Source of the DNA: Verrucomicrobiota bacterium
GTDB taxonomy: Bacteria; Verrucomicrobiota; Verrucomicrobiia; Limisphaerales; VHDF01
Length of the DNA: 64,000 nucleotides
Direction: 5' to 3'
Assembly (NCBI GenBank): GCA_016871495.1
Contig: VHDF01000016.1
Coordinates: 1 to 64,000 of the forward strand
In this document: piece after piece, positions 1-64,000 of the stretch
Position numbering within the stretch: position 1 is the first letter of the stretch
How the letters are laid out: each line of letters opens with the position of its first letter
Made by a program: the position numbers and the translations under genes
Notes under the pieces: model-generated
Told to the model about the DNA's origin: nothing
Seen by the model: only the letters and a program-made list of their open reading frames with translations
Database searches by the model: none

Positions 1-334
1 CCCCACCAAATGCCTGGTTTTGGTTTAGACTGCCACCAAATGGGCCGAGGAGTCAATCTTGAACTGTGGGTTTTTTCGGACCTATTGAGCTTTTCTCTCA
101 GAACGACTAATGCAACTATATGGTCACGTGGGTTTTATAAATAACCACGAATTGATCTAGTTTCGCTTAGAATAGAGCTCGCATCTGCGATCTATGTATT
201 TTGTTGCCTCCCCGACATAATCCTTGCCTGTCCAATCGCACCCGATACCATCCGCAGTCCTTGTTCGCGAACCCGGCTGCGGGATGGTCCATGGGGTCGG
301 AATTCGCGGCGCACGGGACTGATCTCAAAACTGC
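1..334. other. Intergenic, no gene seen
   Basis: This AT-richer stretch lies upstream of leuB. I see no convincing coding frame, RNA gene or terminator. The reverse-strand open frame across its right part overlaps the start of leuB and has no recognisable content. Confidence 0.5.
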
Positions 335-1393
335 ATGAAGAGTTACAATGTCGCGGTGATCGGAGGAGACGGCACAGGGCCCGAGGTGGTTCGCGAAGCC
401 ATCAAAGTCCTCGACGCCGCCTGCCCAAAATTCGGCTTCAAACTGAATTACACGCCGTACGACCTCGGTGGTGAACGCTACCTTCGAACGAACGAAGCCT
501 TGCCCGCCAGTGTCGTGACCGAGTTGCGCCAATTCCCCGTCATTCTTCTCGGCGCCATCGGCCATCCCGATGTCAAACCCGGCGTGCTCGAAAAAGGAAT
601 TCTTCTGCGCCTACGCTTCGAGCTCGAACAATACATCAATCTTCGCCCGGTCAAACTCTACGACGACCGCTTCTGCCCGCTGCGCGACAAAGGACCATCC
701 GACATCGATTTTGTCGTCGTGCGCGAGAACAACGAGGGGCTCTACACGGGATCGGGCGGATTTGTTTTCAAAGGCACGCCCCACGAAATCGCGGTCCAGG
801 AAAGCATCAACACGCGCCGTGGTGTGGAGCGTTGTTTGCGTTACGCCTTCGAAATCGCGCGCAAGCGCAACAAGGACAAAAAGCTGACGCTCTGCGGCAA
901 GACCAACGTGCTCACGTTCGCCTTCGATCTCTGGGAGCGAGCCTTCCATGAAGTCGGTGCCGCAGAGTTCCCGGACATCAAAAGGGACTATGCGCATGTG
1001 GACGCCACCACCATGTGGTTCGTGAAGAATCCCGAATGGTTCGATGTGATCGTGACGGACAACATGTTCGGTGACATCATCACCGACCTCGGTGCCATGA
1101 TCCAGGGCGGCATGGGAATCGCCGCCGGCGGTAATATCAATCCCTCCGGCACCAGCATGTTTGAACCGATCGGCGGCAGTGCGCCGAAATACACGAATCA
1201 AGGTGTCATCAATCCGCTCGCGGCCATCTGTGCGGGTCAAATGCTTCTCGATTTCCTGGGAGAGTCCGCCGCCGCGAAGGCCATCGAAACCGCGGTCATC
1301 AAAACGACCCGCGAAAAAATCAAGTCTCTCGCCGCGGGCAAGATGGGTTACTCCACTTCACAAGTGGGAGACCTCGTCGCCGCCGCCCTCTGA
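335..1393 (+). CDS. leuB: 3-isopropylmalate dehydrogenase
   Basis: This 352-residue protein belongs to the isocitrate/isopropylmalate dehydrogenase family, which oxidatively decarboxylates 3-isopropylmalate with NAD in leucine synthesis in the cytoplasm. The N-terminus [13 protein letters not shown] is the family start. The substrate-loop motif [17 protein letters not shown], the [11 protein letters not shown] segment and the metal-binding signature [17 protein letters not shown] are all present. The length is normal for LeuB. The ATG at 335 follows no strong ribosome site, but the fold begins at once, so the start is likely correct. It stands alone, convergent with the following regulator gene. 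Tartrate or isocitrate dehydrogenase paralogues are alternatives. The GLYTGSGG form and the length favour LeuB. Confidence 0.85.
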
Positions 1394-1448
1394 TCCCCGC
1401 CCAACGCCCGCCAAGAGGGAGCCACGCCGACCTCCTCTCGACGGCAGA

Positions 1449-3557
1449 TCAAGCGGACTGCACGATCGGACTCACGCCTGAGAAACCCTCCCTCAAAAAT
1501 TGCTCCGGCGGCGCCGGCTCGCATATGTGCCAGCCCTGGGCGAAATCCAGCCCGATTTCGACCACATGCCGGAATACCTGCGGGTTGGTGACGAATTCCG
1601 CCACCGTCTGCTTGCCCAAAATATGAGCCGTTTCATGCATGGCTCGAACCAAAGATCGGCTGACCGCGTCCTGATCCAGATGCTTGATGAAGTTGCCTTC
1701 GATTTTCACATAATCCACCGGCAGATCCCGCAAATAGGTCATCGAGGAAAAACCTGACCCGAAATCGTCCAAGGCAAAAGTGCTGCCCTGTTGCTTGATC
1801 CTATCGATCAACCGGCGCGTTTGCGCCAGATTCTGGATCGCGGCTGTTTCGGTGATTTCGAACGAGGCCCGCGCCGCGTCCACCCCTCTTTCCCGAAAAC
1901 TTTCCTCCAGAAAGTCCGGCAACTCGGGATCACCCAATGTCTGTGCGGATAAATTGATCGCCAGATGCAAGCTGGGATGGGCTTGCAACAACTGAATCGA
2001 CCTCCGGATCACAAACCGGTCTATGAGCGCCATGTTGCCAAAACGCTGGGCCGCGATCATGAAGGCACCGGGCAAAATCCGCTCCCCTCCGGTGTCCCGC
2101 ATTCTGAGCAAGACCTCGAAATACACCCGGGTGATGGCTTCGCGAACCGGCAAAATCGGTTGCAGCCAAATCTCCATGCGATCCTCGCGCAACGCATCTT
2201 TGATGGCCACGGACCATCGCGACTCCGCGTCCAACTGCCGCAACGCCTGTTCATCGGGCTGAAATTCGGCAAACCCATTCCGCCCCCGCTCCTTGGCCAC
2301 AAAACACGCCGAGGCGACATCCGACAAATGATCCTCCGCCGTCCTTCCGCTCCGCACCTGGGCCACTCCCACGCTGGCGGTTGCCGGATAGGCTCGTCCC
2401 TTGTCGAAGAAACGATGCCGGTCGAAGCGCTCGACCAATCGACGAGCCAAGGCCAGCGCTTCTTGCGCGTCCGCCTCCCGCATCAAGACCACAAAATCGT
2501 CGCCTCCAAACCGCGCGACCAGATTGGTCGGGTTGACTTCGGACTGAATCATCCCCGCGACATCCTTCAGCAACCGGTCGCCGGTTTCAAACCCGGCGGC
2601 CGCGTTCACCGCTTTGAATTGATCCAAATCCAGATAGAATACGTAGCCCTTCGCGGGCCTCGTCTCCAGGAACTGGTCGAGCTGTTCGGAAAAATAACGC
2701 CGATTCGCCAGCCCGGTCAGGGGATCATGATTGGCAAGGTAAAGCAATTCGCCCTCGAGCCGCTTGCGCTCCGTCAAATCGGTGAACAACAACACCACCT
2801 CTGCACCGCCCGTGAGGAGACTGGCCCGGCAGAGGCAAAACAACACCGCGCCCCCCGGACTCCTCACCGGAACCTCACCCGACCAGGATCGCCCGCACCG
2901 GCAGGTCTCCCATAACGTGGACCACCCGTCCTCCGCAAGTTCGAGCCGTTCCAATGGAAACACCCCTTCGACGCCGGCGGAGAACCCTCCGAACATCGCC
3001 GCGAACGAGGAATTGCTGTAAAGCACCCGGTTGTCTTCCGCCACGATCGCGATGGCGTCAGCTGCATGATCCACCGCGCTGCCCAATCGGCGCATTTCTT
3101 CGTGCGTGCGCGCGTTCTCCTTTTGGTGGGCTCGTTCCCATTCTTCGAAACGTGCCTTGCGTTGCAAGGTTGCGTGCACTCGCGCCAGCACCTCGGGAAT
3201 CACAAAGGGCTTGTTGATATAATCCACCGCCCCCAAGGCAAAGGCCCGAACCTTGTCCTCCGTGCTCTGCCGTCCCGTCATCATGATCACCGGAACGCGA
3301 GTCAAACCGGGCTCCGACCGGAAAACAGCGCACGCCTCCAATCCATCCATCCCGGGTAAAACCAAATCGACCAACGCCAGATCGAATCCCTCGCGCCGCG
3401 CCAGCTCCAGCCCGCCTTCAGCATCGGCCGATTTCCAAACCTCCATCCCTTCGCCCCGCAACGCTGATTCCATGAGGTCCGCCACTTCCGGAATGTCCTC
3501 AATGATCAGAATTTTGCGTGGATTCATGGAGACATCACGAAGCGGGGCACCGCCCAT
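1449..3557 (-). CDS. Response regulator with PAS, GGDEF and EAL domains
   Basis: This 702-residue cytoplasmic signalling protein is expected to act in cyclic-di-GMP turnover. An N-terminal receiver domain (about residues 14-130) has acidic residues IIED and the phospho-site in LVDLVLPGMDG. A PAS-like region (about 155-260) follows, then a GGDEF domain whose active-site motif reads FGGDDF, with no clear RxxD inhibitory site upstream. The EAL domain has EVL in place of EAL but keeps DDFGSGFSSM, KIEG and QTVAEF, so phosphodiesterase activity is plausible. A second start at 3527 (MNPRKILIIED) fits the receiver fold better than the ATG at 3557. Both lack a well-spaced ribosome site. No partner kinase is adjacent. 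Confidence 0.85.
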   Translation of the reverse strand: MGGAPLRDVSMNPRKILIIEDIPEVADLMESALRGEGMEVWKSADAEGGLELARREGFDLALVDLVLPGMDGLEACAVFRSEPGLTRVPVIMMTGRQSTEDKVRAFALGAVDYINKPFVIPEVLARVHATLQRKARFEEWERAHQKENARTHEEMRRLGSAVDHAADAIAIVAEDNRVLYSNSSFAAMFGGFSAGVEGVFPLERLELAEDGWSTLWETCRCGRSWSGEVPVRSPGGAVLFCLCRASLLTGGAEVVLLFTDLTERKRLEGELLYLANHDPLTGLANRRYFSEQLDQFLETRPAKGYVFYLDLDQFKAVNAAAGFETGDRLLKDVAGMIQSEVNPTNLVARFGGDDFVVLMREADAQEALALARRLVERFDRHRFFDKGRAYPATASVGVAQVRSGRTAEDHLSDVASACFVAKERGRNGFAEFQPDEQALRQLDAESRWSVAIKDALREDRMEIWLQPILPVREAITRVYFEVLLRMRDTGGERILPGAFMIAAQRFGNMALIDRFVIRRSIQLLQAHPSLHLAINLSAQTLGDPELPDFLEESFRERGVDAARASFEITETAAIQNLAQTRRLIDRIKQQGSTFALDDFGSGFSSMTYLRDLPVDYVKIEGNFIKHLDQDAVSRSLVRAMHETAHILGKQTVAEFVTNPQVFRHVVEIGLDFAQGWHICEPAPPEQFLREGFSGVSPIVQSA

Positions 3558-3624
3558 CCTCTCCTCGCATCTTGGAGTGAGCGGAACGGTCTGTCGCGCC
3601 GACGGCAGGATTGCCTGCGGGGTT

Positions 3625-6495
3625 CTATCGATTCAAAACCCGGTAGAACCTCGCTGGAATCCCTCCCGCAAAATCGGTCACCACAAAATGATCGGCGGGT
3701 GCGGTGTTCGTCTTGAGGGAAATCCAACTCACCAGATCTGGTGAGGCCTGTAAAATGTAGGATCGGCCGGCCTTGCCCTCCAAGGTCAATTCCACAAAAC
3801 CTCCCGAGGCCACTAATCCCAGAAACTTCGCCGAATCTCCTCCACCTCCTGTCGTGGCGTCGGCCTCGCCATGTAATCGAACGACGTAGGCGTAGTTGAA
3901 TCCGTTCGCTTGCCGGAAATCTCCGCCCACCAGAATCGAGCCGTCCTGGGTCCGAGCCAGGGCGTTCGCCCTGGGAACAAACCCGCCCGCGATGCCGCTG
4001 CCTACATCAAAGCTCGGATCGAGTTGCCCTTGAGCGGTGAGGCGGGCCACCCCCGCGCGCGATTGGCCGAAAGCCTTGGTGAAACCTCCCGCCACAATCA
4101 CCCTGCCGTCAGCCTGCACCGCCACGGCATTGATCGCCGCGTCCGTTCCAGCACCCGGGTTGAACAAAGGATCGAGCGCACCACTCATCATCAAGCGCGC
4201 CACCCCACCCCGGGCCTGGCCTTGCACTTGCCCAAACGCTCCCGCCACAAACACACTGCCGTCCTTTCCCAAACTCATCGCGTTCACCGCCTGGTCGGGG
4301 CCCGCACCCGGATCAAACCCCGCATCCAGTGTCCCATTGGACTTGAATCGAGCAACCCGGTTGCGCGGAATCCCGCCGGCCTCCGTGAAATCACCCGCCG
4401 CCACAATGTTCCCGCCCGCGTCAATGGCCAGCGCCGAAACCCGGGTCACCAACCCCCCCCCAATCCCGAGATTGTCGAACCCGAAGTCCAGACTCCCGTC
4501 CGTGTTCAGTCGCGTCAAACCGTTCCGGCGCTGTCCCGAGAATTGAGTGAACGCACCCCCCACCACAACCTTGCCGTCACTCTGCAATGCAATGGCATAC
4601 ACGGCATTATTACCTCCAGCGCCGATAGCGAAACTGGAATCCAGCGATCCATCCGGCATCAATCGCGCCAATCCCGGACGAGACACCCCGGAAACCCGAT
4701 CGAAAGCGCCAGCTAACAGAAGCTTTCCATCCGCTTGAAGCGCCAGCGCGAAAACGGAATTGTTCGCTCCCGCCGACGGATTGAATCCCGCGTCCAAGGA
4801 CCCGTCCGAGCGAATCCGGGCCACGCGCCCTCGCGAGACATCGTCATAAGTCGAGAATCCGCCCGCCACGAACCATCCACCCTGCCCGTCTGGAACGGCG
4901 GCCAACACCGGTCCGTTCGGGCCGATATAAGGGTTGAACGCACTATTCGGCTGTCCTGGAGTGGTCGGACCCGTGGAAACTCCGGTCATCGTCACCCCTG
5001 AGGATGTGGTGGTCGCGCCACGATTATCCGTGGCCACGGCCACGATCGAATAGGTGCCCGGTGGCAAATTGGAAACGACCAGGCTGAAAGGGGCGCTTTG
5101 GGCGCTGCCCAACAGGGAAGGTCCGGCGTAAAATTCGACTTTGGCAACCTGCCCGTCGAGGTCGCTGGCATTGGCCGAAAGTTTGATCGATTTGGGCGCA
5201 AAAAAGCGGGTGCCATTCAAGGGGCTCGACATGGATACAATCGGGGACAAATTGGCCCGCGGAGCCACCGTAATCACCGCCACACTGCTCGTGACGGACC
5301 CCGAACTGCTGTTGACCACCACGAAGTAGGAACCTGCGTTGGTGGACTCCACCGCCGGGATCTGGAAGAAGGGTGAGGATGCGCCCGGCAGGTTTGTTCC
5401 GTTAAATGCCCATTGGTAGCCCAGGGGCGGAACCCCCGCCGCTTCCACGCTCAACAGCAAAGGAGTGCCCACCACGAGAGTCTGGCTTTGCGGCTGAACC
5501 AAAATCGCCGGGGGCGTCTGCACGCTCAGTGTCGAGGCCAAACTCGTCACGGAACCGGCGCTGTTCGACACGGTGACTCGGTATTCGCCCGCGTTCAGCG
5601 GACTGACGATGGGGATGTTGAGGACGGCGCTCGTGGCTCCCGGAATGTTCGCGCCCCGAAACTGCCACTGGTAGGTCAACACCCCCTGCCCCGTGGCGAC
5701 GACGCTGAAAGAAGCCGGCGAGCCCGAAGCCACCGCGACATCCGTCGGCTGGGTCACGATGACCGGCGGTTTCGTCTGCGGACCGGTCACGGTCAGATCA
5801 AAAAAATCGCTGGCATTCAAGCCCTGGGGATCCGCCACCGAAAGCGTGATGCGGCTGGTGCCCACCGCCGTCGCGGGCAGATTCAAAATCACCAGTCGAT
5901 CCGATCCGGAACCGCCAAAGAAAATACTCGTGTCCGATACCGCCGCGAAGTTCGAGGAAAACCCGATGAGCACAAGGTTGCTCACCCCGTCGGGATCCTG
6001 CACTTTGAAGGGAACACTCACCAGGGTGCCTGCTTCCGCACGGACCGCTTTGTTCGTCACCACAATGGTGGGAGGATCGTTCAAATTAAACACCTTGAAT
6101 TGGAACGAGGTGCTCGCCGCTAAATTCTCGCCATCCAACACGCTCACCGTGATGAGGGTCACGCCCACCTCGTTCGTGGCGGGAATGATCGTCAGAAACC
6201 GCTCGGCGCCCGTCCCTGAAATGATCACGTTGCCGGAAGGCACGAGTTGCGTGTTGGAGGATACCGACGCCACCCGGAGGGACGCCGCTGGAGTTTCGGC
6301 ATCGTTCACCGTGAAGGGGATCGGCTCCCCCGGAGTGTCCTCCGTCACGAATCGATCCGTGATCACCGAAATCGTGGGAGGCACCGCCAGCGCCCGGGAA
6401 AATCCCAGGACCAAGAGCACAAAAACCGCCCCGAGGAGCGGCAGCCGGAAGATTTTGGGAAGAGTGCGAAGTGGATTCGCGTCGGATGCTTTCAT
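3625..6495 (-). CDS. Secreted protein with Ig-like domains and delta-60 repeats
   Basis: This large exported protein has a hydrophobic signal segment (LLGAVFVLLVLGF) just after the chosen start. The N-terminal half holds cadherin/Ig-like modules with repeated phrases such as VQPQSQTLVVG and SAGSVTSLAS. The C-terminal half is a run of about seven delta-60-type repeats (for example LDSSFAIGAGG, VYAIALQSDGKVVVGGAF) that would fold as a beta-propeller. It ends FYRVLNR, an ending shared with the CBM9-type protein at 54 kb, which may be a family-specific tail. Earlier in-frame starts exist up to 6576. I prefer 6495 because it places the signal segment correctly. The function is unknown and probably surface-related. 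Confidence 0.75.
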   Translation of the reverse strand: MKASDANPLRTLPKIFRLPLLGAVFVLLVLGFSRALAVPPTISVITDRFVTEDTPGEPIPFTVNDAETPAASLRVASVSSNTQLVPSGNVIISGTGAERFLTIIPATNEVGVTLITVSVLDGENLAASTSFQFKVFNLNDPPTIVVTNKAVRAEAGTLVSVPFKVQDPDGVSNLVLIGFSSNFAAVSDTSIFFGGSGSDRLVILNLPATAVGTSRITLSVADPQGLNASDFFDLTVTGPQTKPPVIVTQPTDVAVASGSPASFSVVATGQGVLTYQWQFRGANIPGATSAVLNIPIVSPLNAGEYRVTVSNSAGSVTSLASTLSVQTPPAILVQPQSQTLVVGTPLLLSVEAAGVPPLGYQWAFNGTNLPGASSPFFQIPAVESTNAGSYFVVVNSSSGSVTSSVAVITVAPRANLSPIVSMSSPLNGTRFFAPKSIKLSANASDLDGQVAKVEFYAGPSLLGSAQSAPFSLVVSNLPPGTYSIVAVATDNRGATTTSSGVTMTGVSTGPTTPGQPNSAFNPYIGPNGPVLAAVPDGQGGWFVAGGFSTYDDVSRGRVARIRSDGSLDAGFNPSAGANNSVFALALQADGKLLLAGAFDRVSGVSRPGLARLMPDGSLDSSFAIGAGGNNAVYAIALQSDGKVVVGGAFTQFSGQRRNGLTRLNTDGSLDFGFDNLGIGGGLVTRVSALAIDAGGNIVAAGDFTEAGGIPRNRVARFKSNGTLDAGFDPGAGPDQAVNAMSLGKDGSVFVAGAFGQVQGQARGGVARLMMSGALDPLFNPGAGTDAAINAVAVQADGRVIVAGGFTKAFGQSRAGVARLTAQGQLDPSFDVGSGIAGGFVPRANALARTQDGSILVGGDFRQANGFNYAYVVRLHGEADATTGGGGDSAKFLGLVASGGFVELTLEGKAGRSYILQASPDLVSWISLKTNTAPADHFVVTDFAGGIPARFYRVLNR

Positions 6496-6654
6496 GGAAG
6501 TTGGAACTGAAACGCTAAACGGACGCATCATTCGCATCGACCCGCCTGAAAACAAGCTCTTTGTGCCCCGCCCCACAGAGCAGAATCAATGGGGTCGAAA
6601 GGACCCGGTTGCGGAAACCTCATCATCATGGAATGTCACTTACTGAAATGCAGA

Positions 6655-6771
6655 GGCTCTCGCGGAACCACGAAGGCCAGGAGATGGGAAAGCATGCTTG
6701 AACCGTTGATCCCGTGAGGGAGACGGGCTTCGAATGCTTTCTCTCCGTCACTCTGTGCCTCCGTGAGAGCC
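6655..6771. repeat. 117-bp palindrome-ended repeat, copy 1
   Basis: The ends are inverted: the left begins GGCTCTCGCGG and the right finishes CCGTGAGAGCC. The interior, including GCATGCTTGAACCG and GACGGGCTTCGAAT, recurs in the copy at 8865-8981, which has exactly the same length. I see no clear target duplication. Nothing else is recognisable in 6496-7226. Confidence 0.7.
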
Positions 6772-7226
6772 ATCCGACCGCCCGGTGCGCCCCAGCAGAA
6801 TGCAAGTTTGTCGGGGACAGAAATCTTGGATCGTCTCCCCTGCTTCATCTCGAACTCTGCGATCTCTGCGCCTCTGCGCGAGAACAATCCCTGCTTTCAC
6901 GAAAGCACGTCAGATTCGTCAAGTTTCTAGAGTTTCTAGGGGACAGAGATCTCGAGTTTGAACCGCCGAATCCTTCTCTCGGTCGAATGCGCCTGAGGGG
7001 TCGCATCTCACAATTCAACAATTGGCGAAGGGGCGATAAGACTTTCGAACAGGGTCCGACCGTTGCAGATCCAGCCACTGTTGAATGGTGAGATGGGAAT
7101 CTATTCCATGACCCTCTTGCTGAGAACAACGGCTCCGCGGGTAGCCTGGGCGGAAATCGTGAGTTGCAACCGGCAGCGTCAAACCTCTCCCCGCCACCCC
7201 TCGGTGACGTGAACAGTCACGCACCC

Positions 7227-7811
7227 TTATTGCGTCTTAAAATCGACCCGTTCAAACCCAAGGGCGGTGAGCATGGCTCGCAGTTGCAAATGAGCTCGTT
7301 CCTCAGCTTCCTCGTAAATCCCACTGTTTCGCGCCCCAATCCGGATGTCGTTCACCGCTTGCTGCCTGGCATTCTGCTCCAGATTGGCGTCGGCCGTCCG
7401 CATCAGGCCGGTGGATCGCTCAATCACCCGTGTTTTTTTCTCGTCCAGGTAGGCATCGGTCACCATGGCACGAGGCAGTCGCAACAGGATCGACCGGCCC
7501 TCGATCACGATGTCCTCAGGCTTGATCTGGCCCAAATCGATCCCGGCCTTGACGACCCCGTGGGCAAGCAGAAGCAGGCGATTCTCCCCATACCACTTGA
7601 CGTCCTCCAGAATCACCACTTTCTCCAAGACATACTTTACCGTCACCAAATGGGATAATCCCTGCACCTGGGTCAGCACCACGGATGCATTGATTCCCGG
7701 ACGCGTGGAAAGTACAGGGCCGAGCGGAGGAAGCAACAGGCCCAGCAACACCCCAAACGCCAGCACCAGCGCCAGGATGACGGCGAAAAAGACGGCCCGT
7801 TGGCGCCCCAT
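7227..7811 (-). CDS. DUF4230 family membrane-anchored protein
   Basis: The protein has 194 residues with one N-terminal membrane segment (VFFAVILALVLAFGVLLGLL) and a soluble domain on the outside. The core TVKYVLEKVVILEDVKWYGENRLLLLAHGVVKAGIDL matches, from memory, the DUF4230 family, whose biochemical role is unknown. It lies just downstream of the FHA gene on the same strand with an 11-bp gap, so the two are probably co-transcribed. Confidence 0.7.
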   Translation of the reverse strand: MGRQRAVFFAVILALVLAFGVLLGLLLPPLGPVLSTRPGINASVVLTQVQGLSHLVTVKYVLEKVVILEDVKWYGENRLLLLAHGVVKAGIDLGQIKPEDIVIEGRSILLRLPRAMVTDAYLDEKKTRVIERSTGLMRTADANLEQNARQQAVNDIRIGARNSGIYEEAEERAHLQLRAMLTALGFERVDFKTQ

Positions 7812-7822
7812 GGCAACCTCCT

Positions 7823-8362
7823 CTACTGTCCGATCTCGCCGAAACGGAGAACCGAGAGGACGATGAAAATGATGATGGCGAGCGCGAGGATGACGCCGAC
7901 TCCAATAAAAATGAGATTGGCCTTGTTGCTCTTCTTCGCGAAACCGGGATTCTTGTCGAGCGCAACGCTCTTGGGAACACTCTCACTCTCGCCCAATCGC
8001 ACCCCTTGACTGGGCCCTGACTCAACCGATTTCTTCGCAGCCGCAGCCGTAGCCGCTGGCGCAGCCGCCGGAGCTGCCGGCGTGTCGAGCTTCAGATCCA
8101 CCTGGCCCAGCCGCAAGGTTTGGCCAGGTTTCAAAACCGACTCCGAAATCTTGTCGCCGTTGATGAAGGTCCCATTCGTCGAGTTTAGGTCCTTAATGAC
8201 CACGTCCGAACCACGCAAAAAAACCTCGCAATGATGGCTCGAAATCGAAGCTTCGGCGATTTGGAAAGTATTGTCCTCGACACGCCCAATCGTCACTTTC
8301 TCCGTCGTGAGCTCGTAGCTCCTTCCCGCGTGGCCATCGCTGAGTACGACGAGTTTGGGCAT
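7823..8362 (-). CDS. FHA-domain protein with C-terminal membrane anchor
   Basis: An N-terminal forkhead-associated domain (about residues 1-95) carries the phosphothreonine-binding pattern IGR, SSHHCEV and NSTNGTFING. An Ala/Lys-rich linker leads to a single C-terminal transmembrane helix (LIFIGVGVILALAIIIFIVL), so the FHA domain should face the cytoplasm. The start MPKLVVLSDG is chosen because it opens the fold, although the frame extends upstream to 8476. A partner kinase is not encoded nearby. Confidence 0.78.
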   Translation of the reverse strand: MPKLVVLSDGHAGRSYELTTEKVTIGRVEDNTFQIAEASISSHHCEVFLRGSDVVIKDLNSTNGTFINGDKISESVLKPGQTLRLGQVDLKLDTPAAPAAAPAATAAAAKKSVESGPSQGVRLGESESVPKSVALDKNPGFAKKSNKANLIFIGVGVILALAIIIFIVLSVLRFGEIGQ

Positions 8363-9259
8363 AAAAGGTTTCGGTCCGCGAATTATCTTCACGAAGTCCG
8401 GCAAGTCAAACGGAATTCTAGCAAATCCTTGGTGCTCATACGAAAAGACAACTTGGCCGCCAAGTGGGCGCAGCAACGTTACACCTCTGGAGGCAAACGA
8501 TTTGGGAGCGGGAGGCGAACCTTTGAATCCTCAGACTCCACACTCGAAATCCCCGCCGTTGGCAGACGTGAATCCCTGTTGACCTCAACGGGGAAACACC
8601 GACGAAGGCAGGGATCCCTCGGAATCGCAGCGGGAAACAGGAAAAGGTCATTCTCGACCTGGGGCGACCCTTCCCACCAGGAGAGTTCGTCGAAGATCCA
8701 ATCGCATACCTCATCGTCAAGGATCGTCATCAGGTCCCCTCTGAAATCTTGCGCGGCAAGCAGGGACCCAGTCCAGGTCGATGTTGGCTAAGAGCGATGA
8801 AGCATCGGCATCTCGTCTGTCCTGTCTCAATCTTCGAATCGAATGATGAGACAAAAATGGAACGGGCTCTCACGGAGCCGCGAAGGCACGGAGATGGGGA
8901 GGTATGCTTGAACCGGTGACGTCGTGAGTGAGACGGGCTTCGAATCCTTTCTCTCCGTGTCTCTGTGCCTCCGTGAGAGCCGTCCATCCACCGGAACAAA
9001 TCAGTTCAAGCGGTTCAGGACTTCGCGATGTCGATCAATCCCTCGGCCTCCAGGAAGTCACCCGAAATGCCGTCGCCGTTCTTGTCGAATGGCCGTGGGC
9101 ATCCGCATTCAGACAAAAGGTGCTTGGGAGTGCAGCAAGTCGGACACGTCACGGCACGTGTCGGCAGCAACCCCGTCGAATCGAAAAACTGCTATCCGCA
9201 TGAATCCGGAGGTGGTAGGAGCACTGGGTTACCTTGATGACACGCAACTCCTCGTTGGT
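8363..9259. other. Long intergenic stretch with repeat and possible gene decay
   Basis: It contains the second copy of the 117-bp repeat. A minus-strand open frame at 8479-8730 begins MTILDDEVCDWIFDELSWWEG and may be a decayed small gene, but I cannot place it in a family. The rest shows no clear gene. Confidence 0.35.
8865..8981. repeat. 117-bp palindrome-ended repeat, copy 2
   Basis: This copy has the same length and order as 6655-6771. It begins GGCTCTCACGGAG and ends CTCCGTGAGAGCC, giving a perfect 13-bp inverted terminus. It contains the phrase GACGGGCTTCGAATCC found in copy 1. Confidence 0.7.
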
Positions 9260-10099
9260 ATGAAAAGGTTATCGCTTCGATCCCTTCCTCCCGGCCCCGA
9301 GCCCCGGATGATCCCCGGCCCCAGCCGCGCGATTCGCGCCGGGTTCACCCTCATCGAACTTCTGGTGGTTATCGGGATCATTGCGATCCTCGCCAGCATG
9401 CTGTTGCCCGCGCTTTCCAAAGCCAAAGCGAAGGCGCAGCAAACCGCGTGTTTGAACAATCTCAAACAGCAAGGCCTCGCCCTGATTCTCTACGTCGACG
9501 AAACCCGGCAGTATCCGGGCAGTGTGCAGGAGGCCGGGGATTTGGTCGCCCTCTTGAACGGCAAAGTGAGTTGGCCCCCACGCATGCTCCCTTACCTCAG
9601 CAGCAATCACGTGGTCTTCAACTGCCCCACGGAAAAGCAGCGTTATCACTGGACCAACAACCCTTCCAAGGGACCCCCTTTCCCATTCAACATCCTTCCC
9701 AATCAAACCGGGTTCACCTATGGCTACAACGATTGGGGCGTCGGAGAGGGCGGTCGCAACAGCTCGCGAGCCACGCTCGGATTGGGCAGCCACTTGGGCC
9801 TGGGCGATCCCCAACTCAGGCCCATCAAGGACACGGATATCCTGGTGCCCAGCGACATGATCGCCATCACGGACACGAAGTCCGACAACAATTGGGACAG
9901 CGTCACCGATCCCTCCGATCCGGGCACCTTTGCCAATCCGGCAGGCGAATGGCCGAGCCGGCGGCACAGTCTTGGATCGAATGTGTTGTTCACGGATGGA
10001 CACGTGGAATCCTGGAAGCAAATGCGACTGGTCGCCCGCGATGAAAACGTGCGCAAGAAATGGAACAACGACAATCTGCCTCACAAGGAGGCGTGGTGA
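9260..10099 (+). CDS. Pseudopilin-like protein with N-terminal methylation site
   Basis: The prepilin cleavage and helix motif [25 protein letters not shown] is followed by a [17 protein letters not shown] linker and a soluble domain ending in the [12 protein letters not shown] segment, as in the large PVC family of pseudopilin-like proteins. Such proteins are processed by a prepilin peptidase and exposed at the envelope. The start at 9260 gives a long leader; 9308 ([12 protein letters not shown]) is an alternative. It stands alone, and a paralogue lies at 60874-61719. Confidence 0.8.
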
Positions 10100-10448
10100 C
10101 CCGGGGCATCCGCGGGATGTCGTTGACACGCGCCGGGGCTGACAGGCACGGCGTTCAAGCCGCTTCAAGGCGGGTTGTCGAAGTAGCACGGCAAGCCCGA
10201 GGCGCAAAGGTGTTGCCAGGGCGAAGGCATGTCCACTGGGCGGGCCATCGACCCGGAGGAGATCGCCGCGGGTGGGTTCGCGCGCGCGGAAGCGCCGTGA
10301 ACGGCGCGGTCCGGCAACTCGGGGAGGCACCGGGATTGACCCGCTAGAGGCTCTTGGAAGTTTCGCCTGCGCTGGCTTCCATTCCCGCGCTGCCTGATCG
10401 CCCGGCGGCGCCAGACTCCAGCCCTTCGAGGTTCATCCTGACCTTTCG
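10100..10448. other. Intergenic, nothing recognised
   Basis: This very GC-rich stretch has no convincing coding frame, RNA or repeat shared with the rest of the window. Confidence 0.4.
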
Positions 10449-10793
10449 ATGAAAAATACCGTTCTCCTCGCCCTGGCCCTGGCCCTCCTGGCGGGCAGCG
10501 TTCTGGCCTTGCGAAATTACGTCCGCGAGCAGCGCCAGAGCGAAGATTTCCCTGAAGGCGCCCATTGGTTGTGCCTCCAATGCCGGGAGGGTTTCACGGT
10601 GAGCCTTGAACAGGTGAACCAGTGGGCAGGCACCGATCCCGCCGGTGGTTTCGCGTGTCCGAAGTGCAAGAGCGGCCAAACTGCGCGCGCCAAGAAATGC
10701 CCCCTCCCTGCCTGCGGCAAGTTTTACCTCGAACGTAATCTGGTCATTGACGACAAAGTGTGCTGCCCGATCTGCAAGTCACCCCTGCCCTGA
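10449..10793 (+). CDS. Membrane-anchored zinc-ribbon protein
   Basis: The protein has 114 residues. An N-terminal hydrophobic helix (VLLALALALLAGSVLAL) could be a signal anchor. The rest contains four cysteine clusters (CLQC, CPKC, CPLPAC, CCPIC), which suggests two zinc ribbons. No enzyme motif is visible and I cannot name a family. It precedes the beta-helix protein gene by 61 bp on the same strand. Confidence 0.65.
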   Translation: MKNTVLLALALALLAGSVLALRNYVREQRQSEDFPEGAHWLCLQCREGFTVSLEQVNQWAGTDPAGGFACPKCKSGQTARAKKCPLPACGKFYLERNLVIDDKVCCPICKSPLP

Positions 10794-10854
10794 GCCAGGC
10801 TCGCGAGGCCGAATTTGGATTGCCCGAGCCGGGGGTTCCCATAACCTAGCAGCC

Positions 10855-11541
10855 ATGTATGCGCCGTCCGATTTGTTCGATCTCAATCACACCCGCCACG
10901 CTGCCCTGTTCCAAGGCTGCGAATTTGCCTGGGATGGATTGAAGAGGCTCAAGGATTACCTCCGCCAACATCTCAAGCCAGGACTTCACAATCGCTGCGA
11001 AGGCCGCGCCTTCATCGGCGAGAACGTTTTCATCGGCGAAGGCACCGTCGTGGAAGACGGCGTCATGATCAAGGGCCCCGCCCTCATCGGACGCAACTGC
11101 CAGATCCGCCACAACGCCTACATCCGCGAAGACGTCATCATCGGCGACGATTGCGTGGTGGGAAATTCCACGGAACTCAAGCACTGCCTGCTCTTCGACC
11201 ATGCCGTCGCGCCCCACTTCAACTACGCGGGCGATTCGATCCTGGGCTACAAGAGCCATCTCGGCGCCGGCGTCATCCTCTCCAATCTCAAAGTCGTGCC
11301 GGGTAACGTCACCGTGGAGAAGGACGGTGTCCCTTTTGACACCGGTCTGCGAAAGTTCGGAGCGCTCATCGGCGATAGCGCCGACATCGGCTGCAACAGC
11401 GTGCTCAACCCCGGATCGATTCTCGGACGCGGCTGCCTGCTCTATCCCGGCGTCAATTGGCGGGGCTTTCTCCCGGCCAACATGATCGTGAAAAACAAGG
11501 CGCAATCCGAAGTCGTGGTCCGTCGTCCGCGCGGCGTGTAG
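10855..11541 (+). CDS. Left-handed beta-helix (hexapeptide) nucleotidyl/acyltransferase-like protein
   Basis: This 228-residue protein is dominated by hexapeptide repeats (IGENVFIGEGTVVEDGVMIKG, IGRNCQIRHNAYIREDVIIGDDC), the left-handed beta-helix of the GlmU C-terminal domain and related acyltransferases. The segment HFNYAGDSILGYKSHLGAGVILSN is typical of the GlmU-type acetyltransferase site. The nucleotidyltransferase domain of GlmU is missing, so it is a stand-alone helix protein, probably acting on a sugar nucleotide. It lies 12 bp before dinG. Confidence 0.75.
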   Translation: MYAPSDLFDLNHTRHAALFQGCEFAWDGLKRLKDYLRQHLKPGLHNRCEGRAFIGENVFIGEGTVVEDGVMIKGPALIGRNCQIRHNAYIREDVIIGDDCVVGNSTELKHCLLFDHAVAPHFNYAGDSILGYKSHLGAGVILSNLKVVPGNVTVEKDGVPFDTGLRKFGALIGDSADIGCNSVLNPGSILGRGCLLYPGVNWRGFLPANMIVKNKAQSEVVVRRPRGV

Positions 11542-11553
11542 CACCGACTGGTC

Positions 11554-13719
11554 ATGATCGGCTTCCTGGATGAGACCGGGAAAAGCGCGGCATCCAGCTT
11601 GGTGGACAAGGTGGAGGCGATCTTTTCCCCGACGGGCCTTTTGTCCGGCGCGAGTTCTTTCGAATACCGCCCGCAACAGCAGCGCATGGCGGTGGAAGTG
11701 GCGCGCGCGCTCATGTCCAAGCAATCCTTGGTCGTGGAAGCCGGCACCGGCGTGGGAAAGAGCCTGGCCTATTTGATCCCCTCCATCCTCTACGCGATGC
11801 AGGAGGGTAAAAAGGCCGTCATTTCCACACACACGATCAATTTGCAGGAACAACTGATCGAAAAGGATTTGCCCCTGCTCTCCCGCATCCTCGAAGTCCC
11901 CTTCCGCTACACGATGCTGAAGGGGCGATCCAACTATCTCTGCACCCGCCGGCTTCAAAAAGCCCTGCAACAAGCCTCGACGCTCTTCACCTCGCCCGAA
12001 ACCGCCGAGTTGCACCGCATCGCCGAATGGGCCAAGACCACCGGCGATGGAAGCCTGTCCGACTTCGAAATCGAACCGGATCCGAAGGTGTGGACCCAGG
12101 TCTGCTCCGAGCGCGGCATCTGCACGCCCAAGAGATGCGGGGCCACGAGCGACTTCGCGCGCGATCACGGCCCCTGTTTTTTTCAAAAAGTCAGGCAACG
12201 CATCCTTTCCTCGGACGTGCTCGTCCTGAACCACACGCTTTTTTTCACGATGCTTTCGGGCGTGGACGAGGAACAAACGAGCGGCATCCTTTTCAAGAAC
12301 GACTTCGTCGTGTTCGATGAAGCCCACACCGTCGAGAGCGTGGCCGCGCGCCACAGCGGCCTGAGCGTCTCCAACACTCAACTGCGTTACGCCGCTCAAC
12401 GGCTCTGGAATCCCAACTCCGGAAAGGGCCTTCTGGCGGACCTCGTGAAAAGCCAGCCGGTTCAACTGGTGGACGAGTTGATGGAGGCGGGAGCCTCCTT
12501 CTTCCAGGCAGTCGAGCAAGCCTGCGATGAACTGGAAGCCCGGAGCGCTCGAAAGTCCCCCGGATTGCGCGAGAAAGCAGCCGGAGAGGCCGGCGCCCCT
12601 CGCCGCTCCTGGTCCGAGCTTCGCATCCGGCGGCCCGACTTGATCCCCGACACGGTCACGCTTCCAATCCAGCGGGTGCGGGAGGCGATCGGGAAACTGA
12701 TCGAATCCAGCGAGGATAAGGAAGCAGGCCTGGAGTTGATCGAATGCAATCGCCGGCTCGGAGAACTCAAGGAAGCCACGGCGGTGTTTCTCAGCCAGGC
12801 CGAGGAAGGCTTGGTTTATTGGGTGGAGCGCGCGGGCAAAGGACAGCAGATTCTGTCCCTCAATGCCGCGCCCGTCGATGTGGCCGGCTACTTGCGGCGG
12901 CGTTTGTTTGGAGGCCAAACCTCGGTCGTGATGACCAGCGCCACACTGGGCACGATCGCGAGCGAGCGCGAGTCATCCCAGCCTTCCCCCGGCCAAGCGC
13001 CGACCCGCCCGGTCCGGCGGGAGTTGCCCGCACCTTCCCCCGATGCGCCCCTGGCCTACTTCACGGGACGAGTGGGCGCGGAAAAGATCCGCGCGCTGCA
13101 AGTCGGATCTCCCTTCGATTACAAGCATCAGATGCGGGTCTACGTGGTCAATCGCATGCCGGACCCGCGCGATGCGGAATACACGAAGTCCTTGACCCAT
13201 TGGATTGAACATTTCGTCAGGAAGACACACGGGAAAGCCTTCGTGCTGTTCACCAGCTTCAAGCTGATGCACGAGGTGGCCGGTCGCCTGGATCGGTTTT
13301 TCGCCGAACTGGGGGTCAACGTGTTTGTGCAAGGCATGGGAACCCCGCGCTCGACCATGCTCGAGAAATTCAAGGAAGACGTGGATTCCGTGTTGTTCGG
13401 CACGGACAGCTTTTGGCAAGGGGTGGACGTCCCGGGCGAGGCGCTCTCCAACGTCATCATCACCCGGCTGCCGTTTGCGGTGCCGGATCATCCTTTGGTC
13501 GAGGCGCGCGTCGAGAACATCGAAGCGCGCGGGGGCAATTCTTTTGGAGAATTTTCGCTGCCCGAGGCCATTTTGAAGTTCCGCCAGGGCGTGGGCCGCC
13601 TGATTCGTCGGAAATCCGACCAAGGCATCGTGGTCATCCTGGACAACCGCGTGCTCACCAAGGGATATGGCAAGTCGTTCCTCGATTCGATCCCGGAATG
13701 CGAAGTGGAAATCGTGTAA
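11554..13719 (+). CDS. dinG: DinG/Rad3-type ATP-dependent DNA helicase
   Basis: This 721-residue superfamily 2 helicase has Walker A EAGTGVGKS near residue 65, the DEAH box VFDEAH near residue 254 and helicase C-terminal motifs (GTDSFWQGVD, RQGVGRLIRR). Four cysteines between motifs Ia and II (YLC, VCSERGIC, RCG, PCFF) are placed like the iron-sulfur cluster ligands of the family. It should unwind 5'-tailed DNA, D-loops and R-loops in repair. The length is typical. An insertion around residues 335-365 is charged and probably a loop. Confidence 0.88.
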   Translation: MIGFLDETGKSAASSLVDKVEAIFSPTGLLSGASSFEYRPQQQRMAVEVARALMSKQSLVVEAGTGVGKSLAYLIPSILYAMQEGKKAVISTHTINLQEQLIEKDLPLLSRILEVPFRYTMLKGRSNYLCTRRLQKALQQASTLFTSPETAELHRIAEWAKTTGDGSLSDFEIEPDPKVWTQVCSERGICTPKRCGATSDFARDHGPCFFQKVRQRILSSDVLVLNHTLFFTMLSGVDEEQTSGILFKNDFVVFDEAHTVESVAARHSGLSVSNTQLRYAAQRLWNPNSGKGLLADLVKSQPVQLVDELMEAGASFFQAVEQACDELEARSARKSPGLREKAAGEAGAPRRSWSELRIRRPDLIPDTVTLPIQRVREAIGKLIESSEDKEAGLELIECNRRLGELKEATAVFLSQAEEGLVYWVERAGKGQQILSLNAAPVDVAGYLRRRLFGGQTSVVMTSATLGTIASERESSQPSPGQAPTRPVRRELPAPSPDAPLAYFTGRVGAEKIRALQVGSPFDYKHQMRVYVVNRMPDPRDAEYTKSLTHWIEHFVRKTHGKAFVLFTSFKLMHEVAGRLDRFFAELGVNVFVQGMGTPRSTMLEKFKEDVDSVLFGTDSFWQGVDVPGEALSNVIITRLPFAVPDHPLVEARVENIEARGGNSFGEFSLPEAILKFRQGVGRLIRRKSDQGIVVILDNRVLTKGYGKSFLDSIPECEVEIV

Positions 13720-13816
13720 GGTTCGCATCGAGAGCGAGCCGGACTTCATCCGTATTACCAAAGTGTCATGAACGCGTAATCGGGGGGACATTTCGCAGGA
13801 GTGGAATGGAACTGAC

Positions 13817-14170
13817 ATGAAACCCCCGCGATCCCAAACCAGCGCTCTGGGTCCCCTGCTCCGCCAGGAAGCATGCGCCCTGCTGGACCGCATTCGCTAT
13901 GGAATCCTGGGAGTTCTGGTGTGCGCCGCGTTGGGCCACACCGTTCATCGCGAGTTCCTGGACACCGCTCTCAGTCCGGAACCCATTTCGCCCACGCAGG
14001 CGATTCAATCAAAGCCGCCGCGCCGGCGCCCGGTGATTCCGGCTGAACTTCAATTTCCCGTGGCTCTTCAGGAAGTCCGTCCGCAAGAGATCGGGCGGCA
14101 GCCATCCTGCCTTTCCGAACCGTCCATGGTCGTCCGCCCGGGGGCCATGGCGCGGGTTCGGACGGCCTAG
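13817..14170 (+). CDS. Hypothetical protein with one membrane segment
   Basis: The frame has 117 residues preceded by a purine-rich stretch (GGAATGGAAC) that could serve as a ribosome site. One hydrophobic segment (YGILGVLVCAALGHTV) follows a basic N-terminus, and the remainder is Pro/Arg-rich with no motif. It may be a small envelope protein or a chance open frame in GC-rich DNA. Confidence 0.35.
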   Translation: MKPPRSQTSALGPLLRQEACALLDRIRYGILGVLVCAALGHTVHREFLDTALSPEPISPTQAIQSKPPRRRPVIPAELQFPVALQEVRPQEIGRQPSCLSEPSMVVRPGAMARVRTA

Positions 14171-14309
14171 GATGTCTGCCGCCCGATTTCACGAGCGGCG
14201 GGCTTTCAGCGGAGCCTCCCCCGGCCGCCAGCGTGCAGTCGCACCGGGTGCATGAAAGAGTTTCCTTCAATCTTGCTGTACGAACACGGTCGGGCATCAT
14301 GGGCGGCGC

Positions 14310-14993
14310 ATGCGAATCTTGGTGGTTGAAGACGATCCGAAGATTGCGTCGTTCATCGTCAAAGGCTTGAAACAGCATAGCTTCGGGGTGGATGCGTGCC
14401 CCGATGGCGAGGAAGCCATGAGTTTGGCCCTGACGACCGATTACGACACCGCGATCGTGGATATCATGCTCCCCAAATTGGACGGCCTCAGCCTCGTGCA
14501 ACGCTGGCGCGCCAAAGGAATCAAGATCCCCGTATTGTTCCTGAGCGCCAAAGCCACGGTGGACGACCGGGTGCGGGGCTTGCAGGCGGGGGCGGACGAC
14601 TACTTGACCAAGCCCTTTGCCTTTTCGGAGTTGTTGGCGCGCGTCCAGGCGCTCATCCGGCGCGCCACGCGTCCCGCGGAGCCGAATCTGCTCGTGTGCG
14701 GAGATCTCGCGCTCGACTTGCTGACGCGGGAGGCGACACGAGGCCAGGAACAAATCGAGCTGCAGCCCCGCGAGTTCGCCCTGCTCGAATATCTCATGCG
14801 GAATTCGGGACGGACGGTCACCAAGACGATGGTGTTGGAACACGTTTGGGATTACAGTTTCGATCCGCAGACCAATGTTGTGGATGTCCTGGTTCACCGC
14901 TTGCGCGCCAAAATCGATCCCGACAAATCAAGACTCCACACGTTGCGTGGCGTCGGCTATGTCCTCAAACCTGCTCCAACGGCTCCGGCGTGA
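14310..14993 (+). CDS. OmpR-family response regulator
   Basis: The 227-residue protein has a receiver domain with acidic pair EDD, phospho-acceptor Asp51 in [11 protein letters not shown] and the conserved Lys in TKPFAF, followed by a winged-helix DNA-binding domain ([36 protein letters not shown]). It resembles the CusR/CopR group. It overlaps the start of the sensor kinase gene by about 35 bp, so the pair is translated together. The signal sensed is not evident. Confidence 0.9.
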
Positions 14994-16461
14994 CGTCAGC
15001 GTCCGGATCACTCTCTGGCACGCCGGGCTTTTCTCCGTCGGGACGGGGGCGCTCTTCTTCCTCGCCTATTACCTGCTGGTCTCGGCGATCGTAGGCAAGG
15101 ACGCGGAGATCCTGGAAGCGAAGCTCAAGGAATACGCGGTCACTTATCGCGCGGGAGGGGCTCCGGCGTTGCAAAGCGCGGTCAATCGGGACGCCTCCAC
15201 CGGCAGCCAGAGGCGTCTCTTTGTGCGGCTGGTCAACCGGAGGAATGACATCATTTTGACCGAGGTCCCTCCGGAATGGATCACCGTGAAAGAGGTTGAG
15301 ACAGGATTTGAGGGCTGGCGTCGCCGGGTGGGAGTGATTCGCATTCCCGTCAATGAGGAGCGGGAACTGGCCCTTTCCTCGACCGCCCTCCATGACGGCT
15401 CGCTGCTGCTGGTGGGGCGAAGCTCGCAAAACCAAACCGCCGTGCTCGAACCCTTCAAGCGCGTCTTTCTCGGGGTCGGAGGCGGCATGATCTTGTTCAG
15501 TCTGGGCGCGGGATGGCTCATCGCCCGGCGCGCGATGCTTCCGGTGCGGCAGGTGGTCGAGACCGCGCAATCGATTCTGAGCACGGGCAATCTTGACTCG
15601 CGGGTGCCCACCCATTCTTCGCACGACGAGTTGAGCGAGATGGCCGACTTGTTCAACACCCTGCTCGACCGCAATCAAGCTCTGATCCGGGCCATGCGAG
15701 AATCGCTCGACAACGTGGGTCACGACCTTCGCACCCCGCTCACCCGCCTGCGGGGCACCGCCGAAATGGCCCTTCAAGAACACGTCGATCCAAACGTCAT
15801 CCGCGAGGCCCTGGCGGATTGCGTTGAGGAATCGGAACGTGTGCTCAGCATCTTGCGAACGCTCATGGATGTCACCGAGGCGGAGGCGGGAATGATGAGG
15901 CTCCACAAGGAGACGCTTGACCTCAACGCCTTGCTCAAGGAAGTGGTGGAGCTCTATGAATACGTGGCTGAGGAAAAGAACCTTCGCATTCGCCTGGACT
16001 TGCCCGCCCGCAGCGTGGCCTTCGCGGATCGCAACCGCCTGCGGCAGGTGTTTGCCAACTTGCTCGACAACGCGGTCAAATACACGCCTGAAGGAGGTCA
16101 CATCGTCGTCAGCGCCCGTTCGGATTCCGGGCGGGCCATCGTGCGTTTCAACGACTCCGGACTCGGAATTTCAGAGGAGGAACAGCCAAAGATTTGGACC
16201 CGGCTTTATCGCGGTGACAAGAGCCGGTCTCAGCGCGGACTTGGTCTGGGCCTGAGCTTGGTCAAAGCCATCGTGGAAGCGCACGGCGGCATCGCGACGG
16301 TGTCCAGCCAGCCGGGCGTGGGCTCCTCATTCTCCGTCGAACTGCCCAATCCAGGCTCCTCCACGGGAGCGGGACTGCTTGCCCTCAAGGAGGCTTCGGA
16401 AAAAAGCGCTGGTGAAACAGGTGTGAAAGCGCCCACCACTCAAGCGGCTCCGGTTTCCTGA
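14959..16461 (+). CDS. Sensor histidine kinase
   Basis: The protein has two membrane helices (near residues 19-40 and about 170-190) flanking a periplasmic sensor, then a HAMP domain, dimerisation domain with phospho-acceptor His about 255 ([14 protein letters not shown]) and ATPase domain ([32 protein letters not shown]). It autophosphorylates and passes phosphate to the regulator whose gene it overlaps. The start at 14959 removes a non-homologous N-terminal stretch of the longer frame. Its 3' end overlaps the convergent YihY gene by 22 bp. Confidence 0.9.
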
Positions 16462-17843
16462 ACGATTTGCAGCAGCGTGACCTGCCCTGCCGCGCGGGCT
16501 TCCGCGTGCCGCACGGCGTCCACGTGTTTGGAGACGGGCGCCAGCGCGGGATCGGAGCGAGTGGCAATGGCAATGCCCTGACCGGACCGCATCGATTGCA
16601 GCACGTGATGCACGGTGATCTGGTCCAGCGGCCTGGCCGGAACGAACGTCGGATTCGCGGCGGCGGCTTCGGCCACCAAACCGGATTTGACGAGCATTTG
16701 CATCAGCCTCAGCGCCAGGGTTTCAGGGATCTCGAGTGCGGCCGCCCATTCTCGTATGGCCTTGGGCGATTCGCCCTTGTGGAAACTCAAGGCCAAAGCG
16801 GTCATCAATCTCAACGCGGCAAACTCTCGGCCGCTCTGATGAACCGCATCGCTTTGCAGGCCGATGGCGTAGGCCCGGCGGCTTTGAAAGGCGCAGGCGA
16901 CCTGGGCGCCAAACAACATGATCATCCATGAAAAATAAAGGCCCAGGAGGAACACCGGCAAAAGAGACATCGGACCGTAGATGGTCGCGTAAGTGAACAC
17001 CTTCGAGGCATAGTGCACGTTGACCAGGTTGTTCAACTGCCACAGGCATCCGCCTACCGCGCCCCCAACCAGCGCCGCCCGCCAATCCACTTTGGTGTTG
17101 GGCATCACCTGGTAAAACAAAGCGAATCCGAGGCTCAACAGCGCAAAGGGAAACAAGGACACCAAAAAGACCCCGACGAAAGGTAGCGATTCGATCCATT
17201 GCCGCGTGAGGGCAAAATGGGATCCGGTGGTCACGCCGATGGCGAGCAGGAGGAAGAGCGGCCCCAGCGAGATGGCCGCCCAATAGTGCACCACCCGGGA
17301 AAACCAACTGCGTCCGCGCGGCACACCCCAGATGTCGTTGAACGCGGTTTCGATGGTGGCCAGCAAGGACACGGCGACGAAGACCAGGCCGAGCACGCCG
17401 CCCACGTTGAGCGCCCCGCTTTGAATTCTTCCGATGTACTGCGTGATGCTTTGCACCACCTCCCGGCGTCCGTCCTTCACCTCGGCGTTGGGATTCTTGG
17501 AAACCAAGTCCAGTTGGGGAGCGACTTTGGCGACGGCGGACTCAATCAGCGCCTCGATCGGTCGTTCTCCCTGTTTCTTGAGGAGACTGGAGCTGATGCC
17601 GACGGCCAAAGCCAGCAAGGGCACGATGGCCAGCAGCGTGGTGTAAGCGAGCGCGGAGGCGCGGGACGGACAGCGATTTCGACCGTAGCTCTTGCCGACA
17701 CTCACCCAGAACTGGAGAAAAGACCGCCCGGCCGGAGGCATCGCTCCCGGCACAAGATGGACCGAAGGGTCATCTTCCAGGATGGCTTGAGCCTCCTCTT
17801 GCAGACGCTTGAGCTTCAGCACTGGGGTCGCGGGTTCAGCCAT
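16440..17843 (-). CDS. YihY/BrkB family inner-membrane protein
   Basis: About six transmembrane helices fall between residues 65 and 320, with the family pattern [19 protein letters not shown], followed by a cytoplasmic tail of about 130 residues ([17 protein letters not shown]) that resembles a winged-helix domain. Members were once called ribonuclease BN, wrongly. Their function is unsettled, perhaps transport. It is the last gene of the six-gene minus-strand cluster, 4 bp after the PfkB kinase gene. Confidence 0.82.
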
Positions 17844-17847
17844 GGAA

Positions 17848-18747
17848 CTAAGCCTCCGTCGCCTCACGATAGGCCCGCACGCGCGCGTCGATGTCCGACC
17901 GGCTGACCTTGGTTGTTCGCGTCAGACCGAATCCTTCGCAACAAAACGAGGCCACGACGCTGCCATGCACGATCGCCTGGCGAAGGTTTTTCTCGATGGA
18001 GCCTTTGCAGCCGGCGAGATAGCCGAGCAGTCCTCCGACAAACGAATCTCCCGCCCCGGTGGGATCGATGACGTTCTCGAGCGGAAATGCAGGAGCCACG
18101 AATAAACCCGAAGGCCCGGACAACAAGGCGCCGTGCTCCCCCTTCTTGATGATGACAAACTTCGGACCCAATCGATGAATCTTGCGCAATGCGGTCAGCA
18201 GATTCTCGGTGCCGGCCAACTGCCGGGCCTCGCTGTCGTTGAGAACGAAGGCATCGATCTTCTTCAGCAGGCGCAGCAAATCCGGCAGCGCGATGTTGAG
18301 CCAAAGATCCATCGTGTCGGCCACGATGAAACGCGGGCGGTTCACCTGGCTCAGGACGTGCAACTGAAGGGAAGGTGCGATGTTGGCAAGGAGCACATAC
18401 GGAGTGTCTCGATGCCGGTCGGGAAGGCGCGGAGAAAAAGTCTCAAAAACCCCCAACTCGGTGGCCAGCGTGCGTCGGTGATTCATGTTGAGCTCATATT
18501 CGCCCGACCAGTGGAATGTCTTGCCCCCGGTTTGTTGCAGTCCTTCCAGATCGATCCCATGCTTGCGGTAAAGAGCCCGATAACGGGGGGGGAAATCCGC
18601 CCCCACGATTCCAACCAGTTTGGTCGGAGCAAAAAAGCTCGCGGCCACAGCGGCGTGGCTGGCGGAACCACCCAGCAATCGCGGGTTCTCACGGGTCGGA
18701 GTCTTGATGGAATCGAGTGCGGTGGATCCAACGACGAGTACGCTCAT
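17848..18747 (-). CDS. PfkB-family sugar kinase
   Basis: This ribokinase-like kinase has the glycine-rich N-terminal signature (LLGGSASHAAVAAS) and the C-terminal catalytic signature IDPTGAGDSFVGG with the base Asp. The substrate cannot be told from sequence; a sugar, a nucleoside or a hydroxymethylpyrimidine is possible. The start at 18747 overlaps the thiE stop by 4 bp (ATGA type), indicating translational coupling. The thiE neighbour hints at a link to vitamin metabolism, but that is inference. Confidence 0.82.
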   Translation of the reverse strand: MSVLVVGSTALDSIKTPTRENPRLLGGSASHAAVAASFFAPTKLVGIVGADFPPRYRALYRKHGIDLEGLQQTGGKTFHWSGEYELNMNHRRTLATELGVFETFSPRLPDRHRDTPYVLLANIAPSLQLHVLSQVNRPRFIVADTMDLWLNIALPDLLRLLKKIDAFVLNDSEARQLAGTENLLTALRKIHRLGPKFVIIKKGEHGALLSGPSGLFVAPAFPLENVIDPTGAGDSFVGGLLGYLAGCKGSIEKNLRQAIVHGSVVASFCCEGFGLTRTTKVSRSDIDARVRAYREATEA

Positions 18748-19394
18748 GTAGCCTTGGACTCTAAGCGTTTCCGAAAGGCACGGCAAGCTTGAGCCACATC
18801 CGGAGCCTTGAGGATCGCCGAGACGACACAAATCCGCCGGGCGCCAGCCTCCAGCACCGCCGCGAGTCGTTCCCCATCAATCCCTCCGATGGCAAACCAC
18901 GGAATCGTGAGGTTGGCCGCCGCCCACCGGACATACTCCAGGGTCACGGGGAGGGCGCCGGGCTTCGTGCCTGTCGCATACACAGGACCGATGGCGACGT
19001 AGTCCGCCCTGGCTTGAACCGCGCGAAGGGCCTGTTCGGGCGCGTGTGAACTCAGCCCCAGCCGCCAGACTGCCCCTGAACCACGCGCGTCATCGGCAGA
19101 TCGATGACCCGCCTCGAAGAAATCCTCTTGCCCCAGGTGGCAAAAATCCGCGCCGCACGCCCGGGCAATCTCGGGATGATCGTTGATCACCAGCCCCACG
19201 CTTCCCGCGTGGAGAATCGGCTGGATCGCCTCCGCCACCTTCAAGATCCTGTCCGGAGACCAGTCCTTGGCCCGCAACTGAACGAGGTCGGACCCTCCGT
19301 CCACAAGGGCGCGCGCAATTTCGACGGGCAACCTGCCCTCCAGATACGCCGAATCGATGAAGGTGTAGAGCCGGCAATCGCCGAGGGGTTTCAC
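18744..19394 (-). CDS. thiE: Thiamine-phosphate synthase
   Basis: The protein has 216 residues of the ThiE/TenI fold. Motifs are SDLVQLRAKDW, VGLVINDHPEIARACGADFCHLGQEDF, YVAIGPVYATGTKPG and IPWFAIGGIDGERL. The family condenses hydroxymethylpyrimidine diphosphate with thiazole phosphate to give thiamine phosphate. Phosphate-binding Gly motifs are present. It overlaps the upstream haem-protein gene by 4 bp. The non-catalytic TenI paralogue is an alternative. Confidence 0.82.
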   Translation of the reverse strand: MKPLGDCRLYTFIDSAYLEGRLPVEIARALVDGGSDLVQLRAKDWSPDRILKVAEAIQPILHAGSVGLVINDHPEIARACGADFCHLGQEDFFEAGHRSADDARGSGAVWRLGLSSHAPEQALRAVQARADYVAIGPVYATGTKPGALPVTLEYVRWAAANLTIPWFAIGGIDGERLAAVLEAGARRICVVSAILKAPDVAQACRAFRKRLESKAT

Positions 19395-20614
19395 GGCGAC
19401 TTCTTGAGGGTGGTCAGGTATTCGACCAAATCCACCAATTCCTCCACCGTCATCGCTTGATCCAAACCGGCGGGCATGATGGAAAGTTTTTGCTGCTCTT
19501 TCCGGATCACTTCCGACTTCGGATAGCGGGTGACAATGCCGGTTTGCGCCTTGATCGAGATCTGGTCCACGGTCTCACTGGCAAGCAAGCCGAAAGGTTC
19601 ATCGCCGTTCTTGAGTTCCAACGCCCAAGCCTCAAACCCGAAGGAAACTCCAGCGCTGGGATTAAGAATGGCCTCGTAAAGCGCGTCCTTTCCAAGTTTG
19701 TCGCCGATCTCCGTGAGACCCGGACCGAAATCCACACCTTCCTGGCCCACCTGATGGCACTTGATGCAACCCACCTCGTCCCGCCGGTAAATCTTGGCGC
19801 CGCGAACAGGATCACCTTTCCGGGCTAACAGTTCGGCGACGGGAGGCAGCTTCTTCTCGGTTTCGGCAGGGACGGGAGGCAGCACCTTGGCAGCCTCCGC
19901 CCGAAGGTCCAGCCAGCGGATCTTGCTTAACTCCGCCGCAGCCAAAGGTTTCAGGTCCTCCACGAGGCGCCCCTGGATGGCCGACGCGATGAGGCTGGCG
20001 GCGCCGGATTCCACGCGGGCGAGCGAGCGGACGGCTTCCTGGCGCAAGGGCGGATCGAAGTGGGCGTTCTGAACCAGCGGTTGCAGCAACGCGCCGATTT
20101 GGTTCGCTTCCGTATTGCCCGCGAGCCTGGTCAAACTGATCGCTTGCGAAGCATTGGTGCCCTGCAACACGCCTTTCACCAGATCGGTCGAACCATGATC
20201 CAGGATGATCCGCAATGACTCGACGCCCGTGGCGTTGTCCGGATGCTTCAGGGCCAACTTAAGCAACTCGGCGTCCTGGTCCTTGATCTTGAAGTCGCGA
20301 ACGATCTCCAGGAACTGGGGGCGTCCCCGGGTCTGGCTGAGGACCTTGTAGACCGCGCTTTTGACCGCGGTGTTGGATTCCAAATCGACGCCCTTCAAGC
20401 GGTCGAGCGCCTCGATGGCAATGGCCAGCTTTTGCGCCTCCGCATCGTTGGAACTCTCCGCGCCACGAACGACGCCCACAGCCAGAGCCAAGCCCCATGA
20501 AACCAGAAATGCACGTTTCCCCCAGGCAAGGACAGGGCATGCCGCCACCCGTCGCAAGGAGTCGCGCAGGATGGTGGACTTGTCTCCTTCCAACTGCGGG
20601 AACCGATCCTTCAT
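19391..20614 (-). CDS. Exported PVC-type haem-binding protein (c-type cytochrome)
   Basis: A hydrophobic export segment (AFLVSWGLALAVGVVRG) is followed by helical HEAT-like repeats and a C-terminal domain with one covalent haem site, CIKCH, near residue 283, and a distal methionine region (LSIMPAGLDQAMT). This matches the PVC putative haem-binding domain usually fused to the C-terminus of the dehydrogenase encoded just upstream. Here the two are separate genes with 7 bp between them and this one has its own signal. It probably passes electrons from the dehydrogenase in the periplasm. Confidence 0.82.
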   Translation of the reverse strand: MKDRFPQLEGDKSTILRDSLRRVAACPVLAWGKRAFLVSWGLALAVGVVRGAESSNDAEAQKLAIAIEALDRLKGVDLESNTAVKSAVYKVLSQTRGRPQFLEIVRDFKIKDQDAELLKLALKHPDNATGVESLRIILDHGSTDLVKGVLQGTNASQAISLTRLAGNTEANQIGALLQPLVQNAHFDPPLRQEAVRSLARVESGAASLIASAIQGRLVEDLKPLAAAELSKIRWLDLRAEAAKVLPPVPAETEKKLPPVAELLARKGDPVRGAKIYRRDEVGCIKCHQVGQEGVDFGPGLTEIGDKLGKDALYEAILNPSAGVSFGFEAWALELKNGDEPFGLLASETVDQISIKAQTGIVTRYPKSEVIRKEQQKLSIMPAGLDQAMTVEELVDLVEYLTTLKKSP

Positions 20615-20621
20615 GCGGATC

Positions 20622-22712
20622 TTACTTGGTCGAAATCAATTCCACCAAGGCCGCGTCCTTTTCCGGCCCGCTGATGAAGTCCAGGGACCGGAAGTAGCGA
20701 TCACGCTCGGCTTGCGAGATGGACTTGTCGCCGATGAGTTTCACCAGGAGTGCGGGCGTTTGTTTCCCGCGGGACCGCCAGATGATATCCCGCTTGGCGG
20801 GGCTGGCGAGATCGGAGCCCGCTTTGGCGAGGTAAGCGCTCAGGCAAGCGTCCCATTTTTGATCCGCCCCGATGCCCAAAGCTTCCAAGTACCATCGATC
20901 CTTGCCGTCATGTTGCATGGCCAGCGAGGCCCAAAGGGCAGGAACCTCAGGACTCTTGTGGTGTCGCAAGGCAATGGCCACTTCGCGGCGCACGGCGGGC
21001 GACTTATCCGAGGCGAGCTGCTTGCCGTATCGAATCACATCGAGCTTCAGCGACCGGGCGATGCGCAGCCCCGTGATGCGGATGTCCGCATTCGCGTCCT
21101 TCAAGGCCGATTCCACGTACTTCTTTTCCTTCCCAGGAATCCGCGCCAGCAAATGCAGGGCGCGGGCCCTCATCGCGGGCTGCGAGGACTTCCACAAGGC
21201 TTCCAATTCCTTTTCGGCTTTGCCTTGCATGGCCTTCAACGCGGTGAACGCATGATACCGAACCGCGAGATTGGGCGACTGCAAGGCGCTGACCGCGCCC
21301 GCAGCCGTGGACCCGTCCAGCTTGGGCACCACGGGCTTGTGTCCGGAAGGCGCGACACGATAAATGCGGCCGGTCATGGTGGCCAGTTTGCGGTCCGCCA
21401 TGTTGTGCCCCCCGACTCCGGCGTCATTCCAGTCCGCAATCAACAGCGATCCGTCGGGGGCGGCGCACACGTCCGCAGGGCGGTACCACGTGTCGGCACT
21501 GGTCAGCAAATCCTCGATTCGTCCTGCATAGCCCGCCCCTGAGGGAGTGGCGGGGTAAGCCCGCACCACGCGGGGACCCGCGTCGCAATGGATCGGCTGG
21601 CCGCGAAAAACCTCCGGCAGCAACTGTCCTTCGTAAAGGAGAATGCCGGTGGGAGATCCATTGCCGGTCTGAATGAAATTCGGAACGACACCCGGATCAG
21701 AGAGATGCCAATGATAATCCGGACGCTCCGCCTCCTGGACGCCCTTGCCCTGCGCCTTTTTCCAAGCTACGGACCAGCCGGCGCCTGTCAGTTCATCCAC
21801 GTAGCCGTAATTGCCGAACTCGAAAACGTAATTGATGCGCACCCCGCGATTGCCATCGTCATCGTTGTCCGATTGCCACAGCCCGCCAAAAGAATCGACC
21901 GCCACCTCGTAGTTATTGCGAAAGTTCCAGGCGAGCGTTTCCACTTCGGAGCCGTCCAGATTGCAGCGGAAAATCATGCCCTGGCGGTAGGGCTTGCCTT
22001 TGTTGGTGACTTCCACGCCATCCATGTCAATCACCGGAGTGGTGGTGTGATCCGGAATGGGACCGTGCAGAGGCAACTGGGAAAGCCCGCTGGGGCGAAG
22101 CAGTTTTGGACTGTCATTGCCGAAGTTGAAGTAGAGTTTGCCATCCGGCCCGAAGACGAAAGCGTGCAAGTCGTGATCGTGATCTCCCTGGCCGCCATCC
22201 TCGAAGAGAATTTCCCGCTTGTCGGCCCGATCGTCCCCGTCGGTGTCCGTAAGCACGAAAACATAGGGTGACACCGAAACGATCACTTTGTTCCCCAGCA
22301 CACAAATGCCGAGCGCCGCATCGATGGTCCGATCCTGGTAAAAAGTCTTGGCGTCATCCGCCACGCCATCCAGGTTCTTGTCTTCCAAAATGACGATGCG
22401 ATCGCCTTCGGGTCGCAGCACGCCCCACTCCCGCTTCATGCGTTTGGAAACGCGATAATTCGCGCCTTCGGTCACCCAGACCCGGCCCCGAGAGTCGATA
22501 TCCAGATTGGTGGGATTCACCACCATGGGTTCCGTGGCGAAGAGTTTGGCCTCGAGACCGGACGCTACTTTGGCCGACTTGAGTTGCTCCAAGGCGGCCT
22601 CCATGCCGGAACGGTTGGAGGCATCCGCGGCCCGAAGGGTCGGCAAAGCGAAAGGAAGCACCAAACCAGCCAGGGCAAATCCGCGCCGGAAGGGAGAAGG
22701 AAGCGATTTCAT
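20622..22712 (-). CDS. PVC-type membrane-bound dehydrogenase domain protein
   Basis: The 696-residue exported protein has a signal segment (GFALAGLVLPFALPTLRAAD), a beta-propeller domain typical of the PVC dehydrogenase family (DSRGRVWVTEGANYR, DHDHDLHAFVFGPDGKLYFNFGND, IADWNDAGVGGHNMAD) and C-terminal HEAT-like repeats (RALHLLARIPGKEKKY). The family is related to soluble sugar dehydrogenases and often carries a fused haem domain, encoded separately here. The substrate is unknown, perhaps a sugar. Confidence 0.82.
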   Translation of the reverse strand: MKSLPSPFRRGFALAGLVLPFALPTLRAADASNRSGMEAALEQLKSAKVASGLEAKLFATEPMVVNPTNLDIDSRGRVWVTEGANYRVSKRMKREWGVLRPEGDRIVILEDKNLDGVADDAKTFYQDRTIDAALGICVLGNKVIVSVSPYVFVLTDTDGDDRADKREILFEDGGQGDHDHDLHAFVFGPDGKLYFNFGNDSPKLLRPSGLSQLPLHGPIPDHTTTPVIDMDGVEVTNKGKPYRQGMIFRCNLDGSEVETLAWNFRNNYEVAVDSFGGLWQSDNDDDGNRGVRINYVFEFGNYGYVDELTGAGWSVAWKKAQGKGVQEAERPDYHWHLSDPGVVPNFIQTGNGSPTGILLYEGQLLPEVFRGQPIHCDAGPRVVRAYPATPSGAGYAGRIEDLLTSADTWYRPADVCAAPDGSLLIADWNDAGVGGHNMADRKLATMTGRIYRVAPSGHKPVVPKLDGSTAAGAVSALQSPNLAVRYHAFTALKAMQGKAEKELEALWKSSQPAMRARALHLLARIPGKEKKYVESALKDANADIRITGLRIARSLKLDVIRYGKQLASDKSPAVRREVAIALRHHKSPEVPALWASLAMQHDGKDRWYLEALGIGADQKWDACLSAYLAKAGSDLASPAKRDIIWRSRGKQTPALLVKLIGDKSISQAERDRYFRSLDFISGPEKDAALVELISTK

Positions 22713-22737
22713 AACTTGGCCTAGAGGTCGAGATTGG

Positions 22738-23607
22738 CTATTTCTTGGACTTGTCGTCGAGATTTTGTTTCAGGTCGTCCTCCGTAAGGGAAGACTCGAC
22801 CCCGCCGGGCGGCACGTCCACGTGAGCGATCCAAAGGAAGGCGTTGAGCACCGCTTTGCGAAACGAGTCGTTGCCCCAATTGACATGGCGATGGCCGCCC
22901 GTGAATCCAAATCCACGCCCGCCTCCGGGCCTTTGGAAGGCCCACATCATGGTCTCCGTGCGCCCCTTGGCCTCCTGAATGTGCGGATACGGGCCCTTGG
23001 GATAAACGTAAGGACCGTCGCGGACATCGTCCGAGGGCACCGCAACCAGAATCGGCGTCACCTTGTCCGAGCCCCATCGCATATTGAAGTACCACTCGTC
23101 CTTGACCGAGAAAGGTTTGACCCCGCGAGCGATGGGATGGTCGGGCAGAAACTTGAATTCAGGACTCCACATCGGATTCACGGAGTATTGATGTTCGTAA
23201 TAGCCGCCGATCCACCGATGCATCGCCTGGCCAGGATCCCCTTTAGGCACCTCGACGCCGTAGTGCATGCATCCGAGGCCCACCCCCTTCGCGGCGAGCG
23301 CGTCGAGGCGTTTCAAGCGGTCCGCCTGAATGGCGGGGTGCCCCCCTCCGCCGTCCGCGTAAATAACAATCGCCGCCGCCGAATCCAGGAGCCCCTCGTC
23401 AGAAAGCCAGCCGTTGGTCCGCACGTGCAGTTGAATCCCGGGATAACCGCGCAGTGATTTCTGCAACAACAAGCTGCCGGCACGGAACTCGTGATCGCCG
23501 GGGCCGTGGCTGACACGGCCCGCAATCAAGACGATATGTTTATCAGCCGCCTGCAGCGGAGCGGCCACCAGGAGAGTCCATGCCAGGAGATAAAGGGTGC
23601 TTTTCAT
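22738..23607 (-). CDS. ThuA-like protein, exported
   Basis: A signal peptide (LYLLAWTLLVAAPLQAAD) precedes a ThuA-like trehalose-utilisation domain (IVLIAGRVSHGPGDHEF, LGCMHYGVEVPKGDPG, GRGFGFTGGHRHVNWG). This glutamine-amidotransferase-like fold is common in PVC gene clusters for sugar breakdown; its catalytic role is not established. It is the first gene of the six-gene cluster. The start at 23607 is set by the signal peptide. Confidence 0.82.
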   Translation of the reverse strand: MKSTLYLLAWTLLVAAPLQAADKHIVLIAGRVSHGPGDHEFRAGSLLLQKSLRGYPGIQLHVRTNGWLSDEGLLDSAAAIVIYADGGGGHPAIQADRLKRLDALAAKGVGLGCMHYGVEVPKGDPGQAMHRWIGGYYEHQYSVNPMWSPEFKFLPDHPIARGVKPFSVKDEWYFNMRWGSDKVTPILVAVPSDDVRDGPYVYPKGPYPHIQEAKGRTETMMWAFQRPGGGRGFGFTGGHRHVNWGNDSFRKAVLNAFLWIAHVDVPPGGVESSLTEDDLKQNLDDKSKK

Positions 23608-23736
23608 GAGTGCGAACTGGAGTTCAAATTCCAGGCAACGTCGCCCGGCGGGCAAGCCGGAAAACGTCTGGAACGACCAAGAACACCGCACTTTCCGACG
23701 CGCCGTCAAAGCCAAATGTTCAAAGTCTGACTCGAC

Positions 23737-23870
23737 CCGTGTATCCCGATGTTGTTGGTAGGGCGGGCCTGTCCCAGCCCGCCGCCCACGGGATGCAAAA
23801 CATCATGCTCCGGCGGCGCGCCGGGACGGACGCGCCCTACCTGCATCTCCGGCAACATCGGGACGCACCG
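23737..23870. mobile_element. 134-bp MITE, copy 1
   Basis: The ends are inverted: the left reads CCGTGTATCCCGATGTTG and the right ends CAACATCGGGACGCACCG. A perfect 9-bp target duplication TGACTCGAC flanks it (23728-23736 and 23871-23879). No coding capacity is credible. It lies between divergent ThuA and cytochrome-dehydrogenase genes, so it may influence their promoters. Confidence 0.92.
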
Positions 23871-23953
23871 TGACTCGACTCGATCCACCCGCAGCAGCCA
23901 TGCCCACCCATTCGCCCTTGACGGCTGGGAACGAATGCAGGCTGGCTTGACCC

Positions 23954-25612
23954 ATGATGTGTCGATGGCTGGCTCTGGGGATTCCAATGGCCGTGGGCGG
24001 GCTGTGCACTTGGCTCGCGGGACAACCCGGGGCTACGGCCCAAACCGATCCCGCCTCACGCATCGAGCGAGGACGGCAACTCTATGCCACGCATTGTTTC
24101 GCGTGCCACCAGATCAACGGAGAAGGAGTGCCCGGCGTGTTCCCGCCGCTCGCGAAATCCGACTTTTTGGCGGCGGACCTGGAAAGAAGCATTCGTGCGG
24201 TCTTGGAGGGACTCACCGGCGAGATCACGGTCAATGGGCAGAAATACGCCGGCGCCATGCCGCCCACGGTCGCCAATGACCAGGAGGTGGCGGATATCTT
24301 CACCTTCATTTTGCAAAGTTGGGGGAATTCCGGGGGCGAGGTGGGCCCGGAAACGGTGACGCGCATTCGCAGTCGCACGGCGTTTCCAACCTTCGAGAAA
24401 CTCCAAGAGGCCAACGTCTATCCCCCACTTCCAGCCGCCCCGAAGGGATTCACCCTGCGCGAAGTGGTTCGACTGCCCCAAAAAGGCGTCCGCATGGCCA
24501 GCGACGGGAAAGGAAACTCGCTCTACATCCTCACGGAACAAGGAGATGTGTGGCGGCTCGAACCCTCCCTCGGCAGCCTCACCCAGGTCCTCTGGGGCGA
24601 TCGCTATCTGGAAAAACGCCCAGGAGATCTCGGCGGACCCCTGTTCGTGCTGGGGTTGGCCATGGACAAGCAGAACCGGCTTTACATCGCCTCCAACCAA
24701 CAGAACGAATCCTCCTTGCCGGTGCAGAATATCGTCACGGTGTACCGCACGGACCCCATCGTCAAAGGACTCGTGCCTCCGCCCGGTCCCTGGTTCCAAA
24801 CGAATTACCCGGGCAACGCCGCCTATGTTCACGGGGTCGAGCACATCGCCTTTGGCCCGGACGGTTTTCTGTATGTGGGCAACGGAGCGCGCACCGATGC
24901 GGGACAGACCGGGAAAGATCGCCGATGGCACGGCGAGGGCGAAACCCCCATCACGGCCTGCCTGTGGCGGATCGATCCCAAGACTTCCCCCCCAACCATG
25001 GAGATCTATGCTCGAGGCATTCGCAACGCCTACGGTTTCTGCTGGAACGATCGCGGTGAGATGTTCGCGACCGAAAACGGTCCGGATGCAGACGCGCCCG
25101 AGGAATTAAACTTGATCGAGCGAGGCCGGCATTACGGCTTCCCCTATCAGTTTGCCGACTGGAAAAGAAAGGCCTACGGGCACACGCCGGATCCGCCGCC
25201 GGGGTTGGAGCCGACGTTCCCCATCCCCAATCTGGGCCCCGACGGGGGATTTGCCGGCCAGCCCCTTTACACGTTCGATCCGCATTCGGGGCCGGGCGGC
25301 ATCGTGTTCTTGGGCGGCGATTTTCCCGAGGATTACCGAGGCACTTTTTTCATCACGCGTTTCGGCAATTTCATTCGCACTCCGAAAGACAATGTCGGTT
25401 TCGACGTGCTTCAAGCCAGGCTCCGCAAGGGCGAGAACGGCCAGTATGAGGCCCGCATCCATACCTTGCTCGCGCCTCTGGGCCGGCCCATTGATATTCA
25501 CCTCAGCGGAAAGGGCACGATCTTTATCTGCGAGTATTCGCGAGGCACCAACAGCGCGTCCTCCTATGCTCCTCCCGGGAGAATCCTGGAACTGAAGGCG
25601 AAGCTCGAGTAG
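23954..25612 (+). CDS. Cytochrome c fused to PQQ-type sugar dehydrogenase domain
   Basis: An exported 552-residue protein begins with a signal segment and a c-type cytochrome domain with haem site CFACH near residue 49 and a Met-ligand region (AGAMPPT). A glucose/sorbosone-dehydrogenase-like beta-propeller follows (HGVEHIAFGPDGFLYVGNG, YARGIRNAYGFCWN, NLIERGRHYGFPYQF). It should oxidise a sugar or polyol and pass electrons to its own haem. It stands alone and divergent from the ThuA cluster. MMCRW at 23954 is the best start. Confidence 0.82.
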   Translation: MMCRWLALGIPMAVGGLCTWLAGQPGATAQTDPASRIERGRQLYATHCFACHQINGEGVPGVFPPLAKSDFLAADLERSIRAVLEGLTGEITVNGQKYAGAMPPTVANDQEVADIFTFILQSWGNSGGEVGPETVTRIRSRTAFPTFEKLQEANVYPPLPAAPKGFTLREVVRLPQKGVRMASDGKGNSLYILTEQGDVWRLEPSLGSLTQVLWGDRYLEKRPGDLGGPLFVLGLAMDKQNRLYIASNQQNESSLPVQNIVTVYRTDPIVKGLVPPPGPWFQTNYPGNAAYVHGVEHIAFGPDGFLYVGNGARTDAGQTGKDRRWHGEGETPITACLWRIDPKTSPPTMEIYARGIRNAYGFCWNDRGEMFATENGPDADAPEELNLIERGRHYGFPYQFADWKRKAYGHTPDPPPGLEPTFPIPNLGPDGGFAGQPLYTFDPHSGPGGIVFLGGDFPEDYRGTFFITRFGNFIRTPKDNVGFDVLQARLRKGENGQYEARIHTLLAPLGRPIDIHLSGKGTIFICEYSRGTNSASSYAPPGRILELKAKLE

Positions 25613-25637
25613 GGCTGGAAATCGCCGCCAGGCAAGT

Positions 25638-27119
25638 TTAACGCGCCCAACCGGAAGCCCGATCGAGCGCGCGTTTCCATTCCGCCCGCAACTGTCCGCG
25701 TTTCGCGGCCGTCATGCGCGGCTTGAACACGGTCTCGGCTTGCCATTGGCGGGACAAGGCACCGCGATCCTTGAAGAAGCCGACGGCTAATCCCGCCAAA
25801 TAAGCCGCACCCAACGCGGTGGTCTCAGCAACTCTGGGACGCACAACCCGCGTCCCCAGCAAGTCGCTTTGAAATTGCATCAACAGATTGTTGACGCAGG
25901 CCCCGCCATCGACCCGCAATTCCCTCAGTCGAAGCCCGGCATCTTTTTCCATCGCGGCGAGCACATCGGCAACCTGGTAGGCGATGCCTTCCAAGGCGGC
26001 GCGGGCGACATGCGCCCGGGTCACACCCCGGGTCAATCCCGCGATCACCCCCCGGGCATACTGATCCCAATGCGGCGCGCCAAGCCCCGCAAAAGCCGGA
26101 ACGAAATACACCCCGCCATTGTCCGCCACCTGGGCCGCCAGAGCCTCGATTTCCGCGGAGGACCGAATGAGCCCCAATCCATCCCTTAACCACTGCACGA
26201 CCGCTCCTGCGATAAAAATGCTTCCTTCCAACGCGTATTCCAAACGCCCTCCCAATCGCCAGGCCACCGTCGTCAGGAGTTGATTCTTCGAGGTCATGGG
26301 CTTCTCGCCGGTCTGCATAAGCATGAAACAGCCCGTGCCATAAGTGTTCTTCACCATCCCGGGCTTCCAACACCCCTGGCCAAACAACGCCGCTTGCTGA
26401 TCACCCGCCATGCCCGCGATGGGCGTTTCCCCTCCCAACACGGAAGTCGAACCCACGACCTCGCTCGAGTCCCGAACCTCAGGGAGCATGGACCTCGGCA
26501 CCCCGAAAAGGCGCAGCAAGTCGTCGTCCCAATCCCCAGTCTTGAGATTGAAAAGCATGGTGCGGGATGCATTGCTCGCATCCGTGACGTGGCAGCGTCC
26601 CCCGGTCAAATTCCAGATCAACCAGGCGTCGATCGTGCCGAACGCGAGCCGTCCCTGCCTGGCTTTCGCGGCGGCGCCTGGAATGTGTTTCAGAAGCCAC
26701 TGCACTTTTGTCGCCGAAAAATAGGCATCCACCACCAAACCGGTTTTCCGCCGGATCACCGCCGCCCATCCCTTTTTCCGCAGCCGGTCACAATGCTCCG
26801 CCGTGCGACGGTCCTGCCAGACGATGGCGGGGGCGATCGGACGTCCCGAGTCGCGATCCCAGACCACTGTCGTCTCGCGTTGATTCGTGATGCCGATGGC
26901 GGCCACGTCCGTCGCGGTGGACCCCGCCTTCTCGAGAGCCTCCCGGGCGACAGCCGCCTGGCTGGACCAAATCTCCATGGCGTCATGCTCAACCCAGCCG
27001 GGCTGGGGGAAGAACTGGCCAAATTCCCGTTGCGCAACCGCGATCATCCCTCCGGATTGATCAAACAAAATGGCTCGAGAACTCGTGGTTCCCTGATCCA
27101 GCGCGAGAACGTACTTCAT
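25638..27119 (-). CDS. glpK: Glycerol kinase
   Basis: The 493-residue FGGY kinase makes glycerol-3-phosphate from glycerol and ATP. The N-terminal phosphate motif [16 protein letters not shown], the FGGY-like segment [21 protein letters not shown] and the C-terminal signature [20 protein letters not shown] are present. Length and motifs are typical of GlpK. It lies 1 bp after the aquaporin gene, so glycerol uptake and phosphorylation are coupled. Confidence 0.93.
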
Positions 27120-27120
27120 A

Positions 27121-27852
27121 TCATGGATTCCAAAAATAAACGTAAAACTGAGCCCCAGCGATGCCTCCCAGAATGGGTCCTAAAATCGGCACCCAGGCGT
27201 ATCCCCAATCCGAACCGCCTTTGCCCGCGATCGGAAGGAGAGCGTGAGCCAGTCTCGGACCGAAATCGCGAACCGGATTGATGGCGTAACCCGTGGGGCC
27301 GCCAAGCGACAATCCAATGGACCACACGATCAAACCGATCAGCGCCGGCCCCAGACCTTTGTCGAACCCCGAACCTGGAACCAAGTTGGCGGGCGAAGCG
27401 ACCGCCAAGGCCCCCAGTACCAACACGAACGTACCGATCACCTCCGACATGACGTTTCCGACCGCATGGCGGCAAGCGGGTGCCGTGCAAAAGACCGCTA
27501 ATTTAGTTGCAGGATCTTGGGTAGCCGCCCAGTGAGGCAAGTACGCGAGCCACACCAGCACCGATCCCGTCATCGCCCCAAGCAGTTGGGCGGCCAGATA
27601 CGTGGGAACCTTCGCCCAGGCCAATTTCCCAATGGAGGCAAGCCCAAGCGTCACGGCCGGATTGAGGTGCCCTCCGCTAGCGGAACCCACACAATAGACC
27701 GCAAGGGTCACAGCCAGCGCCCAGCCGGTGGTGATCACGATCCAGCCTGATCCAGCGCCTTTCGAACGTGTTAACACAACGTTGGCGACCACACCACTTC
27801 CCAGAAGGATGAGGAGCATGGTGCCGATAAACTCCGCGGCAAAAAGAGACAT
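27121..27852 (-). CDS. glpF: Glycerol uptake facilitator (aquaglyceroporin)
   Basis: About 243 residues with six membrane helices. The first pore motif is HLNPAVT. The second reads AINPVRD, NPV in place of the usual NPA but with the aquaglyceroporin Asp after it. It should pass glycerol through the inner membrane for the kinase encoded downstream. The reading frame continues upstream through the 134-bp MITE, but [11 protein letters not shown] at 27852 is the natural start. Confidence 0.88.
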
Positions 27853-27937
27853 AAGAACTAAACTCGATGGGATTGCCAGACCTCCTACCAGAAGACCCCG
27901 CAAAACACCATGCAAAAGAATGGCGCCCGTTCGACCA

Positions 27938-28071
27938 CCGTGTATCCCGATGTTGTTGGTAGGGCGGGCCTGTCCCAGCCCGCCGCCCACGGGATGCAAA
28001 ACATCATGCTCCGGCGGCGCGCCGGGACGGACGCGCCCTACCTGCATCACCGGCAACATCGGGATGCACCG
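27938..28071. mobile_element. 134-bp MITE, copy 2
   Basis: It has the same length and ends as copy 1 (CCGTGTATCCCGATG at left, CATCGGGATGCACCG at right), flanked by the 9-bp duplication GTTCGACCA (27929-27937 and 28072-28080). It lies 86 bp upstream of the glpF start, within the likely promoter region of glpFK. Confidence 0.93.
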
Positions 28072-28081
28072 GTTCGACCAA

Positions 28082-28290
28082 GGTGCCTCCGCAAGTGGTC
28101 GCTGACCGGGTTGTCGTGGTCACGCCGACAGCCCTGTCTGCCGTTTCGCAGGCTCCCCAAACTGCGGGGCGACGAAGGGAACCCGTCGTGTGGAGAGCAT
28201 GGAAGGGCCTCATTCTTCACCCGCCGGACCGACGGGCCTTCGGCGATACGGCAGGCTGGGCAGCCTGCGCCACACGACAGACAACTTCAG
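28082..28290. repeat. Dispersed repeat C, copy 1
   Basis: A sequence containing GACAGCCCTGTCTGCCG, CTGCGGGGCGACGAAGGGAA and ATTCTTCACCCGCCGG recurs at 61930-62105, also directly after a 134-bp MITE. It looks like non-coding repetitive DNA of REP type. The rest of the gap to 28655 is AT-richer and holds no clear gene. Confidence 0.65.
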
Positions 28291-28655
28291 GATGCACGGG
28301 TTCGCCTAGGGCTTCGAGTCCATCACCCCAGTCCCACTGGATCGTGAATTCGAACTCTTGCTCTCGCGTTTCAACCACACTCCACGCTTGGTGTCGAAAA
28401 TCCTTACATCCCCATTCCCCAGCACACCACTACACAACCACCTCATTTCCAAAGAGTTGAAAACCACAAGCCTCAAAGCGCATTCCATCCGTCAGAAAAA
28501 TCGTCGGAAGACCTTACAATTCTTGGATCTTGCAAAACAGAATCCTCGGAACATAAAAAACTCACGATGTTATTCATCAACCACTTATAACGATTTCAAA
28601 TGAAACGGCCTAATTCCTGCTCTCAATTTGGTCATTCAAGCATTCAACGCGAATT

Positions 28656-29192
28656 ATGAAAAAGCATCTTTGTTCATGGGTTGCAGGAGTGAGTCTGGCC
28701 ATCCTAACTTCCCACGCCGCTAAGGTTTCGGTTACATTTCCGGAAGTGGACGGTCCTTTATTTTCGACCGGCTTCCGTTTGCCTCCCGCGGCTGTGTCGA
28801 CAGAACTGTTTTCGCTTCCTCCGGGAGCCGCGATCTCTTCTGCAACGTTGGAAGGCACTTTTGGGGCGACATCAACATTCGTCGGAAGTACGGCGCATCA
28901 TGCGCTTTTGATTGATGGAGTGGTGTTCGGAGGCACCGGCATCGTTGTTCCCGATCCTTTTTCCTCGGTTGTTCCTTTCAGTTTCACGTTGCCCAATGTT
29001 GCTGGAGTCTTGGACGGCTTGTTGGACGGTGACGCCACACTCTCCTACATCCAAACGTCTCCTTTCAGGGTTCGGTTCAGCGAGACCACTTTGACCATCG
29101 AATACGATGTCGTGGGCGTGCCGGATGCGGGTTCGACCGCCGCCTTGCTCGCGCTGGCCGGAGTGGTGGCGATTCGCCGCCGACGCCGCTAA
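28656..29192 (+). CDS. VPDxG-CTERM exported protein
   Basis: The 178-residue protein has an N-terminal signal (LCSWVAGVSLAILTSHAA), a beta-rich body and a C-terminal sorting tail VPDAGSTAALLALAGVVAIRRRRR. The tail combines a VPDxG motif, a hydrophobic helix and an arginine cluster and is recognised by an exosortase-type system. It is likely surface or exopolysaccharide associated. A strong terminator follows. Confidence 0.78.
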   Translation: MKKHLCSWVAGVSLAILTSHAAKVSVTFPEVDGPLFSTGFRLPPAAVSTELFSLPPGAAISSATLEGTFGATSTFVGSTAHHALLIDGVVFGGTGIVVPDPFSSVVPFSFTLPNVAGVLDGLLDGDATLSYIQTSPFRVRFSETTLTIEYDVVGVPDAGSTAALLALAGVVAIRRRRR

Positions 29193-29217
29193 GCATTTTC
29201 CGACCCTTTTCAAACCA

Positions 29218-29256
29218 ACGCGAAGCCCCTGCGGGCTTCGCGTTTTGTTTGTTTTG
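29218..29256 (+). terminator. Rho-independent terminator of the CTERM gene
   Basis: The 12-bp stem AACGCGAAGCCC / GGGCTTCGCGTT closes a 4-nt loop and is followed by a T-rich run (TTGTTTGTTTTG). Confidence 0.88.
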
Positions 29257-29313
29257 TTTGATCCCGCATCTCCCGGCTTGCCCCGCCCCGGCGGCACAGT
29301 TCATCTTGCCTCC

Positions 29314-29532
29314 ATGACAGAGGATCGCCAAGCGGGCATCGCCCGCATCCGGGACGCCTGCAAATCGATCGCCCTCGAAATGATGAAAATCCACCCAACC
29401 CTTCCAAGCCTTCAGGACACCGAGGCCCAGGGAGAGATTCTGAAAGCCTTGTTCGAAGCAACGAAGCAGGTCGAAATCATCAAGAAACGCCTGGCCAAAT
29501 TGGAGGCCAAAGATGACTCGGCACTGCTCTAA
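29314..29532 (+). CDS. Small helical hypothetical protein
   Basis: A 72-residue frame starts MTEDRQAGIARIRDACKS. It is rich in Lys, Glu and Ala with heptad-like spacing (VEIIKKRLAKLEAK), suggesting a coiled coil. No family is recognised and no strong ribosome site is visible. Composition and lack of overlap with other genes favour a real gene. Confidence 0.5.
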   Translation: MTEDRQAGIARIRDACKSIALEMMKIHPTLPSLQDTEAQGEILKALFEATKQVEIIKKRLAKLEAKDDSALL

Positions 29533-29886
29533 CCTGTCCAGGCTCGTCCGCCCCATCGGCATGGGATTTCCCTGTTAAAAGCAGGGTTTCACGTGCCGTG
29601 CGGACCATGTTTTCGCGATGCATTTTAATGTGCCACCAGACGCACATTTGTCGGCGAGTCAAGATTTGGTAACTAAGGACTAGGTTAACGGTTGTATTGC
29701 CAGAGTCTTCGAGTCACTGGGTAAACGGAAACGGCGGCCTCTCGGAGGCCGCCGCTTTTCTTTTCTCTCCACCGACCCCTCCTCCGCTTCACGACCGATC
29801 CCACTTCAATCCATCGTGGCCACGCAAGCACTCAACCTTGCTCGGCGAGACGGATTGCTGGCACCTCCATCCCCTTCGTCAACTCC
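29533..29886. other. Intergenic with strong terminator and possible small RNA
   Basis: No coding frame is convincing. A terminator-like hairpin at 29733-29765 (stem GGCGGCCTC / GAGGCCGCC, loop TCG, then CTTTTCTTTTCTC) is about 200 bp past the nearest stop codon, so it may end a small RNA transcribed from within this gap. Confidence 0.45.
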
Positions 29887-31002
29887 ATGACGCCAACTTC
29901 GAGCCCAACCCGGCTTGCCGTGCTCGTCAACGGATCAATCGGATCAATCGAATGGATTCGCGCCACCCAGCATCTCGGCTTCACTTCCAACGACTCAACC
30001 CTGTTGCTGGTTCGACGCGGCGGATCGCTTTCCACTTGGATTTCCTGGATCCAAGAATGCCAGCGTTTTCGTCCCGAGTTGCTCTATGTGATCAACACCG
30101 CCAGTCCGGGAGTGCCGTTCGCGTTGTGGAGAAAACTCGTTGGGAACATCCCGTTCGTCCTCGACACAGGCGACCTCGTTTTCGAAATGGCGCGGAGAAG
30201 CGGCATCGAACCCGCCGCCAAATGGCCCATCCTCTGGGCGGGCGAGCAAGCAGGGTGGCACGCGTGCGAAACGCTGGTCGTGCGAAGCGAATGCTTCCGC
30301 CAGCACCTCCACGAACTGGGATTCCATCACGCGATGACCTTGCCCGATGGCTTCGCACCGCCCCCGGAACTCACGGACCGCTTCGCCATCCAATCGCTTC
30401 GACGGAAGCTCGGACTTGGTGGCTTCCTGGTGGCCGGCGTCATGGGATCCTTGATTCACAGTCCGAAGCTGAACCTCTGTTACGGATGGGACCTCATCAG
30501 CGCTCTCCCCATGCTGACAGACCTGCCCTTTCGGGCCTTGATCGTCGGGGATGGGCCGGGGCGCCCATGGCTTGAGAAACTCGCCCTCCGCCTCAGCGTG
30601 CAGGATCGTGTGGTGTTCGCCGGAAGGGTGCCTTACGCGGAACTTCACCATTACCTTCAGCTGATGGACGTCGCCATTTCCACGCAGACCAACAACCTGC
30701 CCGGCCGGGTTCGCACGACAGGAAAACTGCCCGAGTACATGGCTGCGGGTCGATTCATCCTGGCGTCCAAGGTCGGCGAAGCAGCGCGGGTGCTCCCCGA
30801 ACCGATGCTGATTGATTACGAAGGTGACGTGGACTTGAACTATCCGAAGCGCCTGGCAGAGCGATTACGCGGAGTCGCCGGCGATCCCGAAAAGGCGCGT
30901 GTCATGGGGACCAGCAACCGGGCCTTGGCAGAGAAGCATTTCGGAAAGGAGACTCTGCAATCGGCCCTGCGTGGAATTTTGGCGCGCAACGCGAAACGAT
31001 AG
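29887..31002 (+). CDS. Glycosyltransferase, family 4-like
   Basis: This 371-residue protein has a two-Rossmann-fold arrangement. The C-terminal half carries ALIVGDGPGRPWLEKLA, VVFAGRVPYAELHHYLQLMDVAI, and KLPEYMAAGRFILASKVGE with the retaining-glycosyltransferase Glu region. It probably adds a sugar to a cell-surface glycan. No cluster partner is adjacent, so donor and acceptor are unknown. Confidence 0.75.
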   Translation: MTPTSSPTRLAVLVNGSIGSIEWIRATQHLGFTSNDSTLLLVRRGGSLSTWISWIQECQRFRPELLYVINTASPGVPFALWRKLVGNIPFVLDTGDLVFEMARRSGIEPAAKWPILWAGEQAGWHACETLVVRSECFRQHLHELGFHHAMTLPDGFAPPPELTDRFAIQSLRRKLGLGGFLVAGVMGSLIHSPKLNLCYGWDLISALPMLTDLPFRALIVGDGPGRPWLEKLALRLSVQDRVVFAGRVPYAELHHYLQLMDVAISTQTNNLPGRVRTTGKLPEYMAAGRFILASKVGEAARVLPEPMLIDYEGDVDLNYPKRLAERLRGVAGDPEKARVMGTSNRALAEKHFGKETLQSALRGILARNAKR

Positions 31003-31367
31003 TTTGACGGCAATGATCTTTCTCAAGTTTCAATGGATCACCTTGCGGATACCCCTCAACTTTCGGCGGGCCTTTGCCACTCAAGCTTTGGCGCCTCTCG
31101 ACACGCTCGACGGCTCCGTTTTGGTTGAACGAAGCGACGCCCGTGCTAAGGAAACGCGGTTGATCCATGAAATCCGCCTCGCTCGCGGTCGTCTCAAGGA
31201 TTTCTTGTCTCCTTATCCGGGGTTTTGGGCCTTGCCTTACGGATTGATTCCGAGGTGCCAGGGGGTGAGCATTGGCCTTCATCTCGACCATGATTTCCTA
31301 TCACTCCGTCTGTCCCAACCCTGGACTTCGAGAAATCCGTTGCTTGCATGTGCTTGATCCCTAGTGC
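31003..31367. other. Intergenic, nothing recognised
   Basis: The stretch between the glycosyltransferase and SEC-C genes shows no convincing gene, repeat or RNA. Confidence 0.4.
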
Positions 31368-31877
31368 GTGCTTCCGCTCGGTTCTTACGCTTTCCTGGAG
31401 TATTACTGCGAAGACAACGATTGCGACTGCCGAAGGGTATTGATTGAAATCCGTTCGCAGGATGATCCGGAGAATTCGTTGGCCACCATCAACTACGGTT
31501 GGGAGAGCGAGGCATTCTACACCGAATGGATGCATGGCGACGCCGAGGCCGGACGTGAAATCGCTTCCGCGTCACTCGACCCTCTGCTTCCGCAGTCGGA
31601 GTGGGCTGATCTTTTTCTGAGTTACTTCCAGGAGGAGATGATCACACGCCCCGATTACGTGGACCGTTTGATGCGCCATTATGACCAGGTCAAGCAGGCT
31701 CTGCTTCGCCCGCAACCGGTCCGCGTTGGACGCAACGAGCCTTGCCCATGCGGCAGCGGTCGCAAGTTCAAGAAATGCTGCGGTGCGGCCAACCCGCATC
31801 GGTCAAGCAGGATTGGAGCGGGAATCAATCTCCCTCGAGATGTCCGAGCCTTGCCGCCATGTCCGCCGGAGAAATGA
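31368..31877 (+). CDS. SEC-C motif protein
   Basis: The 169-residue protein starts with GTG. An N-terminal domain includes [17 protein letters not shown]. The SEC-C zinc motif [18 protein letters not shown] spans about residues 120-138; it is the metal-binding tail seen in SecA and many small proteins. The function is unknown. A stop codon lies just upstream of the start, so the N-terminus may be truncated. Confidence 0.65.
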
Positions 31878-32115
31878 AGACCATCGATTTGCCTTTCTTT
31901 CGCATTTCCAACAAACCGCCGGGCAACATGGCCTGGTAGGACAGCGCTCGATCGGCGCGCCCGTAACGTCCACAAAGGGATGATCGCAGGTCAGCCGGAA
32001 GTGGAGCACCAACGCCCTCACCGCCGGATGCACGAAGTAGGTGGGCATTTCTCCAATCGCGAAGGCACAGTCGGCGTTGATGCGACCCTCGAAGTCCCCG
32101 TCTCGATCCGGACTC
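31825..32115 (-). pseudogene. Fic-family protein remnant
   Basis: Two reading frames together spell a decayed Fic domain. One gives CAFAIGEMPTYFVHPAVRAL and DHPFVDVTG, close to the Fic active-site motif HPFxDGNGR. After a frameshift the other gives GRADRALSYQAMLPGG. The catalytic GNG is altered and the frame is broken, so this is a dead fragment of a Fic AMP-transferase-type gene. Confidence 0.6.
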
Positions 32116-32150
32116 GCGCCTCGGAAACACCTCGTGCATACTGCTGCACC

Positions 32151-35015
32151 ATGACGCGCGACCTCTCCTGCTCTCCTCCTCCATGGCCCGCTTGGCTCCC
32201 GCTGCTGATCGCGCTGATGTCCGTTTCATTCGGCTCAAGCCGGTCACTGGAAGCCGACGAGTCACGCCCATCTTCTGCCCAAAACTCCAGGAACCATTGG
32301 GCTTTTCAGTTGCCACCCCGGCCCGAGCCGCCGCCATCGCGTTTCCGAAAGTTCGTGCGCAACCCCATCGACGCGTTCGTCCACGCACGGCTCGAGCGCG
32401 AGAAACTCACACCCTCGCCCGAGGCGGACAAACCCACACTCCTCCGCCGGCTCCACCTCGATTTGACGGGACTTCCGCCCAGCCCCGCCGAAGTCGACGC
32501 GTTCATGCAAGACCGCCGTCCCGATGCCTACTCGCGTGGGGTGGAAAAACTCCTCGATTCCCCGCACTACGGCGAGCGCTGGGGACGGCACTGGTTGGAC
32601 GCGGCCCGCTACGCCGATTCCAATGGATTCGAGAAAGACCGCACACGCACGATCTGGCCTTACCGCGATTGGGTCATTCGCGCGGTTCAACACGATCTCC
32701 CCTTCGACCAATTCACGCTGCACCAACTCGCGGGCGACTTGCTGCCCCATCCCACCACGGAGCAGCGTGTAGCCACGGGATTCCTGCGCAATTCCATGCT
32801 CAACGAGGAGGGCGGCGTGGAACCGGAAAAATTCCGCGTCGATGCCATGATCGACCGGGTGGATGCCGTGGGACGCACCTGGCTCGGACTCACCATCGCC
32901 TGCGCCCAATGCCACGATCACAAATATGACCCCGTCTCCCAACGGGAGTACTTCCGCTTCTACTCCCTGCTCAACCAGGACGCAGAAACTCATGTGGAAG
33001 TCCCCACCCCAGCCCAGGCCGCTCAACGCGAAGCGATTTTGAAACACGCCCGGGAACTCGAAAGCCAATGTCGTGCTTCCATCCCCCATCTCGACGAGCG
33101 TCTGAAAACCTGGGTTCAATCCCAGTCGTCCCGCGCGGGATCCTGGATCCCGATCGATTCCTCGGAATGGCACAGCCAGCCCATGAAGTACGAGAAGCAA
33201 GAGGACCTTTCCTTCTTGGGCGGCGGAGACGCCACCATGGATACGGTCATCCGCGTGTGGTGGGACAGCTCGATCGAGGGCATCACGGGCTTCCGGCTCG
33301 AGGCCATGACCGACGCCAACCTGCCGCTCAACGGTCCCGGACTGCGCGCGGACGGGTCCTTCAATGTCGCCGAATTTGTGGTCGAGACCACTCCGTTATC
33401 CGACTTGAAACAAGACCTGCACCAACCCGCGACCAACAGGGTCGAATTCGCCCGGGCCATGGCCGACGCGGAAGCGAAACATTGGGAAGCCTCAAAGACG
33501 ATCGACGGCGAAACCACACGCGGAGGCTGGGCCAACGCTTTCACCGCCGGCCGACGCAACCAGTCGCGCCGTCTCGTCCTGCAAGCGCGAAATCCCGTCG
33601 GCTCCAAACAAGGCCTGCGCTATCTCATCACCATCCACTCGAAAGCCCAGCAAACCGGCTTGCCCAATCAAGCGCTCGGACGCTTCCGCATCAGCTACAC
33701 GACCGCCCCCGGCACGCTCTCCGTCGATCCCTTCACCGAAGCCCAGCGCGAACTGTTCACTTCCGGCCAAGTGCTTTCATCCAGCCAGCAGTCTGAACTC
33801 TTCCAAATTTTCCGCCTGCACCAACCTGAACTGGTGGAATGGAATCAAAGATTGGACGACGCCTGGAAAGGTTGGCCCTCCACCATCACCAGCCTGGCGC
33901 TCCAACAACGACCCGTGCCGCGGAAAACCCGCATCTTTCACCGCGGCGATTGGACCAAACCGACGAAGATCGTCGAAGGCGGTGTCCCCGCCATCCTTCC
34001 GCCCCTTCCTCTCGAAGCGCCCCGCAACCGCCTGGGCTTGGCGCAATGGCTGGTCTCGACCAACCAACCCCTGACGGCTCGGGTGATGGTCAATCGTGTT
34101 TGGCAGACTTACTTCGGCCAGGGCCTCGTCCCGACTCCGGAAGATTTTGGCACCCGTGCCGAATCGCCTTCCCACCCCGAACTCCTCAACTGGCTTGCCT
34201 GGGAATGGATGTCACCCCGCACGATCGCCTCCTCCGCGGAACGGCATCGTCCGCTCGTCCCCTGGAGCCTGAAACATCTGCATCGGCTCATCGTCCATTC
34301 CTGGACCTACCGCCAACGCTCGAACATGACGCCCGAAATGCTGGAAAGGGATCCCTACAACCGCCTCCTGGCCCGGGCGAGCCGATTCCGGGTGGAAGCC
34401 GAAGTCATCCAGGATATCGCGCTCAAGGCCTCGGGATTGCTCAGTCCCAAAGTGGGCGGCCCGAGTGTGTTTCCACCCCTGCCCGAAGGCTTCATGCAAC
34501 TCGCCTACGGACCCATCCCTTGGAACATCAGTGAAGGCGAGGACCGTTACCGCCGCTCGCTCTATACTTTTTGGAAGCGATCGGTGCCTTTTCCCACCAT
34601 GGTGACGTTTGACGCGCCGCCCGCCGAACAATCCTGCGTCCGCCGCACCCGCTCGAACACCCCGCTCCAGGCCCTCACCACGTTGAATGAACCCACCTTC
34701 AATCACGCCGCCCGTTGGCTCGCCTATCGAGCCATCCGCGAAGGCGGGGACAGCGATCGCGCCCGTCTCAACTACGCCTTCAAACTTTGCGTCGCCCGGG
34801 CACCCGCGCCCAAGGAACTTCAGACGTTGGCAAGGCTGCTCGAAGACACCGCCCGCGAATACGAAAAGCAACCCCAGGAGGCTGCCCGCGCCGCCTTTCT
34901 CGATCCCAAAGCCCCGCCGCCTTTGCCTGACGGCGTTTCGGTTCCACAGCTCGCGGCGTGGGCTTCGGTCGCCCGAGCCCTCTTGAATCTCGATGAAACC
35001 GTCACTCGCGAATAA
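32151..35015 (+). CDS. DUF1549/DUF1553 domain protein
   Basis: The protein has about 954 residues with an N-terminal signal segment (AWLPLLIALMSVSFGSS). The DUF1549 part (RNPIDAFVHARLEREKLTPS, SPHYGERWGRHWLDAARYADSNG) is followed by the haem-like CAQCHDHKYDP motif, and the C-terminal DUF1553 part has MVNRVWQTYFGQGLV and QALTTLNEPTF. Such proteins are paired with DUF1501 proteins in Planctomycetes and Verrucomicrobia and are linked by context to polysaccharide degradation. The next gene is its DUF1501 partner 6 bp away. Confidence 0.88.
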   Translation: MTRDLSCSPPPWPAWLPLLIALMSVSFGSSRSLEADESRPSSAQNSRNHWAFQLPPRPEPPPSRFRKFVRNPIDAFVHARLEREKLTPSPEADKPTLLRRLHLDLTGLPPSPAEVDAFMQDRRPDAYSRGVEKLLDSPHYGERWGRHWLDAARYADSNGFEKDRTRTIWPYRDWVIRAVQHDLPFDQFTLHQLAGDLLPHPTTEQRVATGFLRNSMLNEEGGVEPEKFRVDAMIDRVDAVGRTWLGLTIACAQCHDHKYDPVSQREYFRFYSLLNQDAETHVEVPTPAQAAQREAILKHARELESQCRASIPHLDERLKTWVQSQSSRAGSWIPIDSSEWHSQPMKYEKQEDLSFLGGGDATMDTVIRVWWDSSIEGITGFRLEAMTDANLPLNGPGLRADGSFNVAEFVVETTPLSDLKQDLHQPATNRVEFARAMADAEAKHWEASKTIDGETTRGGWANAFTAGRRNQSRRLVLQARNPVGSKQGLRYLITIHSKAQQTGLPNQALGRFRISYTTAPGTLSVDPFTEAQRELFTSGQVLSSSQQSELFQIFRLHQPELVEWNQRLDDAWKGWPSTITSLALQQRPVPRKTRIFHRGDWTKPTKIVEGGVPAILPPLPLEAPRNRLGLAQWLVSTNQPLTARVMVNRVWQTYFGQGLVPTPEDFGTRAESPSHPELLNWLAWEWMSPRTIASSAERHRPLVPWSLKHLHRLIVHSWTYRQRSNMTPEMLERDPYNRLLARASRFRVEAEVIQDIALKASGLLSPKVGGPSVFPPLPEGFMQLAYGPIPWNISEGEDRYRRSLYTFWKRSVPFPTMVTFDAPPAEQSCVRRTRSNTPLQALTTLNEPTFNHAARWLAYRAIREGGDSDRARLNYAFKLCVARAPAPKELQTLARLLEDTAREYEKQPQEAARAAFLDPKAPPPLPDGVSVPQLAAWASVARALLNLDETVTRE

Positions 35016-35021
35016 CACGCT

Positions 35022-36488
35022 ATGAATCCTTCCTTCGCTCGCGAACTGCTCGCCGAAAGATCCCGTTTCCTCGCGCGCCGCTGGTTCCTGCGTGATTGCG
35101 CGCTCGGACTCGGCGGCATCGCCCTGTCCTCCCTGCTCCATCGGAACGCTTCCGCCAAGGAGGCCGCAGCTCTCGCGTCCGCTCCCGCCGGTCCCATGGC
35201 GCCCAAACACCCCCACTATCCGGCTCGCGCCAAACGCGTCATTTACCTTTTCCAGGCAGGCGCTCCCAGCCAACTCGACCTGTTCGATCCCAAGCCCGCC
35301 CTGGCCAAGTGGAATGGCAAACCCGTGCCCAAAGAAGTCGTCAAAGACCAAACCTACGCCTTCATCAAGCCGGACGCCGCCCTCTACGCGTCCGAGTTCA
35401 AATTCTCGCGCCACGGCCAATCCGGAGCCGAGATCAGCGAAGCCATGCCTCACCTGGCCGGCGTGGCGGATGACGTCGCCTTCATCCGTTCGATGACCAC
35501 GGACGCCTTCAACCACGCGCCCGGCCAGATCTTCATGAACACCGGCTCGCAACTGTTCGGCCGTCCCAGCATGGGCGCCTGGGTCACCTACGGACTCGGC
35601 AGCGAATCCCAAGATTTACCGGGCTTCGTCGTGCTCAGCTCGGCCGGCGGGCTCAGCGGCGGCTCGGGCAATTTCGGCTGTGGTTTCCTGCCCACGGTGT
35701 TTCAGGGCGTTCCGTTCCGCCGCACCGGCGATCCCGTGCTCTACCTCTCGAATCCACCCGGCGTGTCCGGCTCGGTGCAACGGCGCACGCTGGACGCCAT
35801 CAAAGAACTCAACCAGCAGCGGCTGGGCGCGGTGGGAGACCCTGAGATCGCCACACGCATCAACTCCTTCGAAATGGCCTATCGCATGCAGGCGAGCGCC
35901 CCCGAGCTCATGGACCTTTCGAAGGAACCCAAGTCCATCCTCGACCTCTATGGCGTCGAACCCGGCAAGGCTTCTTACGCCGCCAATTGTCTTCTGGCCC
36001 GCCGCCTGATCGAACGAGGCGTCCGCTTCGTGCAGCTTTTTCACGAGGCTTGGGACCACCACAGCGATGTGAAGGGGGGCGTGAATGCCCAATGCCAGCT
36101 GACGGACAAAGCGAACGCCGCGCTGGTCAGGGACCTCAAACAGCGCGGACTCCTCGAGGATACCCTGGTGGTTTGGGGCGGCGAGTTTGGGCGCACGCCG
36201 ATGGTCGAGGCCAGCATCGAACTCGGACGTAAACTCGGACGCGATCATCATCCGCAGGCCTTCACCGTATGGATGGCTGGGGGAGGCGTGAAGCCGGGTG
36301 TGACGGTCGGTGCCACCGACGATTTCGGTTTTCACGTGGTCAAGGACCGGGTTCACGTGCATGACCTGCACGCCACGCTGCTGCACCTGCTGGGATTTGA
36401 CCACACGCGCCTGACCTTCCGCTTCCAGGGCCGCGACTTCCGCCTGACCGACGTGCATGGCGACGTCGTCAACCAAGTCCTGGCCTGA
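35022..36488 (+). CDS. DUF1501 (sulfatase-like) protein
   Basis: The 488-residue alkaline-phosphatase-fold protein has a twin-Arg-like start ([21 protein letters not shown]), suggesting Tat export. Motifs are [36 protein letters not shown]-like [23 protein letters not shown] and [21 protein letters not shown]. It forms a two-gene operon with the preceding DUF1549/DUF1553 gene. Confidence 0.9.
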
Positions 36489-36614
36489 CGCCGAATAGAA
36501 CAGCCCAGAAACCACGGAGAGGGAACAGGCCGGTCGCAAAGCACAGGCATCACACCCTTTTCCCTCTCGCCCCGCGAGGCACGAGTGGGGAGAGAGCCGG
36601 AGAGAGGGGAACTC

Positions 36615-37055
36615 TCAGCCAACCCCCTCTCCTCGGTCCTCTCCCCACTCATTCTTCGCAGGGAGAGGATGAAAGTTTTCCGGCCGCACCACCGCTGGTT
36701 TGGCCCTCACCACCATCGCGTGCGGCGAGCAAATGCCGTTCGTCTCCGCCCCCTTCATCTGGCGCTGATCCGCCCGGCGTCGGCCAAAAATGACGTCGCC
36801 CTTCCGAAACCGCAGCTTCGTGCCAATAACATCGCTGCCCTTGCCCCACCGCCGGATGTGCAAGCTCTCCGAATTGAAATCATCCAACCCGACGAACATT
36901 TCTTCCGCCGCATCCACCGGATCAAAGCCCTCATTGCCGCTCTCCGCACACCGCCCAAACGCCGGCCGCTGCCACCCCTTGCGATCCAACAGCGGCAGCC
37001 TGGCCCAGTTGGAGTTGGGCTGGAGCTTGGCGAGGGACGGGATTTTGGGGCTCAC
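36615..37055 (-). pseudogene. Type I restriction S-subunit remnant
   Basis: The segment EEMFVGLDDFNSESLHIRRW, LRFRKGDVIFGRRRADQRQ and GICSPHAMVVRAKP resembles a target-recognition half of HsdS, which gives DNA specificity to type I restriction systems. Both ends lack the rest of the protein and no hsdM or hsdR is nearby, so it is a stranded fragment. It lies directly downstream of a toxin-antitoxin pair. Confidence 0.6.
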
Positions 37056-37061
37056 GATTTT

Positions 37062-37517
37062 TCAAGTGACCAACCGGGGATCGAAGCTGAACGGCTCAGG
37101 TTTGCCGATCTTGATTTTGGCAAAGTCAGAATGCGCCGGATTGATGAGGAAGTTGGTTTCGCCGGTGATGACGCTGGGCAGGGCGAGCAGTGCGGATTGG
37201 GCGTTTTTCACCCAGGCATCGCCGATTTGTTGCGAGATCAGGGAGGGCGGCTCGGCATCCCATCCGTCCGGCAGCGTGGCGGGCGGGAAGGTTTCCACCA
37301 ACGCATCGTGGAACCGGAGCGGGATGGCGACGTATTTGGACGTCACCGGCAGTTTCAAATGGACCAGCGTTTCCAATGCGGCCAGCGATTTGGTGACGCT
37401 CACATAAACCGCGCGCACGCCGACGGAGTTCCAGCGACCGCCATTGAGCCTTGCGCCCTCGCCATCGAAGGCGGCGGCCGCGTGCTTCCGCTTCACGATG
37501 CGCCAAGCTTCGCCCAT
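37062..37517 (-). CDS. RES-domain toxin
   Basis: The 151-residue RES family protein has the core RLNGGRWNSVGVRAVYVS and ALETLVHLKL. RES toxins (MbcT, ParT type) degrade or modify NAD. The start codon abuts the antitoxin stop by one base, and the order antitoxin then toxin on the minus strand is the usual one for Xre/RES systems. Confidence 0.85.
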   Translation of the reverse strand: MGEAWRIVKRKHAAAAFDGEGARLNGGRWNSVGVRAVYVSVTKSLAALETLVHLKLPVTSKYVAIPLRFHDALVETFPPATLPDGWDAEPPSLISQQIGDAWVKNAQSALLALPSVITGETNFLINPAHSDFAKIKIGKPEPFSFDPRLVT

Positions 37518-38032
37518 CAGGAATAGACTCCGTATTCGATGCGGCCCAGGAGATTCTCAACTTCGCGTGCGCCGACTTCAGTTTCGGCATATTCGAGGGG
37601 CACAGCGCCGCCAAGGCCGAACTGCGGTGAATGGAGCCACTGCCGGGCATTTTCCTCGGACTCCATGACTTCCACGGCCTTCCCCATCAAGCGGGCGTAG
37701 CGGACGACGCGGTCGGACTCCGCCTGATCGAGCCGGCCCTCGATCTTGCGCCGATGAAGCGTGGCCTTGGAAATGCCGAGCATGGGCGCGAGCTTGTCCA
37801 TCGGCACGGCGAGGGTGGCTTGCAGGTCGTTGAGTTCCTGGACCGGCAGGCCGACGCGGAGCACTTCAACGAGCTTGGCCGGAGCAAAGGTCAGCTTGCC
37901 AGACGGCCCGTGAACGCAGGAGCTGACAACGCCGCCGATGGCTTTCTTAAGCGCCACCGGCGCGGCCTTGCGGCGGGCGACCGGCTTGACGGTGAATTTC
38001 TTCGGCAACGGTTTGGTCCAGGGATTGCTCAT
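37517..38032 (-). CDS. Xre/MbcA/ParS-type antitoxin
   Basis: The 171-residue protein has a helix-turn-helix region (LAPMLGISKATLHRRKIEGRL) and the C-terminal toxin-binding MbcA/ParS-like domain (VRYARLMGKAVEVMESEENARQWLHSPQFGLGGAVPLEYAETEVGAREVENLL). It should neutralise the RES toxin and repress the operon. A basic, Lys/Arg-rich N-terminal extension of about 40 residues precedes the domain. Confidence 0.85.
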   Translation of the reverse strand: MSNPWTKPLPKKFTVKPVARRKAAPVALKKAIGGVVSSCVHGPSGKLTFAPAKLVEVLRVGLPVQELNDLQATLAVPMDKLAPMLGISKATLHRRKIEGRLDQAESDRVVRYARLMGKAVEVMESEENARQWLHSPQFGLGGAVPLEYAETEVGAREVENLLGRIEYGVYS

Positions 38033-38070
38033 TTGACATTTTTTATAGTCTCAATTGAAACCGATGTCAA
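38033..38070 (-). promoter_or_regulatory. Promoter and probable operator of the RES/Xre operon
   Basis: Read on the minus strand, TTGACA (38065-38070) and TATAAA (38042-38047) are separated by exactly 17 bp. The promoter is bracketed by the inverted repeat TTGACAT ... ATGTCAA, whose second arm is at 38033-38039. That arrangement suits autoregulation by the antitoxin. Confidence 0.75.
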
Positions 38071-38086
38071 CTGGCCTCTTTTCCGG

Positions 38087-38220
38087 CCGTCTATCCCGAT
38101 GTTGTCGGTAGGGCGGGCCTGTCCCAGCCCGCCGCCCACGGGATGCAAAACATCATGCTCCGGCGGCGCGCCGGGACGGACGCGCCCTACCTGCATCACC
38201 GGCAACATCGGGATGCACCG
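38087..38220. mobile_element. 134-bp MITE, copy 3
   Basis: The copy has the standard ends (CCGTCTATCCCGATGTTG, GGGATGCACCG) and the 9-bp duplication CTTTTCCGG at 38078-38086 and 38221-38229. It sits 16 bp upstream of the -35 box of the toxin-antitoxin promoter. Confidence 0.93.
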
Positions 38221-38580
38221 CTTTTCCGGGCAGCCCAGCCAAGGCGGCCGGGACGCCAGTCGAGCCGCCCATTCAGCCCGCCAACGCCGCTGGCAGGGTA
38301 GCGGTGTTCGTGGTTTCGAGATGGGGCGCCGGGTGGCACTTCGAGCATCTCGGTCATCCGGTGGACGACGGTGCGGTGGGTGGAAAACTCGGAGGAGAGG
38401 CGGCCGGTTTCGTCGGTCTCATCGAAGCCGTGGATGGAGAGTCGTGACCATTCCGAACGACGAATTTCGAATGTCCAACTGGCTGAACTCCAGAACTCGC
38501 AGCTCGAACTTCGCAGTTCTTTGGGCGAAACTGGTCGTTACTGCCCCAGAGACGTTTTTCAAGCAAGGCGTTGTCCTATT

Positions 38581-38942
38581 CTCAGACATCCTAACCCCGC
38601 GAGCGGGGGATGCGGGATGGATGCAGAAGGGATGTGAGACCAGAGTGACGTGAAGCGGCTCAGTCGCAAGCCGGAGGCTTGCCAGCTTTTAGCCGGTGGT
38701 TGAGGAGCGCAGCGACGATACCACCGGTCCACCGGGTCGCCCCAGCATGGGCATCCTGGAGGGATGCCAGCGTCGCAGGTGCCCAGACCCGGGGTGTGCG
38801 GGATTCAGGTCTCCAGGGCCGATTCTTCATGGGCAAGGGGCGGACCGCTCATCCCTGAGCTTCAGGCCTACTGACTTCGATCTGCGATTACCTGCGGAGA
38901 CGGGAACACTCTTGAGACCACCAACCTCGGCATGATCGATCG
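38581..38942. repeat. Dispersed repeat B, copy 1
   Basis: A stretch of about 290 bp starting CTCAGACATCCT and containing GGATGCAGAAGGGATGTGAG, CAAGCCGGAGGCTTGCCAGC and GGCAAGGGGCGGACCGCTCA is nearly the same as 49717-50010. A further shared end (TGAGACCACCAACCTC) matches 50234 onward. The flanks 38221-38580 and 38943-39139 hold no clear gene. Confidence 0.75.
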
Positions 38943-39139
38943 CCAACGGGGTTCATCCTGATTCTACCCCGGGTCAGGATGTCTGATTTTTTTTCGGATG
39001 GGGCGATCCTGTGCATCCGTTGGGGCGAGGAGACCGAAGGGTTTGCCGGTTAACAAGCGCGGTTCTGCCGCAGGCGCGGGGCGGATCACCCGCGGGTCTT
39101 CGCGTCCCAGGCGCGAGCAAAGCACCAACCGCAGCGACT

Positions 39140-40666
39140 TCACGGCCTCCACTGCAACGTGGCCACGGACTTGGGAGGGAGCGTCGTCATCAGAATCCCG
39201 CCGCGCCAACTGAGGGACAGCGGGCGCTTGGTGCTCAGCGGGTTGGCCGCGACCAACACGATGCTTCCGCCCGGGTTCCTAAACGCCACGTTCGCCGGGG
39301 CCGCGCGAGGGTTGGTGGTGGCGATCCGCACCGCCCCGGGTTGGATGAACTTCATGAACTGGCCGTAGAGATAGAAGTCGGCGCGGTACTCCGTCGCAAG
39401 CGTGTCACGATTCAGCACGATGATGGTCGGATCGCAATCGTGGAATCCCGAGACGTTCGGCTTGCCTTGGTGATCAATCATCGTCACCCACGCGTTGTAA
39501 CTGCCGGCCCAGTGGCGAAAGTAGGAGATGATTTCCGCGGCGCCCTGGGCGCCGTAAACGGAACCTTCGGTGAAGTAGATGGGCTTGCCCGGAAACTGGC
39601 GATGGAGTTTGGACATCGCCTCGGGCCGGCCCTCGTAGAGATGAAAGGCGCTGCCCCCGACGAATTGCGCCGCCTGCGGATCGCGCAGGATGGTCGCGGG
39701 AAAACCCGGGTTGTTGAAGTTGTGGTCGAATACCCAGATGACCGTGCGAATGCCCCGCGCCTGAAACAGCGGCCCCAGGTGATCGCGGATGAAATCCCGT
39801 TGCTCGGCGGCGGTCCAGAGGCAGCTCGGATAAGGCTCAGGGCCGAACTCCGGTTCGTTCTGCACGGTGAGGGCGTGGATCTCGATGCCTTCGCGCCGAT
39901 AGGCTTCGATGAATCGAACGAGATACTCCGCGAAGTAAGGATAACACTCCCGGCGAAGCCGGCCGCCGCCGTAGCGGCCGTTGGTCTTCATCCACGGCGG
40001 AGGCGTCCACGGTGAGGCAAAGAACTTCAGATTCGGATTGAGGCGCTGGGCGGTCTTGATCACCGGCAACACGTACTCCCGATCCCGTTCGATCGAGAAA
40101 CGCTCCAGCTTCGGATCCTCCTGGCCCGCGGGCAGGTCGTTGTAGGTGTAGAACGGACCCGGCGCGAAATCCGAAGTGCCGATGCAAAGGCGCATCAAAT
40201 TCATGCCGATGCCGTGCTCGGCGTGGACGAGGCTCTCGATCACCTTTTCCCGCCGAGCCGCCGGCAGCAGGCTGAGGTTGTAACAGGTGCTGTGCTCGAA
40301 GGAACTGCCGAGCCCCAGCACGGGTTGATAGGTGGTGGTGTCGTCGATCTGGATGGCCTCGCGTCCCGAGGTGGGTCCAGCTTGAAACTGAAGCTCCGGC
40401 TGCGGCGTGAGCTTGGCCGTGCCGTCCTCCGACGAGAGCCACTCTTGAACCTTCGTGCCCGAACCTTGCCGGCTGCCGCGCTCTCCGGTCGATTCCGCTG
40501 TCGATGCTTGGGAAGAACCGTTGACTGCGGCCAGGCGTGTTCCGCACCCGGCAACCGCGAAGCCGAGAACGGAGATCAGCGCGGCGCAGATCGCCGTGGA
40601 ACGTAATGAAGTCCGGAGCGTGGCCTCGCGACGGGGATCGATGTTGGCGTGCATGCTTGAAATCAT
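39140..40666 (-). CDS. Glycoside hydrolase family 30 lipoprotein
   Basis: This exported protein has a lipobox (LGFAVAGC) and a GH30 glucosylceramidase-like TIM barrel. The acid/base Glu is in ALTVQNEPEF and the nucleophile Glu in IYFTEGSVYG. FFASPWTPPPWMKTNG and GLGSSFEHS are family hallmarks. A C-terminal beta domain closes the protein. It should hydrolyse a beta-glucoside or xyloside outside the inner membrane. The longer frame to 40900 adds an unlikely Arg-rich stretch, so the start at 40666 is preferred. It shares its strand with the next two genes. Confidence 0.82.
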   Translation of the reverse strand: MISSMHANIDPRREATLRTSLRSTAICAALISVLGFAVAGCGTRLAAVNGSSQASTAESTGERGSRQGSGTKVQEWLSSEDGTAKLTPQPELQFQAGPTSGREAIQIDDTTTYQPVLGLGSSFEHSTCYNLSLLPAARREKVIESLVHAEHGIGMNLMRLCIGTSDFAPGPFYTYNDLPAGQEDPKLERFSIERDREYVLPVIKTAQRLNPNLKFFASPWTPPPWMKTNGRYGGGRLRRECYPYFAEYLVRFIEAYRREGIEIHALTVQNEPEFGPEPYPSCLWTAAEQRDFIRDHLGPLFQARGIRTVIWVFDHNFNNPGFPATILRDPQAAQFVGGSAFHLYEGRPEAMSKLHRQFPGKPIYFTEGSVYGAQGAAEIISYFRHWAGSYNAWVTMIDHQGKPNVSGFHDCDPTIIVLNRDTLATEYRADFYLYGQFMKFIQPGAVRIATTNPRAAPANVAFRNPGGSIVLVAANPLSTKRPLSLSWRGGILMTTLPPKSVATLQWRP

Positions 40667-40677
40667 GGAACTCCGAT

Positions 40678-41697
40678 TCAGAAACGCAGCGTGGCGAGGG
40701 CCGCGCTCACCCAAGCCGGCGTGATTTCGTGCTCGTTGATCACGGTGTGCCAGAGGTCGCGGCGGCCGGCGACATACGAACGCAGGTTCAAAAGTGAGGC
40801 TTCGAGATCGCCGCGGCGGATTTCCATGTCCGCGGGCTGATAACGCAATCCCACGTCGTCCATGAACGCCACCATCTCCGCGTGACGGTTTTCCTGCCAC
40901 CGGCTGAGCAGGTGGATGCCGAGCCCCACGATCCAGCCGTGGATGAAGGAGCGCTCGAGCCGTTCCTCCAATTCGTAGAACAGATAATGCTCGCTGCCCT
41001 CTTCCACCCGGTAATGCCCGGCCGGCAGACAGATCGTGTTCACGCGCATATAGCCCTCGACGATGGCGCGCAGACCGTCATCGGTGCAGGCCCGGATGGC
41101 ACCGGCCTTCGCCATCGTGTCGGCGAGGATGGCGCGAGCCTGGGCAATGTCCTCCGTCCGGAAGGGATACTCACTCCTGCCCGCGCGTCCTGCGAGTTCC
41201 CAGTCGAAGCAGGCGGTGTGAATCGAAAGCAGATCGCCCACGCCCGCAATGTTCAGCTCCGGCGGGGCGGTGCGGATTAAATCATAGTCAATCACCAGCG
41301 GGTCGGGACTGGTCTGGCCAACGTATTCCACGCGATGTCCGCGACGAATGCCGGCGGCGGGCGTGACGAAGGCGTCCACACTCAGGATGGTTGGAACACT
41401 CACCAGCCGCAGACCGCGTTTCCACGCGATGTACTTCGCCAGATCGATGGCCTGACCACCGCCAATGCCGACCACCGTGTCCGCAACCGGCGCGGCGGTC
41501 AGTTGGCGGTCGAGGGTCTCGACTTCCATGTTTTCCACGAACAAGACGGCCTTGGGCCGGGCTTTGAGCCGGGGTTCAGCATGGCGCCAGGGTACTTCCA
41601 TGGTGGTCACCAGAAAGCTTCCCGGGGCCAAATCCAATTCACTCAAGGAGCCGGCGCCGAAGCGGGCGGAACGAACGTTGGTGTTTCCTTCAATCAT
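40678..41697 (-). CDS. sn-Glycerol-1-phosphate dehydrogenase-like protein
   Basis: The iron-containing alcohol dehydrogenase fold is shown by VVGIGGGQAIDLAKYIAWK (NAD binding), SVPTILSVDAFVTPA, and the metal-ligand region ERSFIHGWIVGLGIHLLSRW. This pattern is closest to sn-glycerol-1-phosphate dehydrogenases (AraM/EgsA type), which reduce dihydroxyacetone phosphate. The start MIEGNTNVRS at 41697 is chosen because upstream sequence overlaps the permease gene. It lies 11 bp before the GH30 gene. Confidence 0.75.
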   Translation of the reverse strand: MIEGNTNVRSARFGAGSLSELDLAPGSFLVTTMEVPWRHAEPRLKARPKAVLFVENMEVETLDRQLTAAPVADTVVGIGGGQAIDLAKYIAWKRGLRLVSVPTILSVDAFVTPAAGIRRGHRVEYVGQTSPDPLVIDYDLIRTAPPELNIAGVGDLLSIHTACFDWELAGRAGRSEYPFRTEDIAQARAILADTMAKAGAIRACTDDGLRAIVEGYMRVNTICLPAGHYRVEEGSEHYLFYELEERLERSFIHGWIVGLGIHLLSRWQENRHAEMVAFMDDVGLRYQPADMEIRRGDLEASLLNLRSYVAGRRDLWHTVINEHEITPAWVSAALATLRF

Positions 41698-41704
41698 AGG
41701 GTGG

Positions 41705-43171
41705 CTATGGGTGGGTGGAGGGGATGTCTTCTCCGGGAGCCGGTGGTCCAGCTTCACCGCGGAGCAATCGACGCCGGATCAAGGTGAGATAGAGGACCAC
41801 GCCGATGCCCAATCCCACCAGTGTCGAAAGCAGGGGCAGATGCTGCGTGCGAATGCCGGCCAGTTCCGTCGGAGGGATGGTCAGCGCGGCCACCACCCCC
41901 AACACCCAGATCAGCGCGGCGGTCCCGATCCATGGACGCGCCCGGCCGAGTCGCCAGCCATCGGATTGCGTCGGCGGCGGGGCAATCAAGGCGGCGATGA
42001 CAATGCCGGCATAGCCGAGGTAACCGGCGACGGCAGAAATCTGCGTAACGATGTCGAGGGTGGGCAGTCCGAGGACGACGGCCGACGACACGAGCCAGAT
42101 GAACAGGATGGCGTTGCGGGGAGTGCGATGGCTCTCGGTCACCGAGGCCAGCCATCGGGAACCGGGCAGCATTCGGTCGCGGCCCAGCGCAAATAGCAAC
42201 CGGCTCGTGGCCGCCATGCTGGCCAGTCCGCAGGCAAAGATCGAAATGCCAATCACAACCCGCACCACCCCGGCCCCGCCCGTGCCCAGGGCCTGCCGCA
42301 GCGTGGTCATCAGCGGATCGCCCGCCTTCTGCGCGGCCGCCAGATCACCCACCGCCAGCATGACCCCGCTCAGCAACAGGAACCCTGCAACGCCTGAGCC
42401 CAGAAGCGACAGCAGGATCGCCCGTGGCACCACGCGCTTCGGCTGCCGCGTCTCCTCGGCCAAATCAGCGGCGGCTTCGAACCCGGTCAAACACCAGGCC
42501 CCGACCAGCAGCGACAGCGCCCAGGCTCCCAAGCCCGCCGGGCTTCCGGTGGTGGCGTTCGTGGAGTCGAACAAAACCGCGGGCGAAGCGCCGCGCTGCA
42601 AGGCCAGCACGATCAGCACGAGGCTCGCCAAGAACACGCCCAACAGTTCCGTCCACACGCCGGCATCGTTGACCCGAGCCGCCCATCGGATGCCAAACAG
42701 GTGGATCATGGCCGTCAACGCAATGATCGACAGCGTGAGGGCGGTCACCGCCGGGGACGAGGCCCACTCGCCACCCATCCAGTGGCCGGTCTGCGCGGCG
42801 AGCGTGGCGCAGACGCCGGGAAAGCCCGTGAGGAATTGAAGCAGGAGCAGCCAGCCCACCGAGAATCCGAAATGCGGATTCACCAGCCGACTGGCCCACT
42901 GGTAACCGTATCCGGAAAGCGGTATCCGCGTGGCCAGCTCAGCCAGCAGCAGCGCCACGAGCATCTGCCCCGCGAGCACGATCAGCCATGACCAGACAAT
43001 CCCACCGCCGACTTGCCGAAGTCCGTGACCGAAGTTGGCCGAAACGCCCGTGAAGACGGAGATCAACGAAAACGCCACCGCAAAACTGGAGAACCCGCCC
43101 AGGGTCCGGCGCAGTTGTTGCGCATAGCCAAAGCGCTGCAGCTCGCGTTCATCCGGATCGTGCATGGACAA
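41705..43171 (-). CDS. APC-superfamily amino-acid permease
   Basis: The 488-residue membrane protein has about 12 helices. The first helix FSSFAVAFSLISVFTGVSANFGHG and the segment GAWCLTGFEAAADLAEETRQPKRVVPRAI are typical of amino acid/choline permeases of the APC family. The substrate is unknown. It is the first of three minus-strand genes that overlap or nearly touch. Confidence 0.85.
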   Translation of the reverse strand: MSMHDPDERELQRFGYAQQLRRTLGGFSSFAVAFSLISVFTGVSANFGHGLRQVGGGIVWSWLIVLAGQMLVALLLAELATRIPLSGYGYQWASRLVNPHFGFSVGWLLLLQFLTGFPGVCATLAAQTGHWMGGEWASSPAVTALTLSIIALTAMIHLFGIRWAARVNDAGVWTELLGVFLASLVLIVLALQRGASPAVLFDSTNATTGSPAGLGAWALSLLVGAWCLTGFEAAADLAEETRQPKRVVPRAILLSLLGSGVAGFLLLSGVMLAVGDLAAAQKAGDPLMTTLRQALGTGGAGVVRVVIGISIFACGLASMAATSRLLFALGRDRMLPGSRWLASVTESHRTPRNAILFIWLVSSAVVLGLPTLDIVTQISAVAGYLGYAGIVIAALIAPPPTQSDGWRLGRARPWIGTAALIWVLGVVAALTIPPTELAGIRTQHLPLLSTLVGLGIGVVLYLTLIRRRLLRGEAGPPAPGEDIPSTHP

Positions 43172-43558
43172 AGAGTGCCGACTGAAGCCCGATGTGCCTA
43201 GACAAAATGTCGGCCGCCACGCTGGAAGGCACTCTTGATGCTGAAGTTACTTACCGTTCCGCACCCCGGCCCGCCGGAGTTTTTTGACTAGAAACGGCAA
43301 TTCAGCAGCGTCGAGATGCGCAAAAGATTGAGTGGCAAAGGCCTGCCGAAAGTTGAGGTGAATCCGGGATTGCTAGTAAAAGTTCACTTCCCTGAATGGA
43401 TACGCTCGGGAGTACGACCCCATGCTGGATGAGTTTAGAATCCGATAGGGCTGTGCCTGTGTCATGATCCTTCATGGCGATTACGGACGCCGCGAAGGAG
43501 CGCTTTGTGATTATAACTCGCAAGACACACCTGTTTAAGAAAATCTTTTCGAAAACAT
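43172..43558. other. Intergenic, nothing recognised
   Basis: The stretch between the permease gene start and the first structured RNA shows no convincing gene or shared repeat. The base composition becomes less GC-rich, which marks the border of the island. Confidence 0.4.
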
Positions 43559-43587
43559 TTGACGCAACCTAACACACCAGGTAATAG
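43559..43587 (+). promoter_or_regulatory. Sigma-70-like promoter of structured RNA 1
   Basis: TTGACG (43559-43564) and TAATAG (43582-43587) are spaced by exactly 17 bp. Transcription would begin near 43594, just at a hairpin. Confidence 0.65.
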
Positions 43588-43591
43588 TCTA

Positions 43592-43830
43592 GCAGGTTCG
43601 ATGCAAACCTGCACTTACATAGCAGCCGCGAATAGGCCGACGATGTCGGTCGCGAAAGCGACACGTCATAGCCGGTTGAGTCAAGGTTGTGTTTTCGGCC
43701 TTGGCCTATCCAGATTGGATCAAGGGCAAGCCCTCGAAACGAATTTGGATAACCCGGAGGCAAGCAGGTAAAAGAAGATCCATAGAATTTTCCAAACCCT
43801 GCTTACCGAAAAATAAGCAGGGTTTTTTGT
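43592..43830 (+). ncRNA. Putative structured RNA 1 (about 240 nt)
   Basis: The RNA begins with hairpin GCAGGTT / AACCTGC. A long-range helix ATAGGCC / GGCCTAT encloses hairpins CCGAC-GAT-GTCGG and GTCGC-GAAA-GCGAC, and further short hairpins follow (ATCCA-GAT-TGGAT, GGGCAAGCCC). It ends in a strong terminator. No open frame looks real. I tested tmRNA, RNase P, SRP and 6S features by eye and found none. It precedes the tRNA array, where phages often encode large ornate RNAs. Confidence 0.6.
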
Positions 43831-43831
43831 C
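43796..43831 (+). terminator. Rho-independent terminator of structured RNA 1
   Basis: The stem CCCTGCTTA / TAAGCAGGG with loop CCGAAAAA is followed by TTTTTTGTCTT. Confidence 0.92.
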
Positions 43832-43919
43832 TTCCCCGAATGACTAACAACACAAACGAAAGGTGAACGATCTGTGAACGAAACAAAGGCGACATCTCGA
43901 TGATGTCAACCGACACAAA

Positions 43920-44166
43920 ATTAAGACGGGCGCGGGAGAGCCGAGGTTCTCCACCGAGGGGCCATGCCCAACGGTTGCCAAGAAACGCGCCCCTTGTGTT
44001 CAGCCAGAATTTACATTCCAAGGGCTTCGGAGGAGGTGTGCCCTTAAACACCGAAAGAGCCGCCGTGAAACCGCGGGTTGGGATCGAGTAGATCACCAAG
44101 AGGTGTTTGTTCTTTGTTGAAATGGCATGGGCCGGGAGCGAGAGATCGCTTCCGGCCCTCTTCCTT
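43920..44166 (+). ncRNA. Putative structured RNA 2
   Basis: A closing helix GGGCGCG / CGCGCCC surrounds a short branched region (about 43925-43993). Hairpins AAGGGC / GCCCTT and GGTGT / ACACC follow, and a strong terminator ends it. No reading frame is convincing. The size is similar to structured RNA 1 immediately upstream. I cannot assign a family. Confidence 0.45.
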
Positions 44167-44168
44167 TC
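44131..44168 (+). terminator. Rho-independent terminator of structured RNA 2
   Basis: A 13-pair stem GGGCCGGGAGCGA / TCGCTTCCGGCCC (one G-T pair) with loop GAGA precedes a T-rich run TCTTCCTTT. Confidence 0.85.
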
Positions 44169-44239
44169 GCGGCTGTGGTTTAACAGCAGAATGTCTTCCG
44201 ACCATGTCGATGGTCCGGGTGCCGTTCCCGGCAGCCGCA
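44169..44239 (+). tRNA. tRNA-like gene, anticodon unassigned
   Basis: Acceptor GCGGCTG / CAGCCGC pairs perfectly with A73, and the T-arm is CCGGG-TGCCGTT-CCCGG. The middle folds as GACCAT-GTCG-ATGGTC and does not give a normal 7-nt anticodon loop. No CCA is encoded. Likely a decayed or unusual tRNA at the start of the array. Confidence 0.45.
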
Positions 44240-44250
44240 ATTATTCCTCT

Positions 44251-44322
44251 AGGCTGCGCGTCAGCACGCGGCCGAGTCTCCACAACTCAGCTTACTCCGG
44301 GCAGCACGGAGGCAGCCTGCCC
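44251..44322 (+). tRNA. tRNA-Trp(CCA)
   Basis: Acceptor AGGCTGC / GCAGCCT is perfect with G73, the Trp discriminator. The anticodon loop CTCCACA gives CCA. The T-arm is CTCCG-GGCAGCA-CGGAG, a non-canonical loop. The 3' end reads CCC rather than CCA. Confidence 0.75.
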
Positions 44323-44331
44323 TTTTCATTT

Positions 44332-44406
44332 GGGGTCGTGGCAGACAAGCAATGCACTTGCCCTGCAAGCAAGCTGATGTGGGAGCGTTACCCACCGACT
44401 CCACCA
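44332..44406 (+). tRNA. tRNA-Ala(TGC)
   Basis: Acceptor GGGGTCG / CGACTCC contains the G3-T70 pair that identifies alanine tRNA, with A73 and encoded CCA. The anticodon arm CTTGC-CCTGCAA-GCAAG gives TGC, with C at position 33. T-loop AGCGTTA. Confidence 0.85.
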
Positions 44407-44415
44407 ATCTTCAAC

Positions 44416-44494
44416 TGCGGGAAACTCGACCAGATGCACAGAGAGAAGCCTCATAAACTTCTTCAGGTGGGTGTGACTCCCACTCCCGCTACCA
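44416..44494 (+). tRNA. tRNA-Met(CAT), possibly initiator-like
   Basis: Acceptor TGCGGGA / TCCCGCT leaves a T1-T72 mismatch, as unpaired 1-72 bases do in initiator tRNA. The anticodon loop is CTCATAA. T-arm GTGGG-TGTGACT-CCCAC. A73 and CCA are encoded. The three G-C pairs of initiator anticodon stems are absent, so the initiator role is uncertain. Confidence 0.75.
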
Positions 44495-44501
44495 ATTCAC
44501 T

Positions 44502-44591
44502 GGGAAGTGATCCGGCTGCCCGACGGTAAATCGGGCGTCAGAAAACAAAAGCGGAAGTGACGAACTGGAGCATGACCAGCACTTCCCACCA
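44502..44591 (+). tRNA. tRNA-Tyr(GTA) with D-arm missing
   Basis: Acceptor GGGAAGT / ACTTCCC is perfect with A73 and CCA. The anticodon arm CCCGA-CGGTAAA-TCGGG gives GTA with G at position 33. A long variable arm (GTCA ... TGAC) fits tyrosine. Only 9 nt separate acceptor and anticodon stems, so there is no D-arm. T-loop AGCATGA. Confidence 0.7.
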
Positions 44592-44625
44592 GCCTTCGCC
44601 ATAGCTTCGCTGGGCCAGCCATTTC

Positions 44626-44701
44626 GGACTCGTAGCTCAATGAGCAGAGCAACCCGTTGTCTGCGGGAAGGCTGAGGGTGCAAGTCCCTTCGGGTCCGCC
44701 A
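44626..44701 (+). tRNA. tRNA-Asp(GTC)
   Basis: Acceptor GGACTCG / CGGGTCC with G73 (the Asp discriminator) and encoded CCA. The anticodon loop TTGTCTG gives GTC. D-loop AATGAGCA has no GG, and T-loop is TGCAAGT. Confidence 0.85.
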
Positions 44702-44706
44702 TTTCT

Positions 44707-44982
44707 CGGAACGCAGCTCAGTCTTTAGAGCACCCGGCTTGGGACCGGGAGGCCACAGGTGGAAATCCTGCCGTTCCGTGCCAGCGGTCGAATCAAATTG
44801 ACCCGTCCGGGGTCGAAATGATTGACCCGTCGCTCATTGTCGCAAAAAGAGACATGTTTTCTTTAAATCATTCCGCAACAACGTGATAAGGGAGTGATTT
44901 AAAGGAAACATGTCGGCCAGGGTGGGTCAGCCATTTCGACCCCGGACGGGTCAATCAATTCGACCGCTGACAGTTCCGACCA
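44707..44982 (+). tRNA. tRNA-Pro(TGG) interrupted by a 194-bp element
   Basis: Acceptor CGGAACG (44707-44713) pairs with CGTTCCG (44772-44778). The anticodon arm CCCGG-CTTGGGA-CCGGG gives TGG with G37. The A73-CCA end is now at 44979-44982, on the far side of a palindromic insertion at 44779-44972. The target duplication GTTCCG leaves either copy able to form the acceptor stem. T-loop TGGAAAT. Confidence 0.85.
44779..44972. mobile_element. 194-bp palindromic MITE in tRNA-Pro
   Basis: Terminal inverted repeats of about 50 bp begin TGCCAGCGGTCGAAT at left and TGTCAGCGGTCGAAT at right (complement). A second inverted pair GACATGTTT ... AAACATGTC lies inside, so nearly the whole element is a hairpin. 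A 6-bp duplication GTTCCG flanks it (44773-44778, 44973-44978). The ends resemble IS21-type termini from memory. It encodes nothing. Confidence 0.92.
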
Positions 44983-44991
44983 TCTCCTATT

Positions 44992-45067
44992 GCTGCCGTG
45001 GTCGAATACATGAGGCGTCCGTCTTCTAAACGGAACGATGCAGGTGGGGATCCTGTCGGCAGCACCA
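44992..45067 (+). tRNA. tRNA-Arg(TCT)
   Basis: Acceptor GCTGCCG / CGGCAGC with A73 and CCA. The anticodon arm TCCGT-CTTCTAA-ACGGA gives TCT. T-loop TGGGGAT. The D-arm is poorly paired. Confidence 0.85.
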
Positions 45068-45068
45068 T

Positions 45069-45142
45069 TGCCAGGTAGTGTGAAAGTAGCACGGCGGCCT
45101 GTTAAGCCGCTTGTCTTGGTGCGAGTCCAAGTCTGGCAGCCA
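45069..45142 (+). tRNA. tRNA-Asn(GTT)
   Basis: Acceptor TGCCAGG / TCTGGCA with G73 and CCA. The anticodon arm GCGGC-CTGTTAA-GCCGC gives GTT. D-loop GAAAGTA lacks GG. T-loop TGCGAGT. Only one base separates it from tRNA-Arg(TCT). Confidence 0.9.
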
Positions 45143-45343
45143 ATATAAGTTAGTTCATTCGCGATGGGCGAGCCTCGTGCGGATCGCCGCGTCAATCTCA
45201 ACCCTGAATTGCCACATCCTCCGGATGATTGGCCGAGCAGAAATAACCCGGTCCCGAATACCGACTGAAACTCCGGGTTGCGTGGCCGCCATCTCTGGAC
45301 CATCCGCCCTTTTCAAACACTTAACGAAAGGACACTCCATTCC

Positions 45344-45499
45344 ATGAAGCCTGTCATCCGTAATCAAAGCTCATTGCTCTTTCGCAAGAGCTATAAGCCG
45401 AATCGTCTTATTCGCATCCGACCCACGGCCAAGCCCGGCGTCACCTTTCGTCCGATGCGACAGTTCGGTTTGAAGCCGCAACTTGAATTCGTCTCGTAG
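45344..45499 (+). CDS. Small basic protein within the tRNA array
   Basis: A 51-residue frame (MKPVIRNQSSLLFRKS ...) has a purine-rich AACGAAAGGA upstream as a possible ribosome site. It is strongly basic, with many Arg and Lys, which would suit RNA binding. Its TAG stop lies inside the tRNA-Ile gene. No family is recognised, and it could be chance. The stretch 45143-45343 has no tRNA or clear gene. Confidence 0.4.
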   Translation: MKPVIRNQSSLLFRKSYKPNRLIRIRPTAKPGVTFRPMRQFGLKPQLEFVS

Positions 45500-45563
45500 C
45501 TCAAAAGCAGAGCACCCGCCTGATAAGCGGGAGAACGCGGAGCGTTACCGCGCGGGACGACCA
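45490..45563 (+). tRNA. tRNA-Ile(GAT)
   Basis: Acceptor CGTCTCG / CGGGACG with A73 and CCA. The anticodon arm CCCGC-CTGATAA-GCGGG gives GAT. D-loop AAAAGCA lacks GG. T-arm CGCGG-AGCGTTA-CCGCG. Confidence 0.88.
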
Positions 45564-45600
45564 TCCTTCGCTCCCCGAGCTACGGCTCGGCGAGTCCCTT

Positions 45601-45675
45601 CCCCGAGTAGCTGAGGCAGATTAGCGCCTCGCTGAAGACGAGGAGACGTTGGTGCGATACCAACCTCGGGGACCA
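45601..45675 (+). tRNA. tRNA-Phe(GAA)
   Basis: Acceptor CCCCGAG / CTCGGGG with A73 and CCA. The anticodon arm CCTCG-CTGAAGA-CGAGG gives GAA. T-arm GTTGG-TGCGATA-CCAAC. Confidence 0.88.
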
Positions 45676-45680
45676 TTTCG

Positions 45681-45758
45681 GTCCGTGAATGCAAAACAGC
45701 TCAAGCAGCCGGCCTTTCAAGTCGGGCCTAATCGGTGCAAGTCCGATCACGGATGCCA
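45681..45758 (+). tRNA. tRNA-Glu(TTC)
   Basis: Acceptor GTCCGTG / CACGGAT with G73 and CCA. The anticodon arm CCGGC-CTTTCAA-GTCGG gives TTC. T-arm ATCGG-TGCAAGT-CCGAT. The D-arm is weak. Confidence 0.85.
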
Positions 45759-45762
45759 TTTT

Positions 45763-45840
45763 GTCCGCGTAGCTCAGTGAGATCAGAGCGCCACCGTGCG
45801 AAGGTGGAGGTCGCAGGTGCGATTCCTGCCGTGGACGCCA
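45763..45840 (+). tRNA. tRNA-Arg(GCG)
   Basis: Acceptor GTCCGCG / CGTGGAC with G73 and CCA. The anticodon arm CCACC-GTGCGAA-GGTGG gives GCG. Bacteria normally read CGN arginine codons with ACG (inosine), so G34 is unusual. D-loop AGTGAGATCA lacks GG. T-loop TGCGATT. Confidence 0.85.
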
Positions 45841-45844
45841 CTTT

Positions 45845-45920
45845 GCCTCTGTGCCTCAGAAGCGACAGGACGAGTTTTGTAAACTCGTATTCGTCGGTGC
45901 GAGTCCGACCAGAGGCTCCA
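45845..45920 (+). tRNA. tRNA-Thr(TGT)
   Basis: Acceptor GCCTCTG / CAGAGGC with T73 and CCA. The anticodon arm CGAGT-TTTGTAA-ACTCG gives TGT. T-arm GTCGG-TGCGAGT-CCGAC. Confidence 0.87.
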
Positions 45921-45926
45921 TTTCAT

Positions 45927-46001
45927 GGTGATCATGATGTAACAGCAGCATCACGCCCCGTGAAGGCGTTTGTGCCGGTGCGAATCCGACTGGTCACCCC
46001 A
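45927..46001 (+). tRNA. tRNA-His(GTG)
   Basis: The extra G(-1) opposite C73, diagnostic of histidine tRNA, precedes acceptor GTGATCA / TGGTCAC. CCA is encoded. The anticodon arm ACGCC-CCGTGAA-GGCGT gives GTG, with C at position 33. D-loop TAACAGCAG lacks GG. T-loop TGCGAAT. Confidence 0.87.
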
Positions 46002-46003
46002 TT

Positions 46004-46165
46004 TTCGACGGGTCGCAGGATTGGGTTATCGTTCATCACGACGTGGTCGCCGGTTCGAGTCCGGCCTCCGGAACCAATGCCGGAGTAGCTCAGGGGTAGA
46101 GCGCGTATTCCCAGTTCGTCTCTTATCCGTCGTCCATCGCTGCGGCTCGACCAAGTCGCAGCCTA
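46004..46165 (+). ncRNA. Permuted tRNA-like RNA 1, candidate Y RNA (YrlA type)
   Basis: A canonical T-arm GCCGG-TTCGAGT-CCGGC (46046-46065 region) is followed by an acceptor-like hairpin CTCCGG / CCGGAG (46066-46071 with 46080-46085). Then comes a D-arm GCTC-AGGGGTA-GAGC (46088-46102) that has the GG missing from the array tRNAs. So the 3' half precedes the 5' half, as in bacterial YrlA Y RNAs. The left part could also be read as a poor tRNA-Met(CAT), with two acceptor mismatches. A 3' hairpin GCTGCG / CGCAGC follows. Boundaries are approximate. Confidence 0.55.
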
Positions 46166-46190
46166 ATCCTCCACAATACAAATCGTACTT

Positions 46191-46985
46191 ATGAGATCAG
46201 ACATGCACAAAGTCGTCGTCGAGCGGCCACGGAAAGATCGCCATTGGGCCAAGTCGCGACCGCGTCCGAAACCGCCCTTCGATGACCTGCCTCACCATGA
46301 ATCCATCAAAGCTCGGCACATACACCGCAAACACTTCAGCGATCTGCTTGGGCCCCTCAAACGTTGGTTGCGCTCGCAAGTCGGCCGTCCCTGGAACGAT
46401 ATTTATTCCGAGGCGTGTGCGGTCATCAAACCGGACAGCATCGTCCGCGCCCACATCAAGGGACACATGCTCCAATATGTGCAACGCCACACCTTCATGC
46501 ACGGTGGTAAGGTTTGCGTGATCGATCAAGACTATCTTAGGTTGGGTATGATTCCTGTGGAGGAACGGCAGCACTGTTCAAATCTATTCTTTGTTCATCC
46601 TGACACAGGCTTGCTGTGCGCTGTCGCACAGCCGCCAAGCAAACACCTCGAGATTCCGAGGCCGCGGAAGCAGCCGGAGACACTACGCTGGCTCAACGAA
46701 TGTTTTGCGTTAAAACAAATAAAGGGCCTTTGGTTTGAATGCCAGTTTCGCCACGTCCCGCCCAAAGGACAACTTCGGGTCTACGACCATGCGCTTGGAA
46801 AGCATGTCCTCCGCAAGAAATTGCATTGGCGCGATGGGCAACAACTGCACTGTTTCGCCAAGCGCCAGCTTTCGCGCCGCCAATTGCGCCACTTTGGCCT
46901 GCGCAATTCACCGATCGCTTCCTCCATTGGGGCGCAGTCTTCAGTCCGAAGCTTTGGCTTTGGGTTGAGGACTGCGCTCCAGTAG
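46191..46985 (+). CDS. Conserved uncharacterised protein of tRNA-array islands
   Basis: The 264-residue basic protein opens HKVVVERPRKDRHW, followed by GPLKRWLRSQVGRPWNDIYSEACAVI and VRAHIKGHMLQYVQRHTF. I recall homologous hypothetical proteins with the VERPR start and VGRPWxxxYSE core, without known function. A start at 46203 (MHKVVVERPR) fits that N-terminus better than 46191. It has no transmembrane segment. The C-terminal 25 residues are low in similarity and may be a frame extension. It sits between the two permuted tRNA-like RNAs. Confidence 0.7.
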   Translation: MRSDMHKVVVERPRKDRHWAKSRPRPKPPFDDLPHHESIKARHIHRKHFSDLLGPLKRWLRSQVGRPWNDIYSEACAVIKPDSIVRAHIKGHMLQYVQRHTFMHGGKVCVIDQDYLRLGMIPVEERQHCSNLFFVHPDTGLLCAVAQPPSKHLEIPRPRKQPETLRWLNECFALKQIKGLWFECQFRHVPPKGQLRVYDHALGKHVLRKKLHWRDGQQLHCFAKRQLSRRQLRHFGLRNSPIASSIGAQSSVRSFGFGLRTALQ

Positions 46986-47004
46986 TGGCGGGCCGGACCT
47001 AGAT

Positions 47005-47108
47005 TGTGGGTTCTCGCGTGTTATGGGTTCAAATCCAGCGGCCGGCTCGACAGGTCGGCCTAGCTCAACGGTAGAGCAGCCCCGCTTTGTTCGCGGGGAA
47101 ATTCCACG
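47005..47108 (+). ncRNA. Permuted tRNA-like RNA 2, candidate Y RNA upstream of the Ro gene
   Basis: A T-loop TTCAAAT (47028-47034) leads into an acceptor-like hairpin GGCCGGC / GTCGGCC (47040-47046 with 47054-47060, seven pairs). The D-arm GCTC-AACGGTA-GAGC (47063-47077) follows. The outer segments GTGGG-TTCTCGCG and CGCGGGGAAATTCCAC can pair with bulges, closing the module as in bacterial Y RNAs. CCCCGC-TTTGTTC-GCGGGG is an alternative hairpin. Position upstream of the TROVE gene supports the assignment. The published Ro-binding consensus was not located. Confidence 0.6.
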
Positions 47109-47183
47109 GCATCCCTTGCCCATCTGAATCTTGATCGGTCCGCGGCTGTCGACATCCAACCGCACCATGCATACGGAGGCCGT

Positions 47184-47264
47184 ATGGCAAACAACACACA
47201 AGATGATTCCCCTTTTGAAATCACCAGCAAGCGACGCAAAGGTTTCCCGTCGAGACTCGGGTGA
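47184..47264 (+). CDS. Small leader-like ORF
   Basis: A 26-residue frame ([20 protein letters not shown] ...) has a strong ribosome site GGAGG 4 bp before ATG. Its TGA stop overlaps the GTG start of the SEC-C frame (GTGA), so the two are probably coupled, or they are one gene broken by frameshift. Confidence 0.45.
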
Positions 47265-47359
47265 AACGTGGCGTGCGCGTCGTTCACGGTCAAAAGGAGC
47301 TCTTTGAAAGGCTCGGGCGCAAGGATCTTTGCCCGTGCGGTTCAGGACGCAGCTTTTAA
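47261..47359 (+). pseudogene. SEC-C motif peptide, frameshifted
   Basis: From GTG at 47261 the frame reads [20 protein letters not shown] and then meets TAA within TTTTAA. Removing one T continues the SEC-C zinc motif as KNCCLRSGRY. The single-base insertion in a T run has split the motif. A complete SEC-C protein lies at 31368-31877. Confidence 0.5.
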
Positions 47360-47562
47360 GAACTGCTGTCTCCGCTCCGGACGTTACGACGGTTCAAAAC
47401 GGAATCACTTTTTTCCGCGAGTAGTCATCCATCAATTTCTGCGGGCCGAAGAACATGGGTTACCTCTGTTCAAGGACAATTCCCACGTTCCCAACTTGCC
47501 CGCAGTTCAACCCACGCAATCGTGCCGAGAGTTGGCGGCGCATCAGATGAAAGGAGGCCTCC

Positions 47563-49254
47563 ATGGCTATCCACTACGCGAAGCATTTGAACCGACGCCG
47601 CACACCCCAGTCGCAACCGATTCCCGGCACGAACCAGGTTCGCAACTCGAACAGCTGTTGCTCGTGGCAGGTGGATGACTGGACGCGCCTCGACCGCTTC
47701 CTGATCCTCGGTGCTGAAGGCGGCACCTACTACATCAACGAGCGCGATCTGGTGAAGCAGAACCACGACGCCATCGTGCGTTGCATCAAGGCGGACGGTG
47801 TTCGCGCCGTGAACCGCATCGTTGAAATCAGCGATGCCGGTCGCGCGCCGAAGAACGATCCGGCCATCTTCGCTCTCGCGCTGGTCGCGACGCACGGTGA
47901 TGCGCAGGCCAAGGCTGCTGCGTTCGCGAACCTGGGCAAGGTCTGCCGCATCGGGACCCACCTGTTCCACTTCGCGGAATACGTGAACGCGATGCGCGGT
48001 TGGGGTCGCGGTCTGCGCAACGCCGTGGCGCGTTGGTATGGGGACTCTGAAGCCGACGCTCTCGCCTACCAGGCTGTGAAGTATCAGCAGCGCGACGGTT
48101 GGTCGCACGGTGACCTGCTCCGCCTTGCTCATCCGAAGGCCCCTTCGCCACAGCACGATGCGGTCTTCCGCTGGATGCTCAACGGCGCGGAGTCGCTCCG
48201 CGAACGCGAAGTGAAGCGCAAGGTTCGCGGTGAGGACCGCGTGGCAAAGTATGGTGCGGTCGGCGCACTGCCGAAGATCATCGAAGCGTTCGAGCAGGCC
48301 AAGCGAGCATCGAGCAAGGATGAAATCGTGAAGCTCATCACGGAGTTCGACCTGCCGCGCGAAGCCCTCCCGACGCAGTGGCTCAACGAGGTCGCTGTCT
48401 GGGACGCGCTGCTCGCTCGCATGCCCATGATGGCCATGGTTCGCAACCTCGCCAAGATGACAAGCATCGGCCTCATCAAGCCATTCAGCGATGCCAAGAA
48501 ACTCGTTCTTCGGAAGCTGAAGGATGAAACGGCGCTGAAGCGTTCGCGCCTCCACCCGCTCGCCGTTCTGGTGGCACAGAAAATCTACGCCCAGGGGCAC
48601 GGCGACAAAGCTGCGCTAAAGTGGTCGCCAGTCTCGGCGATCGTAGACGCACTGGATGAGGCGTTCTACGCGACGTTCCCTAACGTTGAGCCGTGCAACA
48701 AGCCGGTTCTGCTCGCACTCGACGTGAGCGGTTCGATGGCGTGCTCGATCATCGCCGGTTCCAGTATCAACGCCCGTGAAGCGAGCGCAGCCATGGCGCT
48801 GATCACGGCGGCGACGGAGCCGGAACATGAAATCATCGGGTTCTCCGCTCCAGATCGTGGTGGTTACGGCGGGATGCATGGCGGCGGTGAACCGGGCATC
48901 ACCCGCGTCAACGTGTCGCCTCGCATGAGACTCTCCGAAGTCATCAAGCACATCGAAAGCATTCCGATGGGCGGCACGGACTGCTCTCTGCCCATGTTGT
49001 GGGCGGCCCGCAACAAGCTGAACGTGTCAGGCTTCGTGACCTACACGGACAGTGAAACGTGGGCGGGCAACATTCATCCGGCGCAAGCGCTGCGTCAGTA
49101 TCGCAGTGAGTTCGTCGGAGACGCAAAGGCGGTCGTTGTCGGCATGACCTCCAACGGCTTCACCCTCGCTGATCCGAACGACCGCGGAATGCTCGACGTG
49201 GTGGGCTTCGACACATCCGTGCCGGCAGTGATTGCGAACTTCGTTCGCGAGTAG
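47563..49254 (+). CDS. rsr: Ro60/Rsr-like TROVE-domain RNA-binding protein
   Basis: The 563-residue ortholog of the Ro autoantigen binds Y RNAs and misfolded small RNAs. The N-terminal TROVE HEAT-repeat ring spans about residues 25-370 (ERDLVKQNHDAIVRCIKADGV, FALALVATHGDAQAKAAAF, WLNEVAVWDALLARMPMMAM). The C-terminal von Willebrand A domain has the complete metal site DVSGSM (Asp387), then GGTDCSLP and TYTDSETW. AGGAGG lies 6 bp before the ATG. In other bacteria it works with Y RNA and polynucleotide phosphorylase or beside RtcB; here it lies inside a tRNA array, just after a candidate Y RNA. Confidence 0.93.
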   Translation: MAIHYAKHLNRRRTPQSQPIPGTNQVRNSNSCCSWQVDDWTRLDRFLILGAEGGTYYINERDLVKQNHDAIVRCIKADGVRAVNRIVEISDAGRAPKNDPAIFALALVATHGDAQAKAAAFANLGKVCRIGTHLFHFAEYVNAMRGWGRGLRNAVARWYGDSEADALAYQAVKYQQRDGWSHGDLLRLAHPKAPSPQHDAVFRWMLNGAESLREREVKRKVRGEDRVAKYGAVGALPKIIEAFEQAKRASSKDEIVKLITEFDLPREALPTQWLNEVAVWDALLARMPMMAMVRNLAKMTSIGLIKPFSDAKKLVLRKLKDETALKRSRLHPLAVLVAQKIYAQGHGDKAALKWSPVSAIVDALDEAFYATFPNVEPCNKPVLLALDVSGSMACSIIAGSSINAREASAAMALITAATEPEHEIIGFSAPDRGGYGGMHGGGEPGITRVNVSPRMRLSEVIKHIESIPMGGTDCSLPMLWAARNKLNVSGFVTYTDSETWAGNIHPAQALRQYRSEFVGDAKAVVVGMTSNGFTLADPNDRGMLDVVGFDTSVPAVIANFVRE

Positions 49255-49291
49255 CGAACGGTCCAAAGGACGCCAAGACAAGGTAACCACG

Positions 49292-49322
49292 CAGGCGGAG
49301 GTGAAAGCTTCCGCCTGCGCTT
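49292..49322 (+). terminator. Probable terminator of the TROVE gene
   Basis: The strong hairpin GCAGGCGGA / TTCCGCCTGC is followed by a weak T/C run. It sits 40 bp after the stop codon and 10 bp before tRNA-Cys. It may instead be a processing hairpin. Confidence 0.55.
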
Positions 49323-49331
49323 CCCACTTCT

Positions 49332-49406
49332 ATCCCGTTGGCCGAGCAGTTCAGGCGGCGGTTTGCAAAACCGCAGAGGCTGGTGCGATTCCAGCACGGG
49401 ATTCCA
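49332..49406 (+). tRNA. tRNA-Cys(GCA)
   Basis: Acceptor ATCCCGT / ACGGGAT with T73 (the Cys discriminator) and CCA. The anticodon arm GCGGT-TTGCAAA-ACCGC gives GCA. T-arm GCTGG-TGCGATT-CCAGC. Confidence 0.88.
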
Positions 49407-49412
49407 TTTCTC

Positions 49413-49487
49413 CGAGCATAAGTGTTGAGAGATACACGCCGGTCTTCCAAACCGGAATACAGGGCGCGCTACCCTGATGCTCGTCCA
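49413..49487 (+). tRNA. tRNA-Gly(TCC)
   Basis: Acceptor CGAGCAT / ATGCTCG is perfect, with T73 and CCA. The anticodon arm CCGGT-CTTCCAA-ACCGG gives TCC. D-loop TGAGAGAT, T-loop CGCGCTA. The first pair C-G is unlike common glycine tRNAs. Confidence 0.83.
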
Positions 49488-49491
49488 TTTT

Positions 49492-49564
49492 CGCGACGCG
49501 AACCGGTGCCGGTCAGGACTTCACAGGCCTGGCTGCGGCGGTTCAACTCCGCCTTCGCGTCGCG
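49492..49564 (+). tRNA. tRNA-like gene with 11-bp acceptor helix
   Basis: CGCGACGCGAA pairs with TTCGCGTCGCG over 11 bp. The T-arm is canonical, GGCGG-TTCAACT-CCGCC. A CAGG(A)C / GCCTG stem with loop TTCACAG would give CAC (Val) if an A is bulged. No CCA follows. It may be a pseudo-tRNA or a tRNA mimic. Confidence 0.4.
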
Positions 49565-49569
49565 TCTCT

Positions 49570-49660
49570 TTCGGGCTGCAAGCACTGCAGCGATGCAGCG
49601 GTCTCTTAAACCCACAAAGCGCAGAGGTCCTTGCGCACGGCCCTCAAGGGCAGCACCGAG
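49570..49660 (+). pseudogene. Degenerate tRNA, Lys(CTT)-like
   Basis: A loop CTCTTAA between GGT and ACC could be an anticodon CTT, and GCTGC / GCAGC may be a partial acceptor followed by ACCG. The T-arm is not recognisable. Confidence 0.25.
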
Positions 49661-49677
49661 GCGACCCACCATCCTTC

Positions 49678-49716
49678 GCCGATGTGGCTCAGCAGCGACA
49701 GCACCCGTTTGGTAAG
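49678..49716 (+). pseudogene. 5' half of a tRNA (Thr(GGT)-like) cut by repeat B
   Basis: Acceptor strand GCCGATG, D-arm GCTC-AGCAGCGACA-GCAC and the start of an anticodon loop TTGGTAA are present. Dispersed repeat B begins directly after, so the 3' half is lost. Confidence 0.4.
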
Positions 49717-50262
49717 CTCAGACATCCTGACCTCAAGCGGGAGATGCGGGACGGATGCAGAAGGGATGTGAGACCAGAGTGACGTGAAGCCGGCTCAGTC
49801 GCAAGCCGGAGGCTTGCCAGCTGTGAGCCGGTGGTTGAGAGGCGAAGCGACGATACCACCGGTCCACAGGGTCGCCCAAGCATATGCATCCGGAAGGGAT
49901 GCCAGCGTCACAGGTGCCGATACCCGGGGTGTGCGGGTTTCAGGTCTCCAGAGCCGATGCTTCATGGGCAAGGGGCGGACCGCTCATCCCTGAGCTCCAG
50001 GTCAAAAGAACAAGGGAGAGAACCGGAAGTAATGGTTGCACGGTTCCTTAGCCCTCTGCGACCCCTTCCGGGGTCGACGACGCTGTCGTGCCCAGGATCC
50101 GGGGGTGGCGCTCGTGCCTCGCGCCACCCCCGGGTTATGGCTGGCATCCCTTCGGGATGACCCGTGGTCGAGCAGACTTTTGTTCCGCGACCGATGCGTT
50201 GTGTTTTTTCGCCGCTTCAGACCGTCGCATGCTGAGACCACTAACCTCCGCATCGTCGATCG
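49717..50262. repeat. Dispersed repeat B, copy 2, with extra palindromes
   Basis: The first 290 bp match 38581-38870. An additional internal part holds a perfect hairpin CCGGGGGTGGCGC / GCGCCACCCCCGG (50090-50130) and CATCCC-TTCG-GGGATG, of REP type. The shared right end is at about 50232-50262. No gene is seen up to the next tRNA at 50370. Confidence 0.72.
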
Positions 50263-50369
50263 GCTCCATTTCGAGGAAGGAACGGCAGATTGAACAATCG
50301 TTGAGAGAACCGTTGGGCATCATCGTTCAACGGGATCTCTGCCTTCGGCGCTCCTTCTTCGATCCTTTT

Positions 50370-50445
50370 GCTCCCGTAGCTCAACCATCAGAGCGCCGCG
50401 CTTCGAACGCGGAGGTTGCAGGTGAGATTCCTGCCGGGAGTGCCA
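50370..50445 (+). tRNA. tRNA-Arg(TCG)
   Basis: Acceptor GCTCCCG / CGGGAGT with G73 and CCA. The anticodon arm CCGCG-CTTCGAA-CGCGG gives TCG. D-loop AACCATCA lacks GG. T-loop TGAGATT. Confidence 0.87.
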
Positions 50446-50447
50446 AT

Positions 50448-50535
50448 TGCGGGCATGGGGTTCAACCCGAACAGCAGAGGGTCCAGACTCAGAATCGAAC
50501 AGCCTGGGGAGTGCAATGCTCCCCACGCCGACCCG
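50448..50535 (+). pseudogene. Degenerate class II tRNA, Leu(CAG)-like
   Basis: A 5' GCGGGCA and a loop CTCAGAA resemble leucine tRNA, and a T-arm GGGGAG-TGCAATG-CTCCCC is clear. The acceptor does not close and CCA is missing. Confidence 0.35.
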
Positions 50536-50538
50536 TTT

Positions 50539-50630
50539 GGAATGTCAACCGGACGAGCGAGCCGGACCTGTTTGCTAAACAGTGGGCTCCCCGAATGGGG
50601 AGTGTGGTGCGAGTCCACGGCATTCCGCCA
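50539..50630 (+). tRNA. tRNA-Ser(GCT)
   Basis: Acceptor GGAATGT / GCATTCC with G73 and CCA. The anticodon loop TTGCTAA gives GCT. A long variable arm (CTCCCCGAATGGGGAG) fits serine. T-loop TGCGAGT. Confidence 0.88.
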
Positions 50631-50667
50631 TTCTCTCGTCGAGTTAGGAGGCTTCCGGAGCCATGGC

Positions 50668-52020
50668 CTACTCGAGTTGCGCGATCCTTTCGGCTTCGCG
50701 CAGCAAGCCATTGAGTGCTTCGCGATCCAGATACCGTCCACGCAAAACCACAGCGCGAATCCCTTTGGTGTTGGTAATCTTCTCCAACGGATTCGCGTCC
50801 AGCAGGACGAGGTCGGCGATCTTGCCCACAGCGACGGTGCCTGTGTCGTCCAACTTCAGAAACGCGGCGGGATTGCGCGTGGCGGACTGCAGGGCCTGCA
50901 TCGGCGTGAGTCCGGCCTGGACCATCAGTTCAAGTTCGTCGTGGAGGTCGAATCCCGGATACGAACCGGCCGGACCCACATCGGAACCGGCGAGCAAGAG
51001 CACACCGGCCTGTTGCATCTTTTTGACGAGCGGCAGTGCGATCCGGAATTCCTGCGCCTTGTTCTCATAAAATTCCGGCGTCAACTGATTCTTGTCTCGG
51101 GAGACCAGTTCCGCGGTCCACTGGGCGGCGGATCGTGAGACGTATTTGTCCCGCGGGTTCGGATTCGTCCGGCCGAACTGAGTCGCCATCCGATGCGAGA
51201 CCAGGGTGGGAGTAAAGGCCGTCTTGTTGCTGGAGAAGAGCGCAAACAACGCGTCCGCCGATTCCTGTGCGAACCTGTCGAGTGCCGCGGCGTAAGATTC
51301 GCTTTGGTGAGAATGGGCGAAAGTTCCTTCGAAGAGCGTTATCACGTGCTCAATGAATGCTTGTCCCGCCTGGGAGGCCTCCTGCGGCGTCACCGTTCTC
51401 GGAATGTGCCCCGCGACCGAAAGCCCCAGCTTCCGGCTTTCATCGACCGCACCGAAGTAGGCCTCGCGGGAAATCGCACGATGAACCTTGATGCAGTCCA
51501 CTCCACACTTGTAAAGGGCACGCACGGCCCCGCGCGCCTCTGATTCGTTCATGACCGCAACCTAGTGAACTCCAAACTGGCGGCCGTTCAGCGTTGGCCC
51601 GGCGCGGATAATGCGCGGACCGACCAACAATCCTGAGTCGATTTTGATTCGCCATTCGTCGATGTCCCGGAGAAGACCGCCCAAATCACGCACGCCGGTC
51701 ACTCCGTTCGCGACCAGCGCCGGCAAGGCGCTCGCTCTCGTCGAGAACATGTGAATATGCATGTCCCAGAGCCCAGGGATCAGATATTTGCCGGAGGCAT
51801 CGATCACCTTTGCGTTCCGGGGAACCGCCACGCTTCCATCCTTGCCCAGCGCCTGAATCCGGTTACCTTCAATCACCACCGTCATTCCGGACTGGGCCAA
51901 TGCGCCGGAGCCGTCGATGACCGTCACGTGGGAAATGACAGCTAGGTTCGTGTCGGTGGTCGGCTGGGCGGCGAAAACTGGAAGCGCCGCCGCAGCGAAG
52001 AGGATGAGCAGCCGAACCAT
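50668..52020 (-). pseudogene. Exported amidohydrolase with in-frame TAG
   Basis: A single 451-codon frame encodes a metal-dependent amidohydrolase (imidazolonepropionase-like). A signal peptide (LLILFAAAALPVFAAQ) is followed by the metal motif GLWDMHIHMF, GHIPRT, AGSDVGPAGSYPG and the C-terminal GTVAVGKIADLVLLDANPLE. Codon 153 is TAG, after NGRQFGVH, and the frame continues VAVMNESEARG without shift. It is either a nonsense-broken gene or read through. It is the only minus-strand gene within the array and looks like a later insertion. Confidence 0.75.
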
Positions 52021-52123
52021 AAGGCAACCTATGAAAAGTCATGTTTCACGTCATGAAAATTCTCGCACCAACGGTGGCGGGAATTCCCGGTGCCAGCCCC
52101 GATTCCGAATGGATTTCCTTCAT

Positions 52124-52216
52124 GCGCGCGTAGCTCAAAGAGAGCCGGCGGCCTTATACCCCGCATCGCACTAGATCAGTGCCGGGTTCCGGAGCGTTAC
52201 CGGACGCGCCTACCCA
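52124..52216 (+). tRNA. Class II-like tRNA, anticodon TAT (uncertain)
   Basis: D-arm GCTC-AAAGA-GAGC, anticodon stem GCGG / CCGC with centre CTTATAC (TAT, isoleucine), a long variable arm GCACT / AGTGC and T-arm TCCGG-AGCGTTA-CCGGA. The acceptor GCGCGCG / CGCGCCT has a C-C mismatch and the end reads ACCCA. A long variable arm is not expected in an isoleucine tRNA. Confidence 0.45.
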
Positions 52217-52219
52217 TTT

Positions 52220-52295
52220 GTCCCCATAGCTCAACCCACAGAGCAGACGTGTCCTCAGCGTCAGGTTGTCGGTGAGAGTCCGGCTGGGGACACCA
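52220..52295 (+). tRNA. tRNA-Arg(CCT)
   Basis: Acceptor GTCCCCA / TGGGGAC with A73 and CCA. The anticodon arm GACGT-GTCCTCA-GCGTC gives CCT. D-loop AACCCACA lacks GG. T-loop TGAGAGT. Confidence 0.82.
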
Positions 52296-52299
52296 CTTT

Positions 52300-52380
52300 G
52301 GGCGGGTGGTTAAGCGGGAAAAGCAGACCGCGCAGATCGAGAGTCTATGAGCCTTGGAGGTGCAAGTCCTCTCTCGCCCA
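52300..52380 (+). tRNA. tRNA-like gene, anticodon unassigned
   Basis: Acceptor GGGCGGG / CTCGCCC and T-arm GGAGG-TGCAAGT-CCTCT are good. The anticodon region (GAC CG ... CG AGA GTC) does not form a standard stem, and no CCA is encoded. Confidence 0.5.
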
Positions 52381-52390
52381 TTCATTTCAA

Positions 52391-52467
52391 GGAGTCGAAG
52401 CCACAGCAGACCGGCACCGGACTTTTAATCCGGTAGGGTGAGGTTGCAACTACCTCCGGCTCCACCA
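52391..52467 (+). tRNA. tRNA-Lys(TTT)
   Basis: Acceptor GGAGTCG / CGGCTCC with A73 and CCA. The anticodon arm CCGGA-CTTTTAA-TCCGG gives TTT. T-arm GAGGT-TGCAACT-ACCTC. Confidence 0.9.
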
Positions 52468-52473
52468 ATTCAT

Positions 52474-52547
52474 TGCCGGGTCGTCTAATCGTAGGACAGC
52501 GCCCTTTGAAGGCGCGAATGCTGGTGCGATTCCAGCCCTGGCAGCCA
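52474..52547 (+). tRNA. tRNA-Gln(TTG)
   Basis: Acceptor TGCCGGG / CCTGGCA with G73 and CCA. The anticodon arm GCGCC-CTTTGAA-GGCGC gives TTG. D-loop TAATCGTAG lacks GG. T-loop TGCGATT. Confidence 0.9.
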
Positions 52548-52571
52548 GTCCTGGCAAGTCGAGCTTCAACC

Positions 52572-52645
52572 CGCCCGGTGGTGAAATAGCATCACGTCTG
52601 GCCTACACCCAGAAATCGAGGGGGCAGAACCTTCTCGGGCGACCA
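52572..52645 (+). tRNA. tRNA-Val(TAC)
   Basis: Acceptor CGCCCGG / TCGGGCG with A73 and CCA. The anticodon arm TCTGG-CCTACAC-CCAGA gives TAC with C at position 33. D-arm GTGA-AATAGCA-TCAC. T-loop GGCAGAA. Confidence 0.82.
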
Positions 52646-52647
52646 TG

Positions 52648-52722
52648 GCCTCGTTGCATCATCAGGAGTGCGCCGGTCTCTGACACCGGAGGACCTGGAG
52701 CGAAGCCAGGCGAGGCAGCCCA
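52648..52722 (+). tRNA. tRNA-Gln(CTG)-like
   Basis: The anticodon arm CCGGT-CTCTGAC-ACCGG gives CTG and the T-arm is CCTGG-AGCGAAG-CCAGG. The acceptor GCCTCGT / GCGAGGC pairs, but the 3' end reads AGCCCA, so one or two bases are out of place. Confidence 0.6.
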
Positions 52723-52802
52723 TTTCCCATGGCCGTGCGCAAGCACCAACAAAGAACAAACACCTCATTGCGCGAAACGCAGCGGCCGTGTGCAAACGCT
52801 TT

Positions 52803-53387
52803 ATGAGCGACATACTGAACAAGACCATTGTGCTGGTGCTGAACCGCAACTGGCAGGCGATGAACATTCGCACGCCACAGGAGGCGTTCTGCCAAATGGC
52901 CACGAACGTTGCGACCGCGCTGGAAATTGACGGCGAGAACCACATCCGCCCCGTCACGTGGGACGAGTGGATCACGCTGCCCATCCGCGATGGCGACAAC
53001 GCGGTCCAGACTGTGCGCGGTGCGATCCGCGTGCCAACCGTAATTGTGGCGATGAACTTCGCGAAGGTGCCCAAGAAGCGTCCGAAGCTCTGCGCAAAGA
53101 CCATCCGCGAACGCGACGGCAATCGTTGCCAGTACAGCGGCAAGCTTCTGCGCCCTGACGAAGGCAGCCTCGACCACGTTCTTCCCCGCTCCCGCGGCGG
53201 CAAGGACGCCTGGGACAATCTCGTGTGGGCAGACAAGGCCGTGAACGCGAAGAAAGGCAACCGCCTGCCGCACGAGGCTGGCTTGCAGCTACTCACCCTG
53301 CCGCGCGCACCGAAGGAACTGCCCGTGACGGCACTCATTCGCAACGCCTACGGCATCGTGGATTGGAAGATGTTCGTGAAGGAATGA
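52803..53387 (+). CDS. HNH endonuclease-like protein
   Basis: The 194-residue protein belongs to a widespread HNH family that opens with VLVLNRNWQAMN. The nuclease core is RDGNRCQYSGKLLRPDEGSLDHVLPRSRGGKDAWDNLVWADKAVNAKKGN, with the catalytic His in LDHV and the Asn and His/Asn ligands after it. HNH genes of this type often sit in phage tRNA clusters. The start at 52803 avoids overlap with the tRNA upstream. No strong ribosome site is visible. A terminator-like hairpin follows. Confidence 0.85.
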   Translation: MSDILNKTIVLVLNRNWQAMNIRTPQEAFCQMATNVATALEIDGENHIRPVTWDEWITLPIRDGDNAVQTVRGAIRVPTVIVAMNFAKVPKKRPKLCAKTIRERDGNRCQYSGKLLRPDEGSLDHVLPRSRGGKDAWDNLVWADKAVNAKKGNRLPHEAGLQLLTLPRAPKELPVTALIRNAYGIVDWKMFVKE

Positions 53388-53392
53388 ATCAA

Positions 53393-53429
53393 CGGGCGGG
53401 CGGGCCGCAAGGCTCGCCCTGCCCAACCA
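53393..53429 (+). terminator. Hairpin after the HNH gene
   Basis: GGGCGGGCGGGCC and GGCTCGCCCTGCCC form a stem-loop with a GCAA loop. No T-run follows, so termination is uncertain. Confidence 0.5.
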
Positions 53430-53538
53430 TGTAAAATAGACTATGACTGTGAACGACCTGCCGACGATTTGCCGGTTTTCAGTGTCCACATCATCTGAGA
53501 AATCGAAGTCGTCGTTCAACTCAGGAAGAACTGCCAAT

Positions 53539-53727
53539 ATGACCCCAACTCAAATCCACACCACGGATTGCCGCCTTTATCCGAAGGACGAAGCGCCAGC
53601 CGCTTATAAAGACTTCAACGCAGTGCTCGATTCCGTGAAAGCCGCTGGACTGGCAAGCGAAGTCGCACGACTTAATGCCCGCTTCGTCATCAAAGATTCC
53701 GAGATGAGCCTGAAAGGGGCGGCTTGA
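53539..53727 (+). pseudogene. rtcB: C-terminal remnant of RNA ligase RtcB
   Basis: About 60 residues contain LYPKDEAPAAYKDFNAVLDSV, followed by AGLASEVARLNARFVIKD. I recognise this as the C-terminal end of RtcB (E. coli RtcB ends near DESPAAYKDIDAVMAAQ). The catalytic core with its metal and GMP ligands is absent upstream. The frame is open back to 53443, but that part is not RtcB. In other bacteria rtcB is near rsr and Y RNA genes. Confidence 0.65.
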
Positions 53728-54037
53728 GCAGAACAATAGTTTTGGAGTGACGGGGTGGAAGCAGACCTGATGCTGGGTTTCGATGGAGCCAGCACGATGT
53801 GCCTGGTCCGCTCAATTCATCCGGTGCTTGCGAAATGGCATCTTGAAGCCGACGCGTCGGGAGCCCGCCTTGGCCCTGTAGCGAGCGGCTACAAGATCAT
53901 ACCAATGACTCCACGCGGACAGAATTGAGTTCTGCCACTGATCTCGAAAACCTCGTGCTCAGTTATCGTGCTCCCTCTCGTTCTTCACTGCGGAGAGCGC
54001 GGAATCGGAAAAGTCCCTGACCGGGGGGGCAATCCCT
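53728..54037. other. Intergenic, right border of the island
   Basis: I see no gene or tRNA in this stretch. It may be the decayed edge of the tRNA-array island. Confidence 0.4.
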
Positions 54038-57000
54038 CTATCTCAGCAGAACGCGATAGAATTCCTGCTGAGCAGCGGGTTTAGGGAACGTGCCAATGAT
54101 CGTTCCGCCCGAGCCCGGTCGGAACGTGACACCCGAGACATCCGTCCACTGAATCGGACTGAGTTGCGGGGTTCGCTGAATCACATGATTTCCCGTAGCG
54201 CTCGACGTGGCCACCGTCAGTTCCAGGTTGTTTCCCGCAATGGTCGCGCTTCGAATCGAGATGTTCCCGCCGCCGGAGGATCCGCTCCCCACGAGCGTGA
54301 GCTTACCGTAGGTGAATTCGCTGTGCGCTCGACCACTCCAACCCATTTGCGCTTCGCGGTTGGCTCCATCGTCGTCATTGACCGCGATGTGGAAGCCCAA
54401 CGAACTGCCGTCCGCGGGATTGAGCAGGGCTGATTTCTTCACTCTAAACTCCACCTGATAGCCTTTCAGCGTCTTCTTCGTGCTGGCAAACCAATCACCC
54501 GATTCACCAAAGGTGGGGTTATTCGCTTCATTGTCCCGCCACGCTCCATTGGCCGAGATCACATACTGTCCCTCAAACTTCTCACCGCCGCGTCCGACGT
54601 CTTTGCTGTTGTTCGGATCAAAGAAAATTTCCACGCTGTCGTCCTCCCAAGTATTCCCATCTTCAGACCCGGCTTCGGCGGAATCCGTCGTCACCACGCT
54701 GTCCATGACGTCGACCGCGACAAAGACCGAGTCGGCTGAATGAACAACCCACGCGCGGTAGCTCAGATCATCGGTTTCAAACGTATCGTCCCCGGAAGGG
54801 ATGTCAAAAACCGCATTTTCGGAGTGGATGCGAATCTCTTGTGCGTTGGCGTACTCGGCGGCTCTGATGATGCCGTCGACCGTTGGTGCGGCAGATTTCA
54901 CGGCGTCGTAGCTCCGGGCTCCGAGAATCAAGTTTCCGTAACTCGATTCGATGTGAGGTTTTCCGACCCAGATCACCTGACGTTCGCCGCCGCCCCCGTC
55001 GTCGTCGTCGTTGACCGCAACCGTGAACCCAATCAGTTCGCCCGGCTTCGGGTTGCCGATGGCACTGAGCGCAATCCGGAATTCAGCCTCGTAGCCCGCG
55101 GCCGTCTTCGCTGTCTTGGCATACCACACTTGATCGCCGCCATAGCCGGGCTTACCCGCTTCGGCATGTCGATAGGCATTGTTGACGGTAATAACGTATT
55201 GCCCGCCTGAGCCGACCAACTCACGGTTGGACCCGCTCGTATCGCGAACCGGAAAATTCGAATTGTCCCCATCCACAAACACCTCAACACTGTCATCCAT
55301 CCAGGTCGTGCCGTCTTCGGAATCCGCAGCGGCACTGTCATCTTGAATCACGTCGTCCGTCACTTTCACCGCCACGTAGAGGTTTTTCGCGTCGTAACCG
55401 GCGTAGACTACATAACTCAGGTCGGCGGAATCTTTCGGAGGATTGTTGCTGCCGTCGCCCAGCGCACCGCCTTGGATTTTGTCGGCCAGTTTGTCATTGA
55501 ACACGACCCGCCAAAAATCGCCTGCCGCACCGCCGGCGCGCCTCCATTCGTCGGGTTTGACCGTCCCATCGATCGTTGGCGCCGTTTCGAGGAAATGAGC
55601 GAACTGAGTGCGGGTCGGATCGGCGTTCTTGCGTCCGACGGGATCAACCGACACTTGCGCGGCTCCGCCAAGATGGAGCACGCCGTAGGTGAATTCGCTG
55701 TGGGCACGCCCGCTCCAACCCATCTGAGCTTCCCGGTTCGAGCCGTCGTCATCATTCACGGCGATGTGAAACCCGAGCTTGCCGCCATCGGCGGGATTAA
55801 GGAGCGCGCTTTTCTTAATTTTAAACTCCACCTGATATCCTTTGAACGTTTTCTGCGTCTTGGCGTGCCAATCCCCACTCTCCCCAAAGGCGGGGTTGTT
55901 GGCCTCGTTATCGCGATGAGCTCCATTGGCCGAGATGACATACTGTCCCTCAAACTTCTCACTGCCGCGTCCGGGGTCTTTACTGTTGTTCGGATCAAAG
56001 AATATTTCCACGCTATCGTCTTCCCAAGTGTTGCCGTCCTCGGAGTCAGCTTCGGCCGAATCGGTGTTGACCGAGTCGTCCGTGATGTCAACCGCCACGT
56101 AAATCGCATCCGCCGCGTGGACAATCCAGGCGCTGTAGCTGAGATCTGAGTTCGAAAAGGTGTCGTCCCCGGACGGAATATCAAAAATGGCATTGTTCGA
56201 ATCGATCCGAATCGGCGTCGCTCCCGCATACTCGCTCGGAAGGATCCGACCATCTACGGTCGGCGCTGCCGTTTTCGGCGCGGTATACTCGCGCCCGCTG
56301 AGCAGCAAGTTGCCATAGCTGCATTCCGTGTGCGGCTTCCCCACCCAGATCACCTGACGTTCGCCGCCGCCACCGTCGTCGTCGTCGTTGACCGCCACCG
56401 TGAACCCGATTAACTCGCCCGGCTTCGGGTTTCCAATCGACTTCAGCGAGATTCGAAACTCCGCTTCGTATCCGTCCGCCGTCTTGGCCGTCTTCGCAAA
56501 CCACGCCTGGTTCGGGCCGTAGCCGGGCTTGCCCGCCTCGGCATGGCGATACGCGTTGTTCACGGTAATGACGTACTGCCCGCCCGTGCCAACGACATCC
56601 GCATTCGAACCGCTGGTGTCGCGCTGCGGGAAATTGCTGTTATCGCCGTCGATAAACACTTCGACACTGTCGTCCATCCAGGTCGTGCCGTCCTCGGAGT
56701 CACCCGCAGCACTATCCTCTTGCAAGACATCATCCTTAACTCGAACGGCCACGTAGAGATTGTTGGCATCGTAGCCAGCAAAAACAGTGAAGCTCAGGTC
56801 GGCCGAGTCTTTCGGGGGATTGGCGGCGCCGTCGCCGAGAGCCCCGCCGCGGATCTTGTCGTCCAACTTGTCGTCGAAGGTGACATTCCAAAACGAGCCC
56901 GCGGCGCCGCCAGCGAGCGACCACTCGCCGGCCGCGATCGTTCCGTCAATGGTTGGCGCGGTTCGGAGTGGAAGCGCGATTTGCGTCCGGGTCGAGTCCG

Positions 57001-57079
57001 GTGTGGAGCGATCAGCCAGCGCAACCCAGGTGCATGCAAAGAGGATCGTCGCCTGCAATATTCTCGTGATTTTCTTCAT
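54038..57079 (-). CDS. Secreted protein with four CBM9-like modules
   Basis: The 1013-residue exported protein has a signal peptide (ILQATILFACTWVALA). Four carbohydrate-binding family 9-like modules follow in an A-B-A-B order. A modules share APTIDGTI, WMDDSVEVFIDGDNSNFP and GGQYVITVNNAYRHAEAGKPGYG; B modules share APTVDG, WEDDSVEIFFDPNNSKD and SANGA. It ends EFYRVLLR, like the delta-60 protein at 3625. It probably binds polysaccharide. A and B pairs are so similar that an internal duplication is recent. Confidence 0.82.
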   Translation of the reverse strand: MKKITRILQATILFACTWVALADRSTPDSTRTQIALPLRTAPTIDGTIAAGEWSLAGGAAGSFWNVTFDDKLDDKIRGGALGDGAANPPKDSADLSFTVFAGYDANNLYVAVRVKDDVLQEDSAAGDSEDGTTWMDDSVEVFIDGDNSNFPQRDTSGSNADVVGTGGQYVITVNNAYRHAEAGKPGYGPNQAWFAKTAKTADGYEAEFRISLKSIGNPKPGELIGFTVAVNDDDDGGGGERQVIWVGKPHTECSYGNLLLSGREYTAPKTAAPTVDGRILPSEYAGATPIRIDSNNAIFDIPSGDDTFSNSDLSYSAWIVHAADAIYVAVDITDDSVNTDSAEADSEDGNTWEDDSVEIFFDPNNSKDPGRGSEKFEGQYVISANGAHRDNEANNPAFGESGDWHAKTQKTFKGYQVEFKIKKSALLNPADGGKLGFHIAVNDDDGSNREAQMGWSGRAHSEFTYGVLHLGGAAQVSVDPVGRKNADPTRTQFAHFLETAPTIDGTVKPDEWRRAGGAAGDFWRVVFNDKLADKIQGGALGDGSNNPPKDSADLSYVVYAGYDAKNLYVAVKVTDDVIQDDSAAADSEDGTTWMDDSVEVFVDGDNSNFPVRDTSGSNRELVGSGGQYVITVNNAYRHAEAGKPGYGGDQVWYAKTAKTAAGYEAEFRIALSAIGNPKPGELIGFTVAVNDDDDGGGGERQVIWVGKPHIESSYGNLILGARSYDAVKSAAPTVDGIIRAAEYANAQEIRIHSENAVFDIPSGDDTFETDDLSYRAWVVHSADSVFVAVDVMDSVVTTDSAEAGSEDGNTWEDDSVEIFFDPNNSKDVGRGGEKFEGQYVISANGAWRDNEANNPTFGESGDWFASTKKTLKGYQVEFRVKKSALLNPADGSSLGFHIAVNDDDGANREAQMGWSGRAHSEFTYGKLTLVGSGSSGGGNISIRSATIAGNNLELTVATSSATGNHVIQRTPQLSPIQWTDVSGVTFRPGSGGTIIGTFPKPAAQQEFYRVLLR

Positions 57080-57538
57080 CGTGATCAGGTGGGAGAGTTG
57101 AGGAGCACATTGAGAGATCCAAGGACCTCAGGAAAACGCAAATTGCCGCACTCAGGGATCGAGCTCGCCATCGGCGCGGACGCGACCTGCCCCAAAGGAG
57201 ATCCGGTCTTCGCCCGTGCGCGCATGAGCCACATGTTGTGAATATGCTTGTTCAACGTTTTGAAAGTGGCGGGGAAGATGTATTTTCAGGAGCCTTTCCG
57301 CAAGCGAAAATCGATTATTTTTCGGCCTTCCAGCATAAGCGGTCATCGGGGTGCGGTCTATGCGAGGCGGAGGCAAAGGGTAGATTCGGAGGATAAAACG
57401 TCATCGAGCAGCCAGTTTGACTGCGAGTTCCAACGAGATGGCCGACATCATCGTGAGATACCAAGCGAGCGGACCCAGACGTAAAGCCTTTGCTTTGGAC
57501 GAGGTCATGCCGCCGGGGCGGTTGCACCAGAAGCCATC
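57080..57538. other. Intergenic, nothing recognised
   Basis: Upstream of the CBM9-like gene I see no convincing gene or shared repeat. It probably carries that gene's promoter. Confidence 0.35.
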
Positions 57539-57742
57539 TCAGAGATGTCTGAGAAGGATCCTCGCAGCTCCGAGGTGGGGGAAACCCTGAAAGTCTTTAG
57601 CCTGCCGTTCGTCGCGAACCACGAGACGCCGGAAGTTGAAGAGCCAGGCGAAGAGTCGCTCATTCTTCCATCGCCGGGCGTAGCGAGGCAGCGCTCGTCT
57701 GTTCTGTTTGGTGCGGTGCAGCCGGACAGGCTCTAACATTAG
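57539..57742 (-). pseudogene. IS5-family transposase C-terminal fragment
   Basis: The segment ALPRYARRWKNERLFAWLFNFRRLVVRDERQAKDFQGFPHLGAARILLRHL matches the end of IS5-type DDE transposases, where RRWKxERxFAWL holds the catalytic Glu. The N-terminal part is missing and no inverted repeats were found. Confidence 0.75.
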
Positions 57743-57966
57743 TGTGGCGTCTCGGGGAAATGCGGACAGACAGAACGGGAAATGAGTAGTGCCGAGGCTG
57801 CACTCAGCCTTCGGCTGCCCGATCTCCCAGCATCTTCCTTCCTCCTTCGATTCTCTCTCCTCTCGGGGAGGCTGCCTTTCGATGCCCTTCGAGAATGCGC
57901 CGACCTTGATCTGTCCCAGGATCATCTCCGAGACGCTCCATTCCCGGATCAGGGGGGTCAGGAGGC

Positions 57967-58458
57967 TTAGGGCGGCAGGAAAGCGACCTCGGCGGTGGCT
58001 GCCACGAGTGGCGCAACGGAGACGGCTTGAGAGGGGAGAGGTGGGTTCAGGGAGGCGGACTTTCTGCCTCGGACGTATTTGTGGCATTCGACACAGCTCA
58101 TGGTCATGCGGACATAGGCAAGCGTCGCGCCATCGAGGCTTGCCAGGTTGGCGGCTTTGACCAGCGCAGCGGCGTTGCGACGAAAGTTAGCGCTGTGCTC
58201 CGCGTACTCAGTCCCTTCCACAGCTTGCCATACCCCCTCTTGGCTCATGGCCCCGAGCTTTCGCGCATTCACCAAGATCAAGTCGTAGTCTTCGAGCGTG
58301 ATACCCTCAAGGACCGCTTGGGAGTGGTTGAGTTTCTGGCGCATGAACTCTCGGATCGCGGGAGGTTGTGCACGGCGGACCTTGTCCTCCGCCGCCCATC
58401 CCAGGACGAGTCCTGCCATGATGAGGGCCGCCAGCCATCCCGATCGATTTTGCCACAT
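57967..58458 (-). CDS. Exported c-type cytochrome-like protein
   Basis: The 163-residue protein has a signal segment (LAALIMAGLVLGWAAED), a four-helix-like body (REFMRQKLNHSQAVLEGI) and a haem motif CVECHKYVRG near residue 124, giving a layout like cytochrome c' proteins. It ends with a Pro/Ala-rich tail. The role is electron transfer or gas binding outside the membrane; no operon partner is visible. Confidence 0.75.
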   Translation of the reverse strand: MWQNRSGWLAALIMAGLVLGWAAEDKVRRAQPPAIREFMRQKLNHSQAVLEGITLEDYDLILVNARKLGAMSQEGVWQAVEGTEYAEHSANFRRNAAALVKAANLASLDGATLAYVRMTMSCVECHKYVRGRKSASLNPPLPSQAVSVAPLVAATAEVAFLPP

Positions 58459-58720
58459 AAGACGGGAATATGTGCCACCGGCGGTCCGGAGCTTCTCGTG
58501 GATTGCTCGAGTTCGAGCAGATCTTGCCTGGATTTTTGTCTCTCCCCCGTAAGGTCTGTCTGAAAATTTCGACGAGCTCTTCGAGTGAACTGATGGGAAT
58601 TCGCGATTTCAAAGTAAGGCGAGTGCGGCGGCGGCTCCAAACGAGAATCCTTCCCAGCCTTCCAAGAAGGGGCCTCGTTCGGATTGAGCCCAGGAGCGAC
58701 AGCAGGATCGTCCGTGGCGC

Positions 58721-58966
58721 ATGAGCGAGAAGCAGGTCCGCGATCCCAACCATCCTGGGCTGCGCCTCGGCCAAGGCATTCCGGCGCGCGAGCCGAACCT
58801 GCCGGTCGAGCGGGTAACCATCGAGGACCGCGTCGAGAAGCAGTTGGCCGCGCTCCTCGCGGACTCGGCCAAGCACAAGCGGATGTCGACTGACGAAACG
58901 CTGGAGGAAACACTGTTGCACGTGTTTGATAAAGTGGAACGCGGCGGTGGGGCGAGTGCGGACTGA
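58721..58966 (+). CDS. Hypothetical protein
   Basis: An 81-residue frame reads MSEKQVRDPNHPGLRLGQGI and is mainly charged and helical (VEKQLAALLADSAKHKRMSTDETLEETLLHVFDKVERG). It lies antisense to a longer minus-strand open frame. Its balanced composition favours a real coding segment. No family is recognised. Confidence 0.4.
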   Translation: MSEKQVRDPNHPGLRLGQGIPAREPNLPVERVTIEDRVEKQLAALLADSAKHKRMSTDETLEETLLHVFDKVERGGGASAD

Positions 58967-58989
58967 ATGACGGGCGTCGTCGAGGGCAA

Positions 58990-59894
58990 AAGTCCAGACT
59001 TCGCGCGTGGCTCGGGCCCGGAATCGCGCGAGGGGCTGGGATAGCCGGGCCGCGCCTCCGTCAGCACCGCGTGTGGAGCCAGGCCCAGTTCGATGCGCGA
59101 AGTTCCGCTGGTCACGAAGCCTGCCGGTGCGTCAGCGCAGCTCACGCGGACAAAAGCTTCCATCGGTTGCCCGCCGCGTGCGGTGGCGGTGCCGTGGGTG
59201 CGGAAGAGGGCGATTTCTTGGATCTGACCGAATCCAAGGGTCAGGAGGCTGGGCAGGTTGAGCTGCCACCAGTCAAGCGTATCACCCGGCGCGATGACGT
59301 GGGAGAAATTCGTGCCCTGGTCGGCGCGCTGCGGGAGAGCACGGCCGGTGCCGTCGTGCGCGGTGACGCTCCAGAACCAAAGGGCACCGGCGGCACCACG
59401 GCCAGCGCCTGTTCCGGTGTGAAGCGGCCCGCCTTCATCGCCTGCCGGAGATTCACGCCGTCCACAAACTCCATGAGCAGGAAATAGAAGCCGCCTGCTT
59501 TTCCGAAGTCATGCACCGCGACGATGTGCGGATGATTCAGCGCCGCGAGGGCCTGCGCTTCTTTTTCAAATCGCACTGCAAACTGCGGATCATCCGCGCG
59601 CTCCGGCGCGAGCAGCTTCAGTGCGACGAGCCGGTTCAGCGATTTCTGCCGCGCCTTGTAAACCACGCCCATCCCGCCGCGTCCAAGGCACTCCAGGATT
59701 TCCAGTTGCGGGAAGTGGGGCGCGAGTTCCGCGGGCGCAGGGCTCCTTCGGGACGGAGCCGGTTCATCCGCGTCCTGCGTCGGCACCATCGCCTCGGCCA
59801 GGAGGCACTTGGGACAAAGCCCCTTCGTGGCGGCGGAAGGCAGGGTCGCCCCGCACCGCGGGCAGGAGTTCAAGGCTGGCGATGGTTCGCTCAT
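58990..59894 (-). pseudogene. Truncated Ser/Thr protein kinase
   Basis: The start MSEPSPALNSCPRCGATLPSA has two CxxC zinc motifs. The kinase lobe has LGRGGMGVVYKARQ and catalytic Lys in VALKLL, up to FTPEQALAVVP. The catalytic loop HRDIKPEN and the rest are missing. Sequence then jumps, in another frame, to ALWFWSVTAHDGTGRALPQR, which looks like the C-terminal part of such a kinase. An internal deletion therefore inactivated it. It is normally the partner of the sigma factor encoded upstream. Confidence 0.7.
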
Positions 59895-59941
59895 GTCCGT
59901 GTCCTGACGCGATGGCGTGGATTGGTTACCAAGATTCTTTC

Positions 59942-60651
59942 TCAACCGCCGAGGGCTTCGAACAACGCGCGCATCTCGGCCTCGACGGCGCCAGGATCTT
60001 CCAGGGTGCCGGCGACCTCGGCTTTCAGCAACTCGCGGAACCGACGCTTCAACCGATGCCGTGCATCCCGATGTTGTTGGTAGGGCGGGCCTGTCCCAGC
60101 CCGCCGCCCACGGGATGCAAAACATCATGCTCCGGCGGCGCGCCGGGACGGACGCGCCCTACCTGCATCACCGGCAACATCGGGATGCACCGCAACCGAT
60201 GGACCGCGACCTTGAGCGCGTTCGCGTTCAGCCCGCACTGCGCCGCCAACGCAGTCTGGTCGCCATGCGCGGCTTCGCCGGTGAGCCACGGTTTGACTCG
60301 CTCGAAGAACTCCCCGCGTCCCCCGGCGACGCATTCCTGCCGGAGCGCTTCGAGTGCACGCGCCAGCACGGTTACCGCCCATTGCCGGTCGAAGGCCGCG
60401 TCGGGCGACAACACGCTCGCATCCGCCAGCATCGTCGCAAAGAAATCGTGAGCCAGATCCCGCGCCGCCTCGGCATCGCGCAACTCGCACCGGAGGAACG
60501 CCGCCACCGGCTCGTAATAGGCGCCGCACAGTTCGGTCAAAGCCCGCAGCCCTTCCGGGGAGTCGGCCTGCGCACGGCTCACCTGTGTCCACCGCGTCGT
60601 GCGAAAGCTGTCGTCAGCCGCTGGCGCGGGCTGTGTTGGTTCAGTGGTCAT
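59942..60651 (-). pseudogene. ECF-type sigma factor disrupted by a MITE
   Basis: The frame from 60651 encodes a sigma-70-like protein (DSFRTTRWTQVSRAQADSPEGL, ALTELCGAYYEPVAAFLR, NANALKVAVHRL). At 60193 the 134-bp element interrupts it. Joining 60193-60201 to 60049 and below restores VAVHRLKRRFRELLKAEVAG and an ending ALFEALGG at 59942. The insertion adds 143 bp and shifts frame, so region 4 is cut. The kinase gene that follows is also broken. Confidence 0.82.
60059..60192. mobile_element. 134-bp MITE, copy 4
   Basis: Standard ends (CCGTGCATCCCGATGTTG at left, CATCGGGATGCACCG at right) with the 9-bp duplication CAACCGATG at 60050-60058 and 60193-60201. It sits inside the sigma factor gene. 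Confidence 0.94.
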
Positions 60652-60873
60652 CGAGAGCCGGATGGATCATACCACAGGCTCCTAACGTTTTAGAGGGAAA
60701 CGGTTACCACGGTTCAACCAACACCGCCGGATCTCGATCCTGGAACGGGAATGCGCCTGCGCATGTCGGCGACGAATCCGGCTGCCTTTGACCACGCCCA
60801 AGCCCGCCGCCTGCAACGGATGGGAAATTGATTTTTGACTCGGCGCGGTTCCGATCCTGACGCGGCTGCGCAT

Positions 60874-61719
60874 TCACTTCATCCACGCCGGGAAACCACG
60901 CGTCGGAATGGCCTGCTGGTTGTATTCCGCATTCCACTTGAGTGACCAAAGTTGGGTTGGCTTCAAGGCTCGCGTTGAACCGTCGAAGAAAACGGCATTG
61001 ACAGAACGTCCGTGGCGCTTGAGGGCAAAGTGCCACATCTCCATGTCCGCACCACCCCAGAATCCATTGGAGGAGGGCGCGGCAAGCACGGAGGGATCGG
61101 AATGGTGAGGTCCGCCCCCACGCCACATCGAATCGAGCATGAGCGGCACTTCCGTGGGCTGCGTCGCATGATCGAGCTTCCGCCAGTGATACCGGCTGGG
61201 ACGCCCTTGGATCGCAGTGATCTGCGGAGGAGGATCGTATACCCAGTTGTTTTGCCCGTAGCTGGAGATGATCAATCCATTGCGAGCGCCGGAGGCTTCA
61301 GGGTCCGGCACGGGGAAGTCATAGGCTGTGCGGGGCCCGCCATAAACCGCCACCCCTCCCGAGGATGCCGCAGCGGGGATTTCGCGGGAAGGGGAACCCT
61401 CCCGCCTCCGCCGCGTGGCTTCCGGACACAAGAGCAGGTACGGCCGCTTCTGGTAATGTTTCCTCAGGGCATTCAACCACTCCCCGCGCGCCCACCCAAC
61501 CGCGGAACCCTGGCTGAAAGACCCGTTGTTTTCGTCCGTATAAAAGGTCCAGGCCAGGCCCCACTGGCGGAGGTTCGAAATACACTGGGTGGCGCGCGCT
61601 TTCTGCTTCGCTTTGCCCAGTGCGGGCAAAAGCATGGATGCCAAGATCCCGATGATGGCGACCACCACCAGCAACTCGATCAAAGTGAACCCCAATGCGC
61701 GTGCGGTCCGGTCGGGCAT
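60874..61719 (-). CDS. Pseudopilin-like protein with N-terminal methylation site
   Basis: The 281-residue paralogue of the protein at 9260 has the cleavage motif [27 protein letters not shown] close to its start. Then come [21 protein letters not shown] and the C-terminal [21 protein letters not shown]. It should be processed by a prepilin peptidase. It stands alone, and MITE copy 5 lies 67 bp upstream of its start. Confidence 0.85.
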
Positions 61720-61786
61720 GAGAATCCAAAAAAATTGACGATGGTGGCTGACCTGTCAACGAGGAACTTGGCCGCAGAGGGCGTCT

Positions 61787-61920
61787 CCGTGTATCCCGAT
61801 GTTGTTGGTAGGGCGGGCCTGTCCCAGCCCGCCGCCCACGGGATGCAAAACATCATGCTCCGGCGGCGCGCCGGGACGGACGCGCCCTACCTGCATCCCC
61901 GGCAACTTCGGGATGCACCG
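61787..61920. mobile_element. 134-bp MITE, copy 5
   Basis: Standard ends with the 9-bp duplication AGGGCGTCT at 61778-61786 and 61921-61929. It differs from other copies by a few bases, including CAACTTCGGGATGCACCG at the right end. Confidence 0.94.
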
Positions 61921-61929
61921 AGGGCGTCT

Positions 61930-62105
61930 CGGTGCATCCCGAGGTTTTCGGTGACCGGGTGGTCGTGGGAACGCAGACAGCCCTGTCGGCTGTGGCGTAG
62001 GCTGCCCAGCCTGCGGGGCGACAAAGGGAACCAAGCGCGTGGAGATCATGGAAAGGCCTCGTTCTTCACCCGCCGGGCCGTCGGCGATTCGGCAGGCTGG
62101 GCAAG
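61930..62105. repeat. Dispersed repeat C, copy 2
   Basis: The sequence contains GACAGCCCTGTCGGCTG, CTGCGGGGCGACAAAGGGAA and GTTCTTCACCCGCCGGG, as at 28082-28290. It follows MITE copy 5 and precedes the RAYT fragment, so it may be the REP-type repeat of that transposase. Confidence 0.65.
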
Positions 62106-62145
62106 AACGTTGAGGATCCACGTTCCAAACGGATGGTGACTCATC

Positions 62146-62346
62146 ATGAGCCGGAGCAACGGTGGAGATGCCATCATTAGAATCCACCAGGACCGGCAGC
62201 GTTTCCTGGGACTGTTGGAGGAACTTCCTGGCCGCTTCCGGGCCGAACTGTATGCTTTTGTGCTCATGGATAATCACTACCATCAGATCCATCGTTCCCG
62301 GTCGGCGGAAGTGCTCGCCATGCTGCGTAACTTCACCCTCACATGA
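62146..62346 (+). pseudogene. REP-associated tyrosine transposase (RAYT) fragment
   Basis: The 66-residue frame has DRQRFLGLLEELPGRF and AFVLMDNHYHQIHRS. HYH is the HUH metal motif of Y1 (IS200-like) transposases. The catalytic Tyr helix is missing because the frame ends soon after. Confidence 0.65.
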
Positions 62347-62404
62347 ACCGCGTCTCGTTCACCATGAGCCCACAGAAACAACGGAAAACACTGTGTAAAT
62401 CGCC

Positions 62405-64000
62405 ATGAACACTCGTAGCTTCGTGCTCGCCTCTCTCCTCGCGCTCGGGATGACGTCGCTCTTCGCCGCCGAATCGGGCGGCGCTGGAGGAATCCATTTC
62501 ATCGTCGGCCCCTCCAATCATCCGCCCGGCACCCATGAAGTGGCGGCCGGCGCTCGCCTGCTGAAATACTGCCTAGAGCATTCGGGCCTTCAAGCACTGC
62601 CGAAAACGCATCTACACGAAGGCTGGCCGGAGAACCCCGGCACACTGTCCGGCGCGCGGGCCATCGTCTTCTGCGGCGACCAGTTTCCCCCAGCCCGGTT
62701 CAAAAACACCGGCGCGATTCTGGAGCAATTGTCGTGGCTCGCGGACCAGCGCTGCGGATTCGTCGCCATTCACTACGCGATCGGGGTCAACCCCCCGCAG
62801 CCGACGACGCGGCCATTCGGTCCATGCTGGACCATTTGTTCGGCGGGTTCTCCAACTTCATTCCGGTGAACGAAGGCGGCACCGTTCCGAGGGTCTTGCA
62901 GGCCACCATCACGCCAACGAAGACGGACCATCCGGCGCTGCGCGGCGTGAAGCCGTTTGGCCTGCATGACGAGCCGTATTACAAGAACCGCTTCCCAGCC
63001 AGGTCGCCCGGCAGCACCTTCACCCCCCTCGCGACGGCACTGCTCCCGCCCGAAGCGCCGCAGGAAGAGACCGTCGCCTGGAGCCTCGAACGCGAACAAG
63101 GCGGTCGCGGGATTGCGATCGTCATGCCGCATTTCTACCGCAACTGGCAAAATGACGACCTGCGCAAGCTCGTGCTCAACAGCATTTGCTGGACGGCGGG
63201 CCTGGAGATTCCCGCCGCCGGGATGCCCTCAACCCTGCCCGCCCTGGAGACTTTCCAGCCGGCGTCGGTCGAACCCGCTTCCGGCCCGGCGAAAACCCAG
63301 CCGCGCGAGATGAGCGGCGCCACCCACGTTACCGTGCGGCACGAAAAAGGCCGCTGTTACGGGTGGCCGGCCAACGGCGGCATCTGGAGCTGGGGCAACG
63401 AAATGCTCGTGCAATACCGTGGCGGCGAGTTCCAGGACAAGCCGGTGGGCTCGCACGACATCAACTTCGACAAGCCCATCGGCATCGAGCAGTCGCGTTC
63501 CCTCGACGGCGGGTTGACCTGGACGCAACACACGGCTGTGCCCATCCAAATCACGGAGCCGACTTTCACCGGCCCAGCCGGCGCCAAGTTCCCGGAATTC
63601 GGTCCGCCGCTGAAAGGGGTGCCCGCGCTGACGACCCCGCTCAACTTCGCCGACCCGAACACGATTCTGCACTTTTCATGGGGCGGCTATCTCTACCACT
63701 CGCCGGACCGGGGCGTGACCTGGAAGGGGCCATTTCAACTGCCGCTGTTCGATCAGGTTTCGTGGCAACTGCGAACGGACTACCTGGTCGAGGACAAGAA
63801 CAGCGTGCTGGCCTTCTGGTCGGGATCGAAGGTGGGCATCAAACGCAACGAAAACGGCGGCATGGTCTATATGGTCAAAACCGCGGATGGGGGATTGACC
63901 TGGACCCAGGAATCGCTGGTGAGCCGGGTCACGGAGCCTTCGGAAACCCGGCACGACGTGGCCCTGATGCCCGCGACGGTGCGCGCGAGTCCCACCAGAC
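62405..64000 (+). pseudogene. ThuA-like/sialidase fusion with frameshift, runs off the window
   Basis: A signal peptide (FVLASLLALGMTSLFAAE) is followed by a ThuA-like domain (IHFIVGPSNHPPGTHEVAAGARLLKY, FVAIHYAIGV). At about 62788, in a run of six C, the frame breaks. One more C would continue PPAADDAAIRSMLDHLFGG and the rest stays open to the window end. The downstream part has Asp boxes SLDGGLTWT, SPDRGVTWK and TADGGLTWT, so it is a sialidase-like propeller. The break may be real or a sequencing error. Confidence 0.75.

Follow-up and report, generated by a model that had tools for sequence, protein, structure and literature searches.

The tRNA array in contig VHDF01000016.1 (assembly GCA_016871495.1) of a Verrucomicrobiota bacterium encodes tRNAs in which one tertiary contact of the elbow appears to have been switched, from G18-U55 to a predicted A18-G55 contact, with 19-56 staying Watson-Crick. 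G18-U55 is a near-universal contact in tRNA folding, and few residues in biology are as strongly conserved as G18 and U55 (psi55). On balance, we favour the reading that these are real, chargeable-looking tRNAs with an alternative elbow, forming a stand-by set freed from a factor that reads G18-U55. Judged from sequence, A18-G55 seems to offer tRNAs an alternative design that works, and it could spare them from whatever recognises or attacks normal ones.

An altered elbow in the array tRNAs

The window, that is, the whole stretch analysed here (positions 1 to 64,000 of the contig, forward strand), contains an array of about 23 different tRNA genes (Table 1). Units were read directly, aligned with a covariance model, and found again by a custom scanner blind to loop letters. 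G55 was present in 23 of 23 array tRNAs with a readable T-loop, and the sole unit of the window keeping T55 was the Sec-like one (TTCAACT). The commonest T-loop was TGCRANT. The others were AGCGTTA in tRNA-Ala and both tRNA-Ile (GAT and TAT), CGCGCTA in tRNA-Gly, AGCGAAG in tRNA-Gln(CTG), and GGCAGAA in tRNA-Val, while loops starting with TGA were found in two tRNA-Arg, with TGG in tRNA-Pro and tRNA-Arg(TCT), and with TGT in tRNA-Met. The loop GGCAGCA, listed in an earlier sequence-only reading of this DNA, does not occur in the window; tRNA-Val has GGCAGAA.

The same reading stated that the D-loops lack GG. GG was indeed absent from all elongator-type units of the window, uncertain D-arms aside, but only G18 was exchanged, for A18, and G19 was usually kept, as in AATGAGCA, GAAAGTA, and AAAAGCA. 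Since G19 is normally retained, the changed pair is 18-55. Where C56 was changed, position 19 changed with it, as in AACCATCA with TGAGATT, giving T19-A56. The array tRNAs thus lack the canonical elbow (G18 G19 / T54 U55 C56), and U55, read straight off the sequence, is lost, so that the target uridine of pseudouridine-55 synthase (TruB) is gone.

Table 1. Features of the tRNA array and its neighbours in window coordinates. Loops are given as D-loop / T-loop.
Feature	Loops and remarks	Position	Strand	Evidence
tRNA-Ala(TGC)	T-loop AGCGTTA; G3:U70 kept	44332..44406	+	ARAGORN, sequence
tRNA-Met(CAT)-like unit	T-loop TGTGACT (G55, U56); D-arm uncertain	44416..44494	+	by eye
tRNA-Asp(GTC)	AATGAGCA / TGCAAGT	44626..44701	+	Rfam 49.8 bits, scan
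tRNA-Pro(TGG)	AGTCTTTA / TGGAAAT (T19, G56); no CCA after	44707..44779	+	Rfam 48.2 bits, scan
tRNA-Arg(TCT)	AATACATG / TGGGGAT	44992..45067	+	Rfam 43.7 bits, scan
tRNA-Asn(GTT)	GAAAGTA / TGCGAGT (A18 G19)	45069..45142	+	Rfam 52.3 bits, scan
tRNA-Ile(GAT)	AAAAGCA / AGCGTTA	45490..45563	+	Rfam 50.3 bits, scan
tRNA-Phe(GAA)	AGGCAGAT / TGCGATA	45601..45675	+	Rfam 52.0 bits, scan
tRNA-Glu(TTC)	T-loop TGCAAGT	45681..45758	+	scan
tRNA-Arg(GCG)	AGTGAGATCA / TGCGATT	45763..45840	+	Rfam 59.3 bits, scan
tRNA-Thr(TGT)	T-loop TGCGAGT	45845..45920	+	Rfam 51.0 bits, scan
tRNA-His(GTG)	AACAGCA / TGCGAAT; G-1:C73 kept	45928..46001	+	Rfam 39.4 bits, alignment, sequence
Candidate YrlA-like Y RNA	canonical TTC and GG	46006..46135	+	RF02553 40.5 bits, E 2.6e-6, below gathering 69
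Second YrlA-like fragment		47016..47080	+	RF02553 18.2 bits, E 7.4, weak
Possible further Y RNA	just before Ro60 gene	47437..47506	+	RF01656 33.8 bits, E 7e-4, below gathering 38
TROVE/Ro60 (Rsr) gene	inside array	47563..49254	+	PF05731 7e-49, PF25045 3e-61
tRNA-Cys(GCA)	T-loop TGCGATT; U73	49332..49406	+	Rfam 52.1 bits, scan
tRNA-Gly(TCC)	T-loop CGCGCTA	49413..49487	+	scan; weak Rfam match, 24.5 bits
Sec-like unit	T-loop TTCAACT (T55 exception)	49491..49563	+	RF01852 23.5 bits, below cut-off; scan
tRNA 5' part (GGT anticodon)	broken by dispersed repeat	49675..49720	+	by eye
tRNA-Arg(TCG)	AACCATCA / TGAGATT (T19-A56)	50370..50445	+	Rfam 61.8 bits, scan
tRNA-Ser(GCT)	T-loop TGCGAGT	50539..50630	+	ARAGORN low threshold, scan
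TAT-anticodon tRNA	AAAGA / AGCGTTA; long variable arm	52123..52216	+	ARAGORN, alignment, scan
tRNA-Arg(CCT)	AACCCACA / TGAGAGT	52220..52295	+	Rfam 40.6 bits, scan
Leu-type unit	T-loop TGCAAGT	52300..52380	+	Rfam 27.5 bits, alignment
tRNA-Lys(TTT)	T-loop TGCAACT	52391..52467	+	scan
tRNA-Gln(TTG)	AATCGTA / TGCGATT	52474..52547	+	Rfam 54.8 bits, scan
tRNA-Val(TAC)	T-loop GGCAGAA	52572..52645	+	Rfam 38.0 bits, scan
tRNA-Gln(CTG)	T-loop AGCGAAG	52647..52718	+	alignment, scan
HNH protein	array end; conserved in related arrays	52806..53387	+	PF13395 6e-9; tblastn in relatives
Short ORF	C-terminal RtcB remnant only	53443..53727	+	PF01139 positions 358-425, 3e-7

Signs of functional tRNAs

Array units had a cloverleaf, paired stems, U33, and a 3' CCA, except tRNA-Pro, which is without CCA, and 12 tRNA matches in the window were above the Rfam cut-off. 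Identity elements of aminoacyl-tRNA synthetases were present in G55 units: G3:U70 in tRNA-Ala (20/20 viral and 3/4 bacterial units), G-1:C73 in tRNA-His (24/34 viral and 4/4 bacterial units), and, by amino acid, an N73 close to the host pattern. The array tRNAs look chargeable, as far as such elements predict it. The anticodons of G55 arrays were nearly all distinct, with 16–23 different ones per array covering nearly all amino acids.

Non-translational use, in which the elbow would keep charged tRNAs off EF-Tu or the ribosome and so feed another pathway, appears very unlikely. Its model would be the staphylococcal cell-wall tRNA-Gly, whose D- and T-loops are altered. The elbow is read by the ribosome (PMC4810234), in line with such a role, but the breadth of anticodons suits decoding rather than a single side pathway, and the 19-56 platform is preserved. 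The non-proteinogenic staphylococcal tRNA is also a single glycine isotype, whereas nearly all isotypes are switched here.

Covariation of the elbow positions

Of 238 distinct units whose D-loop could be read without ambiguity, 141 had A-G at 18/55 and 83 had G-T. The mutual information between 18 and 55 was 0.876 bits (shuffle maximum 0.065) and that between 19 and 56 was 0.259 (shuffle maximum 0.053), with shuffle controls that only partly account for ancestry. The two pairs covaried independently, with cross pairs between them at chance. In switched units, 19-56 was sometimes T-A, A-T, or C/T with a purine, and positions 54 and 58 were relaxed (TA, GG, AT, CA, AA) and varied together. An elbow lost along with GG was rejected as a description, given that G19 stays in place and that 19-56 shows covariation; with G18 swapped for A18 and 19-56 kept by covariation, the elbow was re-built rather than dissolved.

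Neutral decay of a dispensable array would fit the damaged units of the window (the tRNA-Pro without CCA, one tRNA split by a repeat, and the RtcB remnant). It is contradicted by the intact stems and identity elements, by the 92% conservation of G55 over 21 loci, and by the strong covariation, and we regard its probability as negligible. Conservation together with 18-55 covariation rules out neutral decay and speaks for an alternative elbow under selection. The aligned positions did not show the random scatter that the sequence-only reading had named as its refutation, and its proposal that the D- and T-loop changes are coordinated and selected was borne out. Its other refuting condition, a lack of the pattern in further arrays, did not hold for related Verrucomicrobia arrays or phage arrays, although it did for Ro60 arrays of other phyla and two plasmid arrays. 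As the cause, it suggested evasion of tRNA-cleaving nucleases or a different modification enzyme, and either may apply.

Distribution in bacteria and phages

The altered elbow is real and much broader than that reading had claimed. In 21 related Verrucomicrobia arrays adjoining a Ro60 (TROVE) gene, 193 of 209 units (92%) had G55, compared with 0 of 150 in Ro60-linked arrays from other phyla; canonical elbows were also found in two plasmid arrays. The switch was therefore rejected as a hallmark of all Ro60-linked arrays, and a stand-by array need not carry it. Of 146 genomes from the order, about 30 had switched clusters. Such clusters also occurred in other families of the class, and none were found elsewhere in the phylum, outside the class.

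Outside the array, 43 of 44 host tRNAs had GG and T55. All 44 encode CCA, so gain or loss of an encoded CCA was rejected as an array-versus-host difference. A lone switched tRNA-Glu(CTC) is present in the host genome, and its T-arm recurs in array-less genomes, indicating that the switched elbow also exists apart from stress arrays.

At least 120 stretches in viral contigs, among them many of IMG/VR, carried the switch, as did cultured Brevundimonas and Caulobacter phages (Kikimora, Domovoi, and CcrColossus). Many phage arrays contain both elbow types. In 58 mixed viral arrays, GG was found in 408/449 T55 units versus 22/365 G55 units (Fisher p 3e-150), with the same direction in 57 of the 58 loci. 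Chance can be dismissed as the source of the pattern. Standard annotation misses some of the switched class, since at least one switched tRNA-Phe carries no annotation in the database entries for cultured phages. Tentatively, A18-G55 may be a second natural elbow solution, and Verrucomicrobia and phages may possess a parallel translating tRNA set invisible to G18-U55-reading factors or weapons.

Neighbouring genes and a proposed explanation

The Ro60 gene matched PF05731 and PF25045 above cut-off and NF041674 below its equivalog cut-off (2e-149). Two RNAs that the sequence-only reading called permuted do have the canonical TTC and GG, but they are probably Y-RNA-like (RF02553, below cut-off); RF01656 was above cut-off at L055:3016-3086 (41.5 bits). 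RtcB is not intact in the window, whereas relatives carry it full-length within their arrays. Pfam, NCBIfam, and PADLOC gave no family match for the 264-aa ORF at 46191. The stretch 49700-50080 was considered as a group II intron, but this had no Rfam support and was rejected; it is a dispersed repeat that recurs beside tRNA-Glu(CTC) on another contig.

The nearby Ro60, Y-RNA-like RNAs, relatives' RtcB, and HNH favour a stand-by tRNA set. In the explanation we prefer, position 18, the site of intercalation into the T-loop (PMC4810234), carries A instead of G, and G replaces U at 55 with 19 and 56 still Watson-Crick, making the T-loop a UGxRA type as in non-tRNA T-loop motifs. The array, with nearly one tRNA per anticodon and tied to these RNA-damage genes, would most likely keep translation supplied whenever the housekeeping tRNAs suffer damage or run short. 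The changed elbow would free it from a G18-U55 reader, and phages plausibly use the same elbow for the same reason. The reader would be a nuclease, or else TruB, TrmA, and TrmH in their modification/chaperone roles.

Each type of reader could also act alone. Nuclease escape only, in which A18/G55 removes the sequence or shape that a tRNase aimed at the elbow or T-loop would need, be it a host defence or a competitor's toxin, and so spares phage and stand-by tRNAs, is possible though unlikely. A toxin described in PMC9086364 cuts the T-loop between T and pseudouridine, the switch is common to phage arrays and RNA-damage-linked arrays, and relatives' arrays contain RtcB ligase genes. However, no such nuclease was found near the loci, where PADLOC detected no defence system beyond weak HNH matches, and the best-known tRNases cut the anticodon loop.

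Modification independence only seems somewhat less probable still. Here G55 with relaxed 54/18 would allow folding without TruB, TrmA, and TrmH, which would be useful in rapid tRNA synthesis during stress or infection. Psi55 and G18 modifications normally stabilise the elbow contact (PMC7912444), and TruB and TrmA are elbow chaperones (PMC12503941). The G55 class has lost U55 altogether and is alone in having U54 relaxed (T54 in 93% of T55 versus 67% of G55 viral units). The host genome encodes TruB. Against this reading, a limiting TruB would be no more than an assumption, and most G55 units keep U54 and A58, so that TrmA could still act.

Comparison with known systems

No earlier description of an A18/G55 tRNA class was found in the open literature searched. 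According to a review, no tRNA modification is more universally conserved than psi55 (PMC7912444). The joint exchange of 18 and 55 throughout a large natural class, independently of 19-56, indicates that elbows can be rebuilt. This class could serve directly for probing the purpose of the G18-psi55 contact, and it suggests that some selective agent targets the elbow during phage-host conflict or when RNA is damaged.

The array tRNAs share with canonical elongators (G18-psi55, G19-C56, T54-A58) the cloverleaf, encoded CCA, U33, R57, Watson-Crick 19-56, and identity elements, and differ in A18-G55 for G18-U55 and in relaxed 54/58. TGCRA, found in most G55 units, matches the five-letter consensus (U1 G2 x3 R4 A5) of the UGxRA T-loop in the T-box riboswitch double T-loop (PMC7583486), here within whole tRNAs and with D-loop A18 as the putative docking partner. 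tRNA-Pyl and metazoan mitochondrial tRNAs with non-canonical D/T loops (PMC7609411) likewise lack GG and TTC, but in these the contact is lost or others are used, whereas the array swaps one defined pair over nearly all isotypes and maintains 19-56.

Like the array, the Anabaena trn operon (26 tRNAs, PMC10272220) is a large tRNA set apart from housekeeping genes. It is co-repressed with rtcB and induced by translation stress (PMC10272220); rtcB and HNH are co-regulated there and are adjacent or internal in the window array or its relatives. Among cyanobacterial arrays, elbows were canonical in the Calothrix plasmid array (12/12 units) and one Ro60-linked array. The rsr-yrlBA-rtcBA RNA repair operon (PMC7790460) has Ro60/Rsr, Y-RNA-like RNAs (putative here), and RtcB (here in relatives) in common with our locus, where they are embedded in a tRNA array and RtcB is only a remnant in the window.

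Elbow of the array tRNAs

Most T-loops in the tRNA array read T54 G55 C56 R57 A58 N59 T60, and the 3' ends of the D-loops read A18 G19 N20 A21. The sequence-only reading, which reported D-loops without GG and TGC in place of TTC, was correct as a description, most units in the window having A18 G19 and T54 G55 C56. Its claim of an altered elbow can be made sharper: the 18-55 pair has changed from G-U to A-G (hereafter "switched"), while the 19-56 pair remains Watson-Crick. Units that lost C56 also changed its partner, giving T19-A56 in the Arg-TCG unit at 50370 and T19 with G56 in the Pro unit at 44707. Outside the array, 43 of 44 host tRNAs were canonical; the T-arm sequence of the exception, a solitary tRNA-Glu(CTC), reappears in several array-free genomes of the order.

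Conservation in bacterial and viral arrays

A covariance model trained on host and array tRNAs was applied to the window plus 57 Ro60-anchored loci, 58 sources in all, many of the compared genomes being MAGs. G55 was found in 193 of 209 well-formed units from 21 Verrucomicrobia loci. The 16 T55 units were mostly Y-RNA-like RNAs and odd neighbouring units, and included two tRNAs of one locus (L054), both with GG. In 21 Ro60-anchored loci of other phyla, none of 150 units had G55 and 148 had GG. Within the order, a T-arm pattern search identified switched clusters in ~30 of 146 genomes; several further families of the class also had them, and no cluster was found in the rest of the phylum.

A pattern search of IMG/VR yielded at least 120 stretches with two adjacent switched T-arms. 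Among the matches listed, a cloverleaf scanner blind to loop letters found 712 G55 and 514 T55 units, a G55 share biased by the search pattern; the D-loop state is unbiased. Within the 58 mixed arrays among these matches, GG occurred in 408/449 T55 versus 22/365 G55 units, with the same direction in 57 of the 58 loci. Positions 54 and 58 of the listed viral units also varied jointly (TA, GG, AT, CA, AA, CC). IMG/VR contigs are predicted viruses, and the firm cases are cultured phage isolates: Brevundimonas phage Kikimora (3 switched of 19 tRNAs read), Domovoi (2 switched), and Caulobacter phage CcrColossus, whose single switched tRNA, a tRNA-Phe, is unannotated in its record. The adjacent tRNA-Val was switched in the Brevundimonas phages and canonical in CcrColossus. 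The remaining phage and plasmid arrays examined were canonical.

Covariation was analyzed in 238 distinct units from 97 loci, taking in only unambiguous 7-base D-loops. The 18/55 pairs were A-G (141), G-T (83), G-C (7), and other (7), with mutual information of 0.876 bits against a maximum of 0.065 in shuffles, which take no account of ancestry. For 19/56, the pairs were G-C (227), A-T (6), T-A (2), and others (3), with mutual information of 0.259 against a shuffle maximum of 0.053, and the cross pairs 18-56 and 19-55 were at chance level. The within-array comparison and the four-way covariation pattern would be hard to obtain by descent alone. A third, scarcer pair type, C55 with G18, was seen in viral loci (e.g., TCTGATT in L156; 7 units with an unambiguous D-loop).

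Compatibility with charging and decoding

Stems were intact, and nearly all switched units encoded CCA. Ala G3:U70 was retained in 20/20 viral and 3/4 bacterial units, and His G-1:C73 in 24/34 and 4/4, respectively. N73 by amino acid matched the host pattern, and each array carried 16–23 anticodons with near-zero repetition. Judged from sequence, these features fit switched units suited to charging and decoding.

Gene company and proposed role

The host genome (5.06 Mb, 201 contigs) is bacterial and, judged by its relatives, a Verrucomicrobia MAG; the closest Ro60 proteins came from Verrucomicrobia/Pedosphaera MAGs. The Ro60/TROVE gene and Y-RNA-like RNAs lie within the array, which ends at its 3' side with an HNH gene and an RtcB fragment. 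In relatives, full-length RtcB-family genes are internal or downstream, and the HNH gene is kept behind the array.

Canonical tRNAs have residue 18 intercalated between 57 and 58, in contact with psi55 (PMC4810234). Non-tRNA T-loop motifs have the consensus UGxRA (PMC7583486), which the array's TGCRA matches. A18 would thus take G18's place as the intercalated base, touching G55. The sequence itself implies that psi55 and Gm18 are absent and that U54 is dispensable. Position 54 was T in 67% of G55 versus 93% of T55 viral units. The host encodes TruB. What drove two dozen different tRNAs to switch together may have been evasion of an elbow- or T-loop-directed nuclease, one T-loop-cutting toxin being already described (PMC9086364), or independence from elbow-modifying or chaperone enzymes (PMC12503941). 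The Anabaena trn array is induced by translation stress and repressed jointly with rtcB (PMC10272220). Given this precedent and the adjoining Ro60, Y-RNA-like RNAs, RtcB, and HNH, we favour the array as a probable stand-by set for periods of tRNA damage.

Other features of the loci

Further features are listed below. The RF01656 nematode RNAs are Y RNA homologues, and therefore another Ro60-binding RNA may lie at the two matches. The 264-aa ORF had no matches in Pfam, NCBIfam, or PADLOC, and its only relative among the Ro60-anchored loci was in L077.

Coordinates of the array and associated features (window positions unless a locus is named)
Feature	Position	Strand	Remarks
tRNA array, ~23 genes	44332-52718	+	anticodons almost all different
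Long inverted repeat, ~160 bases	44796-44956		lies between tRNAs of the array; may be a miniature transposable element
ORF, 264 aa	46191-46985		between both YrlA-like RNAs
RF01656 match	47437-47506		33.8 bits; immediately upstream of Ro60 gene
RF01656 match	L055:3016-3086		41.5 bits; immediately upstream of Ro60 gene
Dispersed repeat	49700-49880		splits an array tRNA
Same repeat	L110:6610-6770	opposite	adjoins tRNA-Glu(CTC) on another contig
Amidohydrolase gene	50668-52020	-	broken across two frames; inside array, antisense to tRNAs; apparent insertion
tRNA-Glu(CTC)	G000:C44:12802-12873 (host contig)	-	A18/G55; also L109/L110
Ro60-like genes, predicted viral contigs	L198:8795-9886, L227:1087-2706, L166:12368-13708		near switched arrays

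Follow-up and report, generated by a model that had tools for sequence, protein, structure and literature searches.

Two RNAs in which the elements of a tRNA appear in permuted order flank a gene of no described family, in the neighborhood of a gene for a Ro60-like protein, and the question raised by this locus is whether they are Y RNAs of the YrlA type, where they came from and what they could do amid tRNA genes. The locus lies in a 64-kb stretch of a bacterial chromosome (genome size 5.06 Mb), hereafter the window, and the two RNAs were proposed in an earlier sequence-only reading of it. We consider it probable that both (RNA1 and RNA2) are YrlA-type Y RNAs with a short companion (RNA3), that they arrived with Ro from a viral-type module and that they now reside in a bacterial tRNA-array island, where they would act by a Ro-gated, tRNA-mimicking mechanism. 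The basis of this reading is sequence, predicted structure, covariation among relatives, gene neighborhood and the descent of Ro, from which, by analogy with known systems, we infer transcription, Ro binding, recruitment, clients and conditions of action.

Results

Organization of the island

ARAGORN detected 12 tRNA genes in the 64-kb window, every one within 44.3-52.6 kb, and this dense cluster together with an HNH nuclease gene gives the locus the make-up of a trn-type island. Its features are, in order:

44332..45998, + strand: left part of the tRNA array; the last gene is tRNA-His-like (GTG by reading) and lies immediately 5' of RNA1
46006..46133, + strand: RNA1, probable YrlA-type Y RNA (matches to R1, R2 and RF02553, and predicted fold)
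46191..46985, + strand: gene U, encoding a protein of 264 aa whose undescribed family occurs mainly in tRNA-array loci
46986..47126, + strand: RNA2, probable YrlA-type Y RNA in which a further hairpin follows the D arm (R2 match over the full length, R1 match over the core)
47184..47430 (right end approximate), + strand: small SEC-C-like ORF spread over at least two frames, with RNA2 before it and RNA3 after it
47439..47506, + strand: RNA3, probable short Y RNA lacking a tRNA module (helix CUGCGGGC/GCCCGCAG; R1 match)
47563..49254, + strand: Ro60/Rsr (TROVE + vWA), viral type (PF05731, E 7.4e-49; PF25045, E 2.6e-61; phrog_850)
49332..52642, + strand: right part of the tRNA array
52668..53387, + strand: HNH nuclease of the tRNA-array type (PF13395)
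53500..53694, + strand: C-terminal remnant of an RtcB ligase (PF01139, 28.4 bits with a cut-off of 27, profile positions 359-425 only)

A longer RtcB is present on contig C22, and tRNA-like stretches below threshold also occur in the array. Homologues of the HNH gene were found in two other tRNA-array loci (L030 and L032) and in the viral Ro loci L042/L043, L049, L050, L083, L101 and L104; in L032, by reading, U is followed first by the array, next by the HNH gene and last by an RtcB-like ORF. Against the HNH models of Cas9d and IscB the array HNH gene scored 48.9 and 24.8 bits, respectively, far under the cut-offs. A separate feature of the array is a long imperfect inverted repeat at 44796-44956, with ends GACCCGTCCGGGGTCGAAAT, which gave a spurious miRNA match.

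Two permuted tRNA-like modules

The earlier reading had described two units composed of a T arm, a closed acceptor hairpin and a D arm, in this order and with 6 and 7 acceptor pairs, and both were recovered at the claimed places when the coordinates were re-read. The core of RNA1 comprises a T arm with a perfect 5-bp stem (46049-46065), the 6-bp acceptor hairpin CTCCGG/CCGGAG (46066-46085) and a D arm with a 4-bp stem (46088-46102). That of RNA2 comprises a T arm (47023-47039), the acceptor hairpin GGCCGGC/GTCGGCC of 7 pairs including one G-U (47040-47060) and a D arm, again with a 4-bp stem (47063-47077). The loops had been called canonical, which holds for both units; the T stem of RNA2 is a degenerate ATGGG/CCAGC with 3 of 5 pairs and two mismatches that had gone unmentioned.

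We searched the 64-kb window in Python with a T-acceptor-D descriptor in strict and relaxed forms. RNA1 was the sole strict match, and the relaxed form gave seven matches headed by RNA1 (24.7) and RNA2 (23.7), with the other five at 20.1 or less. In so tRNA-dense an island such units might be nothing but the 3' end of one array tRNA gene lying by chance before the 5' end of the next, and one tandem tRNA pair (52474-52642) does reach 24.0 bits with the covariance model R1 described below, the strongest false match of that model in the window. The strict descriptor, however, had no match in the tRNA-array relatives L030-L034, 150 simulated 64-kb windows of the same dinucleotide make-up contained only three matches of at least 23.7 (0.02 per window), and conserved ends are found on all three RNAs, so that we regard chance juxtaposition as extremely unlikely.

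Models built from viral Y RNAs recover the RNAs of the window

Since the nearest relatives of the window Ro are viral (see below), the Y RNAs for our models were taken from viral Ro loci, in which the permuted units share flanks reading 5' GGGYCG(R), GGTTAYC further in and 3' CTTRYCC. The covariance model R1 was built from 12 viral Ro-locus Y RNA rows with the window excluded. Both sides change in 23 of the 30 pairs of its training alignment, which none of 500 shuffles matched, and its covariation score was 0.658, compared with 0.266 for the shuffles and at most 0.210 when the partners were slid. Across the 5.06-Mb genome, the top three R1 matches were RNA1 (78.1 bits, E 1.5e-19), RNA3 (34.6 bits, E 2e-7) and the core of RNA2 (28.9 bits). 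Because the R1 score of RNA2 was close to that of the tandem tRNA pair, the model R2 was built from 7 viral Y RNA rows in which a further hairpin follows the D arm, again with the window excluded; this form was picked after RNA2 had been seen, with no window letter entering the model. R2 aligned RNA2 over model positions 1-140 of 140 with 43.3 bits (E 5.1e-9), scored RNA1 at 62.6 and RNA3 at 24.8 bits, and gave nothing else above 10.3 bits in the window and at most 21.3 bits in the Ro-free array L032. The YrlA-like interpretation of the two units is therefore upheld by models that contain no letter of the window, with both units now seen as cores of larger RNAs; their number was underestimated, a third RNA being present at 47439-47506.

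Rfam at gathering threshold returned tRNAs only and no Y RNA family. The YrlA model RF02553 aligned to RNA1 over its full length (46006-46135) with 40.5 bits (E 2.7e-6 in 10 kb), a score that no other place in the genome equaled; next came C1:148918 with 28.0 bits, a locus that R1 scores at 22.1. The RF02553 match of RNA2 was partial (18.2 bits) and alone not significant, and RNA3 was absent from the match list; RNA1, too, stays below the curated gathering score of 69 bits. Matches to RF02553 at the E 10 level occurred in 13 of 14 control genomes, and this level is therefore noise. The viral Y RNA of Mycobacterium phage ET08, which reaches 113.6 bits with R1, is likewise under the RF02553 cut-off. 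As this cut-off was not reached, we file the RNAs of the window as viral-variant Y RNAs and not as certified RF02553 members.

Predicted folds and conserved ends

RNA1 is built from a terminal helix CGACGGGU/AUCCGUCG, a second helix GGAUUGGG/CCCAGUUC and the motif GGGUUAUC, followed by the T arm, closed acceptor hairpin and D arm. Its ends, reading ACGGGTCGCAGGATTGGGTTATC ... CTCTTATCCGTC in the predicted viral-type Ro-binding form, pair with each other as two 8-bp helices in the predicted fold, in which all helices are present (z -2.22). The ends of RNA2 are GGGCCGGA ... CCCUUGCCC, and its conserved motifs read GGCGGGCCGGACC ... GGGTTCTC ... ATCCCTTGCCC, also in the predicted viral-type Ro-binding form. 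Thus the predicted Ro-binding ends, whose published consensus the earlier reading had not found in either RNA, are present in a viral form, GGGYCG ... CUURYCC. Full-fold prediction separated the two: RNA1 folds as a Y RNA, whereas the minimum fold of RNA2 (-57.7) lacks the terminal helix, its Y fold lies 7 kcal/mol above the minimum, MFE folding does not yield the Y form, and its z is only -0.95. The module is accordingly enclosed by a long stem of both conserved ends, as in YrlA, although weakly in RNA2.

RNA2 is the weakest of the three RNAs, given its T-stem mismatches and differing best fold, and it may be decaying. Taken further, RNA1 and RNA3 would be the working Y RNAs and RNA2 a decaying copy left in the array, an arrangement compatible with its two T-stem mismatches, weak terminal helix and unfavorable Y fold and with the other wrecks nearby (the RtcB remnant and the sub-threshold tRNA-like stretches). 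Nevertheless, both ends of RNA2 remain conserved, its acceptor helix, D arm and extra hairpin are intact, and its match to R2 is full-length; we consider its being a mere relic possible but rather unlikely.

The T-acceptor-D order is also that of permuted tRNA genes, which are encoded 3' half first and matured by circularization in some algae and archaea. Were RNA1 and RNA2 genes of this kind, yielding working tRNAs, the extra hairpin of RNA2, with its 7-nt loop, might be taken for an anticodon arm. The corresponding hairpin of its viral relatives, however, has a 4-nt GNRA-type loop, the end halves do not join to a working anticodon, and the ends are long covarying helices common to Ro-linked RNAs (less clearly so for RNA2), shared even by RNA3, which has no tRNA part at all. 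We therefore judge maturation to tRNAs very improbable and retain the assignment as Y RNAs.

A probable short Y RNA precedes the Ro gene

RNA2 had been placed just upstream of the TROVE gene, the usual position for such RNAs; it actually lies 436 nt away, with the SEC-C ORF and RNA3 intervening, and it is RNA3 that ends up next to Ro, 56 nt 5' of its start codon. RNA3 keeps the ends and both stem regions, with a short loop replacing the tRNA module. Its fold has a z of -3.19, none of 200 shuffles being as good, and it scored 33.8 bits with the nematode sbRNA family RF01656 (cut-off 38). Short and long Y RNA forms also stand side by side in the viral loci L040, L064, L079 and L110. The set as a whole therefore has the YrlA-type gene neighborhood, adjoining a Ro60 orthologue, and the permuted module is present in RNA1 and RNA2.

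Gene U and the SEC-C-like gene

The description of the two RNAs as flanking an unknown gene was accurate. Protein U had no Pfam match at E 0.001 and no PHROGs or NCBIfam match at E 0.1; its predicted structure, of low confidence (mean pLDDT 64.5, pTM 0.42), matched no PDB fold at E 0.001, and we accordingly assign it no function. A search of the phylum found U in one of 387 genomes, its own, and relatives were detected in three verrucomicrobial MAGs and two cyanobacteria (L030-L034), on a Novosphingobium plasmid (L035), in Myxococcus phage Mx1 (L036), in the viral Ro loci L074/L077 and L089 and on the viral contig L117. As judged from sequence, the U family accompanies tRNA arrays in both bacteria and viruses.

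The position of U between RNA1 and RNA2 raises the possibility that the Y RNAs are mainly regulators or partners of protein U and not of Ro. In the same direction, a YrlA-like RNA (32.1 bits) lies right before U in the cyanobacterial locus L033 (7571-7707), in a genome whose TROVE matches are on another contig. By reading, however, the tRNA-His-like gene of L030-L032 is followed directly by U, without a Y RNA between them, and U occurs in only 2 of the 73 counted viral Ro loci (L074 and L089). Three of the five U-bearing relatives, the verrucomicrobial ones, have neither TROVE nor an R1 match genome-wide, and the two with TROVE, both cyanobacteria, have R1 matches; Y RNAs being found only where Ro is present, in these genomes they track Ro and not U. 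We thus regard a primary partnership with U as improbable and take Ro to be the protein with which the RNAs belong.

Some further features of the U loci were recorded. The otherwise open U frame of L031 contains an in-frame TAG (8127-8129). Pieces of 23S rRNA occur at the cyanobacterial U loci, at about 7417 and at 12471-12526 in L033 and at 11169-11224 in L034, with an Rfam LSU match at positions 1093-1148 and, by eye, a helix 71-like stretch.

The SEC-C-like gene undergoes a +1 frame change at TTT-Y-AAR (CPCGSGRSF, then KNCC), with the same extra base in all six loci in which the junction was found: the window (47184-47430), L030 (8314-8400), L031 (9011-9100), L033 (8905-8990), L122 (8110-8160) and L123 (about 8000-8130). 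This count excludes L032, with a truncated gene, and L034, in which the junction was not found, and it spans Verrucomicrobia, Cyanobacteria and Nitrospirota. The change looks like conserved programmed +1 frameshifting; further frame breaks are present in the window copy and in some others. For candidate SEC-C relatives on plasmids and phages (437 plasmid and 14 phage records), most among the matches listed cover the common zinc motif only. The locus L123, on plasmid pA of Kovacikia minuta, carries 33 tRNAs in its 16-kb stretch and several R1 matches between 3960 and 7722, the best with 42.1 bits at 6848-6981, and is another tRNA array with a likely Y RNA.

Viral descent of Ro and, probably, of its RNAs

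The window Ro is 45-46% identical to the best named phage proteins and up to 54% identical to those of IMG/VR contigs, compared with 23-34%, in partial matches, to the phylum's other TROVE loci, of which 387 genomes yielded 19. In a FastTree phylogeny of 20 of the 73 viral loci, four named records and the chromosomal loci in which a frame was found, the window Ro fell inside the viral clade as sister to L042, L050 and L079 (support 0.995). All three sister loci carry RNA2-type Y RNAs, and L042 and L050 also hold tRNA arrays and HNH homologues; the set therefore looks block-inherited.

Viral loci were counted as 73 of 80, L043, L066, L077, L094, L095, L105 and L108 having been dropped as apparent copies. 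R1 matches of at least 30 bits were present in 34 of the 73, including 11 that had supplied sequences for the model itself, and in 9 of the 19 loci of the phylum's other TROVE genes; the remaining 39 and 10 loci had no such match, perhaps partly because flanks are short, their lengths varying among the viral loci, roughly 53 of which have 1 kb upstream. Nearly all viral R1 matches of at least 30 bits (49 of 52) lay between 1.5 kb before and 3 kb after the Ro start, and at least five tRNA genes accompany Ro in 12 of the 73 loci. ARAGORN also called tmRNA genes in the viral Ro/tRNA-array loci L042 (4078-4503) and L089 (9402-9748) and, in the viral Ro locus L054, a tRNA with a four-base anticodon (taaa, 4643-4740) with a tRNA-Pyl (cta) call nearby.

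Discussion

We propose that the terminal helix GGGYCG/CUURYCC of each RNA would bind the Ro ring, while the permuted part of RNA1 and RNA2 would copy the tRNA elbow and stay outside Ro, where it could recruit or compete for tRNA enzymes such as modification enzymes, anticodon nucleases, PNPase and RtcB. Ro itself would control which damaged or misfolded RNAs gain access, RNA3 would be a simple ligand of Ro, and the natural clients could be the island's own array tRNAs under translational stress. By analogy, surveillance of these tRNAs, or service as a decoy for them, is the likely role of the Ro-Y RNA set.

More speculatively, the island might be a spare translation kit captured from a virus together with the means of guarding it. 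The kit would comprise the tRNAs, the HNH nuclease, the ligase of which a remnant is left, U, a SEC-C protein whose synthesis requires +1 frameshifting, and Ro with its three Y RNAs, which are of two kinds. The tRNA-like parts of these RNAs would act as decoys or docking platforms and let the kit tRNAs survive anticodon nucleases or translational stress; U would then be a dedicated partner of the tRNA-like RNAs. We offer this larger scheme tentatively, as one that is possible but rather unlikely.

A viral-type Y RNA set with Ro, placed amid the tRNAs that it possibly serves, would make the notion of a Y RNA as tRNA decoy or dock testable with few genes. The models R1 and R2 recover viral Y RNAs missed at the Rfam cut-off, ET08 being the case tested. 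New handles on tRNA-array islands come from protein U and from the SEC-C gene, whose frame change is conserved; such islands, in the literature covered by our limited search and as far as the consulted portions go, have been treated mainly in Anabaena and Mycobacterium. The same search yielded no description of SEC-C frameshifting in those portions, and the combination of a Y RNA or YrlA with a tRNA array was not found in them, including the parts consulted of PMC7824862 and PMC8190616.

Comparison with known systems

The trn operon of Anabaena PCC 7120 (TrcR regulon) comprises a long tRNA array, RtcB and an HNH gene, all controlled by one repressor and induced by translational stress, according to the sections consulted of PMC10272220. 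The window array appears to resemble it in its tRNAs, HNH gene, RtcB remnant, SEC-C gene and U, but no Ro or Y RNA is described for the Anabaena operon in those sections (PMC10272220). An HNH gene also belongs to the tRNA arrays of Mycobacterium, of which HNH is, in the excerpts consulted, the most widespread coding sequence and which are transferred horizontally with phages and plasmids (PMC5966550, PMC9569102); a term search of the text of PMC5966550 did not find TROVE, Y RNA or RtcB named.

The rsr-yrlBA-rtcBA operon of Salmonella responds to tRNA fragments, and its authors suggested that YrlA might competitively inhibit an anticodon nuclease or that Ro and Y RNA could aid tRNA decay with PNPase (PMC7790460, consulted in part). 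As in Salmonella YrlA, judged by the RF02553 model, the T arm, closed acceptor hairpin and D arm lie between the strands of an end-to-end stem, and as in that operon, within the part of PMC7790460 consulted, an adjacent Ro gene is combined with two Y RNA genes and a link to tRNA damage and RtcB. Unlike the YrlA model, with ends CGAAUGC/ACUUGUCG, the RNAs of the window have ends GGGYCG/CUURYCC with GGUUAUC and score under its cut-off, and, unlike the Salmonella operon, the set is split by gene U and retains RtcB as a remnant only.

The same conserved Y RNA ends are found in ET08 (Bxz1 group) and other viral Ro loci; the high-scoring Y RNA of ET08 has tRNA genes nearby, and its Ro is 45% identical to that of the window. 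Loci of the ET08 type differ in lying on phage genomes, and the ET08 near-copy L097 has no U match. An RNA of the YrlA type is already known from these systems, and the tRNA-array setting of the RNAs described here and the gene U between them look new.
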